Assembly (NCBI GenBank): GCA_029961745.1 | Contig: CP124680.1 | Coordinates: forward strand, 1,612,001 to 1,676,000 | Direction of reading: 5' to 3' | Length of the DNA stretch: 64,000 nt | Source: Nocardioides sp. L-11A | Lineage (GTDB): Bacteria > Actinomycetota > Actinomycetes > Propionibacteriales > Nocardioidaceae | In this document: positions 1-64,000 of the stretch, one piece after another | Position numbering within the stretch: position 1 is the first letter of the stretch | Layout of the letters: each line of letters opens with the position of its first letter | The notes under the pieces: generated by a model | The model's database searches: none | Told to the model about the DNA's origin: nothing | What the model saw: the letters and a program-made list of their open reading frames with translations, nothing else | Translations under genes and position numbers: made by a program

Positions 1-1502
1 GTGTGGAAATCGAGGTCGATCTCGAGCCCTGGCGGCTGCGGGTAGCACTCACCGACGACGGTGCCGTCCCGGTCCCGGATCAGCTCGACACAGGTGGTGC
101 CGCGAGGTGTGACCACCCGACCGAGGCCGTGCGGAGACACCCATCGGTACGCCGTGAGGGCGAGTTGGCGCACCTGGTAGCCGCCGCCTCCGTCGGGGAG
201 GTGGCCGTGGGTCTTGATCCGATGGTGTTGTCGGGTGAGGGGTGCGGCGTTGTGGTCGCCGGTCTGGCCGGGCGGGCCGTCGCGGGTGGTGGGGACGTAC
301 GGCGTGGGGTGGTCCAGGTCGAACCGGTCGCCGACTCCCGCTCCATTGGTGGAGTGGGGGAAGACGTCGCCGCACATGCGCTGGATGGCGCGCTCGCGGA
401 CGACGGTGGGGTGCTCGTAGGCGTTGCCGCTGGTGACGCCGGCGAGGTCGAGGACGGGTTGCAGGGTGATGTCGCGACGGCGGAGGAGGTCACTCAGCTG
501 CTCGAGGAGGAACGGGCCCAGGCCCTCGACCCGAGCCACACCTGACAGCACTCCGGTCAGGGCCAGGGCGGAGATGTGGACGTGGATGACGGCCTTGCGG
601 GGCCGGGCGGCCTTCCTCGGCGTCGGGGCCGGTGTCGGTTCTTCTGGTGTCGGTTCTGGTGCCGGGGGAGGGGTGGGCTCGCCCAGGCCGTCGAGGAAGG
701 CGGCCGCGGCGTGCGGGTCGGCCAGCAGGACCAGTGCCTCCGCCCGGAGCTGCGCCCGGGTCGCGGGCTGCTCGTCCTCGGCGCGCTGCTGGTGGGCCGC
801 GAGCGCGTCGGCGAGGTCGTCGATGACGGCGTCCAGCTCGACGGCGGCACCGGCGGGGAGCTTGGCGGAGATCCGGCGGGTGGCGGCCTCACCACCGCCC
901 ACGGCGCACGGATCGAGGAGGTCGCCGGGCCGGGGCCGGGAGAGCCAGCAGCCGGTCTTCTGGGCGTCGGCCTCGACCCGGGCGTGGTGGGCGGCGCGGT
1001 CGGCCTCGATCACCTTGGCCTCGGCGATCCGCAGGATCCGGCCGGGGGACTGGCCGGCAGCGGCCGCGACCGCCGCATCGACGAGCCGCACCGCGTCGCG
1101 GTCGAGGTCGCGGGTCATCGCCGCGACCTTGCGGGCCAGCCAGGCGGGCATCGCCAGGTCGAGCACGTGGTCCCACACCCGCGGCAGCCGGTGGCGCAGG
1201 TCGAGCGCCGCCGCGGCGAGGTGACGGGTGCTGATCTGCCCGGACTGGAGGGCGATTGCGAGCTCGCCGATGCACAGCTCGGCGACGTCGGGCGTGCCGT
1301 CGCCACCGAGCCGGACCAGGCGGTCCCCACCCCTCGCCGGCGGCACCGCACCGGGCACGCGCCGTGGGTCGTCGCCGTTGCGGTCGCACCAGGCCAGGAC
1401 CAGGAGCAGCTGGTCGACCTCGGCCCGGCGTCGCGCGGTCAGGTTGGACTCGGCGGCAGCCAGCAGCTCCGCTGCTGACAGTTCGTCGAGGTCCCGAGCC
1501 AT
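1..1502 (-). CDS. 13E12/DUF222-type HNH endonuclease, 3' end cut by window
   Basis: Reading the minus strand from the ATG at 1502 gives an open frame to the window edge, beginning MARDLDELSAAELLAAESN. The long N-terminal part is the helical DUF222 region. Near the visible C-terminus is an HNH nuclease core: a DLDHPTPY stretch, a GDHNAAPLTRQHHR stretch and a following THGHLPDGG. This is the usual order of 13E12-repeat proteins, which are abundant in multiple copies in Actinobacteria and whose biological role is unclear. The stop codon lies beyond base 1. A second full-length member lies at 29336-30661, and the two share a short leader before the start codon. The predicted nuclease fold is well supported; the cellular function is not known. 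Confidence 0.85.
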   Translation of the reverse strand, partial: MARDLDELSAAELLAAAESNLTARRRAEVDQLLLVLAWCDRNGDDPRRVPGAVPPARGGDRLVRLGGDGTPDVAELCIGELAIALQSGQISTRHLAAAALDLRHRLPRVWDHVLDLAMPAWLARKVAAMTRDLDRDAVRLVDAAVAAAAGQSPGRILRIAEAKVIEADRAAHHARVEADAQKTGCWLSRPRPGDLLDPCAVGGGEAATRRISAKLPAGAAVELDAVIDDLADALAAHQQRAEDEQPATRAQLRAEALVLLADPHAAAAFLDGLGEPTPPPAPEPTPEEPTPAPTPRKAARPRKAVIHVHISALALTGVLSGVARVEGLGPFLLEQLSDLLRRRDITLQPVLDLAGVTSGNAYEHPTVVRERAIQRMCGDVFPHSTNGAGVGDRFDLDHPTPYVPTTRDGPPGQTGDHNAAPLTRQHHRIKTHGHLPDGGGGYQVRQLALTAYRWVSPHGLGRVVTPRGTTCVELIRDRDGTVVGECYPQPPGLEIDLDFH

Positions 1503-1514
1503 GGGACCACCACA

Positions 1515-1530
1515 CCACCCACCCCCGACA
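1515..1530 (-). repeat. Leader element shared by both DUF222/HNH genes
   Basis: On the minus strand this reads TGTCGGGGGTGGGTGG, 13 nt before the ATG. The second DUF222 gene has TGTCGTGGGTGGGTGG at 30674-30689, also 13 nt before its ATG, so 15 of 16 bases agree. It may be a leftover of gene duplication or a conserved translation or regulatory leader. Confidence 0.5.
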
Positions 1531-1582
1531 GAACCCGACCCGACGCCGGAATGCTGTGGAAACCGCGCTTGGTCCGCCGCCC

Positions 1583-1600
1583 GGGGGACCTTCGTCCCTG
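1583..1600 (+). promoter_or_regulatory. DosR/DevR-like operator upstream of the nar operon
   Basis: The sequence contains a perfect dyad GGGAC-CTTC-GTCCC at 1585-1598, flanked by G and T. It closely matches the core of the mycobacterial DosR box (GGGACT-WW-AGTCCC), which drives hypoxia and nitric oxide induced genes including narK2 in M. tuberculosis. It lies about 85 nt before the narK start. Binding by a DosR-type regulator is inference; the dyad itself is directly visible. Confidence 0.55.
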
Positions 1601-1682
1601 GCGCCCAGGACCATCCTGCGGCATGGTGAGGTCCAGGGAACGACCACCAAACTGCGGGCAGCGTGGCCCGGAGCGGGAGGGG

Positions 1683-2933
1683 ATGTCCGTGGCCGGATCG
1701 ATCGATACGACGAGCGAGGACCGACAGACGACGTCCTCCGGGACCGCCTGGCTGATGCTCGCGGTGGCCACCCTCGGCTTCGTCGTGAACTTCTGGGCAT
1801 GGGCCCTGCTCAGCCCGCTGGGACCGCTGTTCCGCGACACGGGCGTGCTGGGCGAGCTCAGCGAGTCCGACGTCTCTCTGCTCGTCGCGGTGCCGGTCGT
1901 GGTGGGCTCGCTGGGCCGGATCGTGGTCGGCGCGCTGACCGACCGCTTCGGCGGGCGCGTGATGTTCCCGCTGGTCTCGCTGGCGACGGTGGTGCCGATC
2001 CTGTTCGTCGCCTTCTTCGCGCTCGACTCCTACGCCCTGCTGCTGGTCGGCGGCTTCTTCCTCGGCATCGGCGGGACGGCCTTCGCGGTCGGCGTGCCCT
2101 TCGTCAACGCCTGGTTCCCGCCGGAGAAGCGGGGTCTGGCGGTCGGCATCTTCGGTGCCGGCATGGGCGGTACGGCGATCAGCGCGCTCACCACCGTCAA
2201 GCTGTACGACGGCCTCGGCGAGCGCGCTCCCTTCCTGATCACTGCCGCTGCGCTGGCGGCGTACGGCGTGCTCGCCTGGCTGGTCCTGCGCGACGCCCCC
2301 GGCCGGAGCGTGCCGACGACCCCGCTCGGACAACGCCTGCTGAGCACCGCCCGGCTGCCCATCACCTGGCAGGCCTGCGTGCTCTACGCCGTCGCCTTCG
2401 GCGGGTACGTCGCCTTCTCGGTCTATCTCCCGGCGTACCTCAAGACCGCCCACGGCCTCACCGCGGCCGATGCCTCCAACCGGATGGCGGGCTTCGTGGT
2501 CGTCGCCGTCGTGATGCGGCCGGTCGGCGGCTGGCTGGCCGACCGGATCGGCGCGATCTCCGTGCTGGGCACGGGCTTCGCCGTCGTCACCGTGTGCGCC
2601 GCCATCGCTGCCGGGACCCCGCCGCTCCACGCCGGCGGCACCGTCGCCTTCCTGGCGATGGCGGCCGCGCTGGGCATGGGCAGCGGCGCGACCTTCGCCC
2701 TCGTCGCGCAGGTCACCGAGCCGAGCCGGGTCGGCGGCGTGACCGGACTGGTCGGTGCGGCCGGCGGCCTGGGCGGGTTCGTGCCCCCGCTGATCATGGG
2801 CTACGTCTACGGCCACACCGACTCCTACGCCATCGGCCTGTGGCTGCTCGCGATCACCGCCGCGGCCACCCTCGTGCTCACCTACACCGTCGTCAACCGC
2901 ACCGCCGGTGCCCGGGGAACGGAGCCCGCATGA
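1683..2933 (+). CDS. narK: Nitrate/nitrite transporter NarK (MFS)
   Basis: A 416-residue major facilitator protein with about 12 hydrophobic segments. It moves nitrate in and/or nitrite out across the membrane to supply the adjacent nitrate reductase. The glycine-rich nitrate signature of the NNP family is visible as FFLGIGGTAFAVGVPFVNAW and, after PPEKRGLAVG, IFGAGMGGTAIS; a second copy follows in the C-terminal half (GMGSGATFALVAQ, VGAAGGLGGF). The chosen ATG follows a GGGAGGGG ribosome site; upstream in-frame codons lack one and read through non-coding sequence. Its TGA overlaps the narG ATG (ATGA), so the two are translationally coupled. A DosR-like dyad sits upstream. Confidence 0.93.
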   Translation: MSVAGSIDTTSEDRQTTSSGTAWLMLAVATLGFVVNFWAWALLSPLGPLFRDTGVLGELSESDVSLLVAVPVVVGSLGRIVVGALTDRFGGRVMFPLVSLATVVPILFVAFFALDSYALLLVGGFFLGIGGTAFAVGVPFVNAWFPPEKRGLAVGIFGAGMGGTAISALTTVKLYDGLGERAPFLITAAALAAYGVLAWLVLRDAPGRSVPTTPLGQRLLSTARLPITWQACVLYAVAFGGYVAFSVYLPAYLKTAHGLTAADASNRMAGFVVVAVVMRPVGGWLADRIGAISVLGTGFAVVTVCAAIAAGTPPLHAGGTVAFLAMAAALGMGSGATFALVAQVTEPSRVGGVTGLVGAAGGLGGFVPPLIMGYVYGHTDSYAIGLWLLAITAAATLVLTYTVVNRTAGARGTEPA

Positions 2934-5900
2934 CCGACCTCGAGTCCCGGCTGCAGCAGGCGGCGATCGGGTCGCGCCGCTTCTTCACCAAGGCGGAGGT
3001 CAGTGCCGACGACCGCGCGCTCTTCAAGAAGGGCGGCCGCGAGGGCGACGTCTTCTACCGCGACCGCTGGAGCCACGACAAGGTCGTGCGCAGCACCCAC
3101 GGCGTCAACTGCACCGGCTCGTGCTCGTGGAAGGTCTACGTCAAGGACGGGATCATCACCTGGGAGGCGCAGCAGACCGACTACCCGAGCGCCGGACCCG
3201 ACCGGCCCGAGTACGAGCCGCGCGGCTGCCCGCGCGGAGCCGCCTTCTCCTGGTACACCTACAGCCCCACGCGGGTCCGCTACCCCTACGTGCGCGGCAC
3301 GCTGCTCGAGCTCTTCCGCGCCGCCAAGCAGCAGTACGGCGACCCGGTGGTCGCCTGGGGGTCGATCGTCCAGGACCCCGAGAAGGCCCGTGCGTACAAG
3401 AAGGCCCGCGGCAAGGGTGGTCTGGTGCGCGCGACGTGGGAGGAGGCGGCCGAGATCGTGGCCGCCGCGCACGTCTACACGGTCAAGCGCTGGGGCCCCG
3501 ACCGGATTGCCGGCTTCTCGCCGATCCCCGCGATGTCGCCGGTCTCCTACACCTCGGGTGCCCGCTTCCTCGAGCTCATCGGGGCGCCGATGCTCTCCTT
3601 CTACGACTGGTACGCCGACCTGCCCAACGCCTCGCCGCAGATGTTCGGCGACCAGACCGACGTCCCCGAGTCGGGGGACTGGTGGGACGCCGGCTACCTC
3701 ATCATGTGGGGCTCCAACGTCCCGCTCACCCGCACGCCCGACGCGCACTGGATGACCGAGGCCCGCTACCGCGGGCAGAAGGTGCTCGCGGTCGCGCCGG
3801 ACTACGCCGAGAACGTGAAGTTCGCCGACGAGTGGGTCAGCCCCGCGCCCGGCACCGACGGCGCGCTGGCGATGGCGATGGGGCACGTCGTGCTCCAGGA
3901 GTACTTCGTCGACCGGCAGGTGCCCTTCTTCACCGACTACAACAAGCGCTACACCGACCTGCCGCACCTGATCTGCCTCGAGCCGACCGGCGACGGCGGC
4001 TACAAGCCGGGCAAGTTCCTCGTCGCCGGCGACATCGGCCACCCCGACGGCGGCGCCGAGAACGCCATGTGGAAGCCCGCCGTCCTCGACGCGACCACCG
4101 GTGAGGTGCGCATCCCCCAGGGCGCGATCGGCCACCGCTTCGGCGACGAGGGCCTCGGCCGCTGGAACCTCGAGCTCGGCGACCTCGACCCCGCCCTCAG
4201 CCTGTACGACGCGGACAGTCGGGGCGAGGACGCCGTCGAGGTCGAGCTGCCGCGCTTCGACGCCCCCGACGGCAAGGTCCGCCTCCACCGCCGCGGCGTG
4301 CCCGTGAAGCGGGTGGGCGACCGGATCGTCACCACCGTGCTCGACCTGATGCTCGCCCAGTACGGCGTGGCCCGCGACGGCCTCCCCGGGCAGTGGCCCG
4401 AGAGCGGCGACGACCCCGACGGCGTCGCCACCCCGGCCTGGCAGGAGCAGCACACCGGCGTACCGGCCGCTCAGGTCCGCCGCCTGGCTCGGGAGTGGGC
4501 GCAGAACGCGATCGACACCGAGGGCCGCGGGATGATCCTGATGGGTGCCGGGGTCAACCACTGGTTCCACTCCGACCAGATCTACCGCGCGATGCTGGTG
4601 CTGACCACGATCACCGGTTGCCAGGGCCGCAACGGCGGCGGCTGGGCGCACTACGTCGGCCAGGAGAAGGTCCGCCCGATCATGGGCTTCCAGCACCTCG
4701 CCTTCGCGCTCGACTGGCACCGCCCACCGCGGCACATGAACCAGACCGCCTACTGGTACGTGAACACCAGCCAGTACCGCTACGACACGTTCAGCGCCGA
4801 CGACCTCGACGCCGGCACCGGCGTCTTCGCCGGGAAGACGGTGATGGACCTGCTGGCGCAGTCCGTCCGGCTGGGCTGGAGCCCGAGCTACCCGACCTTC
4901 GACCGCAGCTCCCTCGCACTGGCCGACGACGCGGAGGCGGCAGGCATGGAGGCGCCGGCGTACGTCGCCCGCGAGCTCAAGGAGGGCCGGCTGCGGTTCG
5001 CCGTCGAGGACCCCGAGCACGAGGACAACCACCCGCGGGTCCTCTCACTGTGGCGCTCCAACCTGCTGGGCTCCTCCGCGAAGGGCAACGAGTACTTCCT
5101 GCGCCACCTGCTCGGCACCGACAGCGCCGCCACCGCGCAGGAGGCACCGCCCGAGCTGCGGCCCCAGGACGTCGTGTGGGCCGAGCAGGCCGCAGAGGGC
5201 CGGCTCGACCTGCTCACCACGCTCGACTTCCGGATGACGAGCAGCACGATCCTCAGCGACGTCGTCCTGCCCGCCGCGACCTGGTACGAGAAGCACGACC
5301 TGTCGACCACCGACATGCACCCGTTCGTGCACTCGTTCAACCCGGCGATCTCCCCGCCCTGGCAGACCAAGTCCGACTGGGACACCTGGAAGCTCATCGC
5401 GCAGCGCTTCTCCGAGCTCGCCGTCGACCACCTCGGGACCCGCCGCGACGTCGTCGCCAAGCCGCTGTGGCACGACACCCCGGAGGCGATGGCGGCCGAG
5501 CACGGCGTCGTCCAGGACTGGCGGACCGGCGAGTGCGATCCGGTTCCCGGCAAGACGATGCCGGTGATCGCCGTCGCCGAGCGCGACTACACCGCCATCT
5601 ACGACAAGCTGACGACGATCGGGCCACTGCTCGAGAAGGTCGGCATGACCACCAAGGGCGTGCTCTACGACGTACGACGCGAGGTCGATCTGCTCCGCAA
5701 GCGGCACGGCACCGCCGACGCCGGTGCGGGCGCCGGGCAGCCGAAGGTCGAGACCGACGTGCAGATGGCCGACGCGATCCTGCACCTCGCCGGCGTCTCC
5801 AACGGCCACCTCGCCACCCAGGGCTTCCGCTACCTGGAGAAGCGCACCGGCACGCAGCTCGCCGACCTCGCAGCCGAGCACGAGGGCAAGCAGATCACCT

Positions 5901-6616
5901 TCCGCGACACCCAGGCCGCGCCGGTGCCGGTGATCACCTCACCCGAGTGGTCGGGCTCCGAGTCGGGCGGGCGGCGCTACAGCCCGTTCACCATCAACAT
6001 CGAGCGGCACAAGCCCTTCCACACGCTCACCGGCCGCCAGCAGTTCTACGTCGACCACGACTGGTTCCTCGGGATGGGCGAGATGCTGCCGGTCTACCGA
6101 CCACCGCTGAACATGACGACGCTGTTCGGCGAGGCGCCGATCGGCTCGCGATCCGAGCTCGGCGTCTCGGTCCGCTACCTGACGCCGCACAACAAGTGGT
6201 CGATCCACAGCGAGTACCAGGACAACCTGTTCATGCTCTCGCTCTCCCGCGGCGGGCAGTCGGTGTGGATCTCCGATCGCGACGCCGCCAAGGTCGGGAT
6301 CCGCGACAACGACTGGATCGAGATGGTCAACCGCAACGGCGTCGTCGCCGCCCGGGCCATCGTGAGCCATCGGATGCCCGAGGGCACCGTCTACATGCAT
6401 CACGCGCAGGACCGGCTGATCGACGTCCCGCTGACCGAGCGCGACCGCAAGCGCGGCGGCATCCACAACAGCCTCACCCGGATCCTGATGAAGCCCAACC
6501 ACATCGTCGGCGGCTACGCCCAGCTGGCGTACTTCTTCAACTACATCGGGCCGATCGGCAACAACCGCGACGAGGTCACGATGATCCGCAAGCGCCGGAC
6601 GGAGGTCGAGTACTGA
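2930..6616 (+). CDS. narG: Respiratory nitrate reductase alpha subunit NarG
   Basis: Catalytic subunit (1228 residues) of the membrane-bound nitrate reductase, which reduces nitrate to nitrite with quinol electrons at a bis-MGD molybdenum centre. The FS0 iron-sulfur ligands are present: His57, Cys61, Cys65 and Cys100. The Mo ligand Asp233 lies in the conserved DLPNASPQ stretch and corresponds to Asp222 of E. coli. Length matches the family (about 1220-1250). The N-terminus has no twin-arginine motif of the SRRxFLK export type, only the vestigial N-terminal segment usual for cytoplasm-facing NarG. Its start overlaps the narK stop. NarH, NarJ and NarI follow directly, which makes the identity secure. 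Confidence 0.98.
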   Translation: MTDLESRLQQAAIGSRRFFTKAEVSADDRALFKKGGREGDVFYRDRWSHDKVVRSTHGVNCTGSCSWKVYVKDGIITWEAQQTDYPSAGPDRPEYEPRGCPRGAAFSWYTYSPTRVRYPYVRGTLLELFRAAKQQYGDPVVAWGSIVQDPEKARAYKKARGKGGLVRATWEEAAEIVAAAHVYTVKRWGPDRIAGFSPIPAMSPVSYTSGARFLELIGAPMLSFYDWYADLPNASPQMFGDQTDVPESGDWWDAGYLIMWGSNVPLTRTPDAHWMTEARYRGQKVLAVAPDYAENVKFADEWVSPAPGTDGALAMAMGHVVLQEYFVDRQVPFFTDYNKRYTDLPHLICLEPTGDGGYKPGKFLVAGDIGHPDGGAENAMWKPAVLDATTGEVRIPQGAIGHRFGDEGLGRWNLELGDLDPALSLYDADSRGEDAVEVELPRFDAPDGKVRLHRRGVPVKRVGDRIVTTVLDLMLAQYGVARDGLPGQWPESGDDPDGVATPAWQEQHTGVPAAQVRRLAREWAQNAIDTEGRGMILMGAGVNHWFHSDQIYRAMLVLTTITGCQGRNGGGWAHYVGQEKVRPIMGFQHLAFALDWHRPPRHMNQTAYWYVNTSQYRYDTFSADDLDAGTGVFAGKTVMDLLAQSVRLGWSPSYPTFDRSSLALADDAEAAGMEAPAYVARELKEGRLRFAVEDPEHEDNHPRVLSLWRSNLLGSSAKGNEYFLRHLLGTDSAATAQEAPPELRPQDVVWAEQAAEGRLDLLTTLDFRMTSSTILSDVVLPAATWYEKHDLSTTDMHPFVHSFNPAISPPWQTKSDWDTWKLIAQRFSELAVDHLGTRRDVVAKPLWHDTPEAMAAEHGVVQDWRTGECDPVPGKTMPVIAVAERDYTAIYDKLTTIGPLLEKVGMTTKGVLYDVRREVDLLRKRHGTADAGAGAGQPKVETDVQMADAILHLAGVSNGHLATQGFRYLEKRTGTQLADLAAEHEGKQITFRDTQAAPVPVITSPEWSGSESGGRRYSPFTINIERHKPFHTLTGRQQFYVDHDWFLGMGEMLPVYRPPLNMTTLFGEAPIGSRSELGVSVRYLTPHNKWSIHSEYQDNLFMLSLSRGGQSVWISDRDAAKVGIRDNDWIEMVNRNGVVAARAIVSHRMPEGTVYMHHAQDRLIDVPLTERDRKRGGIHNSLTRILMKPNHIVGGYAQLAYFFNYIGPIGNNRDEVTMIRKRRTEVEY

Positions 6617-6617
6617 C

Positions 6618-8282
6618 ATGAGAGTCATGGCCCAGATGGCGATGGTGATGAACCTCGACAAGTGCATCGGCTGCCACACCTGCTCGGTCACCTGCAAGCA
6701 GGCGTGGACCAACCGCACCGGCACCGAGTACGTCTGGTTCAACAACGTGGAGACCCGCCCCGGGCTGGGCTATCCGCGCACCTACGAGGACCAGGACGAG
6801 TGGCAGGGCGGCTGGGTGCGCAAGCCCAACGGCCGGCTCGCGCTGCGCAGCGGCGGCCGGATCAAGAAGCTGCTGACGATCTTCTCCAACCCCAAGCTGC
6901 CCTCGATCGAGGACTACTACGAGCCCTGGACCTACGACTACGACACGCTCCTGAGCTCGCCGCAGACCGACACCTTCCCGGTGGCGCGCCCCCAGAGCCT
7001 GCTCACCGGTGCGGACATGAACGTCGAGTGGTCGGCCAACTGGGACGACGACCTCGGCGGCTCCCAGGAGCACGCCGCCCGCGACGTCATGCTGCGCGGT
7101 ATCGAGGACAAGGTGAAGCTCGAGTTCGAGCAGACCTTCATGTTCTACCTGCCGCGGATCTGCGAGCACTGCCTCAATCCGTCCTGCGCGGCGTCGTGCC
7201 CGTCGGGCGCGATCTACAAGCGGGCCGAGGACGGCATCGTGCTCGTCGACCAGGACCGCTGCCGCGGCTGGCGGATGTGTGTCTCCGGCTGCCCTTACAA
7301 GAAGGTCTACTTCAACCACAAGACCGGCAAGGCCGAGAAGTGCACGTTCTGCTACCCGCGCGTCGAGGTCGGCATCCCGACCGTCTGCTCGGAGACGTGC
7401 GTGGGCCGGCTGCGCTATCTCGGCCTCGTCCTCTACGACGCCGACAAGGTGCTCGAGGCGGCGAGCGTCGAGGACGAGCACGCGCTGTACGACGCCCAGC
7501 GGGCCTGCTTCCTCGACCCGCACGACCCGGCGGTGCGTGCCGCCGCGGCCGAGGCGGGCATCCCCGACGACTGGATCGAGGCCGCCGAGCGCTCGCCGGT
7601 GTGGCGGCTGATCAACGAGTACCAGGTCGCGCTGCCGCTGCATCCGGAGTACCGCACGATGCCGATGGTCTGGTACATCCCGCCGCTCTCGCCGGTCGTC
7701 GACGCGGTCAAGGACACCGGCGAGGACGCCGAGGACCGCGGCAACCTGTTCGCCGCGATCGACGCGCTGCGGATCCCGGTCGAGTACCTCGCCAACCTGT
7801 TCACCGCCGGCGACACCGGCCCTGTCGACCGGGTGCTGCACAAGCTCGCCGCGATGCGCTCGTACATGCGCGACATCAACCTCGGCCGCGATGTCGACGA
7901 GACGATCCCCGCCGCGGTGGGGATGACGGGGGAGCAGCTCTACGAGATGTTCCGGCTGCTCGCCATCGCCAAGTACGACGAGCGCTACGTCATCCCGACC
8001 GCGCACGTCGAGCAGGCGCACGCGCTGGAGGAGCTCGCCACCGACTGCCCCGTCTCGGAGTACGGCGGCGGCCAGAACGATCTGTTCGGCGAGGGCTCCG
8101 GCTATCCCACGCCCGTCGCGGTCGAGAACTTCCGGATGCTGCAGGAGCGGCAGACCAGCGACACGCTCGCCGCTCCTGTCGACAAGAGCAGCCGGGTCAA
8201 CCTGCTCAGCTGGGACGGGAAGGGGGTGCCCGACGGGCTCTTCCCGCCGCGCCCGGGCACCCCGGACGGGGAGTCGTCGTGA
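6618..8282 (+). CDS. narH: Respiratory nitrate reductase beta subunit NarH
   Basis: Electron-transfer subunit of 554 residues carrying four iron-sulfur clusters between NarI hemes and NarG. All four cysteine groups are visible. The first is Cys16, Cys19, Cys22 and Cys26 (CIGCHTCSVTC), at the same positions as in E. coli. Next come CEHCLNPSCAASCP, CRGWRMCVSGC and CTFC...CSETC. In the third group the second cysteine is tryptophan (CRGWRMC), the normal arrangement that makes FS4 a [3Fe-4S] cluster. The start is 1 nt after the narG stop. The ATG at 6618 aligns with the E. coli N-terminus. Confidence 0.97.
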   Translation: MRVMAQMAMVMNLDKCIGCHTCSVTCKQAWTNRTGTEYVWFNNVETRPGLGYPRTYEDQDEWQGGWVRKPNGRLALRSGGRIKKLLTIFSNPKLPSIEDYYEPWTYDYDTLLSSPQTDTFPVARPQSLLTGADMNVEWSANWDDDLGGSQEHAARDVMLRGIEDKVKLEFEQTFMFYLPRICEHCLNPSCAASCPSGAIYKRAEDGIVLVDQDRCRGWRMCVSGCPYKKVYFNHKTGKAEKCTFCYPRVEVGIPTVCSETCVGRLRYLGLVLYDADKVLEAASVEDEHALYDAQRACFLDPHDPAVRAAAAEAGIPDDWIEAAERSPVWRLINEYQVALPLHPEYRTMPMVWYIPPLSPVVDAVKDTGEDAEDRGNLFAAIDALRIPVEYLANLFTAGDTGPVDRVLHKLAAMRSYMRDINLGRDVDETIPAAVGMTGEQLYEMFRLLAIAKYDERYVIPTAHVEQAHALEELATDCPVSEYGGGQNDLFGEGSGYPTPVAVENFRMLQERQTSDTLAAPVDKSSRVNLLSWDGKGVPDGLFPPRPGTPDGESS

Positions 8283-8941
8283 GGCGGCGCGCGCGGGTCG
8301 ACGTACGGCCGGTGTGGGCGGCGTGCGCGGCCCTGCTCGACTACCCGACCGCGGCCCTGCTCGACGCGCTCGACGACATCGAGGCGCTGGTCCCCGCGCA
8401 TCCCGACCTGGCCGGGTTGATCGACCACCTGCGCGGCTCGCCACCTGCGGACCTGCAGGCGGAGTACGTCGCGACCTTCGACCACACCCGCAAGTGTGCG
8501 CTCTACCTCACCTACTTCGCGTACGGCGACACCCGGCGCCGTGGCCAGGCGCTGGTGCGCTTCAAGGAGACCTACCGGGCCGCCGGCGTCGCCTGGGACG
8601 AGACGACCGGCGAGCTGCCGGACCACCTGTGCGCCGTCCTGCAGTTCGGGGCGACCGTGGACCCGGCAGCCGGTGGGCGACTCCTCGCCGAGCACCGCGC
8701 CGGCGTGGAGATGCTGCGGCTGGCATTGAGCGGGTGGCGCAACGACGACGGCACCACCGGGTCGCCCTGGGCGGGCGCGCTGCGCGCGATCTGCGCGACC
8801 CTGCCCGAGCTGCGTGGCGACGAGGCCGACGCCGTCCGCCGGCTGGTCGAGCAGGGCCCACCGGCCGAGGAGGTCGGTCTCGACGGCTACGGCGCGGGGC
8901 CGGCGCTCATCGCGCCCGCCACCCTCGCGGTGAGGAGCTGA
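8279..8941 (+). CDS. narJ: Nitrate reductase assembly chaperone NarJ
   Basis: A 220-residue TorD-family chaperone that holds apo-NarG during molybdenum cofactor insertion; it is not part of the final enzyme. Recognisable family features are the N-terminal LLDYPTAALLDAL, the HTRKCALYLTYFAYGDTRRRG block and the ELPDHLCAVLQF segment. The likely start is the GTG at 8279, which overlaps the narH stop (GTGA). An in-frame longer reading upstream belongs to a shadow frame of narH. Order narGHJI is canonical. Confidence 0.93.
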   Translation: MRRRARVDVRPVWAACAALLDYPTAALLDALDDIEALVPAHPDLAGLIDHLRGSPPADLQAEYVATFDHTRKCALYLTYFAYGDTRRRGQALVRFKETYRAAGVAWDETTGELPDHLCAVLQFGATVDPAAGGRLLAEHRAGVEMLRLALSGWRNDDGTTGSPWAGALRAICATLPELRGDEADAVRRLVEQGPPAEEVGLDGYGAGPALIAPATLAVRS

Positions 8942-8942
8942 C

Positions 8943-9659
8943 GTGGACGTCTTCCTCTGGGTGATCGTGCCCTACCTGTGCCTGGCGACCTTCGTGATCG
9001 GGCACGTGTGGCGCTACCGCTACGACAAGTTCGGCTGGACCACGCGGTCCTCGCAGCTCTACGAGAGCCGGCTGCTCCGGCTGGGCTCGCCGCTCTTCCA
9101 CTTCGGCATGCTCGGCGTCGTCGGCGGCCACGTGATCGGGCTGCTGGTGCCGCGGAGCTGGACCGACGCGATCGGGATCTCCGACCACGCCTACCACGTC
9201 GTCGCCGTCGTGGGCGGCCTCGTGGCCGGGGCGATGGCACTCGTCGGGATGGTCATCCTGATCTACCGCCGGCGTACCGTCGGGCCGGTCTTCTCCGCCA
9301 CCACCCCGATGGACAAGGTGATGTACGCCTTCCTCGGCGTGGTCATCGCGCTGGGGATGTGGAACACCATCGCCGGGTCGATCTTCACCCTCGGCGGGGA
9401 GTACAACTACCGCGAGGGCGTCTCGGTCTGGTACCGCTCGTTCCTCGCGTTCACCCCGGACGCCTCGCTGATGGCCGACGCGCCGATCGGGTTCCGGCTG
9501 CACGCGCTGGTCGCCTTCGGGCTGTTCGCGCTGTGGCCGTTCACCCGTCTGGTGCACGTCTTCAGCGCCCCGCTCGGGTACCTCACCCGCCCCTATATCG
9601 TCTACCGCAGCCGCGATGCGCAGCCCGGGAGGAGCACGCCATGGAGTCCACGAGTCTGA
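8943..9659 (+). CDS. narI: Nitrate reductase gamma subunit NarI (cytochrome b)
   Basis: Membrane subunit (238 residues, five hydrophobic segments) that oxidises quinol and carries two b hemes. The four expected heme ligands are His53 and His63 in HFGMLGVVGGH, and His187 and His205 in the LHALVAFGLFALWPFTRLVH segment. These match the spacing of E. coli His56, 66, 187 and 205. The start is a GTG 1 nt after the narJ stop. The last 19 nt overlap the start of the cupin gene. Confidence 0.96.
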   Translation: MDVFLWVIVPYLCLATFVIGHVWRYRYDKFGWTTRSSQLYESRLLRLGSPLFHFGMLGVVGGHVIGLLVPRSWTDAIGISDHAYHVVAVVGGLVAGAMALVGMVILIYRRRTVGPVFSATTPMDKVMYAFLGVVIALGMWNTIAGSIFTLGGEYNYREGVSVWYRSFLAFTPDASLMADAPIGFRLHALVAFGLFALWPFTRLVHVFSAPLGYLTRPYIVYRSRDAQPGRSTPWSPRV

Positions 9660-9967
9660 CCACCCTGGTCCGCGAGCAGGTCGACGCGGCCCGCGCGGCG
9701 AGCAGCGGCCGTGCCGCCGTGACGGTGTACGGCGGCCGGGAGCACCGGCTGCGCCAGACCCTGATCGCGCTCAAGGCGGGCGAGCGGCTCGGCGAGCACG
9801 ATGCGCCGGAGGAGGCGACCCTCCAGGTGCTGGAGGGCGAGGTCGCCCTGCACGCCGGCGGCGAGACCTGGCGCGGCGAGTCGGGCGACCATCTCGTCAT
9901 CCCGCCGCAGCGCCACGACCTGGAGGCGCTCACGGATGCCGCGGTGCTGCTGACGGTCGCTAACTGA
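9641..9967 (+). CDS. Small single-domain cupin protein
   Basis: A 108-residue protein with one cupin beta-barrel: residues from about 40 read GERLGEHDAPEEATLQVLEG, followed by GESGDHLVIPPQRHDLEAL. The candidate metal ligands are partly kept (His in LGEH, Glu residues, His in PPQRH). The ATG lies inside the end of narI and follows a GGGAGGAGC ribosome site, so the gene is the last member of the nar operon. Its 3' end overlaps the convergent Uma2 gene by 8 nt. Small cupins of this kind are often annotated as stress or sensor proteins. A role in nitrite or NO stress is only suggested by position. Confidence 0.8.
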   Translation: MESTSLTTLVREQVDAARAASSGRAAVTVYGGREHRLRQTLIALKAGERLGEHDAPEEATLQVLEGEVALHAGGETWRGESGDHLVIPPQRHDLEALTDAAVLLTVAN

Positions 9968-10511
9968 GCAGGTCCCGGGGCGTGACCGTGACCGGGAAGG
10001 GGCGCTCGGCGCTCCACGACTCGCTCCCGGAGACGTCCGCGACGACGACATACGCGCCGTCGACCAGCTCGCGGGCGATCAGCCGGAGCGACCTCGGGTC
10101 GATCATCCAGTACGACGGGATGCCGGCGCGCTGGTAGCGCTCCAGCTTCATGTTCCTGTCGATCACCTGGGTGCTGGGGGAGAGCACCTCCACGACCAGG
10201 AGCGGGACCGCGGGCAGGTTCTTGTCGGTGAAGTCGGAGCGGCGCGCCACCAGGACGTCCGGCTCGACGACGGTGTCGTCGGCGAGCACGATGTCGAGCG
10301 GCGCGGCCAGGACCCGAAGGTCGTCGGGGGCAGTCTCGTCCAGAAGCCGCCACAGCCGGAGCCCAACCTCCTGGTGGTCGGGGATCGGGGAGGCGTTCAC
10401 CAGCAGGATCCCGTCGATGATCTCGTAGCGGTGCCTGTCATCGGGCAGCGTCTCGAGATCGGCGTAGGTCCAGCCGCCGGGGATCAGCTCCGTCTCCACC
10501 ATGACACCCAT
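9960..10511 (-). CDS. Uma2-family (DUF820) PD-(D/E)XK nuclease-like protein
   Basis: A 183-residue protein with the Uma2 restriction-endonuclease-like fold. It has the YEIIDGILLV beta strand, VEPDVLVARR (Asp of the PD motif), and LLVVEVLSPST (the ExK-like strand, with a glutamate), followed by YQRAGIPSYWMIDP. The start ATG follows AGGAGG at good spacing. These families are common in Actinobacteria and Cyanobacteria, with no settled function. A paralogue lies at 56599-57183 with the same start context (MGVM after AGGAGGCAC). It is convergent with the nar operon. Confidence 0.85.
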   Translation of the reverse strand: MGVMVETELIPGGWTYADLETLPDDRHRYEIIDGILLVNASPIPDHQEVGLRLWRLLDETAPDDLRVLAAPLDIVLADDTVVEPDVLVARRSDFTDKNLPAVPLLVVEVLSPSTQVIDRNMKLERYQRAGIPSYWMIDPRSLRLIARELVDGAYVVVADVSGSESWSAERPFPVTVTPRDLLS

Positions 10512-10583
10512 CGTGCCTCCTCGTCCCGAGATCTGTCATGTGCCTCAGGATCGCCCGCCGCCGCAGCCGCAGCAACCGCTCCT

Positions 10584-10600
10584 CCACAGGTCTGCTGTGG
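10584..10600. promoter_or_regulatory. Dyad before the MocA-like gene
   Basis: A perfect 6-bp inverted repeat CCACAG-gtctg-CTGTGG lies 13 nt before the GTG start, just upstream of a CAGGCT -10-like hexamer. It could be an operator or a small hairpin. Confidence 0.3.
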
Positions 10601-10612
10601 CAGGCTCGACCC

Positions 10613-11182
10613 GTGGTGCACGGACTCCTCCTTGCCGCCGGTGCGGGTCGCCGGATGGGCATGCCCAAGGCGCTGGTGCGCGACCCCGATGACGCAGGCG
10701 GGCCCTGGCTGACCCGCTCGGTGCGGGTCCTCCTCGACGGCGGCTGCCCGGAGGTCACCGTCGTCCTCGGTGCCGGAGCCGACGAGGCGGAGCCGCTGCT
10801 CGAGGGCCTGCCCGGCGTCACCGTCGTCCGCTCCACCGACTGGGCGTCGGGGATGGGCGCCTCCCTGGCCGCCGGGCTCGAGGCTCTCGCCCCCCGCGAC
10901 GATGCCGGCGCCGCGATGGTGCACCTCGTCGACCTGCCCGACGTCACCGCCGCGGTGGTGGCCCGGGTCCTCGCCGCGGCCGGCGAGGGTGCCGCGGCCC
11001 TCGCCCGGGCGTCGTACGACGGGGTGCCCGGTCACCCCGTGCTCCTCGGCCGCGACCACTGGTCGGGGATCGCGCGGAGTGCGGTCGGCGACCGGGGCGC
11101 GCGGACCTATCTCGCCGCCCGCGAGGTCGCGCTCGTCGAGTGCGGCGATCTCGCCACGGGAGCCGACGTCGATCGGCGATGA
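10613..11182 (+). CDS. MocA/MobA-like molybdenum cofactor nucleotidyltransferase
   Basis: A 189-residue nucleotidyltransferase with the N-terminal LLLAAGAGRRMGMPKAL signature of the MobA/MocA/CoxF group. This is the nucleotide-binding loop with the basic residue of the RxGxPK motif. A later HLVDLPDVT stretch holds the metal-binding aspartate. It most likely adds CMP to molybdopterin to make the MCD cofactor of CO dehydrogenase or xanthine oxidase type hydroxylases, because MoxR, CoxE and XdhC homologues follow. The adjacent nitrate reductase uses a different, bis-MGD cofactor. The start is one of two tandem GTG codons (10613 or 10616). The in-frame ATG at 10538 gives a basic, unconserved extension and was not used. 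Confidence 0.82.
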   Translation: MVHGLLLAAGAGRRMGMPKALVRDPDDAGGPWLTRSVRVLLDGGCPEVTVVLGAGADEAEPLLEGLPGVTVVRSTDWASGMGASLAAGLEALAPRDDAGAAMVHLVDLPDVTAAVVARVLAAAGEGAAALARASYDGVPGHPVLLGRDHWSGIARSAVGDRGARTYLAAREVALVECGDLATGADVDRR

Positions 11183-11189
11183 TGGCGCC

Positions 11190-11405
11190 ATGAGCTCCCC
11201 GACCGTCGAGGTCCGGAACGTGCCACCCTGGCTGGTGGCCCTCGTGGTCATCGTCAGCCTCGCCGCCTGTTCGGGGGCGGGCATCCTGGTCGGGATGGCG
11301 TTCGGCGGGAGCCGGACCGTCCTCGGCGTCCTGCAGCTCGTGGGCACCGTGGGCGGCTACTACCTCAGCCGGACGATCCTGCGTCGTCTCTACACACCGC
11401 GCTGA
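11190..11405 (+). CDS. Small two-helix membrane protein
   Basis: A 71-residue protein of unknown function with two predicted membrane helices, roughly residues 13-37 and 46-64, and a short basic C-terminal tail. It starts 7 nt after the MocA-like gene and may be co-transcribed, or use the GATGAT hexamer 6 nt before its ATG. No recognisable domain. Confidence 0.6.
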   Translation: MSSPTVEVRNVPPWLVALVVIVSLAACSGAGILVGMAFGGSRTVLGVLQLVGTVGGYYLSRTILRRLYTPR

Positions 11406-11445
11406 TTCGGCAGGAGTTGCCAACCTCGTGCCAACGACCGCCCCC

Positions 11446-11451
11446 TAGCCT
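11446..11451 (+). promoter_or_regulatory. Leaderless-type -10 element for the MoxR gene
   Basis: TAGCCT is followed by 6 nt and the ATG at 11458, so transcription is expected to begin at or next to the start codon. Confidence 0.55.
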
Positions 11452-11457
11452 GGAGGC

Positions 11458-12345
11458 ATGGACACCCGCGTCGCCGATCTCGCTCGCCGACTGGAGGAGA
11501 CCGGATATCTCTGTGACGAGGAGCTGGCGACGGTCCTCTTCCTGTCCCTGGAGATGTCGCGGCCGTTGCTGCTGGAGGGCGAGCCGGGCACCGGCAAGAC
11601 CGCGCTGGCGGAGGCGATCGCCGAGTCGCTGGACCGGCCGCTGATCCGGCTGCAGTGCTACGAGGGGATCGACGCGACGCAGGCGCTCTACGACTGGGAC
11701 TTCCCGCGCCAGATCCTGCACCTGCGCGCGCTCGAGGCCCTCTCCGACGGCGCCAAGGGCGGTGTCGAGGGGGTGGAGGAGGCCGAGAAGAGCCTGTACG
11801 ACGAGCGGTTCCTGCTCGCGCGGCCGGTGCTGGCCGCGCTGCAGCAGAGCCCGGCAGTGCTGCTCATCGACGAGGTGGACCGGGCCGACGACGAGTTCGA
11901 GGCGTTCCTGCTGGAGGTGCTCTCGACCTTCCAGGTGACCATCCCCGAGCTCGGGACCGTGCAGGCGGCGACGCCGCCGACCGTGGTGCTGACGTCCAAC
12001 CGCACCCGCGAGCTGCACGACGCGCTGAAGCGGCGCTGTCTCTACCACTGGATCGACCACCCCGGCCTGGAGCGTGAGGTCGCCATCGTCCGTTCCCGGG
12101 CGCCCGAGGTGAGCGCGACCCTGGCCCGCCAGGTGGTCGAGGTCGTCCAGCAGCTGCGCTCCGACGCCGACCTCCTCAAGCCGCCGGGTGTCGCCGAGAC
12201 GCTCGACTGGGCACGGGCCCTGCACCATCTCGGCACCGCCGACCTCGACGTCGAGACGGCGGCGCGGACCCTCGGTGCGCTCGTGAAGTACCGCGACGAC
12301 GCCGAGCGGGTGCGCGCCGCGCTCGACCGGATGCTGGCGAGATGA
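11458..12345 (+). CDS. MoxR-family AAA+ ATPase (CoxD-like)
   Basis: A 295-residue AAA+ chaperone. Walker A is GEPGTGKT at residues 41-48, Walker B is LLIDEVD near 136-142, and the sensor 1 region reads VVLTSNRTREL. MoxR proteins work with VWA-domain partners to insert cofactors or remodel metalloenzymes; CoxD does this for the CO dehydrogenase Mo-Cu site. The next gene, which overlaps it by 4 nt, is exactly such a VWA partner. It has its own leaderless-type -10 box. Confidence 0.88.
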   Translation: MDTRVADLARRLEETGYLCDEELATVLFLSLEMSRPLLLEGEPGTGKTALAEAIAESLDRPLIRLQCYEGIDATQALYDWDFPRQILHLRALEALSDGAKGGVEGVEEAEKSLYDERFLLARPVLAALQQSPAVLLIDEVDRADDEFEAFLLEVLSTFQVTIPELGTVQAATPPTVVLTSNRTRELHDALKRRCLYHWIDHPGLEREVAIVRSRAPEVSATLARQVVEVVQQLRSDADLLKPPGVAETLDWARALHHLGTADLDVETAARTLGALVKYRDDAERVRAALDRMLAR

Positions 12346-13466
12346 CCACCCTGGCGACCGACCTGCTGCACCAGCCCGACGAGGTCCTGCTGGGCTTCGC
12401 CACCGCCCTGCGCGCGGCCGGCGTGCCGGTGACCCAGGACCGCACCCGGGCCTACCTCGACGCCGTCGCGCTGGTCGGCCTCGGCGACCGGTCGGCCACC
12501 CGGGCGGCGGGCCGGGCCACGCTCTGCGCGACCCCGGAGGACCTCGAGCGCCACGACCGGATCTTCGAGGAGTGGTTCCAGCGCGACCTCAGCACGCCGG
12601 TCAGCCGGCCCCGGGCCACCCAGCCCAAGGCGGTGGCCACGCTGCTGCCCGACGACCAGGATGCCGGGGCGGGCGGACCGGACCCCGACGACGACCCGGT
12701 CCGGGCGGCCGCCAGCACCGCGGAGGTGCTGCGGCACCGTGACGTCGCGACCCTGGAGCCGGCTGAGCGGGCCCGGCTCGCGTCCATGTTCGCCGGCCTC
12801 CCGGTCCGGCTGCCGACGCGACCGACCGCGCGCCGTACGCCACACCGTCGGGGCGACGTCGACGCCTCCCGGACCCTGCGGTCGAGCCTGCGCCGGATGG
12901 GCGAGCCGGCCGAGATCCACCGCCGCCGGCGCACCACCCGGCCGCGCCGGGTGGTGCTGCTCGTCGACGTGTCCGGCTCGATGAGCGGGTACGCCGACGC
13001 ACTGCTGCGCCTCGCGCACCGGGTCGTCAACGCCGGACCCGGCGTGGAGGTGTTCAGCCTCGGCACCCGGCTCACGCACCTCACCCGTGCCCTCAAGCGG
13101 CGCGACCCCGACCGGGCGATCGCTGCAGCCGGAGATGTCGTGCCCGACTGGTCCGGCGGCACCCGGCTGGGCGAGACCCTGCGCGCCTTCGTCGACCGCC
13201 ACGGCCGCCGCGGCATGGCCCGCGGTGCGGTCGTGGTGATCTTCAGTGACGGCTGGGAGCGTGGCGACACCGCACTGCTGGAAGAGCAGGTCGACCGGCT
13301 GCACCGGCTCGCCCACAAGGTCGTCTGGGTCAACCCGCACCGCGGCAAGGACGGCTACGCCCCGGTGCAGCAGGGCATCGTCGCGGTGCTGCCCCACGTC
13401 GACGCGTTCCTGGCCGGGCACTCCCTGGCGACGTTCGGCGCACTGCTCGAGGAGGTTGGGAGATGA
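12342..13466 (+). CDS. CoxE-like VWA-domain protein
   Basis: A 374-residue protein. The C-terminal half is a von Willebrand A domain with a MIDAS motif DVSGSMS at residues 209-215, preceded by an arginine-rich stretch and RVVLLV. The N-terminal half is helical, as in CoxE/YehP-type proteins. Known members pair with the upstream MoxR ATPase in maturation of molybdenum hydroxylases. The ATG overlaps the MoxR stop codon (ATGA), which supports coupling. Confidence 0.85.
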   Translation: MTTLATDLLHQPDEVLLGFATALRAAGVPVTQDRTRAYLDAVALVGLGDRSATRAAGRATLCATPEDLERHDRIFEEWFQRDLSTPVSRPRATQPKAVATLLPDDQDAGAGGPDPDDDPVRAAASTAEVLRHRDVATLEPAERARLASMFAGLPVRLPTRPTARRTPHRRGDVDASRTLRSSLRRMGEPAEIHRRRRTTRPRRVVLLVDVSGSMSGYADALLRLAHRVVNAGPGVEVFSLGTRLTHLTRALKRRDPDRAIAAAGDVVPDWSGGTRLGETLRAFVDRHGRRGMARGAVVVIFSDGWERGDTALLEEQVDRLHRLAHKVVWVNPHRGKDGYAPVQQGIVAVLPHVDAFLAGHSLATFGALLEEVGR

Positions 13467-13469
13467 TGC

Positions 13470-14594
13470 GTGATGCGTGAGGTGCTGCCGCAGCTGCTCG
13501 CCTGGTGGGAGGCCGGGGAGACCATCGGCATGGGCACGGTCGTCGCGACCTTCCGCTCCGCGCCGCGGCCGCCGGGTGCCTCGATGCTGGTCGGCCCGGA
13601 CGCGTCCGCCGTCGGCTCGGTCTCCGGCGGCTGCGTCGAGGGCGCGGTCTACGACCTCGCCCAGGAGGTGACGACCTCCGGCACACCGATCCTGCAGCGC
13701 TACGGCGTCTCCGACGACGACGCCTTCGCCGTCGGCCTCACCTGCGGCGGGATCCTCGACGTCTACGTCGAGAAGGTGAGCCGCGCGACCTTCCCCGAGC
13801 TGGGCGAGATCGCCGCCGACATCGAGGCCGGCCGGCCCGTGGCCGTCGCGACCGTGGTCGACCACCCCGACCCGGCGTACGTCGGCCGGCGCACCGTCAT
13901 CCGTCCCGACGACGCGCACCGCACGGGCAGCCTCGGCAGCCCACGCATCGACGACGCGGTGCGCGACGACGCGCTCGGCCTGCTCGCGGCCGGCCACAAC
14001 GGCACGCTGTCCTACGGCCCCGACGGGGAGCGTCGCGGCGAGGGCATGCGGGTCTTCGTATGGGCCTTCGCGCCGGCCCCGCGGATGCTGGTCTTCGGCG
14101 CCATCGACTTCGCCGCCGCCGTCGCGCGGGTCGGGGGCTTCCTCGGCTACCACGTCACCGTCTGCGACGCCCGGCCCGTGTTCGCGACGACCAGCCGCTT
14201 CCCGGGCGCCGACGAGGTCGTCGTGGAGTGGCCGCACCGCTACCTCGCCGCCGAGCAGGAGGCCGGTCGGGTCGACACGCGCACCGTGATCACGGTGCTC
14301 ACCCATGACCCCAAGTTCGACGTCCCCCTCCTCGAGGTCGCGCTCCGGCTGCCCGAGGTCGGGTACGTCGGCGCGATGGGCTCCCGGCGCACCCACGACG
14401 ACCGGATGGACCGGCTGCGCGAGGCCGGTCTCACCGAGGCGGAGCTGGCGCTGCTGCACAGCCCGATCGGGCTCGACCTCGGCGCCCGCACGCCCGAGGA
14501 GACGGCGATCAGCATCGCCGCGGAGATCGTCGCCGGCCGCTGGGGTGGGTCGGGGGAGCCGCTGGCCGCCCGATCCGGTCGCATCCACGCGTGA
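13470..14594 (+). CDS. XdhC/CoxI family molybdenum cofactor maturation protein
   Basis: A 374-residue protein with the N-terminal XdhC/CoxI domain (TVVATFRSAPRPPGASMLV, then GSVSGGCVEGAV) and the C-terminal Rossmann-type XdhC domain (VFGAIDFAAAVARVGGFLGY, AMGSRRTHDDR, HSPIGLDLGARTPEETAISI). XdhC binds and delivers sulfurated molybdopterin to xanthine dehydrogenase-type enzymes. The GTG at 13470 and the ATG at 13473 are both possible starts. It is 3 nt after the CoxE-like gene and ends the maturation set. No hydroxylase subunit gene is present in the window. Confidence 0.88.
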   Translation: MMREVLPQLLAWWEAGETIGMGTVVATFRSAPRPPGASMLVGPDASAVGSVSGGCVEGAVYDLAQEVTTSGTPILQRYGVSDDDAFAVGLTCGGILDVYVEKVSRATFPELGEIAADIEAGRPVAVATVVDHPDPAYVGRRTVIRPDDAHRTGSLGSPRIDDAVRDDALGLLAAGHNGTLSYGPDGERRGEGMRVFVWAFAPAPRMLVFGAIDFAAAVARVGGFLGYHVTVCDARPVFATTSRFPGADEVVVEWPHRYLAAEQEAGRVDTRTVITVLTHDPKFDVPLLEVALRLPEVGYVGAMGSRRTHDDRMDRLREAGLTEAELALLHSPIGLDLGARTPEETAISIAAEIVAGRWGGSGEPLAARSGRIHA

Positions 14595-14614
14595 TCCGCC
14601 TCACACCCGCGGGG

Positions 14615-14620
14615 TAGGGT
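14615..14620 (+). promoter_or_regulatory. Leaderless-type -10 element for the GAF regulator
   Basis: TAGGGT is followed by 6 nt and the ATG at 14627. Confidence 0.55.
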
Positions 14621-14626
14621 GCGGTC

Positions 14627-15862
14627 ATGGACGAGCTCGACCAGCGTCGGCGGCTGGCCCTGGCCGCCTGGACCACCTGGGTCGAGGAGGGCGACGGCGC
14701 GCTGACGACCGTCCGGCCCGAGATCCTCGACAGCTGGACCCGCTCCGGTGCCTCGGTCGCCCGCGACCTCGGCCGGGCACCGCTCGCCGACGAGTCCGAG
14801 ACCCGCTCCTTCTGGCAGGGCTCGCCCCTGCAGATCGCCGTCGAGCGGGTCGAGGACGAGCTGCGCCGCACCGCCGAGGACGGCGACCTGGTCCTCGCCG
14901 TCACCGACCCCGACACCCGCGTGCTGTGGACCTACGGCGGCCGGGTGATGCGGCGCAAGGCGGAGAGTGTCAACTTCGTGCCCGGCGGGCGCTGGGACGA
15001 CCGGTCCATCGGCACCAACGCCCTCGACCTCGCCAACCGGCTGGACCGGCCGTCGATGGTGTTCAGCGCCGAGCACTATGCCCCGATCGTGCACAACTGG
15101 GTCTGCTGGGCCGCCCCGGTGCACGACCCGGTCAGCGGCACCAAGCTCGGCGTCCTCGACATCTCGACCACCTGGGACCGCACCCACCCGATCGGCCTCG
15201 CGACCGCCCGCGTGCTCGCCCGGCTGGTGGAGCAGGCCCTGCCGCGCACCCACCAGTACGTCGACGAGTCGCCGGAGGAGATCGCCGAGCCGGGCCTGGT
15301 GCTGAGCCTGCTCGGCACCGCCGAGGCGCGGGTCGACGGACAGCGGCTGCTGCTCAACCGGCGCCAGACCGAGATCCTCTCGCTGCTCGCGCTGCACCCC
15401 GACGGGCTCTCCCTCGACCAGCTGCACGCGATGCTCTACGGCGACCACGCGGTCACCTTCTCCACGCTCAAGGCAGAGGTGTCCCACCTGCGGCAGGCGC
15501 TGGCGGGTCAGCTCGCGTCGCGCCCCTACCGGCTGCTCATGCCGATCGCCACCGACGTCGACCATGTGATCGCGCTGCTGCGCCGCGGTGAGGTCGCCGC
15601 CGCCGTCGAGGCCTACGGCGGGGACCTGCTCCCCGGCACCGAGAGCCCGGCGCTCGTCGAGATGGGCGAGTACGTCGCGGTCGCGGTCCGCGAGGCGCTG
15701 CTGGCCGATCCGCAGCCCGACGCCGTCCTGCACTACAGCGAGCTGGCGCCGTACGACACCGCCGTGCTGGAGGCCTGCCTCGCCGAGCTGGGCCGCCACG
15801 GCCGGCTGCGCCACCCGGCGATCCCGCTGCTCAAGGCCCGCCTGGCCGTCGCCGACACCTGA
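14627..15862 (+). CDS. GAF-domain transcriptional regulator with C-terminal winged helix
   Basis: A 411-residue regulator. The N-terminal two thirds resemble the sensor part of AcoR-like regulators (EILDSWTRSG, then a GAF domain with SIGTNALDLAN and GVLDISTTWDRTHP). Instead of a sigma-54 AAA+ domain it has a winged-helix segment at about residues 225-305 (LNRRQTEILSLLALHPDGLS and LKAEVSHLRQAL). This architecture is frequent in actinobacteria beside dehydrogenase genes. Ligand and targets are unknown; the upstream molybdenum-enzyme maturation genes are the natural candidates. It has its own leaderless-type promoter and is followed by a terminator-like palindrome. Confidence 0.8.
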   Translation: MDELDQRRRLALAAWTTWVEEGDGALTTVRPEILDSWTRSGASVARDLGRAPLADESETRSFWQGSPLQIAVERVEDELRRTAEDGDLVLAVTDPDTRVLWTYGGRVMRRKAESVNFVPGGRWDDRSIGTNALDLANRLDRPSMVFSAEHYAPIVHNWVCWAAPVHDPVSGTKLGVLDISTTWDRTHPIGLATARVLARLVEQALPRTHQYVDESPEEIAEPGLVLSLLGTAEARVDGQRLLLNRRQTEILSLLALHPDGLSLDQLHAMLYGDHAVTFSTLKAEVSHLRQALAGQLASRPYRLLMPIATDVDHVIALLRRGEVAAAVEAYGGDLLPGTESPALVEMGEYVAVAVREALLADPQPDAVLHYSELAPYDTAVLEACLAELGRHGRLRHPAIPLLKARLAVADT

Positions 15863-15866
15863 GCCC

Positions 15867-15890
15867 GGCATCATCCGATCGGATGATGCC
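15867..15890 (+). terminator. Perfect palindrome after the GAF regulator
   Basis: A 24-nt perfect palindrome folds as a 10-bp stem (GGCATCATCC/GGATGATGCC) with a GATC loop, 4 nt after the stop codon. There is no T tract, so it may act as an intrinsic terminator or as an operator for the following ABC genes. Confidence 0.5.
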
Positions 15891-15943
15891 CGCGCCGCCC
15901 GCTGTCCGATGTGCGCCCGGCGCGCCCGGGCCAGGCTGGGACC

Positions 15944-16864
15944 ATGACTTCTCCCGCGGTGATCGTCGACGACCTGCGCAAGCGCTACGGCGACAAGGTG
16001 GCGGTCGACGGGATCAGCCTGCGCGTCGAGGAGGGCGAGATCTTCGGGATCCTCGGCCCGAACGGCGCCGGCAAGACCACGACCGTCGAGTGCGTGGCCG
16101 GTCTGCGGACCGGTGACGAGGGCAGCGTCCGGGTGCACGGCATCGATCCGTGGACCGACCGTGCCGCCCTCACCCGGGTCCTCGGCATCCAGCTCCAGGA
16201 GAGCCGGCTCCAGGCCAAGATCACCGTTCGCGAGGCGCTGGAGCTGTGGTCGGCGCTCTACGACGACCCCGTCGCCTGGTCCGGCCTCGCCGAGCGGCTC
16301 GGGCTGACCGAGCTGCTCCCGCGGCGCTACGCCAAGCTCAGCGGCGGCCAGCAGCAGCGCCTCTCGATCGCGCTGGCACTGGTCGGGCGACCGCGGGTGG
16401 TCGTCCTGGACGAGCTGAGCACCGGGCTCGACCCGCGAGCGCGCCGCGACGTGTGGCAGCTCGTGCGCGACGTACGGGCCGCGGGGACGACGGTGCTGCT
16501 GGTCACCCACGCGATGGAGGAGGCCCAGGAGCTCTGCGATCGGATCGCCATCGTCGACGGCGGCCGGATCCGGGCCCTGGACACCCCGGTCGGCCTGGTC
16601 GCCGCCGCGGGAGCGGCCACCACGACGACCTTCCGGCCCTCCGCCCCCCTCGACCTGGAGGCGCTGCGCGAGCTGCCGGGCGTCGCCTCCGTGCACGCGG
16701 ACGGCGGTCGCGTGGTCGTCACCGGAGCCGACGACACCGTACTGGTCCTGCTGCCCGCACTCGAGCGGCAGCGCGTCGTCCCGCACGCGCTGCGGGTCGA
16801 GGCGGGCTCGCTCGACACCGCCTACCTGGATCTCACCGCCGGCCCGATCGAGGAGAACGTCTGA
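15944..16864 (+). CDS. ABC transporter ATP-binding protein
   Basis: A 306-residue ATPase of the DrrA/CcmA type. Walker A is GPNGAGKTT, the signature is LSGGQQQRLSIALAL, and Walker B is VVLDELSTGLDP, followed by the H-loop LLVTHAMEEAQEL. The C-terminal 80 residues form the usual extra domain of drug and antibiotic exporters. ATG chosen at 15944, 6 nt after a CAGGCT hexamer. Its TGA overlaps the ATG of the permease gene. The kinase and response regulator downstream probably control it. Confidence 0.92.
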   Translation: MTSPAVIVDDLRKRYGDKVAVDGISLRVEEGEIFGILGPNGAGKTTTVECVAGLRTGDEGSVRVHGIDPWTDRAALTRVLGIQLQESRLQAKITVREALELWSALYDDPVAWSGLAERLGLTELLPRRYAKLSGGQQQRLSIALALVGRPRVVVLDELSTGLDPRARRDVWQLVRDVRAAGTTVLLVTHAMEEAQELCDRIAIVDGGRIRALDTPVGLVAAAGAATTTTFRPSAPLDLEALRELPGVASVHADGGRVVVTGADDTVLVLLPALERQRVVPHALRVEAGSLDTAYLDLTAGPIEENV

Positions 16865-17613
16865 TGGCCACCGTCACCGCCACCGCCGCCGTGATCCGCA
16901 CCGAGGCGCGCCTGTTCGGCCGCGAGATCGGCGCGGTCTTCTGGACGGTCGTGTTCCCAGCCGCGCTCGTGGCCCTCCTCGGCTCCGTCCCGAGCTTCAG
17001 CGATCCGGTGGACGGGACCGGCGGGCTGCGCACCATCGACCTCTACGTGTCGATCGCGATCCTCATGTCGATGTGCATGGCCGCCGTGATGGCGATGCCC
17101 GCGGCGGTCTTCGCCTACCGCGAGGCGGGCGTGCTGCGCCGGCTGCGGACCACACCCGTCGGCCCCGGCGCCGTCCTGCTCGCCCAGGCGCTGCTGCACG
17201 CCGCCGCGGTCGTCGGCGCCTCGGCGCTGGTGCTCACGATCGGGCGGGTCGCCTACGACACCCCGTTGCCGGAGTCGCCGCTCGGCTACCTCGCGGCCTA
17301 CGCGCTCGCGCTCGTGGCGGCGTTCTCGGTCGGCGCGGTCATCACCTCGCTGGTGCCCAACAGCCGGGTCGGCACGGCGGTCGGCACCGTCGTCTTCTTC
17401 CCGATGCTGTTCACCGCCGGCGTGTGGCTGCCGGTGCAGGTGATGCCGGACGCGCTGCGGGAGATCGTCGTGCTGACCCCGCTCGGCGCCGCCTCGGAGG
17501 CGCTCGCCGAGGCGATGGCGGGCGACTTCCCCGACCTGCGGCACCTGCTCGTCGTCGCGGCGTGGGCGGGTGTGCTGTGGCTCGTCTCGGTGCGGACCTT
17601 CCGCTGGGAGTGA
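16864..17613 (+). CDS. ABC-2 type transporter permease
   Basis: A 249-residue membrane protein with about six hydrophobic segments and the ABC-2 fold, including the REAGVLRRLRTTPVGPGAVL segment that couples to the ATPase and the FFPMLFTAGVWLPVQVMP loop near the end. It forms an exporter with the preceding ATPase (ATGA overlap). Substrate unknown; antibiotics or lipids are typical for such pairs. Confidence 0.9.
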   Translation: MATVTATAAVIRTEARLFGREIGAVFWTVVFPAALVALLGSVPSFSDPVDGTGGLRTIDLYVSIAILMSMCMAAVMAMPAAVFAYREAGVLRRLRTTPVGPGAVLLAQALLHAAAVVGASALVLTIGRVAYDTPLPESPLGYLAAYALALVAAFSVGAVITSLVPNSRVGTAVGTVVFFPMLFTAGVWLPVQVMPDALREIVVLTPLGAASEALAEAMAGDFPDLRHLLVVAAWAGVLWLVSVRTFRWE

Positions 17614-17647
17614 GCGGCGGGGCCGGGACGGTGAGAGGGTGGGTGGT

Positions 17648-18883
17648 GTGAGCGTCGTGCCGGAGGGGAGCTGGGAGCGCCGGCTCGGCTACCTGCCGCT
17701 GGGTCTGCTCGGCGTGGCCGCCGCGGTGGCCCTGGCCACCGGTCCCGCCCGGGGCGGGGCCACGTCCTGGCCGGACCTGGTCCCCCTGCTGGTGCTGCTG
17801 GTGCTGACGACCGGCTGGCTCCTGTGGTGGCTGCACCGTGCGCCCACCCTGCTGTCGTACGCCGTCCGCGGGCTGCTGGCGCTCGGGCTGACCCTGCTCG
17901 ACCCGTTGTTCTGCATCTTCGCCTGGATCGGCTTCGCCGATGCCGTCGAGGTCTTCCCCCGTCGCGGGCTGTGGCTCGGGATCGGTGCGACCGCCGTGAC
18001 GATGGCACTCGGCCAGTCCGGTGGCGCGCCGTGGAGCTCGACCCAGCAGACGGTGTTCTTCGTCCTCCTGGTCCTCGTGAACTTCGGCCTGGCCTACCTG
18101 ATGGGGCGCTACGCCGTGCATGCCGAGCGCACGAGCATCGAGCGCAAGGAGGCGATCGTCGAGCTGGAGCGGGTTAACGCCAGCCTGGAGCGGGCCCTCG
18201 CGGAGAACACGGAGCTCCAGGAGACCGTCGTCGCCCAGGCCCGAGCTGCCGGCGTCCAGGACGAGCGGCAGCGCCTGGCCCGGGAGATCCACGACACCAT
18301 CGCGCAGGCCCTCGCCGGCGTGGTCGCGCAGTTGCAGGCGGCCCGGGAGGACGAGGATCCCGCGGCCGGCCGCCGCCGGGTCGACCGGGCGGCCGCGTTG
18401 GCCCGCGACGCGCTGGTCGAGGCCCGGCGCTCGATGCTGGACCTGGTGCCCGCCCCACTCGCGGAGCGCCCGCTCGCCGACGCCGTCGCGCTCCTCGTCG
18501 AGGACTGGGCAGCCCACCGTCCCGCCGACGCGCCCGTGGTCGCCGACGCCGTCGTCACCGGTGAGGTGCGACCGCTGCACGCCGAGCTGGAGGCCACCGT
18601 GTTGCGGATCGCCCAGGAGGCGCTGTCCAATGTCGCCCAGCATGCCGGCGCCCGCCGGGTCGCGGTCACGCTGAGCTACTTCGACGACGAGATCGTGCTC
18701 GACGTACGCGACGACGGCGCCGGCTTCGACCCCGGGACCCCCTCCGGGCCGACGTCGTTCGGCCTGCGCGGGATGCGCCAGCGGGCCGAGCGGCTCGCCG
18801 GCTTCCTCGACGTGGAGGCCGAGCCCGGCGGCGGCACAGCCGTGTCCGTCCGGCTGCCCGCACTCGAGAGGGGCGCGGCGTGA
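17648..18883 (+). CDS. Sensor histidine kinase (HisKA_3/NarL-system type)
   Basis: A kinase of about 411 residues. The N-terminal part holds about five membrane helices with very short loops, so it probably senses within or at the membrane. A coiled-coil segment follows (about 155-200), then the HisKA_3 phosphoacceptor block RQRLAREIHDTIAQALAG with the target histidine, and an HATPase region with DVRDDGAGFDP and FGLRGMRQRAERL. The start is taken as the GTG at 17648; 17657 is an alternative. It overlaps the response regulator (GTGA) and follows the ABC permease by 34 nt, the arrangement of LiaRS/BceRS-like stress sensors that control a neighbouring exporter. Confidence 0.88.
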   Translation: MSVVPEGSWERRLGYLPLGLLGVAAAVALATGPARGGATSWPDLVPLLVLLVLTTGWLLWWLHRAPTLLSYAVRGLLALGLTLLDPLFCIFAWIGFADAVEVFPRRGLWLGIGATAVTMALGQSGGAPWSSTQQTVFFVLLVLVNFGLAYLMGRYAVHAERTSIERKEAIVELERVNASLERALAENTELQETVVAQARAAGVQDERQRLAREIHDTIAQALAGVVAQLQAAREDEDPAAGRRRVDRAAALARDALVEARRSMLDLVPAPLAERPLADAVALLVEDWAAHRPADAPVVADAVVTGEVRPLHAELEATVLRIAQEALSNVAQHAGARRVAVTLSYFDDEIVLDVRDDGAGFDPGTPSGPTSFGLRGMRQRAERLAGFLDVEAEPGGGTAVSVRLPALERGAA

Positions 18884-19503
18884 TCCGGATCCTGGTCGTC
18901 GACGACCACCCGGTCGTCCGCGACGGGGTCGCCGCCACCCTCGCGGCCGTGTCGGACTTCGAGGTCGTCGGCCAGGCCGGCGACGGGCCGGCGGCCGTGG
19001 AGCTCACCGCGTCCCTGCGGCCCGACGTCGTCGTCCTCGACCTGCGGATGCCGGGCGGCAGCGGTGTCGACGCGGTCCGCGAGATGCGGCGGCGGCACCT
19101 GTCCGCCGCCGTGCTCGTGCTCACCACCTACGACACGGACTCCGACACGGTCGCCGCGATCGAGGCGGGCGCCACCGGCTACCTCCTCAAGGACGCGCCG
19201 GTCGAGACCCTGGTCGCGGGGGTGCGGGCCACGGCGGCGGGGGAGACGGTGCTCTCGCCGGCGGTCGCCACCCGGCTCGCCTCGCACGTGCGCCGGCCCG
19301 CGCGGACCGCGGCGCTCAGCGCGCGCGAACGGGAGGTGCTGACTCTGGTCGCCCGGGGCACCGCCAACCGGGCGATCGCCCGCGAGCTGTTCGTCAGTGA
19401 GGCGACGGTGAAGACCCATCTCGCCCACGTCTACGAGAAGCTCGGCGTCGCCGACCGTGCTGCCGCCGTCGCGGTGGCCTACGAGCGTGGGATCCTCGGC
19501 TAG
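18880..19503 (+). CDS. LuxR/NarL-family response regulator
   Basis: A 207-residue regulator. The receiver domain has the acidic pair in LVVDDHPVV, the phosphoacceptor Asp in VVVLDLRMPGGSG, and the conserved Lys in GYLLKDAP. The C-terminal LuxR HTH reads LSAREREVLTLVARGTANRA and KTHLAHVYEKLGV. It starts with a GTG overlapping the kinase stop codon. Its TAG stop shares the palindrome CTAG with the stop of the convergent amidohydrolase gene, so no spacer is left between them. Confidence 0.93.
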   Translation: MIRILVVDDHPVVRDGVAATLAAVSDFEVVGQAGDGPAAVELTASLRPDVVVLDLRMPGGSGVDAVREMRRRHLSAAVLVLTTYDTDSDTVAAIEAGATGYLLKDAPVETLVAGVRATAAGETVLSPAVATRLASHVRRPARTAALSAREREVLTLVARGTANRAIARELFVSEATVKTHLAHVYEKLGVADRAAAVAVAYERGILG

Positions 19504-20348
19504 ATCCGGTACGCCGCGGCGGCGTTCTCGCCCCAGAACCGCGCCTGGTCGGCGGGGGACGCCTCGCCGACGACCGCCCGCAGCGAGGCGACGAGCTGCG
19601 CGAACGAGCCGCCCATCGTCTCGATCGGCATGTTCGACCCGAACATCACGCGCTCCCAGCCGAGCTGGTCGACGGCGAACTCCAGCCACGGGCGCAGGCT
19701 CGGCTCGGTGACGTCCAGGGTGGCCATGCCGAGTCCGGACAGCTTGCACGGCGCCGAGGTCGCCGCGGCGAAGGCCCGGACCGCCTCCTGCCACTCGGCG
19801 CGGCCGGTGGCGTCGATGCTGCTGGGCCAGCCGGTGTGCTCGAGCACCACCGACAGCTCCGGGAAGCGCTCGAGCCGCCGCAGCCAGGGCGTCATCGCCT
19901 CGGGGTTGATCACCAGGTCGAAGACCAGGCCCCGTTCGTCGAGCCAGCCGAGCACCGTGTCGGCGGCGGGGGAGTCGGGGTCGAAGCCGTAGAGCACGCG
20001 GACCCCGCGGAAGCGGGGGCTCGCGGCCTGGGCCTCCAGCTCCGCCCGGATGTCGGCGGCGCTGCCCCCGGGGTCGACGGTGCCGACCACGGCGAGGTCG
20101 AGGCCGTGCGCGTCGGCCGTCTCGTCCAACCAGGCCGCCTCGGCCAGGTGGGCGCCCGGCTTCGTGGTCGCGGAGACGTGGACGAAGGCGTCGACGACCA
20201 GCTCCCCGGCCGCCGCGCGGTAGGCGTCCAGCGAGAAGTCGCGGTACAGATCGGGCTTCTGCAGGCTCTCCGCCCAGGCCGACAGGCCGGGGTACCAGTC
20301 GTGCGCGGTGATGTCGATCAGGTGCATGTGGGAGTCGACGACTCTCAT
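19500..20348 (-). CDS. Amidohydrolase family metal-dependent hydrolase
   Basis: A 282-residue TIM-barrel hydrolase of the amidohydrolase-2 group (fuconolactonase and pyrone-dicarboxylate hydrolase relatives). The N-terminal metal motif HxH is seen in VVDSHMHLID. Later conserved elements are VLEHTGWP, CKLSGLGM and the final MFGSNMPIE, with the acidic position replaced by Asn in this last motif. It is the last gene of a three-gene minus-strand run after the luciferase-like monooxygenase and the SDR, so it probably opens a lactone or a ring product in the same catabolic route. Substrate unknown. Confidence 0.82.
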   Translation of the reverse strand: MRVVDSHMHLIDITAHDWYPGLSAWAESLQKPDLYRDFSLDAYRAAAGELVVDAFVHVSATTKPGAHLAEAAWLDETADAHGLDLAVVGTVDPGGSAADIRAELEAQAASPRFRGVRVLYGFDPDSPAADTVLGWLDERGLVFDLVINPEAMTPWLRRLERFPELSVVLEHTGWPSSIDATGRAEWQEAVRAFAAATSAPCKLSGLGMATLDVTEPSLRPWLEFAVDQLGWERVMFGSNMPIETMGGSFAQLVASLRAVVGEASPADQARFWGENAAAAYRI

Positions 20349-20383
20349 GGTTCCTCCTCGTGGATGGGGCGTGCGGGGACGGT

Positions 20384-21136
20384 TCAGTGCATGGTGATGC
20401 CGCCGGAGACGCTGATCGTCTGACCGGTGACGTAGCCGGCGCCGGGGCCGAGCAGCCAGGCGATGCAGGCCGCCACCTCGATGGGGGCGCCGAGCCGGCG
20501 GAGCGGGATGCCGCGTAGCAGGCGGTCGAGGTACGCCGGGTCGCCGGCGGTCGCGGCAGCCGACATGGTGCCCTCGAGCGGGCCGGGGCTGACCACGTTG
20601 ACCCGGGTCCGATGGCGGGCGAGCTCCCGGGCCAGGCTCTTCGCCGCGCCCAGCAGCGCGGCTTTGGTGCCGGCGTACGCCACCTCGTGGCCGGCGCCCG
20701 CCCGCGCCGAGTCGGAGGCGACGAAGACGACCGCGCCCGGTGCCGCGGTGAGGGCCGGTAGCAGCAGCTGGGTCAACAGCAGGGGACCGCGCTGGTTGAC
20801 CCGGTACATCAGGTCCCAGTCGGCGGGGTCGGAGTCGGCGAACGGCGCCAGCCGGGTGACCCCGGCGCAGTGCACCAGGCTCAGCGGAGCGGAGCTCGAC
20901 CCGCCCGACCCGTCCGACACCGCCGCGGCCGCCGCGCGGATCGAGGCGTCCCGGGTCAGGTCGAGCGGCAGCGCCGCGACCGGACCCGGCGCCGCGGCGA
21001 CGACCTCGTCGAGCCGGTCGAGCCGCTGGTCGGCCGCGACCACCGCGGTGCCGTCCCGGGCCAGCAGGTGCACCAGTGCCGCGCCGACGTCGCCGGCCGC
21101 GCCGGTGACCAGCACCCGGCCGGGGAGCGCGGTCAC
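20384..21136 (-). CDS. Short-chain dehydrogenase/reductase
   Basis: A 250-residue classical SDR. It has a Rossmann glycine motif TGAAGDVG, a Ser in FVASDSARAG, the catalytic YAGTK pair, and a C-terminal YVTGQTISVSGGITMH typical of FabG-like enzymes. The start GTG overlaps the stop codon of the upstream luciferase-like gene (GTGA), so the two are coupled. It probably oxidises or reduces a hydroxyl or keto group of a monooxygenase product. Confidence 0.88.
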   Translation of the reverse strand: MTALPGRVLVTGAAGDVGAALVHLLARDGTAVVAADQRLDRLDEVVAAAPGPVAALPLDLTRDASIRAAAAAVSDGSGGSSSAPLSLVHCAGVTRLAPFADSDPADWDLMYRVNQRGPLLLTQLLLPALTAAPGAVVFVASDSARAGAGHEVAYAGTKAALLGAAKSLARELARHRTRVNVVSPGPLEGTMSAAATAGDPAYLDRLLRGIPLRRLGAPIEVAACIAWLLGPGAGYVTGQTISVSGGITMH

Positions 21137-22143
21137 CAGGACTGGAGCGTCGGGAGCACGTCGGCCGCGAACCGGCGCAGGCTCTCGATGCCCTCGCCGC
21201 GCAGGTCGATGCCGGGGTGCGGGCCGAACAGCACGAGATCGGTCAGGCCGAGGTCCTTGACGAACGGCTCGAGCACGGCGAGCACGGTCTCCGGGTCGCC
21301 GATCAGCTCGTTGGCGCGGTAGGTGTCGTGCGCGGGCGCGAGGCCGTAGTCCAGGTCCGGGTCGCCGAACTCGCTGCGGATGCGGCGGTAGTAGTCCCAG
21401 CGTTCGAAGTAGAGGTGCTGGTTGCGCTCCCAGACCTGCTCCGGGTCCTCGTCGGTGACGGTGATGCTCCACGGGTTCGAGACCCGGGTCGAGCCGGGCG
21501 CGTGGCCGGCCTCCGCGAGCGCGGCGTGGTAGGCCGCGTGCACCTCGGGGTCGACGGAAGCGCCGGCGAGGTTCGCGCCGTGCCGGCCGGCCCGGGCCGC
21601 CGCGGCGACCGTGGTGGCGGCCACCCACAGCGGCGGGTGCGGCTCCTGGGCCGGGGTCGGCTGCACCTGGAGGCCGGGGATGCGGTGGTACCGGCCGTCG
21701 TACTCGATCTCCTCGCCCGACCAGCCCAGCTTGAGCAGCTCGATCGCCTCCTCCATGCGGGAGGGCCGGGTGCGCGGGTCGAGCCCGAAGGCGGCGTACT
21801 CGGCGATCCGGTGCCCGATGCCGATGCCGACGTCGAGACGGCCGCCCGACAGCTGGTCGAGCACCGCGGTCTCCTGGGCCAGGGCCAGGGGGTGGTGCAG
21901 CGGGGCGACGTAGATGTAGGAGCCGATCCGGGCCGTCGTGGTCCGGCTGATCAGCTGGGACAGGAAGATCGGCACCGAGGGCGCGTAGCCGTCGGCGCTG
22001 AAGAAGTGCTCCTGCACCAGCAGCGAGTCGAACCCGAGGCGCTCGGCCTCGGTGAAGGTCCACAGACAGTCCTCCCACAGGTCGGTCCAGGACTGCTTCC
22101 GGTACGGCGACGCCTTCATCTCCAGGGTGAGCCCTACGCGCAC
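21133..22143 (-). CDS. Luciferase-like (LLM class) flavin-dependent monooxygenase
   Basis: A 336-residue bacterial luciferase-fold oxidoreductase, with FDSLLVQEHFFSADGY, the RLDVGIGIGHR segment and a C-terminal LVLFGPHPGIDL. The start is taken as the GTG at 22143 because AAGGAG lies just upstream; the ATG 30 nt earlier has no ribosome site. FMN or F420 could be the cofactor. It heads the minus-strand run to the SDR and amidohydrolase and is divergent from the LysR regulator gene, whose product is the likely controller. Confidence 0.87.
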   Translation of the reverse strand: MRVGLTLEMKASPYRKQSWTDLWEDCLWTFTEAERLGFDSLLVQEHFFSADGYAPSVPIFLSQLISRTTTARIGSYIYVAPLHHPLALAQETAVLDQLSGGRLDVGIGIGHRIAEYAAFGLDPRTRPSRMEEAIELLKLGWSGEEIEYDGRYHRIPGLQVQPTPAQEPHPPLWVAATTVAAAARAGRHGANLAGASVDPEVHAAYHAALAEAGHAPGSTRVSNPWSITVTDEDPEQVWERNQHLYFERWDYYRRIRSEFGDPDLDYGLAPAHDTYRANELIGDPETVLAVLEPFVKDLGLTDLVLFGPHPGIDLRGEGIESLRRFAADVLPTLQSW

Positions 22144-22222
22144 GGGGTGCTCCTTCTCGTCGGGAGCCTCCATCGTGGTGCGCGGAGCGACGGTCTGCCC
22201 ACGTCCAAGATCATCGTCGATC

Positions 22223-22228
22223 TAGCAT
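22223..22228 (+). promoter_or_regulatory. Leaderless-type -10 element for the LysR gene
   Basis: TAGCAT is followed by 6 nt and the ATG at 22235. The 91-nt divergent region also holds a GATC-N6-GATC repeat near 22209-22222. Confidence 0.5.
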
Positions 22229-22234
22229 GTTCAG

Positions 22235-23137
22235 ATGATGGATCTGACGCTGCGGGATCTCGAGTATGTCGAGATGATCGCCCAGGAGCGGAGCATCACC
22301 CGGGCCGCGGCCCGGCTGCACATGGCGCAGCCGGCGCTGAGCCAGTCGCTGCAGCGCATCGAGCGCCGACTGGGCGTGCGCCTCTTCGAGCGGACCAGCC
22401 GGCACCTCGCCCCGACGCCGGCCGGCGACGTCCTCGCCGCCGAGGCGCGCGACCTCCTCGCCTCGGTGCAGCAGGCGATCGTGCGCACCCGGGTCGCGGG
22501 CGGGCTCCCCGAGGTGCTGCGGGTCCACGTCAGCGAGTCGTCGCTGATCACTCCCCGCCGGATCCTCGCCGCCGCCCGGGCACACGTCCCCGGCGCGGCG
22601 ATCCACCAGACCACGCTGCCGCGGCGCGACGTCGCCGAGAACCTGCTCAACGGCGAGCTGACCCTCGCGGTCGCCGGCTCGATCCGCCGCGCCGGGCTGC
22701 AGAGCGTCAAGGTCCGCGACGAGCGGATCGGCGTCCTGGTCGGCGAGCGGCACCCGCTGGCCGGCGTCGACGTCGTCGGGCCCGCGCAGCTGGCCGACCA
22801 CCCGATCCTCTCCATCGACCCCGAGATGAGCTCCTGGGACGCCTGGGTGACGTCCTACCTCGACGACCACGGCGTCACGGCGCGGTGGTCCAAGGAGGTG
22901 GTCTTCGGGCTGAGCACGGGCAGCGACATCCTGCACGACGCCGACACCGTGATGCTCACGCTCGAGTCGGTCGGTCGCGACCACCTCGACGGGCTGGTCT
23001 GGCGGCCGATGTCACCGGCCCGCTCGGTGCCGTGGTTCCTCACCTACCGCGAGGACAGCCTCCGGGACTCGCCGGCCGTCGCCGCGGTCCTGCGGGTGGT
23101 CCGTCGGCTCGCCCACGACCAGGGCTGGACACCCTGA
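22235..23137 (+). CDS. LysR-family transcriptional regulator
   Basis: A 300-residue LysR protein. The N-terminal HTH is visible in SITRAAARLHMAQPALSQSL with RLGVRLFERTSRHLAPT after it. An effector domain follows from about residue 88. It is transcribed divergently from the luciferase-like operon, the usual geometry for a LysR protein controlling its neighbour. It is convergent with the CoA-transferase gene. Effector unknown. Confidence 0.9.
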   Translation: MMDLTLRDLEYVEMIAQERSITRAAARLHMAQPALSQSLQRIERRLGVRLFERTSRHLAPTPAGDVLAAEARDLLASVQQAIVRTRVAGGLPEVLRVHVSESSLITPRRILAAARAHVPGAAIHQTTLPRRDVAENLLNGELTLAVAGSIRRAGLQSVKVRDERIGVLVGERHPLAGVDVVGPAQLADHPILSIDPEMSSWDAWVTSYLDDHGVTARWSKEVVFGLSTGSDILHDADTVMLTLESVGRDHLDGLVWRPMSPARSVPWFLTYREDSLRDSPAVAAVLRVVRRLAHDQGWTP

Positions 23138-23143
23138 CGGGTC

Positions 23144-23165
23144 GGCTGTCCGGTCCGGATCAGCC
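23144..23165. terminator. Possible bidirectional terminator
   Basis: A hairpin with arms GGCTG and CAGCC and an inner CC/GG pair lies in the 22-nt space between the convergent LysR and CoA-transferase genes. The stem is imperfect and lacks a T tract. Confidence 0.35.
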
Positions 23166-24326
23166 CTGGTCGGTGTCGAGCCAGGCCCGGATCTCGTCGT
23201 TGTGCTGCCCGAGCGTGGGCGGCGCGACGTGCTGCTCACGGCCGCCGGCGTACGCGTTGTCGTCGAAGCGCAGCGTCGGCCCGGGGAGCTGGATGTTGCC
23301 GAGGGTCGTGTGCTCGACGTCGATGAGCAGGCCCTGCGAGAGCGTCTGCTCCCAGGCGTAGACGTCGTCGAGGGTGCGCACCTTGCCCGCCGGCACGCCC
23401 GCGCCGTCGAGCCGGGCCAGGGCCTCCTCGGCGGTGAGGTCGGCGAGCACGCCCTCGACGAGTGCGATCGTCGCGTCGCGGTTGGTCACCCGCTCGGGGT
23501 TGGTCGCGAAACCCGGCGCGGCCGGGTCGATGCCGAACTCGGTGGCGAAGGTCTGCCAGAGCTTCTCCGAGCCGCAGGCGATCTGCACGGGCGCGGTCTT
23601 GGTCGCGAACATGCCGTAGGGCGCGATCGAGGGGTGGTGTCCGCCGGCCAGGCCGGGCACCTCCTTGGCGACCGTCCACTTGGTGCCCTGGAAGGCGTGG
23701 ACGCCGACCATGCCGGCGAGCAGCGAGGTGTGCACCACGCGGCCGCGGCCGGTGCGCTCGCGCTCGTAGAGGGCCGACACCACGCCGTACGCGCCGTTCA
23801 TGCCGGCCAGCAGGTCGGCGATCGGCACGCCGACCTTGGTGGGCTCGGAGAGGCCGGTCAGCGACATCAGGCCGCCCTCGCCCTGGGCGATCTGGTCGAA
23901 GCCGGACCGCTTGGCCTCGGGACCGTCGTGGCCGAAGCCGGTGATCTGCAGGACGATCAGCCGCGGGTTGAGGGCGTGCAGCCGCTCGATCGGGAAGCCG
24001 AGCCGATCGAGGACCCCGACCCGGAAGTTCTCCATCAGCACGTCGGCGCGCTCGACGAGCCGGGCCAGGACGTCCTGGTCGGCGGGGTCCTTGAGGTCGA
24101 GGGTGATCGACTCCTTGTTGCGGTTCGCCGAGAGGAAGTACGTCGACTCGCGCTCGCCCTCCGCCGGGTCCACGAACGGCGGTCCCCAGGTCCGGGTGTC
24201 GTCGCCCGTGGGGCTCTCGACCTTGATCACCCGGGCTCCGAGGTCGCCGAGCATCATCGCCGCATGGGGGCCGGCGAGGGCGCGGGTGAGGTCGAGGACC
24301 AGTACGTCGTCGAGAGGCGCGGTCAT
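23160..24326 (-). CDS. CaiB/BaiF (type III) CoA-transferase
   Basis: A 388-residue formyl-CoA-transferase family protein that moves CoA between carboxylic acids. Family features are VLDLTRALAGPHAAMMLGDL, VIKVESP and PADQDVLARLVERADVLMEN. The likely catalytic aspartate is in VPIADLLAGMNGAYG. The C-terminal domain carries the RLDGAGVPAGKVRTLDDVY segment. It has a leaderless-type -10 (TAGTGT) and a separate dyad upstream. With MaoC next to it and the monooxygenase operon beyond LysR, it probably activates an acid intermediate in a degradation route. Confidence 0.9.
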   Translation of the reverse strand: MTAPLDDVLVLDLTRALAGPHAAMMLGDLGARVIKVESPTGDDTRTWGPPFVDPAEGERESTYFLSANRNKESITLDLKDPADQDVLARLVERADVLMENFRVGVLDRLGFPIERLHALNPRLIVLQITGFGHDGPEAKRSGFDQIAQGEGGLMSLTGLSEPTKVGVPIADLLAGMNGAYGVVSALYERERTGRGRVVHTSLLAGMVGVHAFQGTKWTVAKEVPGLAGGHHPSIAPYGMFATKTAPVQIACGSEKLWQTFATEFGIDPAAPGFATNPERVTNRDATIALVEGVLADLTAEEALARLDGAGVPAGKVRTLDDVYAWEQTLSQGLLIDVEHTTLGNIQLPGPTLRFDDNAYAGGREQHVAPPTLGQHNDEIRAWLDTDQG

Positions 24327-24333
24327 GGAGCCG

Positions 24334-24339
24334 ACACTA
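24334..24339 (-). promoter_or_regulatory. Leaderless-type -10 element for the CoA-transferase gene
   Basis: On the minus strand TAGTGT is followed by 7 nt and the ATG at 24326. Confidence 0.5.
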
Positions 24340-24362
24340 TTGACGAGAGCAAGCCCCGAGAA

Positions 24363-24377
24363 TGGCAGGTTCTGCCA
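24363..24377. promoter_or_regulatory. Candidate operator TGGCAG-GTT-CTGCCA
   Basis: A perfect 15-nt dyad lies 24 nt upstream of the -10 element of the CoA-transferase gene, where an activator or repressor would bind near the -35 region. It could alternatively be a weak terminator for the MaoC gene, which ends at 24393. Confidence 0.4.
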
Positions 24378-24392
24378 AGAGATGTGCCTCGA

Positions 24393-24845
24393 TCAGGGCA
24401 GGAGCAGCACGACGGTCTCGGCCACGGCGGCGGGCTTGTCCTCGCCGTCGATCTCGATGACGTGCTTGAGCGTGACCTGGTAGCCGCTGGGCAGCTCGGC
24501 GACGTCGGCCAGGGTGACCGTGAGCCGGATCCGGCGCCCGACGAGGACCGGGTGGGGGAAGCGCACCTTGTTGACGCCGTAGTTCAGTTTGGCGCCCGGC
24601 GTCTCGAGGCCGAAGATCGACTGACCGAGCCACGGGATCAGCGACAAGGTGAGGTAGCCGTGCGCGATGGTGCCCCCGAACGGGCCGTCCTTCGCCTTCT
24701 CGACGTCGACGTGGATCCACTGGTGGTCACCGGTCGCCTCGGCGAACCCGTCGACCCGCTCCTGGGTGATCTCGACCCAGTCGCCCGTGCCGAGGACCTC
24801 CCCGTTGGCGGCGATCAGCTCGTCGAAGGTGGTGAAGGTCCGCAA
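24393..24845 (-). CDS. MaoC-like (R)-hydratase family protein
   Basis: A 150-residue hotdog-fold protein. The hydratase motif is partly kept as ATGDHQWIHVDVEKA: the Asp and His of the catalytic pair are present, while the usual N-P between them is Q-W. GTIAHGYLTLSL follows, as is typical. It would hydrate an enoyl-CoA. It lies on the same strand just before the CoA-transferase gene and diverges from the adenosine deaminase gene. Confidence 0.87.
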   Translation of the reverse strand: MRTFTTFDELIAANGEVLGTGDWVEITQERVDGFAEATGDHQWIHVDVEKAKDGPFGGTIAHGYLTLSLIPWLGQSIFGLETPGAKLNYGVNKVRFPHPVLVGRRIRLTVTLADVAELPSGYQVTLKHVIEIDGEDKPAAVAETVVLLLP

Positions 24846-24865
24846 GCTCTGCTCCTGATGCTCTC

Positions 24866-24871
24866 TAGTAT
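24866..24871 (+). promoter_or_regulatory. Leaderless-type -10 element for add
   Basis: TAGTAT is followed by 6 nt and the ATG at 24878. Confidence 0.55.
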
Positions 24872-24877
24872 TCGGTC

Positions 24878-25972
24878 ATGGAACCTACACGTGGCCTGCC
24901 GGAGGACCTGCTGCGGGCGGCGCCCAAGGTGCTGCTCCACGACCACCTCGACGGCGGGCTGCGTCCCGCCACCATCGTCGAGCTGGCGGCCGGCATCGAC
25001 CACGCCCTGCCCGAGACCGACGCCGGGGCGCTCGCACGCTGGTTCGCCGAGGCCGCCGACTCGGGCTCCCTTGAGCGCTACCTGGAGACCTTCGCCCACA
25101 CCGTCGGCGTCATGCAGACCGCCGCGGCGCTCACCCGGGTCGCCCGTGAGTGCGTCGAGGACCTGGCCGCCGACGGCGTGGTCTACGCCGAGATCCGCTA
25201 CGCCCCCGAGCTGCACGTCGAGTCCGGACTCGGGCTCGAGGAGGTCGTCGCCGCCGTCCAGCAGGGCTTCGAGGAGGGCATGGCCGCGGCCGCGGCGGCC
25301 GGGAGCCGGATCATCGTCCGGCACCTGCTCACCGCGATGCGCCAGGCCGCCCGCGCCATGGAGATCGCCCAGCTGGCCATCGAGTGGCGTGACCGTGGCG
25401 TCGTCGGCTTCGACATCGCCGGGCCGGAGGCGGGCTACCCGCCCACCCGGTTCATCGACGCGTTTGAGTACCTCCAGCGCGAGAACTCCCACTTCACCAT
25501 CCACGCCGGCGAGGGCTTCGGCCTCCCGTCGATCTGGGAGGCCGTGCAGTGGTGCGGGGCCGACCGGCTCGGTCACGGCGTGCGGATCGTCGACGACATC
25601 ACCGTGGACGAGGCCGGGGTGGCGCGGCTGGGCCGGCTGGCGTCGTACGTCCGGGACAAGCGGATCCCGCTGGAGATGTGCCCGTCGTCCAATGTGCAGA
25701 CCGGCGCGGCGCCCTCGCTCGCCGAGCACCCGATCCGGCTGCTCGCCTCGCTGCGGTTCCGGGTCACCGTCAACACCGACAACCGGCTGATGAGCCGCAC
25801 CTCGCTGAGCCGGGAGTTCGGGCTGCTCGCCGAGACCTTCGGCTACGGCTGGGCCGAGATGGAGTGGCTCACGGTCAACGCGATGAAGTCGGCCTTCATC
25901 CCCTACGACGAGCGCTACCGGCTGATCACCGAGACGATCAAGCCGTGGTACGCCGAGCAGGCCGGTCGCTGA
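24878..25972 (+). CDS. add: Adenosine deaminase
   Basis: A 364-residue zinc-dependent deaminase converting adenosine (and deoxyadenosine) to inosine. Zinc and catalytic motifs in order: HDHLDG (His21, His23), [19 protein letters not shown], and [13 protein letters not shown] (the usual NTDDP is NTDN here). Length and order match bacterial Add. It works in purine salvage upstream of the nucleoside phosphorylase at 58247-59080. Expected to be translated from a leaderless mRNA. Confidence 0.93.
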
Positions 25973-25976
25973 GGGG

Positions 25977-26495
25977 TCACACGACGAACCAGGCGTGGGA
26001 CCAGCCCGCGACGTCGACCCGTTGCTCGGTCCAATGCTGCTCCCGGACGGTGACCAGCCGGCCCTGGGCCGGGTCGAACACCTCGACGCCGCCCTCGACC
26101 GCGCCCACCGCGAGCACCACGTGCCGAGGCAGCCACCGGCTGCCGAGGTAGACGCCGACCGGCCGGCTGCGCAACTGCTCGCGCAGGACGTCGTACCCGA
26201 TCACGGGACGGGGGCGCACGAACACCGTCGCGATGTGCTCGTCGGTCAGGGCGCGCAGCGCGTTGGCGACCGCCCAGGGCGGGGTGCCGAGCGCCCGCGG
26301 CCAGGGCATCTGGAAGCGGTCGCGGGGGCTGCGGGACGAGGTGAGCATCCGGTGCTCGCCGAGGATGTCCTCGGTGGGGCTCTCCGGCCGCCAGGAGGTC
26401 AGCAGGGCGCGGGCGCCCAGGACGCTCGCGGCGCCGCAGCTGCGGGCGTCGGGCTGGCGGAGCAGGTCCGGCGCGAGATCAGCGGGCCACCGCAT
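25977..26495 (-). CDS. Small papain-like/C39-type peptidase-like protein
   Basis: A 172-residue protein not annotated by an obvious name, with the elements of a C39-like cysteine peptidase fold: Gln14 and Cys20 (RQPDARSCGAAS), then His125 in WLPRHVVLAVG and Asp141 in EVFDPAQG. These match the oxyanion Gln, nucleophile Cys, His and Asp order of that fold. There is no signal peptide, so it would act in the cytoplasm, or be inactive. The ATG overlaps the end of the uridine kinase-like gene by 17 nt, and the two form a small operon. Confidence 0.65.
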   Translation of the reverse strand: MRWPADLAPDLLRQPDARSCGAASVLGARALLTSWRPESPTEDILGEHRMLTSSRSPRDRFQMPWPRALGTPPWAVANALRALTDEHIATVFVRPRPVIGYDVLREQLRSRPVGVYLGSRWLPRHVVLAVGAVEGGVEVFDPAQGRLVTVREQHWTEQRVDVAGWSHAWFVV

Positions 26496-27123
26496 GGTCG
26501 CCCTCCTGGTCGCGCCGGTCGCGGATCTCGGCGAACGCCCGGTCGCCGGTCGCCACCCGGCAGCCCACCGCGGTCGCGCGCCGGACGATCTGCCGCTGCG
26601 CGCGGGCCAGCGCCAGGCCGCGGCGTACCAGCACCAGGGGCGGCTTGCGGTGCTCCCGCAGGTCGCGGGTCAGCCGGCGCCAGAAGGTGACCGCGGGATG
26701 ATGCGTGACGCAGTACGCCGCCGCGAGGATGCCCGCGCGCCGGCACTCCTCGACGATCTCGGTCGCGAAGATCCCCTCCGCGCAGAATCGCCGGGCGGTG
26801 CCCAGGTCGAGGCGCTGGGTGCCGGTGCGGCGGCTGGCGGAGATGGAGTACACCGGCACCTCGGCGCTGCCGGTCGCGCAGAGCTCGCGCAGCGCCGCGA
26901 AGGCGTCCTCGTGGTTCCAACTGCCGGGATGGTCCCAGTCGACCAACCCGGCGTTCGCGCCCTCGGCGATGAGCGGCAGCTCCGGCTCGTCGCCGTCGCG
27001 GTAGAAGTCGTCGAGCCGCAGCGTCGGCCAGCCGTAGGCCTTCGCGAGCCGTCCCGCCAGCCGGGACTTGCCGGAGCCGGACGGGCCGGCGAGCACGATC
27101 ACGCGGGCGCGGGCGGCGGTCAT
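26479..27123 (-). CDS. Uridine kinase-like P-loop phosphotransferase
   Basis: A 214-residue P-loop kinase with Walker A GPSGSGKS near residue 14, followed by LRLDDFYRDGDEPELP and DWDHPGSWN. This is the uridine kinase-like pattern in which an aspartate from DDFY assists catalysis. The substrate may be uridine or another nucleoside. Upstream, the M19 dipeptidase gene diverges from it. Confidence 0.82.
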   Translation of the reverse strand: MTAARARVIVLAGPSGSGKSRLAGRLAKAYGWPTLRLDDFYRDGDEPELPLIAEGANAGLVDWDHPGSWNHEDAFAALRELCATGSAEVPVYSISASRRTGTQRLDLGTARRFCAEGIFATEIVEECRRAGILAAAYCVTHHPAVTFWRRLTRDLREHRKPPLVLVRRGLALARAQRQIVRRATAVGCRVATGDRAFAEIRDRRDQEGDHAVAR

Positions 27124-27170
27124 GGGGGTCGAGTCTGCCGTACCGGCCGCGGGCGTGCGAGACGGCGCAG

Positions 27171-27176
27171 TAGGTT
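27171..27176 (+). promoter_or_regulatory. Leaderless-type -10 element for the M19 dipeptidase gene
   Basis: TAGGTT is followed by 6 nt and the ATG at 27183. Confidence 0.55.
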
Positions 27177-27182
27177 CGCCCC

Positions 27183-28379
27183 ATGGGAGAGGGAGGACGG
27201 CGTCCGCGCCGCTGGCTCAAGGTCACGGTGCTGTCGCTGCTGGCCGTGGTGCTCGTCGCCGCGATCGGGTTCTTCACGTTCGCGCCGCGGATCGTCGAGA
27301 GCGGCATGAACAAGGTCGCCCCGGCGCAGCTACCCTCGGTGACCCCCGAGACGCAGCGGCTGCACGACTCACTGCAGATCGTCGACATGCATGCCGACAC
27401 CCTGATGTGGGACCGCGACCTGCTGGACCGCTCCGGTCGCGGCCACCTGGACCTGCCGCGGATGGAGGACGGGAACGTCGCGCTGCAGGTCCTCTCGTCG
27501 GTGTCGAAGTCCCCCAAGGGGCAGAACTACGACAGCAACTCCGCCGACAGCGACAACATCACGCTGCTCACCTTCGCCCAGCTCCAGCCGCCACGGACCT
27601 GGACCTCCCTGCTGCAGCGCTCGCTCTACCACGCCGAGAAGCTCCAGAAGGCGGCCCGCGAGTCGCGCGGCTCGCTCCGCCTGATCCGCACCCGTCGCGA
27701 CCTCGACGGCCTGATCGAGGACCGCGAGGGCGGCAGGCAGGTCACCGGCGCGCTGTTCTCCGTGGAGGGCCTGCAGAACCTCGAGGGCGACTTCGACAAC
27801 CTCGACCGGCTCTACGACGCGGGCATGCGGATGGCCGGCTTCACCCACTTCTTCGACAACGAGGTCGCGGGCTCCATGCACGGCGAGGAGAAGGGCGGGC
27901 TCACCGACCTGGGACGTCGCGTGTTCCGGGAGATGGAGCGTCGCGGCATCGTCGTCGACATCGCCCATGCCAGCCACGACGCGGTCGCCGAGATGCTGGC
28001 GCTGGCCACCAAGCCGGTCGTGCTCAGCCACGGCGGCGTCCAGGCCACCTGCGACGTCAACCGCAACCTCACCGACGACGAGATCCGCGGCGTGGCCGCG
28101 ACCGGCGGCGTCGTCGGCGTCGGCTACTGGGACGCCGCCGTCTGCACCCTGAGCACCGCCGCCGTCGTCGACGCCATCGACCACGTCGTCCAGGTCGGCG
28201 GGATCGCGACCGCCGCCCTCGGCAGCGACTACGACGGCGCCACCACCGTCGGCTGGGACACCACCCACCTCGCCGCGATCACCCAGGAGCTCGTCGACCG
28301 TGGGTACGACGACGCGGCGATCGCGGCGATCATGGGCGGCAACACGCTGCGGGTGCTGCGGGCGACGCTGCCGCAGTAG
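27183..28379 (+). CDS. Membrane dipeptidase (peptidase family M19)
   Basis: A 398-residue zinc peptidase of the renal dipeptidase family. An N-terminal membrane anchor lies at about residues 12-32, after a basic stretch. The metal ligands are in VDMHADTLMW, the bridging Glu is in FSVEGLQNLEG, then DIAHASHDA and VLSHGGVQATCDVNRNLTDD, and finally LGSDYDGATT. It probably faces outward and hydrolyses dipeptides or related amides. It stands alone with its own promoter. Confidence 0.9.
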   Translation: MGEGGRRPRRWLKVTVLSLLAVVLVAAIGFFTFAPRIVESGMNKVAPAQLPSVTPETQRLHDSLQIVDMHADTLMWDRDLLDRSGRGHLDLPRMEDGNVALQVLSSVSKSPKGQNYDSNSADSDNITLLTFAQLQPPRTWTSLLQRSLYHAEKLQKAARESRGSLRLIRTRRDLDGLIEDREGGRQVTGALFSVEGLQNLEGDFDNLDRLYDAGMRMAGFTHFFDNEVAGSMHGEEKGGLTDLGRRVFREMERRGIVVDIAHASHDAVAEMLALATKPVVLSHGGVQATCDVNRNLTDDEIRGVAATGGVVGVGYWDAAVCTLSTAAVVDAIDHVVQVGGIATAALGSDYDGATTVGWDTTHLAAITQELVDRGYDDAAIAAIMGGNTLRVLRATLPQ

Positions 28380-28380
28380 G

Positions 28381-29064
28381 TCAGTCGCGGAAGTCGATCG
28401 GGCCACCCAGGCCGGCTTGGGTGATGTCGACGTCGAAGGCGATCGAGAGCGTGATCGCATCGCCGTCGTTGATCATGCCGAGGCAGCCGCCCACGTTTCT
28501 GACGGCGAGACCACTGCCGCCGATGGTCAGCTCCTGGACGCCGCCGAGCTTGACGGTCTCGTCGAAGCTGGCCGCGGTCTGGCCGTAGATGTCGAAGAAG
28601 CAGGCCCCGGACGCGGAGACGCAGGGCCCACCGATGGGGCCTGCGTCGAGGACGCCGGTCACGTTGGTGTCGGTGAGACCGGCACTGACCGTCTGGGTGG
28701 CCGGACGGGCGCTGACCGTGATGGCGCAGTTCTGCGTGATCGTGATGGGCCTGCCGAGCGGGTCGAGGCAGCCGAACACGGCGAGGCTGTTGAGGGTGAG
28801 GTACCGAGGGAACGGGCCGGCGGTCGACAGTCTGCTGTGGAACAGGCCACCGCCACTGGCGCTGGTGCAGCTGAGGGTCACGGCTCCGATGGTGGCGATC
28901 ACGGCGCTGGCGTTGACGGCTGTCATGGCGTAGTCCTGGTAGGGACGGGTGCTCGGCCCGGGATCGACGACCACGTCGTTGATCGGGCCCGCCGCCTGGG
29001 CGGGCAGGGCGAAGGAGAGGACCGCGAGGAACGCGGCCGCGACGGTGAGGTGCTTGCGCTTCAT
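28381..29064 (-). CDS. Secreted protein of unknown function
   Basis: A 227-residue protein with a clear signal peptide (MKRKHLTVAAAFLAVLSFAL, cleavage near AQA-AG). The mature part is rich in Gly, Thr, Val and Ala, with several cysteines (in LSCTSASGG, FGCLDPLG, NCAITVS, GPCVSASGACFFD and GGCLGM), suggesting an all-beta, disulfide-bonded extracellular protein. The ATG at 29064 is chosen because AGGAAGG precedes it and the signal peptide starts there. No family recognised. Its stop lies 1 nt after that of the convergent dipeptidase gene. Confidence 0.7.
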   Translation of the reverse strand: MKRKHLTVAAAFLAVLSFALPAQAAGPINDVVVDPGPSTRPYQDYAMTAVNASAVIATIGAVTLSCTSASGGGLFHSRLSTAGPFPRYLTLNSLAVFGCLDPLGRPITITQNCAITVSARPATQTVSAGLTDTNVTGVLDAGPIGGPCVSASGACFFDIYGQTAASFDETVKLGGVQELTIGGSGLAVRNVGGCLGMINDGDAITLSIAFDVDITQAGLGGPIDFRD

Positions 29065-29294
29065 GGACGTTCGGCCTTCCTGGGGGATCCGCGCCGGTCG
29101 GCAGCGGATCCTCATGTTGACCGGGCACGACGCGGGTCGCCGGGGTCCTCGCCGGAAAGCTCGCCGTGCTGCGGGCACTTTGTGTCACGACCGACAAATA
29201 CTCGCGATTCTCCGCACACAGGTCTGGGAATTCGCCCCAACCTGTCCCGCGACGGCGTCGCGCAGCGTATCTCACGCGTCGGGCATGCCTGTGC

Positions 29295-29320
29295 CCCCGC
29301 GATCTCGGAGGCTCGCGGGG
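29295..29320 (-). terminator. Hairpin after the second DUF222/HNH gene
   Basis: An 8-bp perfect stem CCCCGCGA/TCGCGGGG with a 10-nt loop lies 16 nt beyond the stop codon at 29336. The rest of 29065-29294 is upstream sequence of the secreted-protein gene with no feature I can name. Confidence 0.5.
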
Positions 29321-29335
29321 TGTGGGGCGGGGTGG

Positions 29336-30661
29336 CTACTCGTCGGGTGGGTCGGCGTCACTCGCCCGCCCTGTGGTGGTGCGGAGGGGGTGGGTGCCGC
29401 GGTGGTCGACCCGGAACCGGTGGCCGTTGGGGCTGGTCCACACATAGGTCGCCGGCATCGGGATGTCGTAGCGCCAGGTGGAGTGGGTCTTCGCACGATG
29501 GTGCCGCCGGCACAACGCGACCTCGTTGCACGGACAGGTGGGACCGCCCTCGGCGTGGGGGCGGTGGTGGTCGAGGTCGCAGGCTTGGGCGGGTCGGGTG
29601 CAGTGCGGGAACCGACACGTCTGGTCCCGCAGGATCACCCGGGTGCGGTGGCGGTCGGGGATCTCATAGGACCCGACGGGGACATGGTCGGCCAGGTCGA
29701 TCACGGGTCGCACGATGATGGTGGTGTGCCGGGCGCGGAGCCATTCCCGGATCTGCGCGGAGGTGATCGGGCAGCGGCCTTCCTCCCACCGGCCGACCGG
29801 GTTCGCGAACGGGTCCTGGCCGGTCAAAGTGGTGTCGGTGACGTGGACATTGAGGACCACCTTGCGTCCCGGGACCGTGTCCACGACTTCTCCGGTGTCG
29901 GGGTCGGGGATCAGCAGGTCGAGGGCGAGGTCCTGCCTCGCGAGCTCGGCGGCGGCCTTCGAGCGCCGCACGTCCAGCGACGACTCGTCGCCCAGCCGCC
30001 CGAGGGCCTCGGCCCGTCGAGACACCGCCAGGTTCAGGTCGTGCCCGTCGGCGGCGTCGAGGAGGCCGTCGAGGTGGACCAGGCCGTGCTCGTCGGTGTC
30101 GCTGATGTCGAAGTGCCGACCATCAGCTGCGGCCTTCCGTTCGGTCTCGGCCTTGTCGGGGTCGAACCGGATGATCGCTTCGGCGACCAGGCGTTCGAGT
30201 TGGGCCCACCCGACGCCGGAGGCATCCCAGAGTTGCCGGTCCACGAACGCCGCTGCCTCAGCCGAGAGGGGGTGGGTGAGGTCGGCGATCCGTTCGGCCC
30301 GCCACGGCGCCAACCGGCCCGAGGTGACGGCGTTGTAGACGTTCGGGAGTCGCCAGGCGCACTCGATCACTCGCCCGACGTACGCCTTCCCACCGTCCGG
30401 GGAGCGTCCGAGGACCGCGACGAGTTCCATCAACGCGAACTCCGACACCAACGGTGCACCGGGCCCGGCGATCGGGACCCCGGTGTCGAGGTAGCCCTCG
30501 GTGATGGTCGCGCCCCCTTTGGGCCCGGCGATCACGTGGTCGCTGGCCCAGGCGGTGATGTCCTCCCACTCCTCGACGATCAACGTCTCGCGGGACCGGA
30601 TCCGCTCACCGACACGCGACAGCAACACTGCTGTCGAACGGGCGTCGGTGGCGAGATCCAT
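29336..30661 (-). CDS. 13E12/DUF222-type HNH endonuclease
   Basis: A 441-residue member of the same family as the gene at 1-1502. The helical DUF222 region is N-terminal. The HNH core near the end carries CRFPHCTRPAQACDLDHHRP, a second CxxC-like pair in GPTCPCNEVALCRRHHRAK, and a final YDIPMPATYVWTSPNGH typical of the family. The ATG at 30661 is chosen over the one 24 nt upstream because GGGAG sits at proper spacing. A perfect 18-nt palindrome and the leader shared with the first gene lie immediately upstream. Function unknown; these proteins are often suspected of being mobile. Confidence 0.9.
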   Translation of the reverse strand: MDLATDARSTAVLLSRVGERIRSRETLIVEEWEDITAWASDHVIAGPKGGATITEGYLDTGVPIAGPGAPLVSEFALMELVAVLGRSPDGGKAYVGRVIECAWRLPNVYNAVTSGRLAPWRAERIADLTHPLSAEAAAFVDRQLWDASGVGWAQLERLVAEAIIRFDPDKAETERKAAADGRHFDISDTDEHGLVHLDGLLDAADGHDLNLAVSRRAEALGRLGDESSLDVRRSKAAAELARQDLALDLLIPDPDTGEVVDTVPGRKVVLNVHVTDTTLTGQDPFANPVGRWEEGRCPITSAQIREWLRARHTTIIVRPVIDLADHVPVGSYEIPDRHRTRVILRDQTCRFPHCTRPAQACDLDHHRPHAEGGPTCPCNEVALCRRHHRAKTHSTWRYDIPMPATYVWTSPNGHRFRVDHRGTHPLRTTTGRASDADPPDE

Positions 30662-30673
30662 GACTGGATTCTC

Positions 30674-30689
30674 CCACCCACCCACGACA
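30674..30689 (-). repeat. Second copy of the DUF222/HNH leader element
   Basis: The minus strand reads TGTCGTGGGTGGGTGG, matching 1515-1530 at 15 of 16 positions, 13 nt before the ATG as in the first copy. Confidence 0.5.
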
Positions 30690-30702
30690 CTTCAAAGTGT
30701 CG
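30685..30702. promoter_or_regulatory. Palindrome before the DUF222/HNH gene
   Basis: CGACACTT-CA-AAGTGTCG has perfect 8-bp arms and overlaps the shared leader by 5 nt. It may be an operator, or a recognition site of the encoded nuclease. The rest of the stretch to 30937 shows no feature. Confidence 0.45.
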
Positions 30703-30937
30703 CAAACCCGCCTGTGGACAGGCGAAACCCGATCCCGGGGGTGTGGACAATCAACGTCACGATCGGTGACAGAAGTGCCCGACCAGCCGACCCGCGAACC
30801 GCAACCCGACCGCCGAACCCAGCCACCTCCTCAACGCTCTCGTCGCTGCCTTTCGGAACGCAACCGGCCACCAAACCCAAGCCCAAGGACAGTCCCGGAC
30901 AGCAGGAGCAAGGGACCGCTACGGGCCAGACCGCCGG

Positions 30938-31391
30938 TCAGCGGGCGGAGTCCCGCAGTGCCGCGTCGAGCGCTGCCATCAGCACCGCCGGCCGGCTCCG
31001 CCCCATCGGGGCGGCCGGGTAGCGCCCCAGCACGTCGACGAGTACCGGCGTCGCCCGAGCACGCGCGGCGTCGATCGAGGCGAGCCCGACAGCCGGATCG
31101 TCACCGGCGGCGAGCTCGGCGACCCGGGCTGCATTGGCCGAGGCTCGCAGGATGTGCCCGATCTGGTGGGCCCGAGCGAGCGGGTGCAGGTATGCCGCGG
31201 AGGCGGCGTCGCCCGCGGCCTGGGCGGCGAGGCGGGCCGGCTCGGTGGGGGCGTCGGCCGTGGCCCGGTGGCGAGGGATCGTCCGGTCGGGCCTCCTCGA
31301 AGACCGGCAGGACGGGCTGCGCCGCGCTCAGCGCGAAGCGCGCGACCTCACGCAGCTCCTCGAGGGTCAGCTCGAAGTCACCGGTCGCCAT
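30938..31391 (-). pseudogene. Broken Imm-5-like putative immunity protein gene
   Basis: The start frame encodes MATGDFELTLEELREVARFA and reaches FEEARPDDP, then loses family resemblance. In the +1 frame from about 31270 a homologous-looking continuation runs to a TGA at 30938: EPARLAAQAAGDAASAAYL, then AHQIGHILRASANAARVAEL, then TPVLVDVLGRYPAAP. As I remember the family (sometimes annotated as SbcC-like or Imm-5-like), about 30 residues normally lie between the two halves. The data therefore fit an internal deletion not divisible by three, leaving a frameshift. It lies 16 nt after the short aldehyde dehydrogenase gene on the same strand. A sequencing error alone would not explain the missing residues. 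Confidence 0.6.
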
Positions 31392-31407
31392 CGGTGCGCG
31401 CGCCGGC

Positions 31408-32286
31408 TCAGATCCCGATCGGGTGCCACACCGTCTTGTGCTCGACGAAGGCGGTCATGGGGGACAGGCCGGGCTCGACCGACCAGTCCGGCTCGGCATC
31501 CGGCGCGCGGCGTACCCGCTTGAGGTTGTCGGCCGCCGCGACCTCCAGGGAGGTCGCCAGCTCGCCGGATCCGTCGGCGCCGGCGATCCCGCACAGGTCG
31601 ATCGCGTTGACATCCATGTGCGATGCCAGCCACGGTCCCAGCACCGCCGCGTCGCCGGTGAGGATGTTGACGACACCGCCGGGCACGTCGGAGGTGGCGA
31701 GCACCTCGGCGAAGGTGACCGCGGGCAGTGGGCGTGCGAAGGACGAGACGACCACCGCGACATTGCCGGTCACGACGACGGGCGCCACCACGGACACCAG
31801 GCCCAGCAGGGAGGACGACTGCGGCGCGAGCACGCCCACGACGCCGGTGGGCTCGGGCGCGGTGTGGTTGAAGAACGGGCCGGCGACAGGGTTGGCGTTC
31901 CCGATCACCTGGGCGAGCTTGTCGGCCCAGCCGGCGTACCAGACGAGGCGGTCGACGGCGGCGTCGACCTGGCCCCGAGCGGCGACAGCGGTGCCACCCT
32001 CGGACTGCTTGACCGCCTCCTCGAACTGCGGGCGGCGGTCCTCCATGACCTCCGCGATCCGGTACAGGATCTGGCCGCGGTTGTAGGCCGTCCGCGCCGC
32101 CCAGGGACCGAAGGCCTTGCGAGCCGCGACGACGGCGTCGCGGACGTCCTTGCGCGAGGCGAGGGCGGCGTTGGCCACGAACTTCCCCTTGCTGTCGGCG
32201 ACCTCGTAGGAGTGGCCCGACTCCGAGCGCGGGAAGGCGCCGCCGATGTAGAGCTTGTAGGTCTTGCGCACGTCGATCCGAGCCAT
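31408..32286 (-). CDS. Half-length aldehyde dehydrogenase homologue lacking the catalytic domain
   Basis: A 292-residue protein aligned with the N-terminal, NAD-binding half of aldehyde dehydrogenases: KLYIGGAFPRSESGHSYEV, ARKAFGPWAARTAYNRGQIL and VVNILTGDAAVLGPW. It ends with KTVWHPIGI before the region that would carry the catalytic cysteine. The FTGS motif of the full-length neighbour is replaced by DLCGIAG. Its ATG overlaps the stop of the full-length gene by one base (TGATG). It is therefore probably not an active dehydrogenase on its own; it may be a partner or scaffold of the neighbouring enzyme. To my recollection similar pairs occur beside deoC in other actinobacteria. Confidence 0.82.
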   Translation of the reverse strand: MARIDVRKTYKLYIGGAFPRSESGHSYEVADSKGKFVANAALASRKDVRDAVVAARKAFGPWAARTAYNRGQILYRIAEVMEDRRPQFEEAVKQSEGGTAVAARGQVDAAVDRLVWYAGWADKLAQVIGNANPVAGPFFNHTAPEPTGVVGVLAPQSSSLLGLVSVVAPVVVTGNVAVVVSSFARPLPAVTFAEVLATSDVPGGVVNILTGDAAVLGPWLASHMDVNAIDLCGIAGADGSGELATSLEVAAADNLKRVRRAPDAEPDWSVEPGLSPMTAFVEHKTVWHPIGI

Positions 32287-33722
32287 CAGGCCTCGGCCCC
32301 CTTCAGGTAGGCGGCGAGGCCCTGGCGCCCGCCCTCGCGGCCGTAGCCGGACTCCTTGTAGCCGCCGAACGGGCTGGCCGGGTCGAACTTGTTGAACGTG
32401 TTGGCCCACACCACGCCGGCCCGCAGCTGTGAGGCCATGTGTAGGATCCGGGAGCCCTTCTCGGTCCACACCCCCGCCGAGAGGCCGTACGGCGTGTTGT
32501 TGGCCTTCTCCACGGCCTCGGCGGGCGTGCGGAAGGTCAGCACCGACAGCACCGGGCCGAAGACCTCCTCGCGGGCGATCCGGTGGGCCTGGGTGACGCC
32601 GGTGAAGATCGTCGGCGGGAACCAGAAGCCGGAGGCGGGCAGGTCGCACTCCGGCGCCCAGCGCTCGGCGCCCTCGGCCTCACCGACGGCGGAGAGCTCG
32701 CGGATCCGGTCGAGCTGCTCGCGGGAGTTGATGGCTCCGATGTCGGTGTTCTTGTCGAGCGGGTCGCCGACGCGCAGCGTGCCCATCCGGCGCTTGAGCC
32801 GGGCGAGCACCTCGTCGGCCACCGACTCCTGCACCAGCAGGCGCGACCCGGCGCAGCAGACGTGGCCCTGGTTGAAGAAGATGCCGCCGACGATGCCCTC
32901 GACCGCCTGGTCGATGGGGGCGTCGTCGAAGACGATATTGGCGGCCTTGCCGCCCAGCTCGAGCGTGGCCTTCTTGTCCGTGCCCGCGATGGCGCGGGCG
33001 ATGGCCTTGCCGACCGCGGTGGAGCCGGTGAACGCGACCTTGTCGACGTCGGGGTGGGACACGACGGCCTGGCCGGTGCCGCCCGCGCCCGTCACGATGT
33101 TGACGACACCGGGCGGCAGGTCGGCCTGCTGGCAGATCTCCGCGAACAGCAGCGCGGTCAGCGGCGTGGTCTCGGCGGGCTTGAGGACGACCGTGTTGCC
33201 GCAGGCCAGCGCCGGGGCGACCTTCCACGCCAGCATGAGCAGCGGGAAGTTCCACGGGATCACCTGGCCGGCGACACCGAGGGGCTGGGGGTTCGGTCCG
33301 AGGCCGGCGTACTCCAGCTTGTCGGCCCACCCGGCGTAGTAGAAGAAGTGCGCGGCGACGACCGGGACGTCGACGTCGCGGCTCTCCTTGATCGGCTTGC
33401 CGTTGTCGATCGACTCGAGGACGGCGAGCTCACGCCCGCGCTCCTGGATGATCCGGGCGATCCGGAAGAGGTACTTCGCCCGCTCCCGGCCCGACATCCG
33501 CGACCACCCGCGGAACGCGCGCCGGGCCGCCTTCACCGCGAGATCGACGTCGGCGTCGGACGCCTCCGCGACCTCGGCGAGGGTCTCCTCGGTGGCCGGG
33601 TTGACCGTCTTGAACGACGAGCCGCGCCCGTCGACGAACTCGCCGTCGATGAACAGTCCGTAGGAGGGCTTGATGTCGACGATGCTCCGCGACTCGGGAG
33701 CCGGTGCGTATTCGAAGGCCAT
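32286..33722 (-). CDS. Aldehyde dehydrogenase (NAD-dependent)
   Basis: A 478-residue full-length enzyme. It has GQVIPWNFPLLMLAWK, the NAD motif FTGSTAVGKAIA, the catalytic Glu in LELGGKAANIVF and the catalytic Cys in NQGHVCCAGSRL, then EEVFGPVLSVL. Lying directly after deoC, it most likely oxidises the acetaldehyde that the aldolase releases from deoxyribose 5-phosphate. The gene follows deoC by 11 nt and overlaps the short homologue by one base. Confidence 0.92.
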   Translation of the reverse strand: MAFEYAPAPESRSIVDIKPSYGLFIDGEFVDGRGSSFKTVNPATEETLAEVAEASDADVDLAVKAARRAFRGWSRMSGRERAKYLFRIARIIQERGRELAVLESIDNGKPIKESRDVDVPVVAAHFFYYAGWADKLEYAGLGPNPQPLGVAGQVIPWNFPLLMLAWKVAPALACGNTVVLKPAETTPLTALLFAEICQQADLPPGVVNIVTGAGGTGQAVVSHPDVDKVAFTGSTAVGKAIARAIAGTDKKATLELGGKAANIVFDDAPIDQAVEGIVGGIFFNQGHVCCAGSRLLVQESVADEVLARLKRRMGTLRVGDPLDKNTDIGAINSREQLDRIRELSAVGEAEGAERWAPECDLPASGFWFPPTIFTGVTQAHRIAREEVFGPVLSVLTFRTPAEAVEKANNTPYGLSAGVWTEKGSRILHMASQLRAGVVWANTFNKFDPASPFGGYKESGYGREGGRQGLAAYLKGAEA

Positions 33723-33733
33723 GTCGTGACCCC

Positions 33734-34717
33734 TCAGTCCAGGGTGAAGTAGTCGGGACCGCTGTAGCGGCCGGTGGTCATCTTCGTGCGCTGCATCAGC
33801 AGGTCGTTGAGCAGCGTCGAGGCGCCGAAGCGGAACCAGTCCGGGTCGAGCCAGTCGTCGCCGGCGATCTCGTTGACCATGACGAGGTACTTGATCGCGT
33901 CCTTGGCGGTGCGGATGCCGCCGGCCGGCTTGACGCCGATCTGGACGCCGGTCGCCTCACGGAAGTCGCGCACCGCCTCGAGCATCACCAGCGTGACCGG
34001 CAGGGTCGCCGCCGGCTGCACCTTGCCGGTCGAGGTCTTGATGAAGTCGGCGCCGGCCAGCATCGCCAGCCAGGACGCGCGGCGCACGTTGTCGTAGGTC
34101 TGCAGCTCGCCGGTCTCGAAGATCACCTTGAGGTGGGCGTGGGACCCGTCGGGACGGGCGCAGGCCTCGCGGGTCGCGACGATCTCCTCGAAGACCTGGA
34201 GGTAGCGCCCGGCGAGGAACGCGCCCCGATCGATCACCATGTCGATCTCGTCGGCCCCGTTGGCGACGGCGTCGCGGGTGTCGGCGAGCTTGACGTCCAT
34301 CGACGCCCGGCCGCTCGGGAACGCGGTGGCGACCGCGGCGACGTTGACCGCGGACCCGACGATCGCCTTCACCTCGCCGACCAGGTCGCCGTAGACGCAC
34401 ACGGCCGCGACGGAGGGGCAGCTCGGGTCGGCCGGGTCGGGCCGCAGCGCCTTGTTGGCCAGGGCCCGCACCTTGCCGGGGGTGTCCTGGCCCTCCAGGG
34501 TCGTCAGGTCGACCATCCGGATCGCGAGGTCGAGCGCCCACGCCTTGGCGGTCGTCTTGATCGAGCGGGTCCCGAGCCCGGCGGCGCGGGCCTCGGCACC
34601 GACCTGGTCGACGCCGGGCAGGCCGTGCAGGAACCGGCGCAGCGAGGCCTCACCGGCGGTCACCTCGGAGTACGCCGCGAGTCCCGGAGCGGGATCGGTG
34701 GGGGCGGTGGTCGACAT
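33734..34717 (-). CDS. deoC: Deoxyribose-phosphate aldolase
   Basis: A 327-residue class I aldolase that splits deoxyribose 5-phosphate into glyceraldehyde 3-phosphate and acetaldehyde. Family blocks visible: VCVYGDLVGEV, the Schiff-base lysine in GADFIKTSTGK, the second lysine in VGIKPAGGIRTAKDA, and GADEIDMVIDRGAF. The long form (about 320 residues) is the type found in actinobacteria and animals rather than the 259-residue E. coli type. It heads the operon with the two aldehyde dehydrogenase genes and diverges from the PH-like gene. Confidence 0.95.
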   Translation of the reverse strand: MSTTAPTDPAPGLAAYSEVTAGEASLRRFLHGLPGVDQVGAEARAAGLGTRSIKTTAKAWALDLAIRMVDLTTLEGQDTPGKVRALANKALRPDPADPSCPSVAAVCVYGDLVGEVKAIVGSAVNVAAVATAFPSGRASMDVKLADTRDAVANGADEIDMVIDRGAFLAGRYLQVFEEIVATREACARPDGSHAHLKVIFETGELQTYDNVRRASWLAMLAGADFIKTSTGKVQPAATLPVTLVMLEAVRDFREATGVQIGVKPAGGIRTAKDAIKYLVMVNEIAGDDWLDPDWFRFGASTLLNDLLMQRTKMTTGRYSGPDYFTLD

Positions 34718-34727
34718 CTGCCCAGCA

Positions 34728-34733
34728 TAGGGT
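34728..34733 (+). promoter_or_regulatory. Leaderless-type -10 element for the PH-like gene
   Basis: TAGGGT is followed by 7 nt and the GTG at 34741. Confidence 0.5.
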
Positions 34734-34740
34734 TGGGAGC

Positions 34741-35319
34741 GTGCAGAACGAAGGTGTCGAGAAGGCCGAGCGCTACAGCTCGGGCGGCCTGACCGTCGGT
34801 GTGATCGGTCTGGTGCTGGTGGTGGTCGCGATCGGCTACGGGCTGCTCGATCCGGAGGCGGGCTTCGCGCCGTGGGCCTACCCGTTCTGCCTGCTGCTCG
34901 GCGTGCTGATCTGGGTGATCCTGATCCGGCCCGCGCTGCGGCTGCACCACGACGAGCTGGAGCTGCGCAACGCCCTGCACACCCGTTGGGTCCCGTTCGC
35001 GCTGATCACGTCGGTGGAGATCGGCCAGGTGACCGTCGTCCAGGTCGGCGAGACGCGGTACGTCGGCAGCGGCTTCGGCCGCAGCCGCCGGACGATCCGC
35101 CGCGACGAGTCCGCCGCCGACGACGCGCCCCTGGAGAAGCGGTCCACGGCGTGGCTGATCGAGGACAAGCTGCGCCGGCGGATGGTGGCCGGGCAGGATC
35201 TGGCCGCGCGCACGGGCCTGGACGGGGCGCGCGAGGTCCGGCACGCCTGGGCCTGGCCCGAGATCGGCGCCCTCGTCGTCCTCCTCGTCGCGACGGTCGT
35301 GCTGGCCCTCGTCGGCTGA
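34741..35319 (+). CDS. PH-like domain membrane protein
   Basis: A 192-residue protein with two membrane helices near the N-terminus (about 17-36 and 43-63), a bacterial PH-like region (LRLHHDELELRNALHTRWVP, ITSVEIGQVTVVQV) and a third helix at the C-terminal end (about 171-192). Such proteins are common in actinobacteria; function unknown. Confidence 0.72.
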   Translation: MQNEGVEKAERYSSGGLTVGVIGLVLVVVAIGYGLLDPEAGFAPWAYPFCLLLGVLIWVILIRPALRLHHDELELRNALHTRWVPFALITSVEIGQVTVVQVGETRYVGSGFGRSRRTIRRDESAADDAPLEKRSTAWLIEDKLRRRMVAGQDLAARTGLDGAREVRHAWAWPEIGALVVLLVATVVLALVG

Positions 35320-35336
35320 CCCTTTCGGACGGTTCG

Positions 35337-35342
35337 TAGGCT
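35337..35342 (+). promoter_or_regulatory. Leaderless-type -10 element for the FKBP gene
   Basis: TAGGCT is followed by 7 nt and the ATG at 35350. Confidence 0.5.
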
Positions 35343-35349
35343 GCACGGC

Positions 35350-35916
35350 ATGCAGACCCCAGCCCGGCTCGTCGCCGCCGCCGTCGTGTCCCTGTCCGTG
35401 CTCGCCACCAGCGCGTGCGGCGACTCGGGAGAGGACAAGGCATCCGACTCCTCGTCGGCCGCCCCGACGAGCGACGCTCCGACCTCGGACGCTCCGGTCG
35501 CGGGCGAGGAGTGCACCGTCGACGACATCGCGGTCGAGGGCGAGTTCGGCAGCGCGCCGACGATCACCGTCCCCGACGACTGCACGCCGCCGAGCACCCT
35601 GCTCTCCAAGGACCTCGTGACCGGCAGCGGCCCGGCCGCGGAGGCCGGGGACACGGTCGAGACCAACTACCACCTGGTGACCTGGTCCGACAAGCAGGTC
35701 CTCGACAGCTCCTTCGAGCGTGGTCAGACCTTCCCGCTGGAGGACCTCGGCAACGCCCCGGTCATCGACGGCTGGAACCAGGGCCTGATCGGCATCCAGC
35801 AGGGCACCCGCCGCCTGCTCGTCGTCCCGCCGGACCTGGGCTACGGCCAGGGCGGTCAGGGCATCGAGCCGAACGAGACGCTGGTGTTCGTGGTCGACGC
35901 CGTCTCCGTCAGCTGA
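35350..35916 (+). CDS. FKBP-type peptidyl-prolyl isomerase lipoprotein
   Basis: A 188-residue lipoprotein. The lipobox LATSAC gives a lipidated Cys at residue 23. A Ser/Asp/Ala/Pro-rich linker follows, then an FKBP domain from about residue 85: KDLVTGSGPAAEAGDTVETN, VLDSSFERGQTFPL, VIDGWNQGLIGIQQGTRRLL and PPDLGYG. It would assist folding of exported proteins at the outer face of the membrane. It is convergent with the phosphohexomutase gene. Confidence 0.9.
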   Translation: MQTPARLVAAAVVSLSVLATSACGDSGEDKASDSSSAAPTSDAPTSDAPVAGEECTVDDIAVEGEFGSAPTITVPDDCTPPSTLLSKDLVTGSGPAAEAGDTVETNYHLVTWSDKQVLDSSFERGQTFPLEDLGNAPVIDGWNQGLIGIQQGTRRLLVVPPDLGYGQGGQGIEPNETLVFVVDAVSVS

Positions 35917-35928
35917 CGGGGACGACGC

Positions 35929-37608
35929 TCAGATCCCCGCGGCCGCCGCGATGTCGGCGCGCAGTGCGGTGAGCCGGGTGGCGGCCTCGGCGCGCGCGAC
36001 GGCGACGTCCCCGCCGAGGACGGGGACGACCACCTCGAGATAGCACTTGAGCTTGGGCTCGGTGCCGCTCGGCCGGACGACGACCCGGCTGCCGTCCTCG
36101 GTGCGATAGCGCAGGCCGTCGGTGGGCGGCAGGTCGGCGGAGCCGGCGCTCAGGTCGTCGGCGGCGCTGACCGCTGATCCGCCCAGGGTCGCGGGCGGGG
36201 TGCCGCGCAGCCGCTCCATGGCGGCGGCGATCTCGCCGAGGTCGGTGACCCGGACCGAGAGCTGGTCGGTCGCGTGCAGCCCGTGGGCGACGGCGATGTC
36301 GTCGAGCAGGTCGAGCAGGCTCCGACCCGCGGCCTTCGCCTCGGCCGCGACCTCGCACAGCAGCAGCGCGGCGGAGACGCCGTCCTTGTCGGAGACATGT
36401 GCCGGGTCGACGCAGTAGCCGAGGGCCTCCTCGTAGCCGAAGACCAGCTCGGGCAGCCGGCCGATCCACTTGAACCCGGTGAGCGTCTCGGCGTACCGCT
36501 GACCCGCCGCGCGCGCCATCGTGCCGAGCAGTGAGGACGACACGATCGAGGTGGCGTAGACGCCGGAGCGCCCGGCACGGAGCAGGTGGTCGGCCAGCAG
36601 CGCGCCGACCTCGTCGCCGCGCAGCATCCGCCAGCCGCCCTCCGTCGCCGCGTCGGGTACGGCGGCCGCGCACCGGTCGGCGTCGGGGTCGTTGGCGATC
36701 ACGAGGTCGGCCCCGGTGCGCCGGGCGAGCGCGACCGCCCGGTCGATCGCCCCCGGCTCCTCGGGGTTCGGGAAGGCGACGGTCGGGAAGTCCGGGTCCG
36801 GCTCCTCCTGCTCGGCCACCACCTGCGGCGCGGCGAAGCCGGCGTTCTCCAGCACCGTCGGCAGCGCGCCGCCGCCGACGCCGTGCAGCGGCGTGTAGAC
36901 GATCGTGAGGTCCCGCGGGCCGTCGCCGGCGATCGCGGCGACGGTGTCGAGGTAGGCGTCGACGATGCCGTCGTCGAGGACCCGACCGCCGGTGGTCTCC
37001 AGCGGCGGGCGTGGCACGGACTCGAGACTGCCGACGGCCGCGATCCGTGCCGCGATCTCGCTGTCCGCCGGCGGCACGATCTGGCTGCCGTCGCCGAGGT
37101 AGACCTTGTAGCCGTTGTCCTGCGGCGGGTTGTGGCTCGCGGTGACCATCACGCCGGCCGCGCAGCCGAGCTCCCGGATCGCGAACGCCAGCAGCGGCGT
37201 CGGCAGCGGCCGGGGGAGCAGCAGCGGCTTGAGGCCGGCGCCCGCCATCACCTCGGCGGTGTCCCGCGCGAACACGTCGGAGTTGTGGCGGGCGTCGTAC
37301 CCGATGACGACGGGGGTGCCGGCGGCGGTCCCCGTGTCGCGGAGGTACGCCGCCAGCCCGGCCGCCGCCCGGATCACGACGATCCGGTTCATCCGGTTGG
37401 GACCGGCACCGAGGGCCCCGCGCAGGCCTGCCGTACCGAACTCGAGGGTGCCGCGGAAGCGGTCGGCGAGGTCGGCGCGCGCGCCCGCGTCGCCCGCCTC
37501 GACCGTGGCGATCACCCGGACGAGCTCGTCGCGGGTCTGCGGGTCGGGATCCTCGGCGAGCCAGGACTGGGCCCGGGCGAGCAGGACGTCGGTGTCAGGC
37601 GTGGTCAC
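35929..37608 (-). CDS. Phosphohexomutase (phosphoglucomutase/phosphomannomutase)
   Basis: A 559-residue alpha-D-phosphohexomutase. It has FGTAGLRGALGAGPNRMN, the phosphoserine loop TASHNPPQDNGYKVY (Ser158), the metal loop DPDADRCA, the sugar-binding loop GYEEALGYC, and the phosphate-binding end VVRPSGTEPKLKCY. It interconverts hexose 1- and 6-phosphates. Members near deoC and nucleoside phosphorylases may also act on ribose or deoxyribose phosphates; this is inference from position. Confidence 0.92.
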   Translation of the reverse strand: MTTPDTDVLLARAQSWLAEDPDPQTRDELVRVIATVEAGDAGARADLADRFRGTLEFGTAGLRGALGAGPNRMNRIVVIRAAAGLAAYLRDTGTAAGTPVVIGYDARHNSDVFARDTAEVMAGAGLKPLLLPRPLPTPLLAFAIRELGCAAGVMVTASHNPPQDNGYKVYLGDGSQIVPPADSEIAARIAAVGSLESVPRPPLETTGGRVLDDGIVDAYLDTVAAIAGDGPRDLTIVYTPLHGVGGGALPTVLENAGFAAPQVVAEQEEPDPDFPTVAFPNPEEPGAIDRAVALARRTGADLVIANDPDADRCAAAVPDAATEGGWRMLRGDEVGALLADHLLRAGRSGVYATSIVSSSLLGTMARAAGQRYAETLTGFKWIGRLPELVFGYEEALGYCVDPAHVSDKDGVSAALLLCEVAAEAKAAGRSLLDLLDDIAVAHGLHATDQLSVRVTDLGEIAAAMERLRGTPPATLGGSAVSAADDLSAGSADLPPTDGLRYRTEDGSRVVVRPSGTEPKLKCYLEVVVPVLGGDVAVARAEAATRLTALRADIAAAAGI

Positions 37609-37627
37609 CGGCCCACGGTAGCGGGGC

Positions 37628-38629
<1,002 letters not shown>

Positions 38630-38635
38630 GTCCTC

Positions 38636-38666
38636 ATCGAAGACCCTGGAGTGCGCTCCAGGTCAA
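38636..38666 (-). promoter_or_regulatory. MerR-type promoter of the aldo/keto reductase gene
   Basis: On the minus strand the -35 TTGACC (38661-38666) and -10 TTCGAT (38636-38641) are separated by 19 bp. The spacer contains the dyad CCTGGAG-TGCG-CTCCAGG (38645-38662). Over-long spacing with a dyad inside is the hallmark of MerR-family promoters, where the activator twists the DNA. The MerR gene ends at 38673. Confidence 0.75.
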
Positions 38667-38672
38667 GTCCGG

Positions 38673-39062
38673 TCAGGCGATCCGCTCCAGCTGGGCCAGC
38701 CGGTCCTCGTAGATCCCGATCTTGTACTCGATCGCGCCGAGATGCGCGGTCACCTCGCTCAGCTGGCGCAGCACCTCCTCACGGTGGGCCTGCAGCAGGG
38801 CCAGCCGCTCCGGCTCGTTGCCCTCGCCGGCGCGCACCAGCTCGGCGTAGCGGCGCACGTCGCGGATCGGCATGCCCGTCGAGCGCAGCCGGGTCACCAG
38901 CTCGATCCAGCGCAGGTCCGTGATCTCGTAGCGCCGGTGACCGCTGGCGTCGCGGGGGACCGGGCGCAGCAGCAGCCCGTCCTTCTCGTAGTAGCGCAGC
39001 GTGTCGGCGGTGAGGCCCAGGGCGGCGGCCGCGTCGGCGATGGTCTGTCCGGTGCTCGGCAT
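38673..39062 (-). CDS. MerR-family transcriptional regulator
   Basis: A 129-residue regulator with the winged HTH TIADAAAALGLTADTLRYYE and DGLLLRPVPRDASGHRRY, and a coiled-coil dimerisation helix in the C-terminal half. There are no cysteines to suggest a metal sensor, so a small organic ligand or stress signal is more likely. Probable target is the adjacent aldo/keto reductase gene. Confidence 0.9.
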   Translation of the reverse strand: MPSTGQTIADAAAALGLTADTLRYYEKDGLLLRPVPRDASGHRRYEITDLRWIELVTRLRSTGMPIRDVRRYAELVRAGEGNEPERLALLQAHREEVLRQLSEVTAHLGAIEYKIGIYEDRLAQLERIA

Positions 39063-39094
39063 GCCCCCAGTGTTGCTCGGGGCATGATGGAGCG

Positions 39095-39532
39095 GTGCGC
39101 CGGTCGTTCGCCTTCTCCGACGCCTGGGTGGTCGACGCCCCGCTCGGCGCGGTCGCGGCGACGCTGGTCGATCTCGAGCACTACCCCTGCTGGTGGCCGC
39201 AGGTGCGGGCCGTCGCGCGGCTCGGCCCCGACACCGCGTGGGTGTGCTGTCGGTCCACCTTGCCGTTCGCGCTCGACCTGGTGCTCGACGCCGTCTCGCG
39301 CACCCCGCCGGTCGTCGAGGTGGCGATCGGCGGCGACCTCGACGGGTTCGCGCGGTTCACGCTGACCGCCGCCGGCCGGGGCACCCGGCTGGACTTCGCG
39401 CAGGAGGTGTCGGTCCGCGGCACGCTCGCCCTGGCGTCGTACGTCGCCCGGCCGCTGATGCTGTGGAACCACGGTCGGATGATGGCCGGCTGCCGTGCCG
39501 GGCTGGCGGTGGCCCTCACCGAGCGGGCGTGA
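39095..39532 (+). CDS. SRPBCC/polyketide cyclase-like protein
   Basis: A 145-residue START/Bet v1-fold protein: an N-terminal SDAWVVDAPLGAVAATLVDL helix-grip start, the WWPQVRAVARLG segment, and a long C-terminal helix. It would bind a hydrophobic ligand; function unknown. The GTG start is 6 nt after a CATGAT hexamer. The TGA stop is the first three bases of a perfect inverted repeat. Confidence 0.75.
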   Translation: MRRSFAFSDAWVVDAPLGAVAATLVDLEHYPCWWPQVRAVARLGPDTAWVCCRSTLPFALDLVLDAVSRTPPVVEVAIGGDLDGFARFTLTAAGRGTRLDFAQEVSVRGTLALASYVARPLMLWNHGRMMAGCRAGLAVALTERA

Positions 39533-39578
39533 TCGACAGCGATCCGATCAACCTGCTTGATCGGATCGCTGTCGATCA
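39530..39578. terminator. Perfect 22-bp inverted repeat bridging two convergent stop codons
   Basis: Two 22-nt arms (39530-39551 and 39557-39578) are exact reverse complements separated by CCTGC. The left arm begins with the TGA of the SRPBCC gene. The right arm ends with the TGA (minus strand) of the VanZ-like gene. It would form a very stable hairpin in either transcript and so act as a bidirectional terminator, although no T tract follows. Confidence 0.75.
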
Positions 39579-40151
39579 GTCGAGACGGGCGGACCGTTTG
39601 CGCTGCCGGTGTCGCCAGGGGCGCAGGGCCAGCACCAGGACGACGCCGACGGCGGCGCCGAACACCGCCCCGGTCGTGTTGTCGATGATGTCGGTGACGT
39701 CGCAGGCCCGGTCGATCCGGGCGAGCTCGAGCTGGGTGGCCTCGATCAGCGCGGAGTAGCCGGCCAGCCCCACCAGGCCGAGGGGGCCGAGCAGCCAGCC
39801 CGCCCGCCAGCGGGCGACGGCGAGGACCAGGAAGGTCCCGGAGGGTACGAACAGTGCGGTGTTGAGCGTGCGCTGGCCGGACTCGAAGATCCAGAAGCCG
39901 TCGGGCGCCGGACCGCCGATGTCCCAGGAGCAGGTCGTCAGTCGGCCTTCGGCGGGGACGATGCCGGTGTCCGCCGACGTCGGCACCAGGGTGACCAGGG
40001 CGATCACCGCGACGGACCAGAGGAGGCCCGCGATCGCGACCGCCGACACCCAGCCGAGCGGGCGGACCAGGACCAGGGCGAGGAGCCCGCAGCCGAGTGC
40101 CGCGACCCCGATCCCGAGCAGCATGACCCCGGTGCCCCCGAACCCCACCAT
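39576..40151 (-). CDS. VanZ-like membrane protein
   Basis: A 191-residue protein with about five hydrophobic segments and the VanZ pattern: LNTALFVPSGTFLVLA, GLAGYSALIEATQLEL, the Arg/Cys/Asp motif RACDVTDIIDNTTGAVFG, and a basic cytoplasmic tail. VanZ confers teicoplanin resistance in some enterococci; most homologues are of unknown role. Confidence 0.85.
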   Translation of the reverse strand: MVGFGGTGVMLLGIGVAALGCGLLALVLVRPLGWVSAVAIAGLLWSVAVIALVTLVPTSADTGIVPAEGRLTTCSWDIGGPAPDGFWIFESGQRTLNTALFVPSGTFLVLAVARWRAGWLLGPLGLVGLAGYSALIEATQLELARIDRACDVTDIIDNTTGAVFGAAVGVVLVLALRPWRHRQRKRSARLD

Positions 40152-40208
40152 GGGGCCAGAGGCTAGCCAGGTCCGCCCAACGGCGCGAAGCGGCCGGTCG
40201 GAGTGGGG

Positions 40209-40883
40209 TCAGGCGGCGCGGTAGCGCTCGATCTGCCCGCCGAGCTCGTCGAACAGCGCCTGGTTGAGGCTGAAGACCGCGCGCACCTCGTCGACGATCC
40301 GGGTGACCTCCTCGGGGGTGAGGTCGAGGGCGTCGAGGCGGGCGCGGTAGGCGTCCTTGTAGGGCTTCGGCTTCGGGATCTCGGCGAACTCGTAGAAGCT
40401 CACGCCGGTGTCCTCGGGCAGGTCGAAGGTGCGCTGCAGCACCCGGCCGATCACCTGGCCGCCGGAGAGGTCGCCGAGGTAGCGCGTGTAGTGGTGTGCG
40501 AGCAGCAGCCCGCCCCAGGCGCCGGCGGAGCGGATCCGCTCGACGTACGCCGTCGCGGCGGGGGAGTCCACCTGCGCGGGGTCGACACCGGGGGCCCAGT
40601 GGGCGAGGTCGGCGTCGATCGCGGCGAGCCGGTCGAGCGCGGAGTCGTGGACGGCGGCGACGATCGCGTCGGCGCGGTGCTCGGCGACGACCTCCTCCAG
40701 TGCGGCGTAGACGCGGCGCAGCCGGAGCAGGAGGTCGGCGTACGCCTCCGCGGTGAGCTTGCCCTCGAGCAGCTCGGCCATGAACGTCGAGCCCTCGGCC
40801 GCCTGGTGCTCGGCGCGTGAGCCCTCGCGCATGGCGGTCGACAGGGTCAGGTCCTCGTCACGGACGGTGGTGGCGACGGACAT
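40209..40883 (-). CDS. hmuO: Heme oxygenase (biliverdin-producing)
   Basis: A 224-residue HmuO-type heme oxygenase that opens the heme ring to biliverdin, CO and free iron. The proximal ligand is His26 in AMREGSRAEHQAAEGS. The distal helix is LLAHHYTRYLGDLSGGQVIG, with the flexible glycines that cover heme. Length fits the C. diphtheriae enzyme. The upstream region holds an IdeR-like box and a second dyad. It completes the heme-iron use pathway encoded at 41.7-53.8 kb. Confidence 0.95.
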   Translation of the reverse strand: MSVATTVRDEDLTLSTAMREGSRAEHQAAEGSTFMAELLEGKLTAEAYADLLLRLRRVYAALEEVVAEHRADAIVAAVHDSALDRLAAIDADLAHWAPGVDPAQVDSPAATAYVERIRSAGAWGGLLLAHHYTRYLGDLSGGQVIGRVLQRTFDLPEDTGVSFYEFAEIPKPKPYKDAYRARLDALDLTPEEVTRIVDEVRAVFSLNQALFDELGGQIERYRAA

Positions 40884-40909
40884 GGCGGCAGCTCCTCGGG
40901 AGGTGGCGG

Positions 40910-40933
40910 TGACAACTTACTGACTAAGTGTCA
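40910..40933. promoter_or_regulatory. Candidate TetR-type operator at the hmuO promoter
   Basis: An inverted repeat with arms TGACA(a)CTTA and TAAGTGTCA around CTGAC, one base bulged. It overlaps the GACACT -10 that pairs with a perfect TTGACA -35 (plus-strand tgtcaa at 40951-40956) on the minus strand. The TetR gene next door is the likely source of the binding protein. Confidence 0.5.
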
Positions 40934-40976
40934 GGAAGATGGGGGCCGCCTGTCAATACGTGGCGCCGACTTTTCC

Positions 40977-40995
40977 TTAGGTCTGCCTAACTTTC
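40977..40995. promoter_or_regulatory. IdeR/DtxR-like iron box upstream of hmuO
   Basis: TTAGGTCTGCCTAACTTTC on the plus strand; in the minus orientation 14 of 19 positions match the DtxR/IdeR consensus TTAGGTTAGGCTAACCTAA. It lies about 95-110 nt before the hmuO start and 26 nt after the TetR gene stop. Confidence 0.6.
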
Positions 40996-41020
40996 ATGCT
41001 GCGGGCGCGGACGGAGCGTG

Positions 41021-41587
41021 TCAACCCATGTGGCCGAGGCCGCGGAGCACGAACTCCTCGACGGCGGCGACGGGCAGCTGACGGGTCGCCAGCGCGGCGT
41101 GCAGGAGGGAGATGGCGGACTTGCGGTCCGAGACCCGGAACGCGCCCTCGGCGATGCCCTGGTCGAGGATCTCCTCGAGGACCTCCTCGACCGCGGCGAC
41201 ATGGTCGTGGATCTTCTCCATCGCCTCCTCGGAGAGCAGGTGGTAGAGGATCCCGCCCATCCCGGTGTGGAACTGCTGGCCGGCCTGCAGCTGATGGCGC
41301 AGGTAGACCCGGATCTTGGCGACCGGGTCGGGGACCAGGTCCAGATCACGGCGCAGGTCGGCGAGGTAGTGCTGGGTCTCCTCCGTCGCGAAGGCCACCA
41401 CCACCGCCTCCTTGTCGCGGAAGTGGTGGTAGATCGCGGTCCGGCCGAGGTCGGCCCGGGCGGCGATCTGCGCCATGGTGATCGCGTCGAAGCTGCGCTC
41501 GTCCATGAGCGTCGCGAAGGCGTCGAAGATCTTGCGCCGCACCAGGTCGCGGTGGGCGGGAACGGTCTCTGCGGCGATCTTCGGCAC
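41021..41587 (-). CDS. TetR-family transcriptional regulator
   Basis: A 188-residue TetR protein with the HTH ITMAQIAARADLGRTAIYHH and FRDKEAVVVAFA. The ligand-binding half contains the FHTGMGGILYHLLSEEAMEK stretch with several His and Met residues, of interest because heme genes surround it. The GTG start is 6 nt after a TAGGAT -10, so it should be leaderless. It is upstream of hmuO on the same strand; the dyad at 40910-40933 is a candidate operator. Confidence 0.88.
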   Translation of the reverse strand: MPKIAAETVPAHRDLVRRKIFDAFATLMDERSFDAITMAQIAARADLGRTAIYHHFRDKEAVVVAFATEETQHYLADLRRDLDLVPDPVAKIRVYLRHQLQAGQQFHTGMGGILYHLLSEEAMEKIHDHVAAVEEVLEEILDQGIAEGAFRVSDRKSAISLLHAALATRQLPVAAVEEFVLRGLGHMG

Positions 41588-41593
41588 AAGTCG

Positions 41594-41599
41594 ATCCTA
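41594..41599 (-). promoter_or_regulatory. Leaderless-type -10 element for the TetR gene
   Basis: On the minus strand TAGGAT is followed by 6 nt and the GTG at 41587. Confidence 0.5.
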
Positions 41600-41632
41600 G
41601 AGGCGAAAAAGGGTCGGCTGATGAACGGGGAG

Positions 41633-41668
41633 CGGGGGTGTGCCCGCCACGCGGCAGACACACCCCCG
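41633..41668 (-). terminator. Intrinsic terminator of the heme-uptake operon
   Basis: A 10-bp stem CGGGGGTGTG/CACACCCCCG with a 16-nt loop lies 18 nt after the stop of the last gene (41686). It is followed, in the minus direction after about 25 nt, by CCCTTTTTC. Confidence 0.65.
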
Positions 41669-41685
41669 GACATGAAGGGCGTCGG

Positions 41686-43395
41686 CTACTTCTTGCCCTT
41701 CGCCTTGCCCTTCACCTTGACCTTCGTCACCGACGAGCCACCGGGGTAGGTGACCGTGACCTTGTGCTTGCCTTTGGCGAGCTTGGGCAGCGCCACGGTC
41801 GTGGTGCCCGAGGCGTCGATGGTCACCGTGATGGTCTTGGTGGCCTTCTTCTTCGCCTTCTTGCCCTTGGCCTTCGGCTTGACCTGCTTGACCACGACCG
41901 TCACCTGCTGGCCGGCGAGGCCGGTCGAGGTGATCGTGACCGAGCCCTTCTTGCCCTTGGCGTTGGGCTTCTTCGCCGGAGCGACGGTCGCCGAGGGGGT
42001 CGGCTTCTGCGGCTCGGGCTTCGCGGTGAAGGTGATCGGGGTGTAGGTCTCGTACGACGCCGCGACCGCGCCGCTGCCGGGGTAGGTGAAGATGCCGTAG
42101 TTCGTCGCGGTCGGGACGGCCGCCGCTGCGGTGTCGGCCGCTGCCTTGTCGACGGTGAGGGTGGCGCTGAACGTGCCCTCAGGGGTGAGCTCGATGGCAC
42201 CGGCGTTCGGACCACCGATGGTGGTCATGTCCGTGGCGAGGACGGCCCACTTCTGGGAGGCGATCTTCCGGTTGGCGCTGGGTGCGTTCGCCGACGGTCG
42301 CCACGCGGTCGGGAACTTGGCGAAGACGACGTACGCGCCACCGGCCTTGCCGTTGAGTGGGGGCCGGGTTCCGGTGGCGAGCCCCGGGGCGAAGCCAGTG
42401 CCGGTGACGGTCACCTGGTGGGTGCCGTCGGACGCCACGGTGCTTGGGGAGACAGTGACCTTCGGCGAAGCCGGCGCCTCGGTGCCGAACGACAGGCTCA
42501 ACGCAGTGGTGGGCTTGCGGACGTCAGCCGCTCCGCCAGAGGAGTACCAGTAGGGCCCACCGCCGGTCTGCTGCACCCAGTCGACGAAGGACTGTGGGAA
42601 GGAGCCCCAGGCGGTGCCCGTGCGAACCTGGCTGACCGCGCCGACGGGTGCGTCGTACTCGACGCCCAGATAGTCGGGAGTCGCGGTGAAGCCGAGCGTC
42701 TCGACGTCCACACCGGAGAGGGTTGCGAGGGTGACCTCGTCTGCGTCCAGGTCGACCCACTCGTCGGGGTCCAACTGGTCGGTGCCGAAGCCGTCGACCG
42801 TGGCGGTGAGCTCGCCAGAGCCGTCGCCGTTGACCGTCAGCTTCGGGTCGGAGACGTAGAAGAACGACATTCCCGAGTAGTAGATGACGGACGCGTCGCC
42901 GTCCCACTGGATCGAGGCCGTGTTGGCGGCCGTGTCGATGGTGCCGGTGCCGTTGCGGAAGACGAGCTGCGTCTCGGCGAGGACGCCGTTGGCCGTCGTG
43001 CCGTTGGCGCCCATGAAGTCCTGGCGAGTCCCGAGGAAGGTGGACGGCGCGTAGCCACCGCCCGGCTGGCGGTCCTCGACAGTGACGTTGCCGGCCGTGC
43101 TCTTCCAGCCGGCTGGTGCGTCGTTGGACCAGGTCGCCCCGTTGTCGGCGGCCTTGAGGGTCGTGCCGCCCGCGCCGGGGTCGCCGATCTTGCCTGCGGA
43201 CATCAGGTTCCACGTGCCGGGGGCAAAGCCCGCGGCGTTGGCCTCGTTGTTGATGCCCCAGCGCAGCTGGGCGTCGTTGACCGCGACCGGGGCCGCGTGG
43301 GCGGCGGGTGCCGTCGCTGCGCCGAGGACGGACAGTCCGGTGGCGGTGAGGGCAGCGGCGGCGATGCCGGCGATGCCTCTACGTGGGCTCTTCAT
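41686..43395 (-). CDS. HtaA-domain secreted heme-binding protein with cationic tail
   Basis: A 569-residue exported protein. Signal peptide residues 1-35 (ending AHA-AP). Residues about 38-303 form an HtaA-type heme-binding domain of a variant kind: LRWGINNEANAAGFAPGTWN, YYSGMSFFYVSDPKLTV, and the closing WGSFPQSFVDW and YWYSSGGAAD (283-289). Residues about 311-458 are an Ig or neocarzinostatin-like domain (VTVTGTGFAPG, GGAYVVFAKF, NYGIFTYPGS) shared with the 406-residue protein of this operon. The C-terminus is an Ig-like domain with a very lysine-rich tail. The ATG overlaps the upstream gene's stop (ATGA). It is the last of six genes starting with hmuT. Confidence 0.85.
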   Translation of the reverse strand: MKSPRRGIAGIAAAALTATGLSVLGAATAPAAHAAPVAVNDAQLRWGINNEANAAGFAPGTWNLMSAGKIGDPGAGGTTLKAADNGATWSNDAPAGWKSTAGNVTVEDRQPGGGYAPSTFLGTRQDFMGANGTTANGVLAETQLVFRNGTGTIDTAANTASIQWDGDASVIYYSGMSFFYVSDPKLTVNGDGSGELTATVDGFGTDQLDPDEWVDLDADEVTLATLSGVDVETLGFTATPDYLGVEYDAPVGAVSQVRTGTAWGSFPQSFVDWVQQTGGGPYWYSSGGAADVRKPTTALSLSFGTEAPASPKVTVSPSTVASDGTHQVTVTGTGFAPGLATGTRPPLNGKAGGAYVVFAKFPTAWRPSANAPSANRKIASQKWAVLATDMTTIGGPNAGAIELTPEGTFSATLTVDKAAADTAAAAVPTATNYGIFTYPGSGAVAASYETYTPITFTAKPEPQKPTPSATVAPAKKPNAKGKKGSVTITSTGLAGQQVTVVVKQVKPKAKGKKAKKKATKTITVTIDASGTTTVALPKLAKGKHKVTVTYPGGSSVTKVKVKGKAKGKK

Positions 43396-44849
43396 CGGAT
43401 TCCTTTCAGGATTCTCATCAGGGGTGCGGACACGGTGATCCCGACGGCTCCGAGCAGCAGGAGGGATCCGAGGACCCACTCCCAGGCGCGACCGGACGGT
43501 TCCGGTCGCTCTGCCGAGGTGGGGGCGGAGGTGAGGGCGTAGGCCACGGGAGGCTCGTAGCGGGCTGCGGCGGCGGGGACGGACTCCGGTGCTCCGGCGG
43601 CCCCAGCGAAGACCTGGTCGGGAAGCGTGGGGCCGACGGGCTGGGTGACGGGCAGGGACGGTCCCGGCGGCTGCGCGGCCGGAGGCTTCTTGCCGGCCTT
43701 GTTCTTGGGCTGCTTCTCGGTCGCTACGGGCGGGAGGACAGCCTTGTCCGGCTGGATCGCGGACTTCGCGTCCCAGCTGATCAGGACGGGCTTGGGGACC
43801 TTGTAGGCATCGCTGGCGCCGCCGGACGAGTACCAATACGCGCCCGAACCGGCCTTCTCGACGAAGGAGAGGAAGGACGAGGGGAACGCCCCCCAGAAGG
43901 CCCCGGTGCGCACCTGCTGCGATCCGTCGGCCGGTGTGTGGGGGACCTGGAGATAACGCGGGTTCGCGGTGAAGCCCCGGGCTGCGGACAACTGCGCTGT
44001 GCCGATGCCTTCGAGGTCGGCGAGCGTCACCTCGGTCGGCGGCACCGGTAGCCAGATGCTCTGGTCGTCCATCGAACTGGCGAAGCCGCTCGCGGTCGCG
44101 GTGATGGTGGCCGAGGTCGGCGTGACGGTGAGCACCGGGTTGCTGATGCTGAAGAAGGTCATCCCCGAGTAGAAGAAGACGGTGAACGAGCCCTGCCAGG
44201 TGATCCTCGCCGTGCCGGCGACGGGATCGACCTTCCCGGTGCCGCCGCTGATGACGACCTGATGGTTGCTGAACAACCCACCGGTCGGGGTGGATAGCGG
44301 AGTCGTGTCGTCGGCGGCTGTCTTCAGGCCGGCGAGGTCCGCCGGCCGTGCGCCGGAGGTGGTGACCTTCTCGATCCGGACGGCCCCGCTCGTCGCCTGC
44401 CACGCGACGGCGCCGTTGGGCCAGGTGCCGTTGTTCAGGTTGATCGTCTGGCCGCCGCTGCCCGGGTCGGGCGCGGCGCCGGCCGAGAGGAAGTTGAACG
44501 TGCCGGGAGCGAACGCGCGGTTGTTGCTCTCGTCGTTGACGCCCCAGCGGAAGACGGCGTCGGACACCGCGAAGGGACCGTCGCCGGGCGTCTCCGTCGG
44601 GCTGGTCGAGTCGGTCGGCTGGTCGGTCGGCTGGTCGGTGGGTCCGTCGGTCGGCTCGGTCGGTCCGTCGGTCGGCTCCGTCGGCTCGCTCGACCCGGCG
44701 GTCGGCTCCGTCGTCGACGTGCTCTCGGCGGTCGGTACGACGCCCGCTCCGTCGCCGGTGCCGTCGGCCGCGGTGGCGGCGGAGAGCAGGGTGCCGGCGC
44801 CGAGGACGGCGCAGCACACGGCCAGCAGGATCGCGGCGACGCGCCTCAT
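43392..44849 (-). CDS. Membrane-anchored HtaA-domain heme-binding protein
   Basis: A 485-residue protein. Signal peptide residues 1-28; a Thr/Pro/Glu/Asp/Ser-rich spacer at 44-86; a variant HtaA domain at about 93-360 (FRWGVNDESNNRAFAPGTFN, FFYSGMTFFSISNPVLTV, FWGAFPSSFLSF, YWYSSGGASD at 337-346). A Pro/Ala-rich stalk follows, then a C-terminal membrane helix (456-477) and a short basic cytoplasmic tail. This matches HtaA of corynebacteria, which displays heme-binding domains on the cell surface and passes heme to HmuT. It is coupled to both neighbours by ATGA overlaps. Confidence 0.88.
   Translation of the reverse strand: MRRVAAILLAVCCAVLGAGTLLSAATAADGTGDGAGVVPTAESTSTTEPTAGSSEPTEPTDGPTEPTDGPTDQPTDQPTDSTSPTETPGDGPFAVSDAVFRWGVNDESNNRAFAPGTFNFLSAGAAPDPGSGGQTINLNNGTWPNGAVAWQATSGAVRIEKVTTSGARPADLAGLKTAADDTTPLSTPTGGLFSNHQVVISGGTGKVDPVAGTARITWQGSFTVFFYSGMTFFSISNPVLTVTPTSATITATASGFASSMDDQSIWLPVPPTEVTLADLEGIGTAQLSAARGFTANPRYLQVPHTPADGSQQVRTGAFWGAFPSSFLSFVEKAGSGAYWYSSGGASDAYKVPKPVLISWDAKSAIQPDKAVLPPVATEKQPKNKAGKKPPAAQPPGPSLPVTQPVGPTLPDQVFAGAAGAPESVPAAAARYEPPVAYALTSAPTSAERPEPSGRAWEWVLGSLLLLGAVGITVSAPLMRILKGIR
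44592..44720 (-). repeat. Low-complexity TEPTDGPT-type coding repeat
   Basis: Imperfect short repeats encode the Thr/Pro/Glu/Asp spacer (EPTEPTDGPTEPTDGPTDQP) between signal peptide and HtaA domain. Such spacers keep a domain clear of the cell wall and vary in length between strains. Confidence 0.7.
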
Positions 44850-46066
44850 GCCGCCGCTCCCGCGGCTCCCGCCGAAGCGGACGGGCCGGACGGGCCGGAC
44901 GGGCCGGAGGCGCGTCGTCGGCGCAGGAGCAGCAGTCGCAGGAGCAGGCCGAGGAGGGCGAGCAGGAACACGCATCCGGCGACGACGAGGAAGACCCGGG
45001 CCGGGCTCGTCCCGCCATCATCGGAGGCGGCGGCGCTCGTCGGGGCTGCCGCGGCGTCGGCGGGACGGACCGCGAAGCGCTCGGTGGCCTGGCCGCCGGT
45101 GGCCGCTCCGGTGAGACGCAGCTCGTGGGTGCCGGGCGTCAGGTCGGTGGGGAGCGGCAGGATGCCCGCCACCTCGCCCGACGGCCCGGCGATCATGGGC
45201 CCGATGCCGGCCACGCCGTCATCGAGCACGCCCAGGACCTGCTCGCCGGGCCGGAAGCCGGTCGCGGTGAAGGCCAGGGTGTTGCCGACCTTGGCGGTCA
45301 GCCGGTCGGTGGTCAGCTTGGGGGGACCGCCGGCGGCCGGCACGGCGGCGTCGGGGGCCGCGGCGGCGTCGGGGGCCGCGGCGGCGTCCAGAGCCGCGGG
45401 CTGACCGGACTCGGGCGCGGTGCCCTGGGCGGGCGGAGCGGCCTGCTCCTGACCCGTCGCCGGAGCAGCGTCGTACACGCTGGCGAACCGGACGGGGGTG
45501 AACGTCTCGTTGGCCGGGCTCTTCACGCCGTGGGCGCCGACGGTGATGACGCCGCAGGTGACCTTGGTGCAGTCGACGGTGGCGACCTTGCCGTTGCGGT
45601 CGACGCTCTGGAAGGTGGGCCCGGGGACGGTCAGCTTGACCTTGAAGGAGCCGTTCTTGCCCAGCACGGCGTTCGCCTCGGAGGACGTGGAGCTGCCGGG
45701 GAAGGCGATGAACTTGAGGTAGCCCTGGTTGGCGGCGGCGTTCTCGCTGTCGGGGATGTAGCGGTAGTCCGAGCCGGTCACGCCCCCTTTCGAGGGCTTC
45801 CAGGAGCCGCCGCCCGGGTCCTTGACCCAGCCGAACATGAGGTACACGCCGCCGAAGCCGCCCTTGACGACCTGGAATCCGGAGCCGCTGATGGTCAGCT
45901 CGGTGCGGTACTTGGTGTCGGCGGCTGCGGAGCCGCGGTCGTTGGTCACGGTGATCCGCGCGGCCGCGGCGGCGGGCGCCGCCGTGGTCGCGGTCACGAC
46001 GGCGACCAGGCCGGTCGCCAGCAGCGCGAGGGCCATCAGCCGGCTGGTGAGCGGGTGCGGGTTCAT
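44846..46066 (-). CDS. Membrane-anchored Ig-like/neocarzinostatin-like surface protein of the heme operon
   Basis: A 406-residue protein. Signal peptide residues 1-36; an extracellular domain at about 37-196 with GGFGGVYLMFGWVK and a cysteine pair (Cys166, Cys171 in VDCTKVTCGVITV) resembling the last hairpin of neocarzinostatin-fold proteins. An Ala/Pro/Asp-rich repeat region spans 204-246, a second Ig-like domain about 248-332 (LAFTATGFRPGEQVLGVL, LTPGTHELRLTG), a membrane helix 357-380, and a basic, Gly/Ser/Pro-rich cytoplasmic tail. The first domain is related to residues 311-458 of the 569-residue HtaA protein. The gene lies between hmuV and the HtaA genes, so a heme-relay role is likely but unproven. 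Confidence 0.72.
   Translation of the reverse strand: MNPHPLTSRLMALALLATGLVAVVTATTAAPAAAAARITVTNDRGSAAADTKYRTELTISGSGFQVVKGGFGGVYLMFGWVKDPGGGSWKPSKGGVTGSDYRYIPDSENAAANQGYLKFIAFPGSSTSSEANAVLGKNGSFKVKLTVPGPTFQSVDRNGKVATVDCTKVTCGVITVGAHGVKSPANETFTPVRFASVYDAAPATGQEQAAPPAQGTAPESGQPAALDAAAAPDAAAAPDAAVPAAGGPPKLTTDRLTAKVGNTLAFTATGFRPGEQVLGVLDDGVAGIGPMIAGPSGEVAGILPLPTDLTPGTHELRLTGAATGGQATERFAVRPADAAAAPTSAAASDDGGTSPARVFLVVAGCVFLLALLGLLLRLLLLRRRRASGPSGPSGPSASAGAAGAAA
45343..45396 (-). repeat. 18-nt tandem repeat inside a coding region
   Basis: Two exact 18-nt copies (45343-45360, 45361-45378) and a degenerate third encode DAAAAP-type units in the stalk of the 406-residue protein. Confidence 0.75.
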
Positions 46067-46911
46067 GCGGTCTCCTCCCGGGACATGAGCGAGCGCCGGT
46101 CGGGAAGCACCAGCAGGTCGCCGGTGCCGGGGTGGGTGAGGACGTCGATCGGGTGGTCGTAGACGAGGCTCAGCAGGGGAGCGGTGAACACCTCGCGCGG
46201 CGCACCCTCCGCGGTGACCCGGCCGTGGTGCAGGAGCGCGACCCGATCGGACCAGGCGGCGGCCAGGCTGAGGTCGTGGAGGACCACGACCACGGCGGCG
46301 CCCGCGGCGGCCTGGGCCCGCGCGTGGGCCAGGACCGTCTCCTGGTGCCCGATGTCGAGGGCCGCCGTGGGCTCGTCGAGCAGCAGGACGCCGGTGCGCT
46401 GGGCCAGCACCCGGGCGAAGGAGGTGCGGCCCTTCTCCCCGCCGGAGAGCAGTCCGAACGGCTGGCCGGCGAGGTGCTCGATGTCGGCCGTGGCCATCGA
46501 CTCGGCGACCACGCGGTCGTCGTCGTCCTCCGCGTCGGTGCCACGCCAGGGCGCCCGTCCCATCCGGACGACGTCGACGGCCGGGAAGGGGAACGAGATC
46601 CGGTGCTCCTGGGTGAGCACCGCGCGGCGGCGCGACATCTCGCGCAGCTTCCACTCCGCGAGCGAGCGGCCCTCGAGGGTCACCTCGCCCTGGTCGGGGG
46701 TGAGATCGCCGGCGAGGACCGAGAGCAGCGTGGACTTCCCGGCGCCGTTGGGCCCGACCAGGGCCAGCACCTCGCGCCGGTGGACCTGGAGGTCCACCGC
46801 GTCGAGGATCGGGCGGCGCCCGAAGCTCAGCGTGATGCCGGAGGCGGTGAGCGCGGCACTGCCGGCGGCCTGGTGGCGGTCGTGGGGGTGGTCATGGGTG
46901 TGGTGCCTCAT
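46063..46911 (-). CDS. hmuV: Heme ABC transporter ATP-binding protein HmuV
   Basis: A 282-residue ATPase: Walker A GPNGAGKST, signature LSGGEKGRTSFARVLAQR, Walker B VLLLDEPTAALD, and H-loop VVVVLHDLSLAA. The QEHRISFPFPAVDVVRMGR Q-loop region is typical of heme and siderophore importers. An unusual feature is the histidine-rich N-terminus (six His in the first 13 residues). It powers import through HmuU; overlaps with hmuU and the following gene are ATGA type. Confidence 0.94.
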   Translation of the reverse strand: MRHHTHDHPHDRHQAAGSAALTASGITLSFGRRPILDAVDLQVHRREVLALVGPNGAGKSTLLSVLAGDLTPDQGEVTLEGRSLAEWKLREMSRRRAVLTQEHRISFPFPAVDVVRMGRAPWRGTDAEDDDDRVVAESMATADIEHLAGQPFGLLSGGEKGRTSFARVLAQRTGVLLLDEPTAALDIGHQETVLAHARAQAAAGAAVVVVLHDLSLAAAWSDRVALLHHGRVTAEGAPREVFTAPLLSLVYDHPIDVLTHPGTGDLLVLPDRRSLMSREETA

Positions 46912-48029
46912 GCCCAGCCCCCCGCCGTACGACGGGTGCGGCGCAGCAGCCAGAAGAAGAACGGCCCGCCGACCAGCGAGGTCAGCATGCCGAGCGGGAG
47001 GTCGGTGTAGGCGACGAAGGTCCGGGCCACGGTGTCGGCGCAGATCAGCACCAGCGCCCCGGCGAGGAAGGAGGCGACGAGCAGGACCCGATGGCCCGGG
47101 CCGGTCACCATCCGCACCAGGTGGGGCACGATCAGGCCGACGAACGCGACGATGCCGCAGAAGCTGACCGCGGCCGCGGTCAGCAGGGCGACGACGACGA
47201 TGAGCACGATGCGCAGCCGCTCGACGTTGACGCCCAGGTGCCGGGCGGAGCGCTCCCCGAGGGCCAGCAGGTCGAGGCTCCGGGCACAGGCGAGCGCGAT
47301 CGCGACGCCGATCGCGGCCAGTGGCGCGACCACGACGACATAGGACCAGCGGCTGCCGTTGAGGCTGCCGAGCTGCCAGAAGACGATCGACTCCCGGGCC
47401 TGGGTGTCGCCCACGAACATGAGCAGCGCGAGGAGGGCGCCCGCGACGGCGTTGACGGCGATGCCGGTGAGGACGAGGGTGACCACCTCGGTGCGGCCGT
47501 CGGAGCGGGACAGCGCGTAGACGAGCAGGGTCGTGACCAGGCCGCCGACGAAGGCGCAGACCGGGATCGACCAGTCGCCCGCGAAGCGCAGGCTGAAGAC
47601 GATGGCCACGGCGGCGGCCACGGCGGCGCCGGAGGAGACGCCGACGACACTCGGCTCGGCCAGCGGGTTGCCGAAGACGCCCTGCATCGCGGCACCGGCG
47701 ACCGCCAGCGAGCCGCCGACGATCACCGCCATCGCGATCCGGGAGAACCGGACGTTCCACAGGGTGTACTCGCCCCGTGGGTGACTCGGCAGCGGGCCCA
47801 CGTCGAGGCCCAGGCGGTGGGCGATCGAGCCGAGGATCTCGTTGATGGGGATGGCCAGCTGGCCCGACCCGCCGGCGACCAGCGCGGCGACGACGAGCGC
47901 GATGCCGAGGCCGGCGTACAGGAGCACGACCCGGCGCCGCCGGCGGCGGTCGACGGCGGCCGTGGCGCTCGCGGCGCCCTCGCCGACCGGTTCCGACCGC
48001 ATCGTCGGGCCGGGGACGGTCGCGGTCAC
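46908..48029 (-). CDS. hmuU: Heme ABC transporter permease HmuU (FecCD family)
   Basis: A 373-residue permease with about ten membrane helices after a basic N-terminus. FecCD family blocks: AVAGAAMQGVFGNPLAEPSVVGVSSGAA, GGLVTTLLVYALSR, CGIVAFVGLIVPHLVRMVTG and GMLTSLVGGPFFFWLLRR. The start is a GTG overlapping the hmuT stop. It forms the channel for heme passed on by HmuT. Confidence 0.95.
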   Translation of the reverse strand: MTATVPGPTMRSEPVGEGAASATAAVDRRRRRRVVLLYAGLGIALVVAALVAGGSGQLAIPINEILGSIAHRLGLDVGPLPSHPRGEYTLWNVRFSRIAMAVIVGGSLAVAGAAMQGVFGNPLAEPSVVGVSSGAAVAAAVAIVFSLRFAGDWSIPVCAFVGGLVTTLLVYALSRSDGRTEVVTLVLTGIAVNAVAGALLALLMFVGDTQARESIVFWQLGSLNGSRWSYVVVVAPLAAIGVAIALACARSLDLLALGERSARHLGVNVERLRIVLIVVVALLTAAAVSFCGIVAFVGLIVPHLVRMVTGPGHRVLLVASFLAGALVLICADTVARTFVAYTDLPLGMLTSLVGGPFFFWLLRRTRRTAGGWA

Positions 48030-49153
48030 AGCCGGTCCTCCGCGGGCAGGCTGTCGGGGGCGTAGAACGCGACGGCGAGCGCGTTGAGCACGGCGGCGGT
48101 GCGCGGCCCGAAGCTCAGGATCTGCGCGTCGTCCATGGCGATCACCCGCTGGTTCTCACCGGCGGGGGTCTGGGCCAGCGCCGGGAACTGGTCGAGGAGG
48201 CCGTCGACGCCGCCGACCGACTCCAGGCCCTTGCTCATCATCACGACGACATCGGGCTGGGCCTTGATCAGGCCCTCGTCGTTGACCGGCTTCATGCCGT
48301 CCCAGCCGATCTCGCTGCTGACGTCGTAGCCGCCGACGGCGGAGACGAGGGCGTCGGCGCCGGAGCCCTTGCCGAACATGTAGTAGACGTTGGCTTGGCC
48401 CCGGACGTAGAGGAAGATCGTGCGCAGCTGGCCCGTGACGTCCTGGGGCGCGATGGTCGCGATCTGCGCGCGGACGGCGTCGGCCTCCTGCGTGATCCGG
48501 GCGCCGAGCTGCGTGCCCTGCTCCGGGACGCCGAGTGCGTCGGCCACCTCCTGGGTGAGCGAGGCGAGGTTCTCGAAGTCGCGGTCCCCGTCGACGACGA
48601 CGACGGGGATGCCGGCGTCGCGGACCTGCAGCACGACGTTCCACGGGCCGAGGGAGGTGTCGGTGATGAGGACGCTGGGGTTCAGCTCGAGGATCGCCTC
48701 GGCGTTGAGCTCGTGGCCGTTCTGGGTGACCAGCGGCCGGTCCTCGATCTCGGGATAGGACGAGGACACGTCCCGGCCCACGATGCTGTCGCCGAGACCG
48801 AGCTCGAAGACGGTCTGCGACAGGGTCCCGTAGATGTCGAGGGCCAGGATCCGGCTGGTGTCCGTGACCGTCACCTCGGTGCCCTGCGCGTCGGTCACGG
48901 TCGCCGGCAGTGTGGGGGTCGGGTCCTCGTCGACGGGCCGGATCTCCGGGTCGGGGAGGTTGATGTCGACCGCGCCCTGCCAGCTGCGGGGGTCGTCCAG
49001 CGCGGTCACGTCGGCGATCGAGGGCACGGTGGTCCCGGGCTGGTCCGCGCCGTGCCCCTCCTTGCCGTCGATGACCGCTCCGCAGGCCGTCAGGGTCAGG
49101 GCCACGACGGCGAGGGTGAGCGTGCGGAGCGGGCGGGACGTGCGGGCGACCAT
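48026..49153 (-). CDS. hmuT: Heme-binding lipoprotein HmuT
   Basis: A 375-residue cluster A-III substrate-binding lipoprotein. Lipobox LTLTAC with Cys24. Two Rossmann-like lobes are joined by a helix: ILALDIYGTLSQTVFELGLG with VGRDVSSSYPEIEDRPLVT, and VRGQANVYYMFGKGSGADAL. Corynebacterial HmuT binds heme with a His and a Tyr; His147 in QNGHELNAE and Tyr257 or Tyr258 fit these roles. First gene of the six-gene operon; an IdeR-like box overlaps its promoter. Confidence 0.93.
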   Translation of the reverse strand: MVARTSRPLRTLTLAVVALTLTACGAVIDGKEGHGADQPGTTVPSIADVTALDDPRSWQGAVDINLPDPEIRPVDEDPTPTLPATVTDAQGTEVTVTDTSRILALDIYGTLSQTVFELGLGDSIVGRDVSSSYPEIEDRPLVTQNGHELNAEAILELNPSVLITDTSLGPWNVVLQVRDAGIPVVVVDGDRDFENLASLTQEVADALGVPEQGTQLGARITQEADAVRAQIATIAPQDVTGQLRTIFLYVRGQANVYYMFGKGSGADALVSAVGGYDVSSEIGWDGMKPVNDEGLIKAQPDVVVMMSKGLESVGGVDGLLDQFPALAQTPAGENQRVIAMDDAQILSFGPRTAAVLNALAVAFYAPDSLPAEDRL

Positions 49154-49197
49154 GAACGGCTCTTTGCTGTCAGAGTGTCAACATCTCGGGCGATCTG

Positions 49198-49226
49198 ACC
49201 CTAACACACAGCTTAGGCTCACCTAA
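49198..49226 (-). promoter_or_regulatory. hmuT promoter with IdeR/DtxR-like box
   Basis: The minus strand has -35 TTAGGT (49221-49226), a 17-bp spacer and -10 TAGGGT (49198-49203). The 19-mer ACAGCTTAGGCTCACCTAA (49208-49226, plus strand) matches the IdeR/DtxR consensus at 15 of 19 positions and covers the -35 and spacer, so iron-bound repressor would block transcription. Confidence 0.7.
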
Positions 49227-49310
49227 TTACTGGCGGAATCGCCCGTTCTGTCGGGAGTTTTCGGGCACGCCGACGTGCCGAGAGGTTCTGACGAATTGTC
49301 AACGACCTCC

Positions 49311-49346
49311 TTGACGAGGTCGGGCAATTCGGTAAGGCTTACCTTA
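49311..49346 (+). promoter_or_regulatory. Iron-regulated promoter of the neocarzinostatin-like/HtaA genes
   Basis: -35 TTGACG (49311-49316) and -10 TAAGGC (49333-49338) with 16-bp spacing. The 19-mer TTCGGTAAGGCTTACCTTA at 49328-49346 matches the IdeR/DtxR consensus at 15 of 19 positions and covers the -10. Confidence 0.7.
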
Positions 49347-49481
49347 TCTCGAACGTCGTGGGCGCGCCAGTCGGCTGCGTTCGGGAGACGAGGCCGTGCG
49401 GCGGGATCGCCGCGTGGGCGGACCGGGGCGCCGAACTTTTCGCAGGGAACAGCGCCCCGGCCGGCCCCACGGCCTCTTCAT

Positions 49482-49499
49482 GGCCGCGCATGCGCGGCC
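49482..49499 (+). promoter_or_regulatory. Perfect palindrome in the mRNA leader
   Basis: GGCCGCGCATGCGCGGCC is an 18-nt perfect palindrome 54 nt before the ATG at 49554. In RNA it would form a GC-rich hairpin upstream of the ribosome site AAGGAG. It may stabilise the leader or affect translation. Confidence 0.4.
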
Positions 49500-49553
49500 G
49501 GACAGGGAATCGGCCACAGGGCTGGTTCCGATCCTAGAGAAGGAGAAGAACCC

Positions 49554-50063
49554 ATGACATCCACCCCGCGCCGTCGTACGCCGGCACGCCTCCTCACGGT
49601 CCTCGCGGCCACCGCCACGGCGGGTGCGCTGAGCCTCTCCGCCCCGGCGGCACACGCCTCCGACATCAGCGACGCCGACAACGTCTCGCTCACGCCGTCG
49701 TCCAGCAGCTACCTCGACGGCGCGCTGGTCGACATCGACCAGTCCGGGCTCGCCGCGAACACCGACTACACGGTGAGCATCTGCGAGTGGGACACCTACA
49801 CGACCTTCCTGGTCGCCCAGATCCCGGCCTGCATCGCCGGCACCAGCCAGGTCGACGTGACCACCGACGGTTCGGGCAACCTGCACCTGGACGACTACGA
49901 GCTGCTCGCGGGAGGCGCGAACGCCCACGCCTTCCTCGGGCCCTCCCAGCCGGCCGACGTCGACTGCGACACCCACCTGTGCGAGGTCGTCGTGACACCC
50001 GCCCACGGGGGCGGCAGCGGCGGCTCGTACGCCGGCGACAGCGCCGAGTTCAACGTCTCCTGA
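49554..50063 (+). CDS. Small secreted protein with neocarzinostatin-like fold
   Basis: A 169-residue exported protein. Signal peptide 1-35 (ending AHA-SD). The mature part (about 134 residues) follows the neocarzinostatin/macromomycin pattern: VSLTPSSSSYLDGALVDIDQ, SGLAANTDYTVSICEWD, then a C-terminal VDCDTHLCEVVVTPAHGG. Four cysteines (77, 93, 138, 143) fit its two disulfides, with the second pair 5 residues apart as in neocarzinostatin. That fold carries a hydrophobic ligand in a cleft. Here an IdeR-like promoter and the HtaA gene downstream suggest a heme carrier; this is inference. AAGGAG precedes the ATG. Confidence 0.72.
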   Translation: MTSTPRRRTPARLLTVLAATATAGALSLSAPAAHASDISDADNVSLTPSSSSYLDGALVDIDQSGLAANTDYTVSICEWDTYTTFLVAQIPACIAGTSQVDVTTDGSGNLHLDDYELLAGGANAHAFLGPSQPADVDCDTHLCEVVVTPAHGGGSGGSYAGDSAEFNVS

Positions 50064-50145
50064 CGCCTGAGGGCGGCGGCGTGCGGGATCGGGACCGTAC
50101 GCCGCCCGCTCCGTCCTCCCTCCCCGACTCATGAAGGCATCCCGC

Positions 50146-53100
50146 ATGAAACGCGTCGTCCTGCCCCTGCTCTCCCTCGCCCTGGCGCTCGCCGGGGCTG
50201 CCCTCGTCGCACCGGCATCGCCGGCCCGCGCCGCGTCCACCGACATCACCGCCGGCACCGTGAGCTGGGGGATCAAGGCCTCCTGGCGCAGCTACATCGG
50301 CGCGCACAACACGACCACCGGCGGCGGTGCCACGGTCAGCGGAGTGACCGGCAACGTCGCGGACGGGTTCGACTTCCCGGTCACCACCGGCAGCTACGAC
50401 GACGCCACCCGCACCACGACACTGCAGCTCGCGGGCTGGGTGCGCTTCCAGGCCTATCGGGACGACGCGGGACGCTACGCCCTGGACTCGACCTTCACGG
50501 ACCTGGAGCTGCGGATCGGTCCGGATGCCCAGGAGATCCGCGGCACCTACGTCGGCTACAGCCGCGACGATCCGGGCGGCGCGATGGAGGAATACGTCGA
50601 CGTGGTGCTCGCCACGCTCGACCCGGCCGGTGCCGCCGGCACCAGCTTCGAGGCCGATCGCACGGCGTGGGACGCGATCCCGAGCCAGGGCGGCGACGGA
50701 CAGGCGCTCTACGCTCCGGGCACCACGTTCGACCCCGTCTCCGTCGACTACCCAGGCCCCGGTGGCATGCCCGACCTCGCCGAGCGCTTCGCTGAGCCGG
50801 GTGTTCCGGTGCTGACCGAAGGCGCCCGCTGGCTGAGCGGCAGTGCCGTGAGCGGCGGCAACAACGCGTCGCGCTCCCTGGAGATCTCGGCGCGGGGCGA
50901 CCTCGTCTATGCGGTCCAGTTCGACGCCGCACACGGCGCGCAGAACCTGATCTTCACCGCACTCGACGCGCAGGAGCTGACCCCTGTCGGCACGCCGTAC
51001 ACCCATCCGATGGTGGCCACGGGAAGCGCGGGGCGGTTCCTGCGTACCGCGATCGACCCCGTGACCGACACGATCTTCTTCGTCACGGCCAAGGACGGCA
51101 CGGCCCAGAACGAGGTGACGCTGCGCACCGTCCGCTTCGACCGCGAGAACGGGACCTTCGACGCGGGCGTGGTCGGCGCCATCGCGACCTCGACCTCTCC
51201 GGGCGCCGGCAACCTGACCTGGAACGGGGCGTCCGGCGAGCTCGGCGTGCTGGTGTCGAGCGCCTCCACCGCGACCGAGCAGAACCCCTACTTCCTGGTC
51301 CGCGTACGACCGGCCGGCGATGGGTGGGCCGTGAGCCGGGCTCCCGTCGAGTGGCCGGCCAGCGGCGACTTCCCCGGTGGCTGGGACCTGTCGCGCACCA
51401 CGACGGCCAGCTCGTCCAATGACACGTCCGCGACACTGGCGCCGCTGGGCGACGGGTCCTATGTCGTCGCTACGAGTGCCACCAGCGTCCGGGTCGACGG
51501 CGTCAACCACTACGCGCCGGCGTTCCGGCTGCTGCCGACCGGCGACAGCACCGTCGAGGCCTCCGGGATCGACGACACGGCAGCGAAGCCCTTCGACGAG
51601 ACGGGCGCGGTCCACTACGGCTGGACCGCGGCGACGGCAGGGCCGGACGGCTCGGTCTATCTGCACGGACTCAACCAGCGACTCGACGACTACCAGCGCG
51701 TCGACGTCGAGGGCGGTGCGGCCATCGCGCGACCGGCGACCGAGGGTGAGCCGATCCCGCTCTACCTGGAGTACGGGATCCGCACCTCCCGCACCGCCGA
51801 GATGCTCGCGTACGACGCCGAGCGCGGATTCCTCTGGGCCAGTGACGACTCGGACACGGCCGGCCGGACCCTCAAGCTGGTGGACGACTCCGGCACCCTG
51901 GCCGGCTACCGGATCGCGGAGTTCTCGCGCGGGGGCGGCGGAGCGATGGTGATCAGGACGGGGGTCGACGGCTCCGTCTATGTTCCGATCCAGTCCGCTG
52001 CGAACCCGCGCGAGTTCGGCTACCGCCGGATGGTCCTCGAGGGCATCGCTCCGAAGGTCACGACGCAGCCCGAGGACGTCACCGTCCAGTTGGCGCCGGG
52101 GGAGGCCACGCGGCCGGTGGTCCTGACCGCCGCGATCGACGCCTCGCTCGGGGGCGAGCTCCAGTGGCAGGCGCGCCGGCCGGGGGAGTCGCGGTTCCGC
52201 GACGTTCCGGGCGCGACCGCGGCCACCCTGCAGGTCGACGCGACGCCGGCCACCGGCGGCACGACCTATCGTCTGAAGGTGGCCAACGACGCCGGCGTCG
52301 TGGTCTCCGACGAGGCCGGCCTGGAGGTGACCTACGCTCCCCGCTTCGGCCTCGACGCCCGCGACCGTACCGTCACCGAGGGCGGCGACGTGACCTTCGT
52401 CGTCGATGCCCAGGCCAGCCCGCCGCTCACCGCGCTGACCTGGCAGCGCCGGGTCGGCGGCTACTGGCAGCCCATCCCGGACGACGACGACAACGTGGTC
52501 GTCGAGACCGCGGACGGCGTCTCGTCGCTCACCGTCGTCGGCACCAATGTCGACCAGTCCGGCTCGCTCTTCCGGGCCAAGGCCGTCAACCCGGTCGGTA
52601 CGACGTACTCGGCCGCCGCCCGGTTGACCGTCAACGCCAAGCGCGGCGTGCCGGCCGCCGGACTCACGCTCGACGGGGTCACGCTGGAGTGGTCGGGCAG
52701 CGAGGAGCTGCAGTCGGCGCCGCCGTTCGGCGGCTCCAACTACCTCTCCGCCGGCGTCTCCGCCGGTGACGAGGCCAGCTACCGCGCCGCCGAGGGTGAC
52801 GTCGCGGTCGTCCACCGGGCGGCCGACGGCACCGAGACCGCGGCGAGGTGGGCGACCCGGGCGGCACCCGCCGGTGGCGACGTCGACCAGCTGGTCCGGC
52901 TCTCCGGCGGACACGCGCAGCTCGCCGCCGACGGGTCCGGCCGGGTGCGCTGGGAGGGGACCTTCAGCGTCAACTTCTACGGCGGGCTGGTGCCCTTCTG
53001 GCTGACCGACCCCGAGCTGGTCGTGGCCGCCGACGGCACGGGGACCCTCGTCGCCGACATCGACGGCTACGGCTCGAGCATGGCGAACCCGGAGCAGCGC

Positions 53101-53760
53101 ACGCCGCTCGACGCGGTCGCCGACGTACCTGTCGCGACCTTCTCAGCGGTCGAGCTCGACCCGGCCGGCGAGATCACCGTGACGCCCGCGTACGCCGGGG
53201 TCGAGGTCGACCTGCCCGCCGAGGTGACGCAGCAGAATCGCACCGCCGAAGGCTGGGGGGCGTGGCCGCAGGCGTTCGTCGACGTCCACCTCGCGACCGG
53301 ACTGTCCTCCTACTGGTACTCCTCGGGCGGCGCCGCCGACGGCAAGAAGCCGCCGGCCCCCTTCTCCGTCGACTTCACCGACGCCGAGGTGGTGGCGCCC
53401 GGGCCCGGCCCGACCGGGCCGCCGGCCGAGGTGGCGAAGGTCGTCCCGACGCTGGCGCTCGCCGTGGGCAGGGCCCGGGTCGGGAAGAAGGCCGCGGCGC
53501 GGGTCACGGTCACCCTGCCGCCGGGCAGCGCGGCCTACTCGGGGCAGGTGGTGATCCTGGCCGGCGACCGGATCCTCGGTGTCCGGCGGGCCTCGGTCGC
53601 CTCGGGCGGGACGGTGTCGATCAAGCTCGGCAAGGGGGTGCTGCGCCGACTCGGCGCCGGCCGGCACTTCCTGACCGCCGCGGTGCGTGCGACGGCCACG
53701 ACCCTCGCCGCGACGAGCGACGTCGTGGCGGTGAAGGTCAAGAAGAAGCGGAGGCGCTAG
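50146..53760 (+). CDS. Large surface protein with two HtaA-type domains, propeller-like and Ig-like domains
   Basis: A 1204-residue exported protein. Signal peptide about 1-29 (ARA-AS). HtaA domain 1 at about 35-203 (GTVSWGIKASWRSYIG, WVRFQAYRDD, where Tyr stands in the usual His place). A region of about 220-625 has repeated beta-strand units suggestive of a propeller. Two Ig-like domains follow, about 630-720 (VTTQPEDVTVQLAPG) and 722-820. HtaA domain 2, about 826-1080, is of the variant kind, with VNFYGGLVPFWLTDPELVV and YWYSSGGAAD (W1057). A last Ig-like domain ends in a cationic KVKKKRRR tail. The ATG at 50146 follows GAAGG; the one 15 nt earlier has no ribosome site. It follows the neocarzinostatin-like gene by 82 nt, probably on one iron-regulated transcript. 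Confidence 0.8.
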   Translation: MKRVVLPLLSLALALAGAALVAPASPARAASTDITAGTVSWGIKASWRSYIGAHNTTTGGGATVSGVTGNVADGFDFPVTTGSYDDATRTTTLQLAGWVRFQAYRDDAGRYALDSTFTDLELRIGPDAQEIRGTYVGYSRDDPGGAMEEYVDVVLATLDPAGAAGTSFEADRTAWDAIPSQGGDGQALYAPGTTFDPVSVDYPGPGGMPDLAERFAEPGVPVLTEGARWLSGSAVSGGNNASRSLEISARGDLVYAVQFDAAHGAQNLIFTALDAQELTPVGTPYTHPMVATGSAGRFLRTAIDPVTDTIFFVTAKDGTAQNEVTLRTVRFDRENGTFDAGVVGAIATSTSPGAGNLTWNGASGELGVLVSSASTATEQNPYFLVRVRPAGDGWAVSRAPVEWPASGDFPGGWDLSRTTTASSSNDTSATLAPLGDGSYVVATSATSVRVDGVNHYAPAFRLLPTGDSTVEASGIDDTAAKPFDETGAVHYGWTAATAGPDGSVYLHGLNQRLDDYQRVDVEGGAAIARPATEGEPIPLYLEYGIRTSRTAEMLAYDAERGFLWASDDSDTAGRTLKLVDDSGTLAGYRIAEFSRGGGGAMVIRTGVDGSVYVPIQSAANPREFGYRRMVLEGIAPKVTTQPEDVTVQLAPGEATRPVVLTAAIDASLGGELQWQARRPGESRFRDVPGATAATLQVDATPATGGTTYRLKVANDAGVVVSDEAGLEVTYAPRFGLDARDRTVTEGGDVTFVVDAQASPPLTALTWQRRVGGYWQPIPDDDDNVVVETADGVSSLTVVGTNVDQSGSLFRAKAVNPVGTTYSAAARLTVNAKRGVPAAGLTLDGVTLEWSGSEELQSAPPFGGSNYLSAGVSAGDEASYRAAEGDVAVVHRAADGTETAARWATRAAPAGGDVDQLVRLSGGHAQLAADGSGRVRWEGTFSVNFYGGLVPFWLTDPELVVAADGTGTLVADIDGYGSSMANPEQRTPLDAVADVPVATFSAVELDPAGEITVTPAYAGVEVDLPAEVTQQNRTAEGWGAWPQAFVDVHLATGLSSYWYSSGGAADGKKPPAPFSVDFTDAEVVAPGPGPTGPPAEVAKVVPTLALAVGRARVGKKAAARVTVTLPPGSAAYSGQVVILAGDRILGVRRASVASGGTVSIKLGKGVLRRLGAGRHFLTAAVRATATTLAATSDVVAVKVKKKRRR

Positions 53761-54697
53761 CGAAGCGGCGCGCGAGCCGGCCGAGCAGCTGGGTGAGCTC
53801 GGCCGGCTCCTCCACCTCGAACTCGTGGTCGAGGTTGGCCAGCACGAGGACCGGCCAGTCCAGGGTGTCGGTGTTCATCGTCATCCGGCAGGCCTGGTCG
53901 CCCTGCGCCTCGACGCTGCCCCAGCGACCGATCACCGCAGCGACCTCGTCGGCGGGGGCCCGGACCAGGACGCTGACGTGGTGGCGCTGCGGCCGGTCGC
54001 GCAGACCGCGGCTGACGTACCGGGCCGCGTCCCCGCCGGGGATCTCGCGCGGCCGGAACCGCTGTCCGGTCGTGGCCGGTACGCCGGCGACCCGGTCGAC
54101 CCGGAACGAGCGCCAGTCCTGGCGCTCGCGATCGTGGGCGACGAGGTACCAGCGCCGGCCCAGGTTGACCAGCCGGTGCGGCTCGACCCGGCGCGTGGAG
54201 CCCGTGCCGTCGTAGGCCGTGTAGGAGAAGGTGACCACCTCGTCGTCGCGGCAGGCCTGGGCGAGGGTGGTGAGCACGGTGGGGTCGAGTACGGGTCCGC
54301 CGGCCCAGGGCAGGCCCTCGGTCTGGGTCTGCAGGGCGCCCATCCGGCGGCGCAGCCGCGGCGGCATCAGCGCGATCACCTTGGTCAGCGCCTGCAGCGT
54401 GGTGTCCTCGAAGCCGGGGACCCCGCCGTTGGCCGCGGCGCGCAGCCCGACCGCGACGGCGACCGCCTCGTCGTCGTCGAGCAGCAGTGGCGCCATCGCC
54501 CCGCCCGCCCGCAGCTGGTAGCCGCCGGCCGCCCCGCGGACCGCGTCGACGTCGTACCCGAGGTCGCGCAGCCGCTCGACGTCGCGGCGCAGGGTCCGGT
54601 CGCTGACCTCGAGGCGCTCGGCGAGGTCGCCGCCGGTCCAGAACCGGTGGGTCTGCAGGAGGGAGAGGAGGCGCAGCATCCGGGCACTCGTGCTCAT
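53738..54697 (-). CDS. WYL-domain HTH transcriptional regulator (YafY type)
   Basis: A 319-residue regulator. The N-terminal winged HTH of the HTH_11 kind reads RMLRLLSLLQTHRFWTGGDL with LEVSDRTLRRDVERLRDLGY. The WYL domain lies in the centre (FSYTAYDGTGSTRRVEPHRL, NLGRRWYLVAHDRERQDWRS), and a C-terminal WCX-like domain follows. A leaderless-type TAATCT -10 precedes the ATG by 7 nt. The 3' end overlaps the convergent large HtaA gene by 23 nt. It is divergent from the ABC transporter, the probable target. Confidence 0.9.
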   Translation of the reverse strand: MSTSARMLRLLSLLQTHRFWTGGDLAERLEVSDRTLRRDVERLRDLGYDVDAVRGAAGGYQLRAGGAMAPLLLDDDEAVAVAVGLRAAANGGVPGFEDTTLQALTKVIALMPPRLRRRMGALQTQTEGLPWAGGPVLDPTVLTTLAQACRDDEVVTFSYTAYDGTGSTRRVEPHRLVNLGRRWYLVAHDRERQDWRSFRVDRVAGVPATTGQRFRPREIPGGDAARYVSRGLRDRPQRHHVSVLVRAPADEVAAVIGRWGSVEAQGDQACRMTMNTDTLDWPVLVLANLDHEFEVEEPAELTQLLGRLARRFASASASS

Positions 54698-54704
54698 GTC
54701 GTCC

Positions 54705-54753
54705 AGATTAGTTCCGAATCAGGACAGAAATTGACCGGAATGCTTCCTAGCGT
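54705..54753. promoter_or_regulatory. Divergent promoters of the WYL regulator and the ABC transporter
   Basis: Minus strand: TAATCT (54705-54710), 7 nt before the WYL ATG. Plus strand: TAGCGT (54748-54753), 7 nt before the ABC ATG. Between them TTCCG (54712-54716) and CGGAA (54736-54740) form a spaced inverted repeat that could be the WYL operator. Confidence 0.5.
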
Positions 54754-54760
54754 GGTGGTC

Positions 54761-55780
54761 ATGGAGATCGACACCACCCACCGCACAGCGGGCCCGGTGA
54801 TCCGCACGACCGGACTCACTCGCCACTTCACGCGCAACAAGCAGACGATCGAGGCCGTCCGCGGGCTCGACCTGGAGGTGACGGCCGGCGAGCTGGTCGC
54901 CTTCCTCGGCCCCAACGGCGCCGGCAAGTCCACGACCCTGCGGATGCTCACGACGCTGATCGCGCCGACCGCCGGCACGGCCGAGGTCGCCGGGCACGAC
55001 GTGGTCCACGACCGGGCCGCCGTCCGCCGCGCGATCGGGTACGTCGGCCAGGGCAATGCCGCGGGCCACCAGTTCCGCGGGCGCGACGAGATCATGTGTC
55101 AGGCCCGCGCGCACGGCCTCTCGCGACGTGACGCCCGCGCCCGGACCGAGGAGCTGCTCGAGGCCTTCGACCTCACCGAGCACGCCGACCGCCCGGTCGC
55201 CCAGCTCTCCGGTGGCCAGCGGCGCCGGCTCGACGTGGCGATCGGGCTGGTCCAGGAGCCGCCGATCCTGTTCCTCGACGAGCCCTCGACCGGCCTCGAC
55301 CCACAGAACCGGGTCAACCTGCAGGAGCAGATCCGCCGGCTCAACGCCGAGCTCGGCACGACGATCGTGCTGACGACGCACTACCTCGAGGAGGCCGACG
55401 CCCTGGCCGGCCGGGTGATCGTGATCGACCACGGCGAGGTCATCGCCGACGACACGGCCTCCGCGCTCAAGTCGGCACTCGGCGACCTGGTCGCCATGGA
55501 CTTCGCCTCCGCCGGCGACGCGCGGGCCGCGGCCGGGCGCGCCGACCGGATCGACGGCGCCCAGATCACCGTCACCGGAGCACACGTCGAGGTGCGGGCG
55601 GCGTTCGGTCGCGCGGCGGCCCCGGCGCTGGTCGCCGACCTCGCCGCGGCCGGTACGCCGGTCAGCCGGATCGAGGTGGTCGGCCCGACCCTCGACGACG
55701 TCTTCCTCAACCTGACCGGGCGCAGCCTGCGCGAGACCTCCACCACCCCGTCCCAGCCCACCGAAGGAGCGGCAGCATGA
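54761..55780 (+). CDS. Daunorubicin-resistance-type (DrrA-like) ABC ATP-binding protein
   Basis: A 339-residue ATPase: Walker A GPNGAGKST, signature LSGGQRRRLDVAIGL, Walker B ILFLDEPSTGLDP, and LTTHYLEEADALAG. The C-terminal extension ending GPTLDDVFLNLTGRSLRE is the DrrA regulatory domain. The ATG at 54761 fits the -10 spacing; 54740 is a weaker alternative. It overlaps the permease gene by ATGA and exports an unknown, probably hydrophobic, compound. Confidence 0.92.
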   Translation: MEIDTTHRTAGPVIRTTGLTRHFTRNKQTIEAVRGLDLEVTAGELVAFLGPNGAGKSTTLRMLTTLIAPTAGTAEVAGHDVVHDRAAVRRAIGYVGQGNAAGHQFRGRDEIMCQARAHGLSRRDARARTEELLEAFDLTEHADRPVAQLSGGQRRRLDVAIGLVQEPPILFLDEPSTGLDPQNRVNLQEQIRRLNAELGTTIVLTTHYLEEADALAGRVIVIDHGEVIADDTASALKSALGDLVAMDFASAGDARAAAGRADRIDGAQITVTGAHVEVRAAFGRAAAPALVADLAAAGTPVSRIEVVGPTLDDVFLNLTGRSLRETSTTPSQPTEGAAA

Positions 55781-56592
55781 CCATCGAGATCGCCCCCCAC
55801 GCGACGGCGCCGGCCGCCGGTCGTCGTACCCGCGTCGCGTCCCGGCCCGTCGGCATCGTCTCCGACATCGCGAACGTGCTCGTCCGCGAGCTGCAGCCGG
55901 TTCTCCGCCAGCCCGCGTCGGTGCTGTTCGCGATGGTGCAGCCGCTGGTCTTCCTCGGCCTGTTCGCGCCCCTGCTCCCCGACACCGGGACCGGTTCCGC
56001 GCTCCAGTGGTTCGTGCCGGGCATCGTGTCGATGACCGCGCTGATGAGCGCGTCCTTCACCGGTGCCAACCTGTCGGAGGAGATCATCAGCGGCTCCTTC
56101 GAGCGGCTGCTCGTCTCACCGGTGCGGCGCTCGTCGCTGCTGATCGGCAAGGCACTGCGCGAGATGGTGCCGCTGCTGTTGCAGACGCTCATCATCGTGG
56201 CGGTCGTGACGCCGTTCGGCTTCGACCTGCACCTCGACGGCGTCGTCGTCGGCGTGCTGCTGCTCGTGCCGTTCAGCGTCGGCCTCGGCGCGCTCAGCCT
56301 CGCCCTCGCCGTCGCGGCGAAGGAGCAGTCCTGGGTGTTCTGGACCGTCCAGCAGACCGTGATCTTCCCGCTGGTGCTGCTCGCGGGCGTGCTGCTGCCC
56401 CTCGACGGCGCCCCCGGCTGGCTGCGGACCGCGGCCGACCTGAACCCGCTCAGCTATATCGTCGACGCGGAGCGCGCGCTGTTCGCCGGGTCCTTCCCGG
56501 CCGAGACCATCGTGTCCGGCCTGACCGCGTCGCTGGTCGTCGGTGCGCTCGGGCTGTGGGTCGGCGTGCGCCGGATGAACCGGGCCGCCTGA
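55777..56592 (+). CDS. ABC-2 type transporter permease (DrrB-like)
   Basis: A 271-residue membrane protein with about six helices. DrrB-like blocks: LQPVLRQPASVLFAMVQPLV, the coupling segment SGSFERLLVSPVRRSSLLIGK, and LVLLAGVLLPLDGAPGWL with NPLSYIVDAERALF. Partner of the preceding ATPase. Confidence 0.92.
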   Translation: MTIEIAPHATAPAAGRRTRVASRPVGIVSDIANVLVRELQPVLRQPASVLFAMVQPLVFLGLFAPLLPDTGTGSALQWFVPGIVSMTALMSASFTGANLSEEIISGSFERLLVSPVRRSSLLIGKALREMVPLLLQTLIIVAVVTPFGFDLHLDGVVVGVLLLVPFSVGLGALSLALAVAAKEQSWVFWTVQQTVIFPLVLLAGVLLPLDGAPGWLRTAADLNPLSYIVDAERALFAGSFPAETIVSGLTASLVVGALGLWVGVRRMNRAA

Positions 56593-56598
56593 CCCTCC

Positions 56599-57183
56599 TC
56601 AGAGGTCGAGCAGCTCGACCGGCGTGATCGTCACCGCGAACGGCTCCGTGGCCGTCCAGGACTCCTGGGCGGCCACGCGAGCCGTTTCGGCGTACCGGCT
56701 GTCGCGTAGCGTCCACACCGTCAGCTCGGGCTGCTCCGGGTCGATCGTCCAGTACGACGGGCACCCGGCCGCCGCAAGGATCTCCATCTTGGGCCCGAGG
56801 TCGAAGGCCTTGGTCGAGGGCGAGTGGACCTCGACCGCAAGAAGCGGCGCCACCAGGACGCCCTGCTCGGTGACGTCGGAACGCCGGACGACCACGACGT
56901 CCGGTTCGATGGCGCTGCGCTGGCCGATGCGGACGTCGAACGGTGCCGGGTAGACCTTCAGCTCGCGCGGCACGGCGGCCGCCAGCAGCAGGAGCAACTC
57001 GCGAACGACGTCCTGGTGGCGCGGTCGCGGTGCCGGTGACATCAGCAGCATCCCGTCGAGCAGCTCATGTCGGTAGCCGTTCTCGGGGATCGCGTCCCGC
57101 TCCGCGACCGTGAACGGTCCGTCGCGCACGATCACGTCGCCGTGCTCGACGACAGGTGGTCGGACCGGTGTCATGACTCCCAT
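56599..57183 (-). CDS. Uma2-family (DUF820) PD-(D/E)XK nuclease-like protein
   Basis: A 194-residue paralogue of the protein at 9960-10511, with the same order of motifs: YRHELLDGMLLMSPAP, the Asp in IEPDVVVVRRSDV, LLAVEVHSPSTKAFD, and AAGCPSYWTIDP. Both genes have AGGAGGCAC then an ATG encoding MGVM, so start and leader are conserved between the copies. Function unknown. Confidence 0.86.
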   Translation of the reverse strand: MGVMTPVRPPVVEHGDVIVRDGPFTVAERDAIPENGYRHELLDGMLLMSPAPRPRHQDVVRELLLLLAAAVPRELKVYPAPFDVRIGQRSAIEPDVVVVRRSDVTEQGVLVAPLLAVEVHSPSTKAFDLGPKMEILAAAGCPSYWTIDPEQPELTVWTLRDSRYAETARVAAQESWTATEPFAVTITPVELLDL

Positions 57184-57254
57184 GGTGCCTCCTGTTGTCC
57201 ATGGGGACCAGCGTGGCGGAGTCGGGCGACAGCTGCTCCGGTCATCCACAGGCC

Positions 57255-58229
57255 TCAGCCCGTCCAGCGCAGCGCACGCCCGTGCCCGTGCGTCTGCGCG
57301 ACCATCCGCCCGTCGATCCCGAGCACGAACGTGGGGTGCTCCTCGGGGATCGGCGGCCCGGTGGCGGTGACGGACGGCAGCACCCGCTTGCCCTCGTTGC
57401 TCACCCAGTGACACCGGCCGCGCCCGACGAGGTCGCGGACGAGCGCGTCGAACTCGGCCCGGCGCGGCGGCGGGAGGTAGGCGATGACGGCGCTGTGGAA
57501 GACCACGACGGTGCCGTACGACGCCGCCCGCTCGACCATGCCCGGCAGCTCCGCGACCAGGTCGCCTCGGGCGAGGGTCGGCGGGTCCTGTCGGGCGACC
57601 TCGATCGCGCGGACCAGCCGGTCGCGGCGATCGTTCTGCTCGGGCCAGACCAGGGTCTGCAGCCAGTCGGTGTCGTCGGGGTCGGTGACGTCGAGCGGGT
57701 GGAGGTCGATGCCGCCGCGCCAGGAGATCTCGGGCAGCCGGTCCGGGAGCGGAGCGGGGCCCCTGACCCGGCAGGGCAGCCGCGGCTCGTCGCCCAGCAG
57801 GACCGGCCCGTCGTCCGTCGACCACGCGTAGCCCCAACGGTCGGGGTAGAGGCACAGCCCGGCCGAGGCGCCGACCTCCAGCAGGGCCAGGGGGCCGGAG
57901 AACGACGCGAACGCCGGCAGCAGCGTCGCGAGCCGGCCCACCTCGTTGGTCTGCGTGGCCCGGGCCAGGATCGTGGCGCGGAGCGGACCGGTGTCGCCGA
58001 GCAGCGCGGCCCGCAGCGCGTCGTACGGGCCGGGGGCCGGGACGCCGTGGTGCCGGGCCGCGGCGAACACCAGGTTGGGCTGCTGCTTGAGGTCCGGCAG
58101 GGTCCGGATCCAGGCGAGCACCTCGGGGTCGACGGCCACGGCGGCCGCCCAGGTCGCGAAGGTGGGGGAGTCCGCCGCCTCGGCGGCGAAGCGGCGGTAG
58201 GACTCCACGACCTCGGCGTACGGCTCCAC
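57255..58229 (-). CDS. DUF2332 family protein
   Basis: A protein of about 324 residues from the GTG at 58229: VEPYAEVVESYRRFAAEAAD, then the family block NEVGRLATLLPAFASFSGPL and LLEVGASAGLCLYPDRWGYA. Later come GGIDLHPLDVTDPDDTDWLQ and VVVFHSAVIAYLPPPRR. The LLEVGASAGL strand-turn resembles the glycine loop of SAM-dependent methyltransferases, but no activity is established. It lies 17 nt after the purine nucleoside phosphorylase gene on the same strand. Confidence 0.82.
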   Translation of the reverse strand: MEPYAEVVESYRRFAAEAADSPTFATWAAAVAVDPEVLAWIRTLPDLKQQPNLVFAAARHHGVPAPGPYDALRAALLGDTGPLRATILARATQTNEVGRLATLLPAFASFSGPLALLEVGASAGLCLYPDRWGYAWSTDDGPVLLGDEPRLPCRVRGPAPLPDRLPEISWRGGIDLHPLDVTDPDDTDWLQTLVWPEQNDRRDRLVRAIEVARQDPPTLARGDLVAELPGMVERAASYGTVVVFHSAVIAYLPPPRRAEFDALVRDLVGRGRCHWVSNEGKRVLPSVTATGPPIPEEHPTFVLGIDGRMVAQTHGHGRALRWTG

Positions 58230-58246
58230 GAGGGGCGCCCCGGGCC

Positions 58247-59080
58247 TCAGATGCGGGGCACGATGTCGCCGAGCAGGGCGCCCATCCGGGTGGCGGCCAG
58301 GCGTCCGGCCTCGAGCACCTCCGCATGGTTGAGCGGCTCGCCGCTCAGGCCGGCGGCCAGGTTGGTGACCAGGCTGATGCCGAGGATCTCCATCCCCGCC
58401 TCGCGCGCGGCGATCGCCTCGAGGGTGGTGCTCATGCCGACCAGGTGGCCGCCGAGGATCCCGGCCATCCGCACCTCGGCCGGCGTCTCGTAGTGGGGCC
58501 CGGTGAACTGGACGTAGACGCCCTCGTCGAGGCTCGGCTCCACCTCCCGGCACAGTTCGCGCAGCCGGGAGGAGTAGAGGTCGGTGAGATCGACGAAGTT
58601 GGCGCCGACGATGGGCGACTGGCCGGTCAGGTTGATGTGATCGCTGATCAGCACCGGGGTGCCCGGCGTCCAGGTCTCCTTGAGCCCGCCGCAGCCGTTG
58701 GTCAGCACGATCGCGCGGCAGCCCGCGGCTGCCGCCGTCCGCACGCCGTGGACGACGGCGGCGACCCCACGGCCCTCGTAGTAATGGGTGCGGCTGAGGA
58801 AGACCAGCAGGTGGCGGTCCGGGGCGCCGTCGCTGCCGGGGATCCGGATCGAGCGGATCCTGCCCGAGTGACCCTGCACCGCCGAGGCCGCGAAGCCGGG
58901 CAGGGAGGTCACGTCGATCTCGGTCGTGTTCGCGCCGCCCGCGCCGTCGAGCGCGTCGGCGGCCGGCAGCCAGCCGGAGCCGAGCACGAGCGCGACGTCG
59001 TGACGGGCGACGCCGGTGAGCTCGGCGAGACGGACGGCGGCCTCCTCGGCCAGGGCATACGGCGTGGGGGACTCGGTCAC
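58247..59080 (-). CDS. Purine nucleoside phosphorylase
   Basis: A 277-residue trimeric-type phosphorylase that splits inosine and guanosine nucleosides with phosphate. Blocks: ALVLGSGWLPAADAL, SLPGFAASAVQGHSGRI, LTNGCGGLKETWTPGTPVLI, and QFTGPHYETPAEVRM, then LVGMSTTLEAIAAREAGMEI and LVTNLAAGL. The start is a GTG. It would take the inosine made by the adenosine deaminase; with deoxynucleosides its product leads to the deoC pathway. Confidence 0.93.
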   Translation of the reverse strand: MTESPTPYALAEEAAVRLAELTGVARHDVALVLGSGWLPAADALDGAGGANTTEIDVTSLPGFAASAVQGHSGRIRSIRIPGSDGAPDRHLLVFLSRTHYYEGRGVAAVVHGVRTAAAAGCRAIVLTNGCGGLKETWTPGTPVLISDHINLTGQSPIVGANFVDLTDLYSSRLRELCREVEPSLDEGVYVQFTGPHYETPAEVRMAGILGGHLVGMSTTLEAIAAREAGMEILGISLVTNLAAGLSGEPLNHAEVLEAGRLAATRMGALLGDIVPRI

Positions 59081-59096
59081 GCGCAGAGCCTACTCA

Positions 59097-60617
59097 TCAC
59101 CAGGTGGAGACGACGGACTCCGGGACGTAGCCGTGGCGGACCCGCTGCGGGTGGTTGCCGACGGGGAGATAGGCGAGCTCCTCGCGGGTGTCCGTGGACA
59201 GCACGGCGACGGCGTCGTCGTCCGACAAGGACACCCAGCAGGTCTCGTTGAGACCCTCGGTCGTCCAGTACGGCTTGCCGTACCCGTGACCCGTCGTCGT
59301 CTCGTCGAAGTACGTCGCCTCGCCGGTCGCGGCATCCACCAGCGCGGCGTAGTCGTCCATGGTGCCGGCGGCGCACAGGGTCTCGCCGTCGGCGCTGATC
59401 GACAGCCCGTGGTGGGCGGAGTCGTTGACATAGGCCTCGCGGAGCATGCCGGGGACCCGGTTCTCCAGCTGGACGACGTCGACCACGGCGCCCGTGGCGG
59501 GCTCCGAGATCCCGCCGAGGGCGTAGTCGCTGGTGCCGTCGAGGTCGGCCGCCTCGGTGTCGAAGACGACGTAGCCGTGCAGGAAGGAGACCTGGAGGTA
59601 GAGCAGGCGTCCGTTGGGGTGCACCGCGACCGGCCGCACCGCGCCGCTCATGCCGGGATGCCCGGCCTCCGCGAGCTCGTGGGCCATGTCCCAGCGCTCG
59701 AGCACCTCGAAGTCGTCGGCCGCGACGTACTGCAGCCAGCGGTCGCCCTTGACGGCCTTCTCCAGCTCGGCCCACGGCAGCCGCCCGAGCAGCCGGTCCA
59801 GGCCGAGGAGGTTGAGCGCGAGCCGGTTGAGGGGCAGGCCGAGGAGCTCGCCGTCGCGCGGGTCGAGGTCGTCGAGGGGCGTGTAGACGCGACCGATGGA
59901 CGCGTGCAGGATGCGCTCGCCGTCCTCGGTGTAGTTGCTCTCGTGGGGCGTCTCGCCCGAGGGGAAGGTGCGCAGTCGGTCGCCGAGCCGGACCACCCTC
60001 CCGCCGGGGAGCGTCTCGTCGACCATGGAGTACTCGATCACCTGGCGCTTGGTCGAGTCGGACACGAGCAGCCGGCGTCCGTCGTTGGAGACCTGCATGT
60101 GGTCGGTGCGGAAGCCGTCCATCTGCTGCTCGCGCACGATCGAGTCGGTCCGCCCCGCCGTCGCCTTGGCGATGTCGATCCACACCACGTCGGCGAAGCT
60201 GGGCCGGGAGACGGCGAGGTACTTCCCGTCCATCGTCGTGAACATGTCGTCGACGTACTGGTTGTGCCCCTGGCCCGGGCCGGCGTTGATGGCGAGGTAG
60301 AACACCGTCGCGACCGGGTCCTTGAAGATGTCCAGCGTCTCCTGGGTCTTGTCCGGGATCAGGTTGACCCCGCGCTTGAGCACCTCTAGGGATTCGGCGT
60401 CGACGATGCTCGCCGTCCCGTCCCAGTTGTTGCCGACCCACATCACCGAGCGGAGTCCGGGGTCGGCCGGACGGACGGCGATCGGCAGGTCGAGGGCGTC
60501 GTCCGGCGGCACCTCGTGCTCGGTGACCCGGACGTCGCCGCAGGCCGCGACGGCGGCGACGGCGATGCTGCCGAGGGTGGCGGTGAGGACGCGGGCGAAC
60601 CGGGAGGGCGTGCGCAT
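59097..60617 (-). CDS. YncE-like beta-propeller lipoprotein
   Basis: A 506-residue lipoprotein with lipobox VAAC at Cys26. The body is built of repeated propeller strands (GNNWDGTASIVDAESLEVLK, MDGKYLAVSRPSFADVVWID, NDGRRLLVSDSTKRQVIEY, and LSDDDAVAVLSTDTREELAY near the end), as in YncE and other YVTN-type proteins. Several conserved His and Glu residues (HMQVSNDG, HESNYTEDGE, SAHHGLSIS) could bind a metal. No enzyme activity can be assigned. Confidence 0.78.
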   Translation of the reverse strand: MRTPSRFARVLTATLGSIAVAAVAACGDVRVTEHEVPPDDALDLPIAVRPADPGLRSVMWVGNNWDGTASIVDAESLEVLKRGVNLIPDKTQETLDIFKDPVATVFYLAINAGPGQGHNQYVDDMFTTMDGKYLAVSRPSFADVVWIDIAKATAGRTDSIVREQQMDGFRTDHMQVSNDGRRLLVSDSTKRQVIEYSMVDETLPGGRVVRLGDRLRTFPSGETPHESNYTEDGERILHASIGRVYTPLDDLDPRDGELLGLPLNRLALNLLGLDRLLGRLPWAELEKAVKGDRWLQYVAADDFEVLERWDMAHELAEAGHPGMSGAVRPVAVHPNGRLLYLQVSFLHGYVVFDTEAADLDGTSDYALGGISEPATGAVVDVVQLENRVPGMLREAYVNDSAHHGLSISADGETLCAAGTMDDYAALVDAATGEATYFDETTTGHGYGKPYWTTEGLNETCWVSLSDDDAVAVLSTDTREELAYLPVGNHPQRVRHGYVPESVVSTW

Positions 60618-60640
60618 AACGTGACAACGAGTCAGGTTTC

Positions 60641-60663
60641 GTCGGGGTCACGCTCCCCGCGAC
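60641..60663 (-). terminator. Possible terminator of the cyclotransferase-like gene
   Basis: An imperfect hairpin pairs GTCGGGG with CCCCGCGAC (one bulge) about 30 nt after the stop at 60692, before the lipoprotein gene. Confidence 0.35.
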
Positions 60664-60691
60664 AGCAGGCGCCGGGGTGGGCGCGGTGCGG

Positions 60692-61144
60692 TCAGAGGCC
60701 GGTCGAGCGGCAGGCGCGCGAGCGCAGCCCGGTGACGTAGTCCGCCGGCGCGTCCGCGGCCTCCGCCGCGTCCGCCAGCACCCCGAGGTACGACGCCGAC
60801 GGCAGTCCGCCCTCGTAGGCGTCGAGCACGTAGGTCCAGGCGACGATCTCGCCGGCCATGGTGGCGATCCGCACCTTGGTCCGCCGGTACAGCCCCGAGT
60901 CGGCCGACTCCCACTGGTCCAGCATCGGCTCGTCCAGCGGACTGACGTCGTACACGGCGACGAACACGGCGCTCATCGGGTCGGGCGCGATCGTCGCCAG
61001 GGCGCCGTCCCAGCCGTGCTCCTCGCCGCCGAAGGTCAGCCGCCAGCCGGTCAGCCAGCCGGTGGTCTGCAGCGGCGAGTGCGGACACCGCTCGCCCATC
61101 CGCTGGGGGTCGAGGTTGGTGCCGTAGGCGGCGTACGACGTCAC
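60692..61144 (-). CDS. Gamma-glutamylcyclotransferase-like protein
   Basis: A 150-residue protein of the GGCT/AIG2 fold: the N-terminal YAAYGTNLDPQRM (the substrate loop usually YGSNL), GWRLTFGGEEHGWDGALATI, and YDVSPLDEPMLDQWES. The catalytic Glu of the family is plausibly the Glu in LDQWES. The start is a GTG. Substrate uncertain. Confidence 0.78.
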   Translation of the reverse strand: MTSYAAYGTNLDPQRMGERCPHSPLQTTGWLTGWRLTFGGEEHGWDGALATIAPDPMSAVFVAVYDVSPLDEPMLDQWESADSGLYRRTKVRIATMAGEIVAWTYVLDAYEGGLPSASYLGVLADAAEAADAPADYVTGLRSRACRSTGL

Positions 61145-61205
61145 GGGCTCAGGCTAGTGCGTGCCCCCGAGCGAGACCGCCGTCGCCGCGGTATGTCGTC
61201 CTCGG

Positions 61206-62039
61206 CTACACCTTCGCCAGGATCCCCGCGTCGACGGGCAGGGCCACGCCGGTGATGTAGCGCGCCTCGTCGGAGGCGAGGAAGAGGACCGCGTTGGCGA
61301 CGTCGCTCGACTCGACCCAGGGGACCGGGAGTGCGTTGGTCGCGGTGGACACCTCGACGATGTCGTCGCGTCCGGGCGCCGCCAGGTCGGGCCGGAACAT
61401 CCGGAAGATCTCGTCGTTCATGATCATCGGGGTGTCGACCTGGGTGGGATGCACGCTGTTGACGCGGATCCAGTGCGGCGCCAGCTCGTTCGCGAAGGTC
61501 CGCATCAGGCCCGTCACGCCGTGCTTGGCCGCCACATAGTGGGCGAGGTTGGGCGTGCCCTGGAGTCCGGCGGCCGAGCTGGTCAGCACGATCGAGCCGC
61601 CCCGTCCGCCCGCGACGAGGTGCGGGACCGCCGCTTTGACGGTGTGCCAGGTGCCGGTCAGGTTGATGTCGATCATCTCCTGCCAGGCGGCCTCGGTGAT
61701 CTCGTGGCCGGGCGCATAGCTGGCGATGCCGGCGTTGGCCACGACGATGTCGAGCCCGCCGAGCGCGTCGATGCCGGCCGCCAGCTCTCGGGCGAGCCGG
61801 TCGAAGTCGCGGACGTCGACCTGGGCCGCGTGCGCGCGGCCGCCGGCCGCGCGCACCAGCGCACAGGTCTCCTCGAGATCCTCCGGCGTCGCCATGGGAT
61901 AGGTCACCGAGGCGACCGGAGCACAGATGTCGAAGGCGATGATCGACGCGCCCTCCTCGGCCAGCCGGACCGCGTGGGCGCGGCCCTGGCCGCGGCCGGC
62001 ACCGGTGATGAGTGCGATCTTCTGGGTGACACGGCCCAT
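61206..62039 (-). CDS. Mycofactocin-coupled type SDR oxidoreductase
   Basis: A 277-residue SDR with [20 protein letters not shown] and a FDICAP stretch, an insert after it ([19 protein letters not shown]), the Ser in [18 protein letters not shown], and the end [17 protein letters not shown]. The GRGQGRAHA start and the insert match the mycofactocin-dependent SDR subfamily, which holds NAD tightly and passes electrons to mycofactocin. AGGAGG precedes the ATG. It follows the ligase-TetR fusion gene by 51 nt on the same strand. Confidence 0.87.
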
Positions 62040-62090
62040 GGTCGTTCCTCCTGCGGGTGTGGGATGGCGCGGGATGAGGTGCTCGGGGCC

Positions 62091-64000
62091 TCAGTGGAGC
62101 CCGACGATCGCCTCGGCGATCGAGAGGTAGCGGTCGAGCAGCGGGTCGAAGCTCAGCGGTGCGTCGGGGCGGTACCAGGTCGCCACGCCGGCACACATCG
62201 ACGCGATCGCTCGGCCCGCGTCGCCGGGGTAGGGCGTGTGGAACACGCCGGCGCCGACACCGCGCTCGATGATCTGGTCGAGCAGGGCCTGCAGCTCGTC
62301 GCGCCGGTCGAGGTACTTGCGCCGGTTGCCGGACTCGAGGCTCCGCAGCTCGCTGGTGGACACGATGGCGCCCTTGCGGCGGTAGACGTGGAACAGCAGC
62401 ATGCTCGACACGAGGGCGTCGAACTGGGCGCGCGGGTCGTCGTCCGCCTGCGCCACCGCGAACCGGCTGCGCTCGACCAGCTCGTCGACGATGACCATCA
62501 TCAGGTCGAAGAGGATGTCCTGCTTCGCCTTGTAGTGGTGGTAGATGCCCGGCACCGACAGGCCGGAGCGGTCGGCGAGCTGACGGGTCGTGGTGCCGTG
62601 GTAGCCCTTCTCGGCGAACACGTCGAGCGCGGCGGCGAGGACCCGGGGCAGATCCTGCTCGTGATAGATCCGCCAGTCCTCGTAGGTGTCGGTCGGCAGC
62701 ACCGTCGTGGCGGTCGCGGAGGCGCCGTTGCGCTTGCGGGCGAAGTCGATCAACCACTGCAGAGCGTCGACGTCGTCGACGGCCCCGGTGCTGGTGACCC
62801 GGCGCGGCGAGGTGCCCTGCAGCATCCTCTTGACCGGCACCTCCAGGCGCTTGCCGGTGCGGGTGCGGGGCAGTGCGGGGGCGACGATGATCTCGTCCGG
62901 GACGTGCCGGCGGGAGGTTCGGCCCGCGATCGTCTCCACGATGCGGGTGCGCAGCGCGGCGTCGTCCTGCCCGTCCTCGGTCACCACGAACAGCGGCATC
63001 CAGTAGCCGCCCTCGGCGAGCTCGACCCCGACCACCAGGCTGTCGAGCACCTCGGGCAGGGACTCCAACGCCTCGTAGATCTCGGCGCTGCCCAGGCGCA
63101 CGCCGTTGCGGTTCAGCGTGGAGTCGGTGCGGCCGTGGATCATGATCGTGCCGCGCTCGGTGATCGTGATCGCGTCCCCGTGGCGCCAGACGCCGGGGAA
63201 GACGTCGAAGTACGCGTCGCGGTAGCGCTCGCCCTCGGGGTCGTCCCAGAAGGCGATCGGCATCGAGGGCATCGGCCGGGTGATCACCATCTCTCCGGTC
63301 TGACCGTCGGGCAGCCGGTCGCCCCGCTCGTCCCAGACCTCGAGGGCCACGCCCAGCGCGGTGCCGCTGATCTCCCCGTCGTAGACGGGGAGGTTGGGGG
63401 CGCTGGCGACGAAGATGCCGACGATGTCGGTGCCACCGCTCATCGAGCCGACCTGGAGGTCGGCGCGCACGTGGTCGCGGACCCAGTGGTTGCTGCTGGC
63501 CGGCAGGACCGAGCCGGTCACGCCGATCAGCTCGAGCGTGGACAGGTCGAGATCGCGGCCCGGCTCGAGCCCGTCGCGCGCGCACGCCTGGAGGTAGCCC
63601 GGGCTGGTGCCGAACACCGTGACGCCGAGGTCCTGGACGACGCGCCACAGCAGCCCGGTGTCGGGATGGGTCGGGCTGCCGTCGAAGAGCACGATCGTGG
63701 CGCCGTGGAGGAGGCCGCAGACCTGGGCGTTCCACATCATCCAGTTGGGCGTGGTGAACCAGAAGAAGACGTCGGCCTCGTCGACCCCCATGTGGAAGCC
63801 GGGGGACACCAGCTGCTCCAGGAGGGCACCGCCGTGCCCGTGCACGATGCCCTTGGGGCGCCCGGTGGTGCCGGAGGTGAACAGGACCCACAGTGGGTGG
63901 TCGAACGGGACGTCGAGCGGCGCCGCGACCGGCTTGCTGAACCGCTGGAGCTGCTCCCAGGCGACATCGCAGGGCGTGGTGTCGTCGCGGGCGACGCCGC
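62091..64000 (-). CDS. Acetoacetyl-CoA-synthetase-type ligase fused to a TetR regulator, 5' end cut by window
   Basis: One open frame covers 635 visible residues. The first part is the C-terminal two thirds of an acetoacetate-CoA ligase-type AMP-forming enzyme: P-loop FTSGTTGRPKG (near 63880), VFFWFTTPNWMMWNAQVCGL, SGGTDIVG, GRTDSTLNRNGVRLGSAEIY, and the catalytic lysine in PRTRTGKRLEVPVK (62850-62852). It ends naturally at about 62720. After a linker of about 20 residues a full TetR-type regulator follows from about 62675, with HTH TTTRQLADRSGLSVPGIYHH and a ligand-binding half of about 150 residues. No stop lies between. The only candidate internal start, a GTG at 62702, has no ribosome site. 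The N-terminal third of the ligase lies beyond base 64000. Confidence 0.85.
   Translation of the reverse strand, partial: GVARDDTTPCDVAWEQLQRFSKPVAAPLDVPFDHPLWVLFTSGTTGRPKGIVHGHGGALLEQLVSPGFHMGVDEADVFFWFTTPNWMMWNAQVCGLLHGATIVLFDGSPTHPDTGLLWRVVQDLGVTVFGTSPGYLQACARDGLEPGRDLDLSTLELIGVTGSVLPASSNHWVRDHVRADLQVGSMSGGTDIVGIFVASAPNLPVYDGEISGTALGVALEVWDERGDRLPDGQTGEMVITRPMPSMPIAFWDDPEGERYRDAYFDVFPGVWRHGDAITITERGTIMIHGRTDSTLNRNGVRLGSAEIYEALESLPEVLDSLVVGVELAEGGYWMPLFVVTEDGQDDAALRTRIVETIAGRTSRRHVPDEIIVAPALPRTRTGKRLEVPVKRMLQGTSPRRVTSTGAVDDVDALQWLIDFARKRNGASATATTVLPTDTYEDWRIYHEQDLPRVLAAALDVFAEKGYHGTTTRQLADRSGLSVPGIYHHYKAKQDILFDLMMVIVDELVERSRFAVAQADDDPRAQFDALVSSMLLFHVYRRKGAIVSTSELRSLESGNRRKYLDRRDELQALLDQIIERGVGAGVFHTPYPGDAGRAIASMCAGVATWYRPDAPLSFDPLLDRYLSIAEAIVGLH

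Follow-up and report, generated by a model that had tools for sequence, protein, structure and literature searches.

The frame that runs on the minus strand into the end of this window (64,000 nucleotides, G000:C1:1612001-1676000, part of one complete 5.68-Mb chromosome) raises the question of whether an acyl-CoA ligase and a TetR-type repressor are truly encoded as one polypeptide and, if so, what is gained by joining them. Our evidence is that this is a real, conserved domain fusion; trigger enzymes are known in general and it is the pairing of the parts that is new. The features considered are:

62091..64000, minus strand: fused gene for an AACS-type acyl-CoA ligase and a TetR repressor (in-window portion)
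62730..64000, minus strand: ligase part, to residue 671 of 883 (in the window, about residues 249-671), from TIGR01217, NF002937 and Pfam
63849..63878, minus strand: ligase loop TSGTTGRPKG, residues 289-298, with 7 of 10 columns invariant in 27 fusions
62850..62852, minus strand: Lys631 in TRTGK, invariant in 27 fusions
62682..62729, minus strand: linker, residues 672-687 (about 16 residues), variable in sequence among fusions
62508..62639, minus strand: TetR_N helix-turn-helix, residues 702-745 (Pfam PF00440)
62115..62444, minus strand: TetR_C_24 ligand-binding domain, residues 767-876 (Pfam PF17932; AF2 pLDDT 95)
61206..62039, minus strand: mycofactocin-coupled SDR, the next gene downstream (TIGR03971, 407.8 bits versus a cut-off of 300)

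The stop codon of the fused frame is at 62091-62093 and the frame is open through the window end, with the start codon lying beyond it. There are two candidate starts, an ATG at window coordinate 64742 that overlaps the permease stop (ATGA) and a GTG at 64694 with a purine-rich site, giving products of 883 and 867 residues, respectively; of the nearest relatives (P0002-P0006), four of five start in the column of the second (residue 17) and one starts further upstream. In the 883-residue protein the Pfam domains follow one another in the order ACAS_N (57-109), AMP-binding (119-490, 182 bits), AMP-binding_C (556-631), TetR_N (702-745, 54.1 bits versus a cut-off of 24) and TetR_C_24 (767-876, 83.3 bits versus 26.4), all above the Pfam cut-offs. 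The ligase half scores over its full length above both curated cut-offs for acetoacetate-CoA ligase, with 684 bits versus 520.9 for TIGR01217 (residues 22-671, model positions 6-651 of 652) and 800.2 bits versus 639 for NF002937 (residues 20-671, model positions 5-655 of 657). Since the TIGR01217 match reaches position 651 of 652, the join is at the natural end of the ligase, just as the preliminary description had it, and the same description correctly recognized an in-frame fusion to an intact TetR protein: the ligase is a complete one of the AACS type, kept in many genomes, and the repressor is complete as well (residues 690-883). Positions that we take to form the functional core of the ligase (G291, T292, K297, T438, D439, D523, R538 and K631) are invariant in the 27 fusions. 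The TSGTTGRPKG motif is presumably the phosphate-binding loop, its invariant columns being S290, G291, T292, G294, P296, K297 and G298, and Lys631 is presumably the catalytic lysine expected of ANL ligases. The nearest solved relative of this half is 4wd1, the S. lividans AACS. The same genome also has a second AACS-type ligase (G000:C1:4601934-4603862, L010), 55% identical and without a TetR part, and its neighbors include ORFs that by eye resemble an amino-acid-type ABC importer.

Two points can be added to the preliminary description: the protein starts beyond the window, and the fusion is found in other genomes too. The check that it proposed, a database search for the ligase-TetR architecture, was carried out with residues 640-883 against approximately 5.8 billion proteins, of which the 7,996 candidates sharing most words were scored. 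For the join plus TetR there were 26 matches, all 864-894 residues long and 52-92% identical over 99-100% of the region, and every one carries the same five Pfam domains (one has a sixth, PF17935); because candidate length was set by the whole protein, this search was unable to return lone TetRs. The closest named relatives are from Nocardioides and Pimelobacter. Where the source gives a name it is acetoacetate--CoA ligase (Nocardioides, Aeromicrobium) or acetoacetyl-CoA synthetase, and proteins plainly named 'acetoacetate--CoA ligase' can hold an unremarked repressor. At the level of genomes, the whole fusion is in one open frame in 5 of 145 (G000, G014, G086, G038 and G047, our own included), and an even draw of 391 genomes of the order, again with our own, contained 32 with a TetR at E <= 1e-40, five of them with the fusion (G000, G086, G403 (= L062), G304 (= L067) and G400). 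Long open frames ahead of the TetR homologues in G215 and G249 were considered as extra fusions and rejected as spurious by codon-position GC. In comparisons with five Nocardioides-type fusions, dN/dS was 0.085-0.136 for the ligase and 0.009-0.126 for TetR, values which, as far as sequence comparison goes, put both parts under purifying selection; the linker (16-17 codons) is looser, with 0.17-0.51 in 4/5 comparisons where measurable. By one measure the linker is 17-21 residues long in 26 of the 27 fusions (26 were measurable by script).

With regard to the origin of the fusion, a contig scan confirmed 339 stretches with TetR relatives and the best 80 of these 339 loci were used. Six of the 80 are fused (L058-L062 from Nocardioides/Pimelobacter and L067 from Aeromicrobium ginsengisoli), six have the ligase and TetR as separate neighbors on the same strand (L063-L066, L068 and L069) and 68 have no adjoining ligase (at least 40% identity over 200 residues) in the fetched stretch; in L105 and L115 such a ligase lies roughly 6-7 kb from TetR on the opposite strand. 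The earlier statement that the two proteins are normally encoded separately therefore holds, with separate genes in the same operon in six loci. In L065, L066 and L068 the stop of the ligase and a start of TetR share 4 nt (ATGA), a TetR GTG lies 1 nt past the ligase stop in L069, and in L063 and L064 a TetR ATG lies 69 nt past it (L064 has another at 3 nt). Given that the two are separate neighbors in one operon in six genomes, we infer that the direction of change was the joining of two co-operonic genes, and the existence of such relatives makes this look like a real, selected fusion. In both the ligase and the TetR gene trees every ligase-TetR pair falls in one clade; within it the fused proteins form two clades, of 11 and 22 rows with near-copies counted, and P0001 shares no more than 57-60% identity with the second. 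On the concatenated alignment the best tree requires the state to change twice, yet a tree with all fusions together is not rejected by the AU test (p 0.172) and is seen in 12% of bootstrap replicates; judging from these trees, the fusion may have arisen in one or two events. Sister genomes that have the same operon with the halves separate provide a natural experiment on what is gained by fusion.

In the nine distinct fused genomes with a long enough contig, the FAD monooxygenase gene comes first, followed by those for the binding protein, the ABC ATPase and the permease and then by ligase-TetR; the contig of G014 (L041/L059) extends only to just upstream of the ATPase gene. Split loci follow this order as far as their contigs allow. 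The first gene (L009:12062-13828, outside the window) encodes a flavin monooxygenase whose long N-terminal part, ahead of the FAD domain, matched no Pfam family. The SDR downstream of the fusion probably belongs to the same operon, and the presence in this genome of the mycofactocin maturase MftC (TIGR03962, 624 versus 265 bits, G000:C1:518112-519155; above cut-off in 0 of 14 control genomes) is consistent with its being mycofactocin-coupled. This SDR had been put forward as the regulated partner of the fusion, a proposal that is weakened because the gene is absent after some fusions (it follows 7 of 8 in Nocardioides-type genomes, L044 being the exception, and 0 of 2 in the Aeromicrobium-type genomes L067 and L140) and because the candidate operator described below sits at the head of the whole operon; the SDR is an additional member of that operon and not the particular regulated partner. 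Of the loci tabulated, G000, G014 and L058 alone have a 506-residue protein (window 59097-60617) encoded close to the operon. The 18-kb region gave no Rfam match at gathering cut-offs.

The six loci that were compared first (our own and five relatives) all have a perfect palindrome, ACCGAGCG-NN-CGCTCGGT, at the head of the operon, 3' of a conserved GTGTGACGTGTGCAACACT-like stretch. Our own copy, ACCGAGCGATCGCTCGGT (24-bp form, CCGACCGAGCGATCGCTCGGTCGG), is at genome 1681869-1681886 (69869-69886 in window numbering), approximately 40 bp before the monooxygenase GTG start and 5 kb ahead of the point where the fused gene starts, and the genome has just this one occurrence within one mismatch. At that stringency the palindrome was found in 17 of the first 20 of the 80 loci (5/6 fused, 5/6 split and 7/8 ligase-free), whereas shuffled half-site controls (n=40) averaged 0.025 loci and never exceeded 1; it is missing from L059 and L068, both truncated by contig ends, and from L076, which has none. 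Fused and most split loci have it at the operon head, while L064, the contig of which begins within the operon, and the ligase-free loci have it downstream of TetR, at the dehydrogenase gene or shortly ahead of it. It is also present in the Aeromicrobium-type genome L140 and, as an exact copy on a different contig from the fusion, in G014. As 14 of the 60 more distant loci have it too, its core is common to a broader group of TetRs. The background for the one-mismatch pattern is high (77 of 145 genomes) and it is thus the exactness and position of the sites that carry the argument. The TetR_N letters, including the recognition region LSVPGIYHHY (named by eye), are nearly identical between fused and separate TetRs. 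The conserved palindrome is the probable, predicted operator of the TetR half, and the earlier suggestion that this part is a DNA-binding regulator is well supported by comparative genomics, which gives it a recognizable predicted target.

As to what the TetR half might sense, both its TetR_N and its TetR-type C-terminal domain are above cut-off, and the NCBIfam cut-offs of the named TetR equivalogs (FadR of Bacillus, FasR, BetI and others) were not reached, the best scores being 61.9 versus 250 for NF050111 and 54.6 versus 200 for FadR. An AF2 model of this half, built on an alignment of 48 rows, 47 of them from the 80 loci and one from the window, has as its closest folds 3him (ranked first), AibR with isovaleryl-CoA, PfmR and KstR2, of which AibR and KstR2 are sensors of acyl-CoAs; DarR, which responds to c-di-AMP, is also close, and FadR and Fad35R rank lower. 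The whole-protein model is that of the relative P0005 (pLDDT 73, pTM 0.63, 26 sequences) and is too weak to reveal the packing of the halves; its VIA comparison spanned residues 1-655 only, and so the TetR half was folded apart.

The model we favor is that of a trigger enzyme in one chain, which would repress the operon for uptake and activation to which it belongs until an acyl-CoA, probably the product of its ligase half, releases it. The architecture, its conservation and the palindrome are all found at the sequence level. The TetR half would dimerize and bind the one palindrome before the first gene of its operon, which comprises the FAD monooxygenase, the ABC importer (binding protein, ATPase and permease), ligase-TetR and the SDR, and in the absence of substrate would keep expression low. 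On entry of an acid, probably a short keto- or hydroxy-acid, the ligase half would form the CoA thioester; this thioester, or one derived from it, would then occupy the TetR_C_24 pocket and release the repressor, and uptake and activation of the acid would be induced. Fusion would lock the ratio of enzyme to sensor at 1:1 and place the sensor beside the source of its signal. We consider it very likely that the TetR half represses the operon through the palindrome and reasonably likely that its effector is an acyl-CoA, and would give about even chances to that effector being the enzyme's own product. More speculatively, the ligase might do more than supply a diffusible inducer to any sensor: inside the dimer its product could pass straight to the pocket of the attached TetR, or its catalytic state could be transmitted. 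We think this improbable, yet if it were true the operon would report the turnover of this one enzyme and not the common CoA-ester pool of the cell, and there would be a reason for ligase and repressor to have become one protein, perhaps on two separate occasions. The predicted operator makes the question directly testable.

Other readings of the locus have to be weighed against this model. A sequencing error near the join, or an assembly artefact, is refuted by independent genomes, the same architecture having been found in 26 protein clusters and the fused DNA read in 10 different genomes; we give this virtually no weight. It could also be argued that two proteins are present in the cell, either through cutting of the chain in the linker or through an internal start that additionally yields free TetR. 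The linker is indeed loose, and several in-frame ATG, GTG and TTG codons lie between the ligase motif TGK and the TetR beginning, or ATG and GTG within it, two of which have 5/6 Shine-Dalgarno matches (in L059 and L062). These codons are unshared, and against this reading the sole start-type codon common to 7/7 fused genes compared, the GTG of the ligase motif EVP, has just 3-4/6 matches. No conserved cleavage motif was apparent by eye in the linkers of the 27 fusions, and we regard the presence of two proteins as very unlikely.

A stronger contender is that the fusion is real and the halves are functionally uncoupled. A small change at the stop would have joined translationally coupled neighbors, the repressor would still act at the operator but respond to a substrate from earlier in the pathway or to an intermediate formed later, and signaling would not involve the ligase half. 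The ATGA overlap in three of six split loci fits with this, as a small indel there could yield a fusion; in addition, ligase-free TetR relatives keep the same palindrome, and the linker is variable and modeled with very low confidence in a relative (pLDDT below 50 at residues 658-680 of P0005). Against it, the fusion has been kept in two clades as far apart as those described above, and no separated copy was found within a fused clade among the 80 TetR loci, a weak point because the protein search by design misses such copies. We judge such an uncoupled fusion to be clearly less likely than the trigger-enzyme model.

There is precedent for an enzyme and a repressor sharing one chain, as in BirA, a ligase whose adenylate acts as corepressor. 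BirA, NadR, PepA, PutA and PyrH have been listed as trigger enzymes, and PutA is described as repressing putA and putP (PMC8249747). Like the fusion, PutA, NadR and BirA of E. coli control their own pathways, and PutA, in line with the role proposed here, controls an uptake gene as well. What sets the fusion apart from these three, and is new within the trigger-enzyme idea, is the combination of an AMP-forming acyl-CoA ligase with a TetR that has its own separate ligand pocket. In the KstR2/FadD3 system of steroid ring catabolism, ligase and repressor are separate proteins and the ligase is of another subfamily. The KstR2 operator also differs from the palindrome at the ligase-TetR operon. AibR, an isovaleryl-CoA-responsive TetR going by its PDB title (5k7h), is likewise a separate protein and is 20% identical to the TetR half. 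The S. lividans acetoacetate-CoA ligase (4wd1; TIGR01217) differs in lacking the C-terminal TetR, and the substrate of the fusion is in comparison a predicted one. Among the papers listed in literature searches, a set outside which most subscription journals fall, no title or opening of an abstract describes such a ligase-TetR fusion, and there is nothing on the fused gene in the accessible portion of the N. simplex transcriptome paper (PMC7807495).

Hints to the substrate come from the genes next to the relatives. In split loci the downstream genes are an acyl-CoA dehydrogenase and an APH-type kinase (L063, L064 and L066) or the kinase (L065, L068 and L069), and 9 of 10 ligase-free TetR loci tabulated have the order TetR, dehydrogenase, kinase (L076 is the exception). 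By the description in PMC11342911, this pair resembles LvaC and LvaA of the Lva operon, which like ACAD10-ACAD11 serves 4-hydroxyacyl-CoA use, and because of this resemblance a keto- or hydroxy-acid is hinted at as the substrate, by analogy. The fused loci differ from the Lva-like arrangement in having no such pair next door; L060/L042 is the one fused genome with weak matches nearby, to the dehydrogenase (35%) and the kinase (45%), approximately 6-8 kb away on the opposite strand, and the best dehydrogenase match in our own genome is 40%. The ligases differ too, LvaE grouping with medium-chain ligases (PMC6692424) and that of the fusion being AACS-type. The lone TetR relatives L070-L075, L077, L047 and L048 precede the acyl-CoA dehydrogenase and APH-type kinase genes, with the same palindrome (0-2 mismatches) at the dehydrogenase gene or shortly ahead of it, and these loci perhaps form a wider regulon for 4-hydroxyacyl-CoA use. 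L063 has both sites, one at the operon head and a second, exact palindrome (L063:8697-8714) in the called start region of its dehydrogenase gene, the true start of which is probably further on; one TetR may thus control two promoters there.
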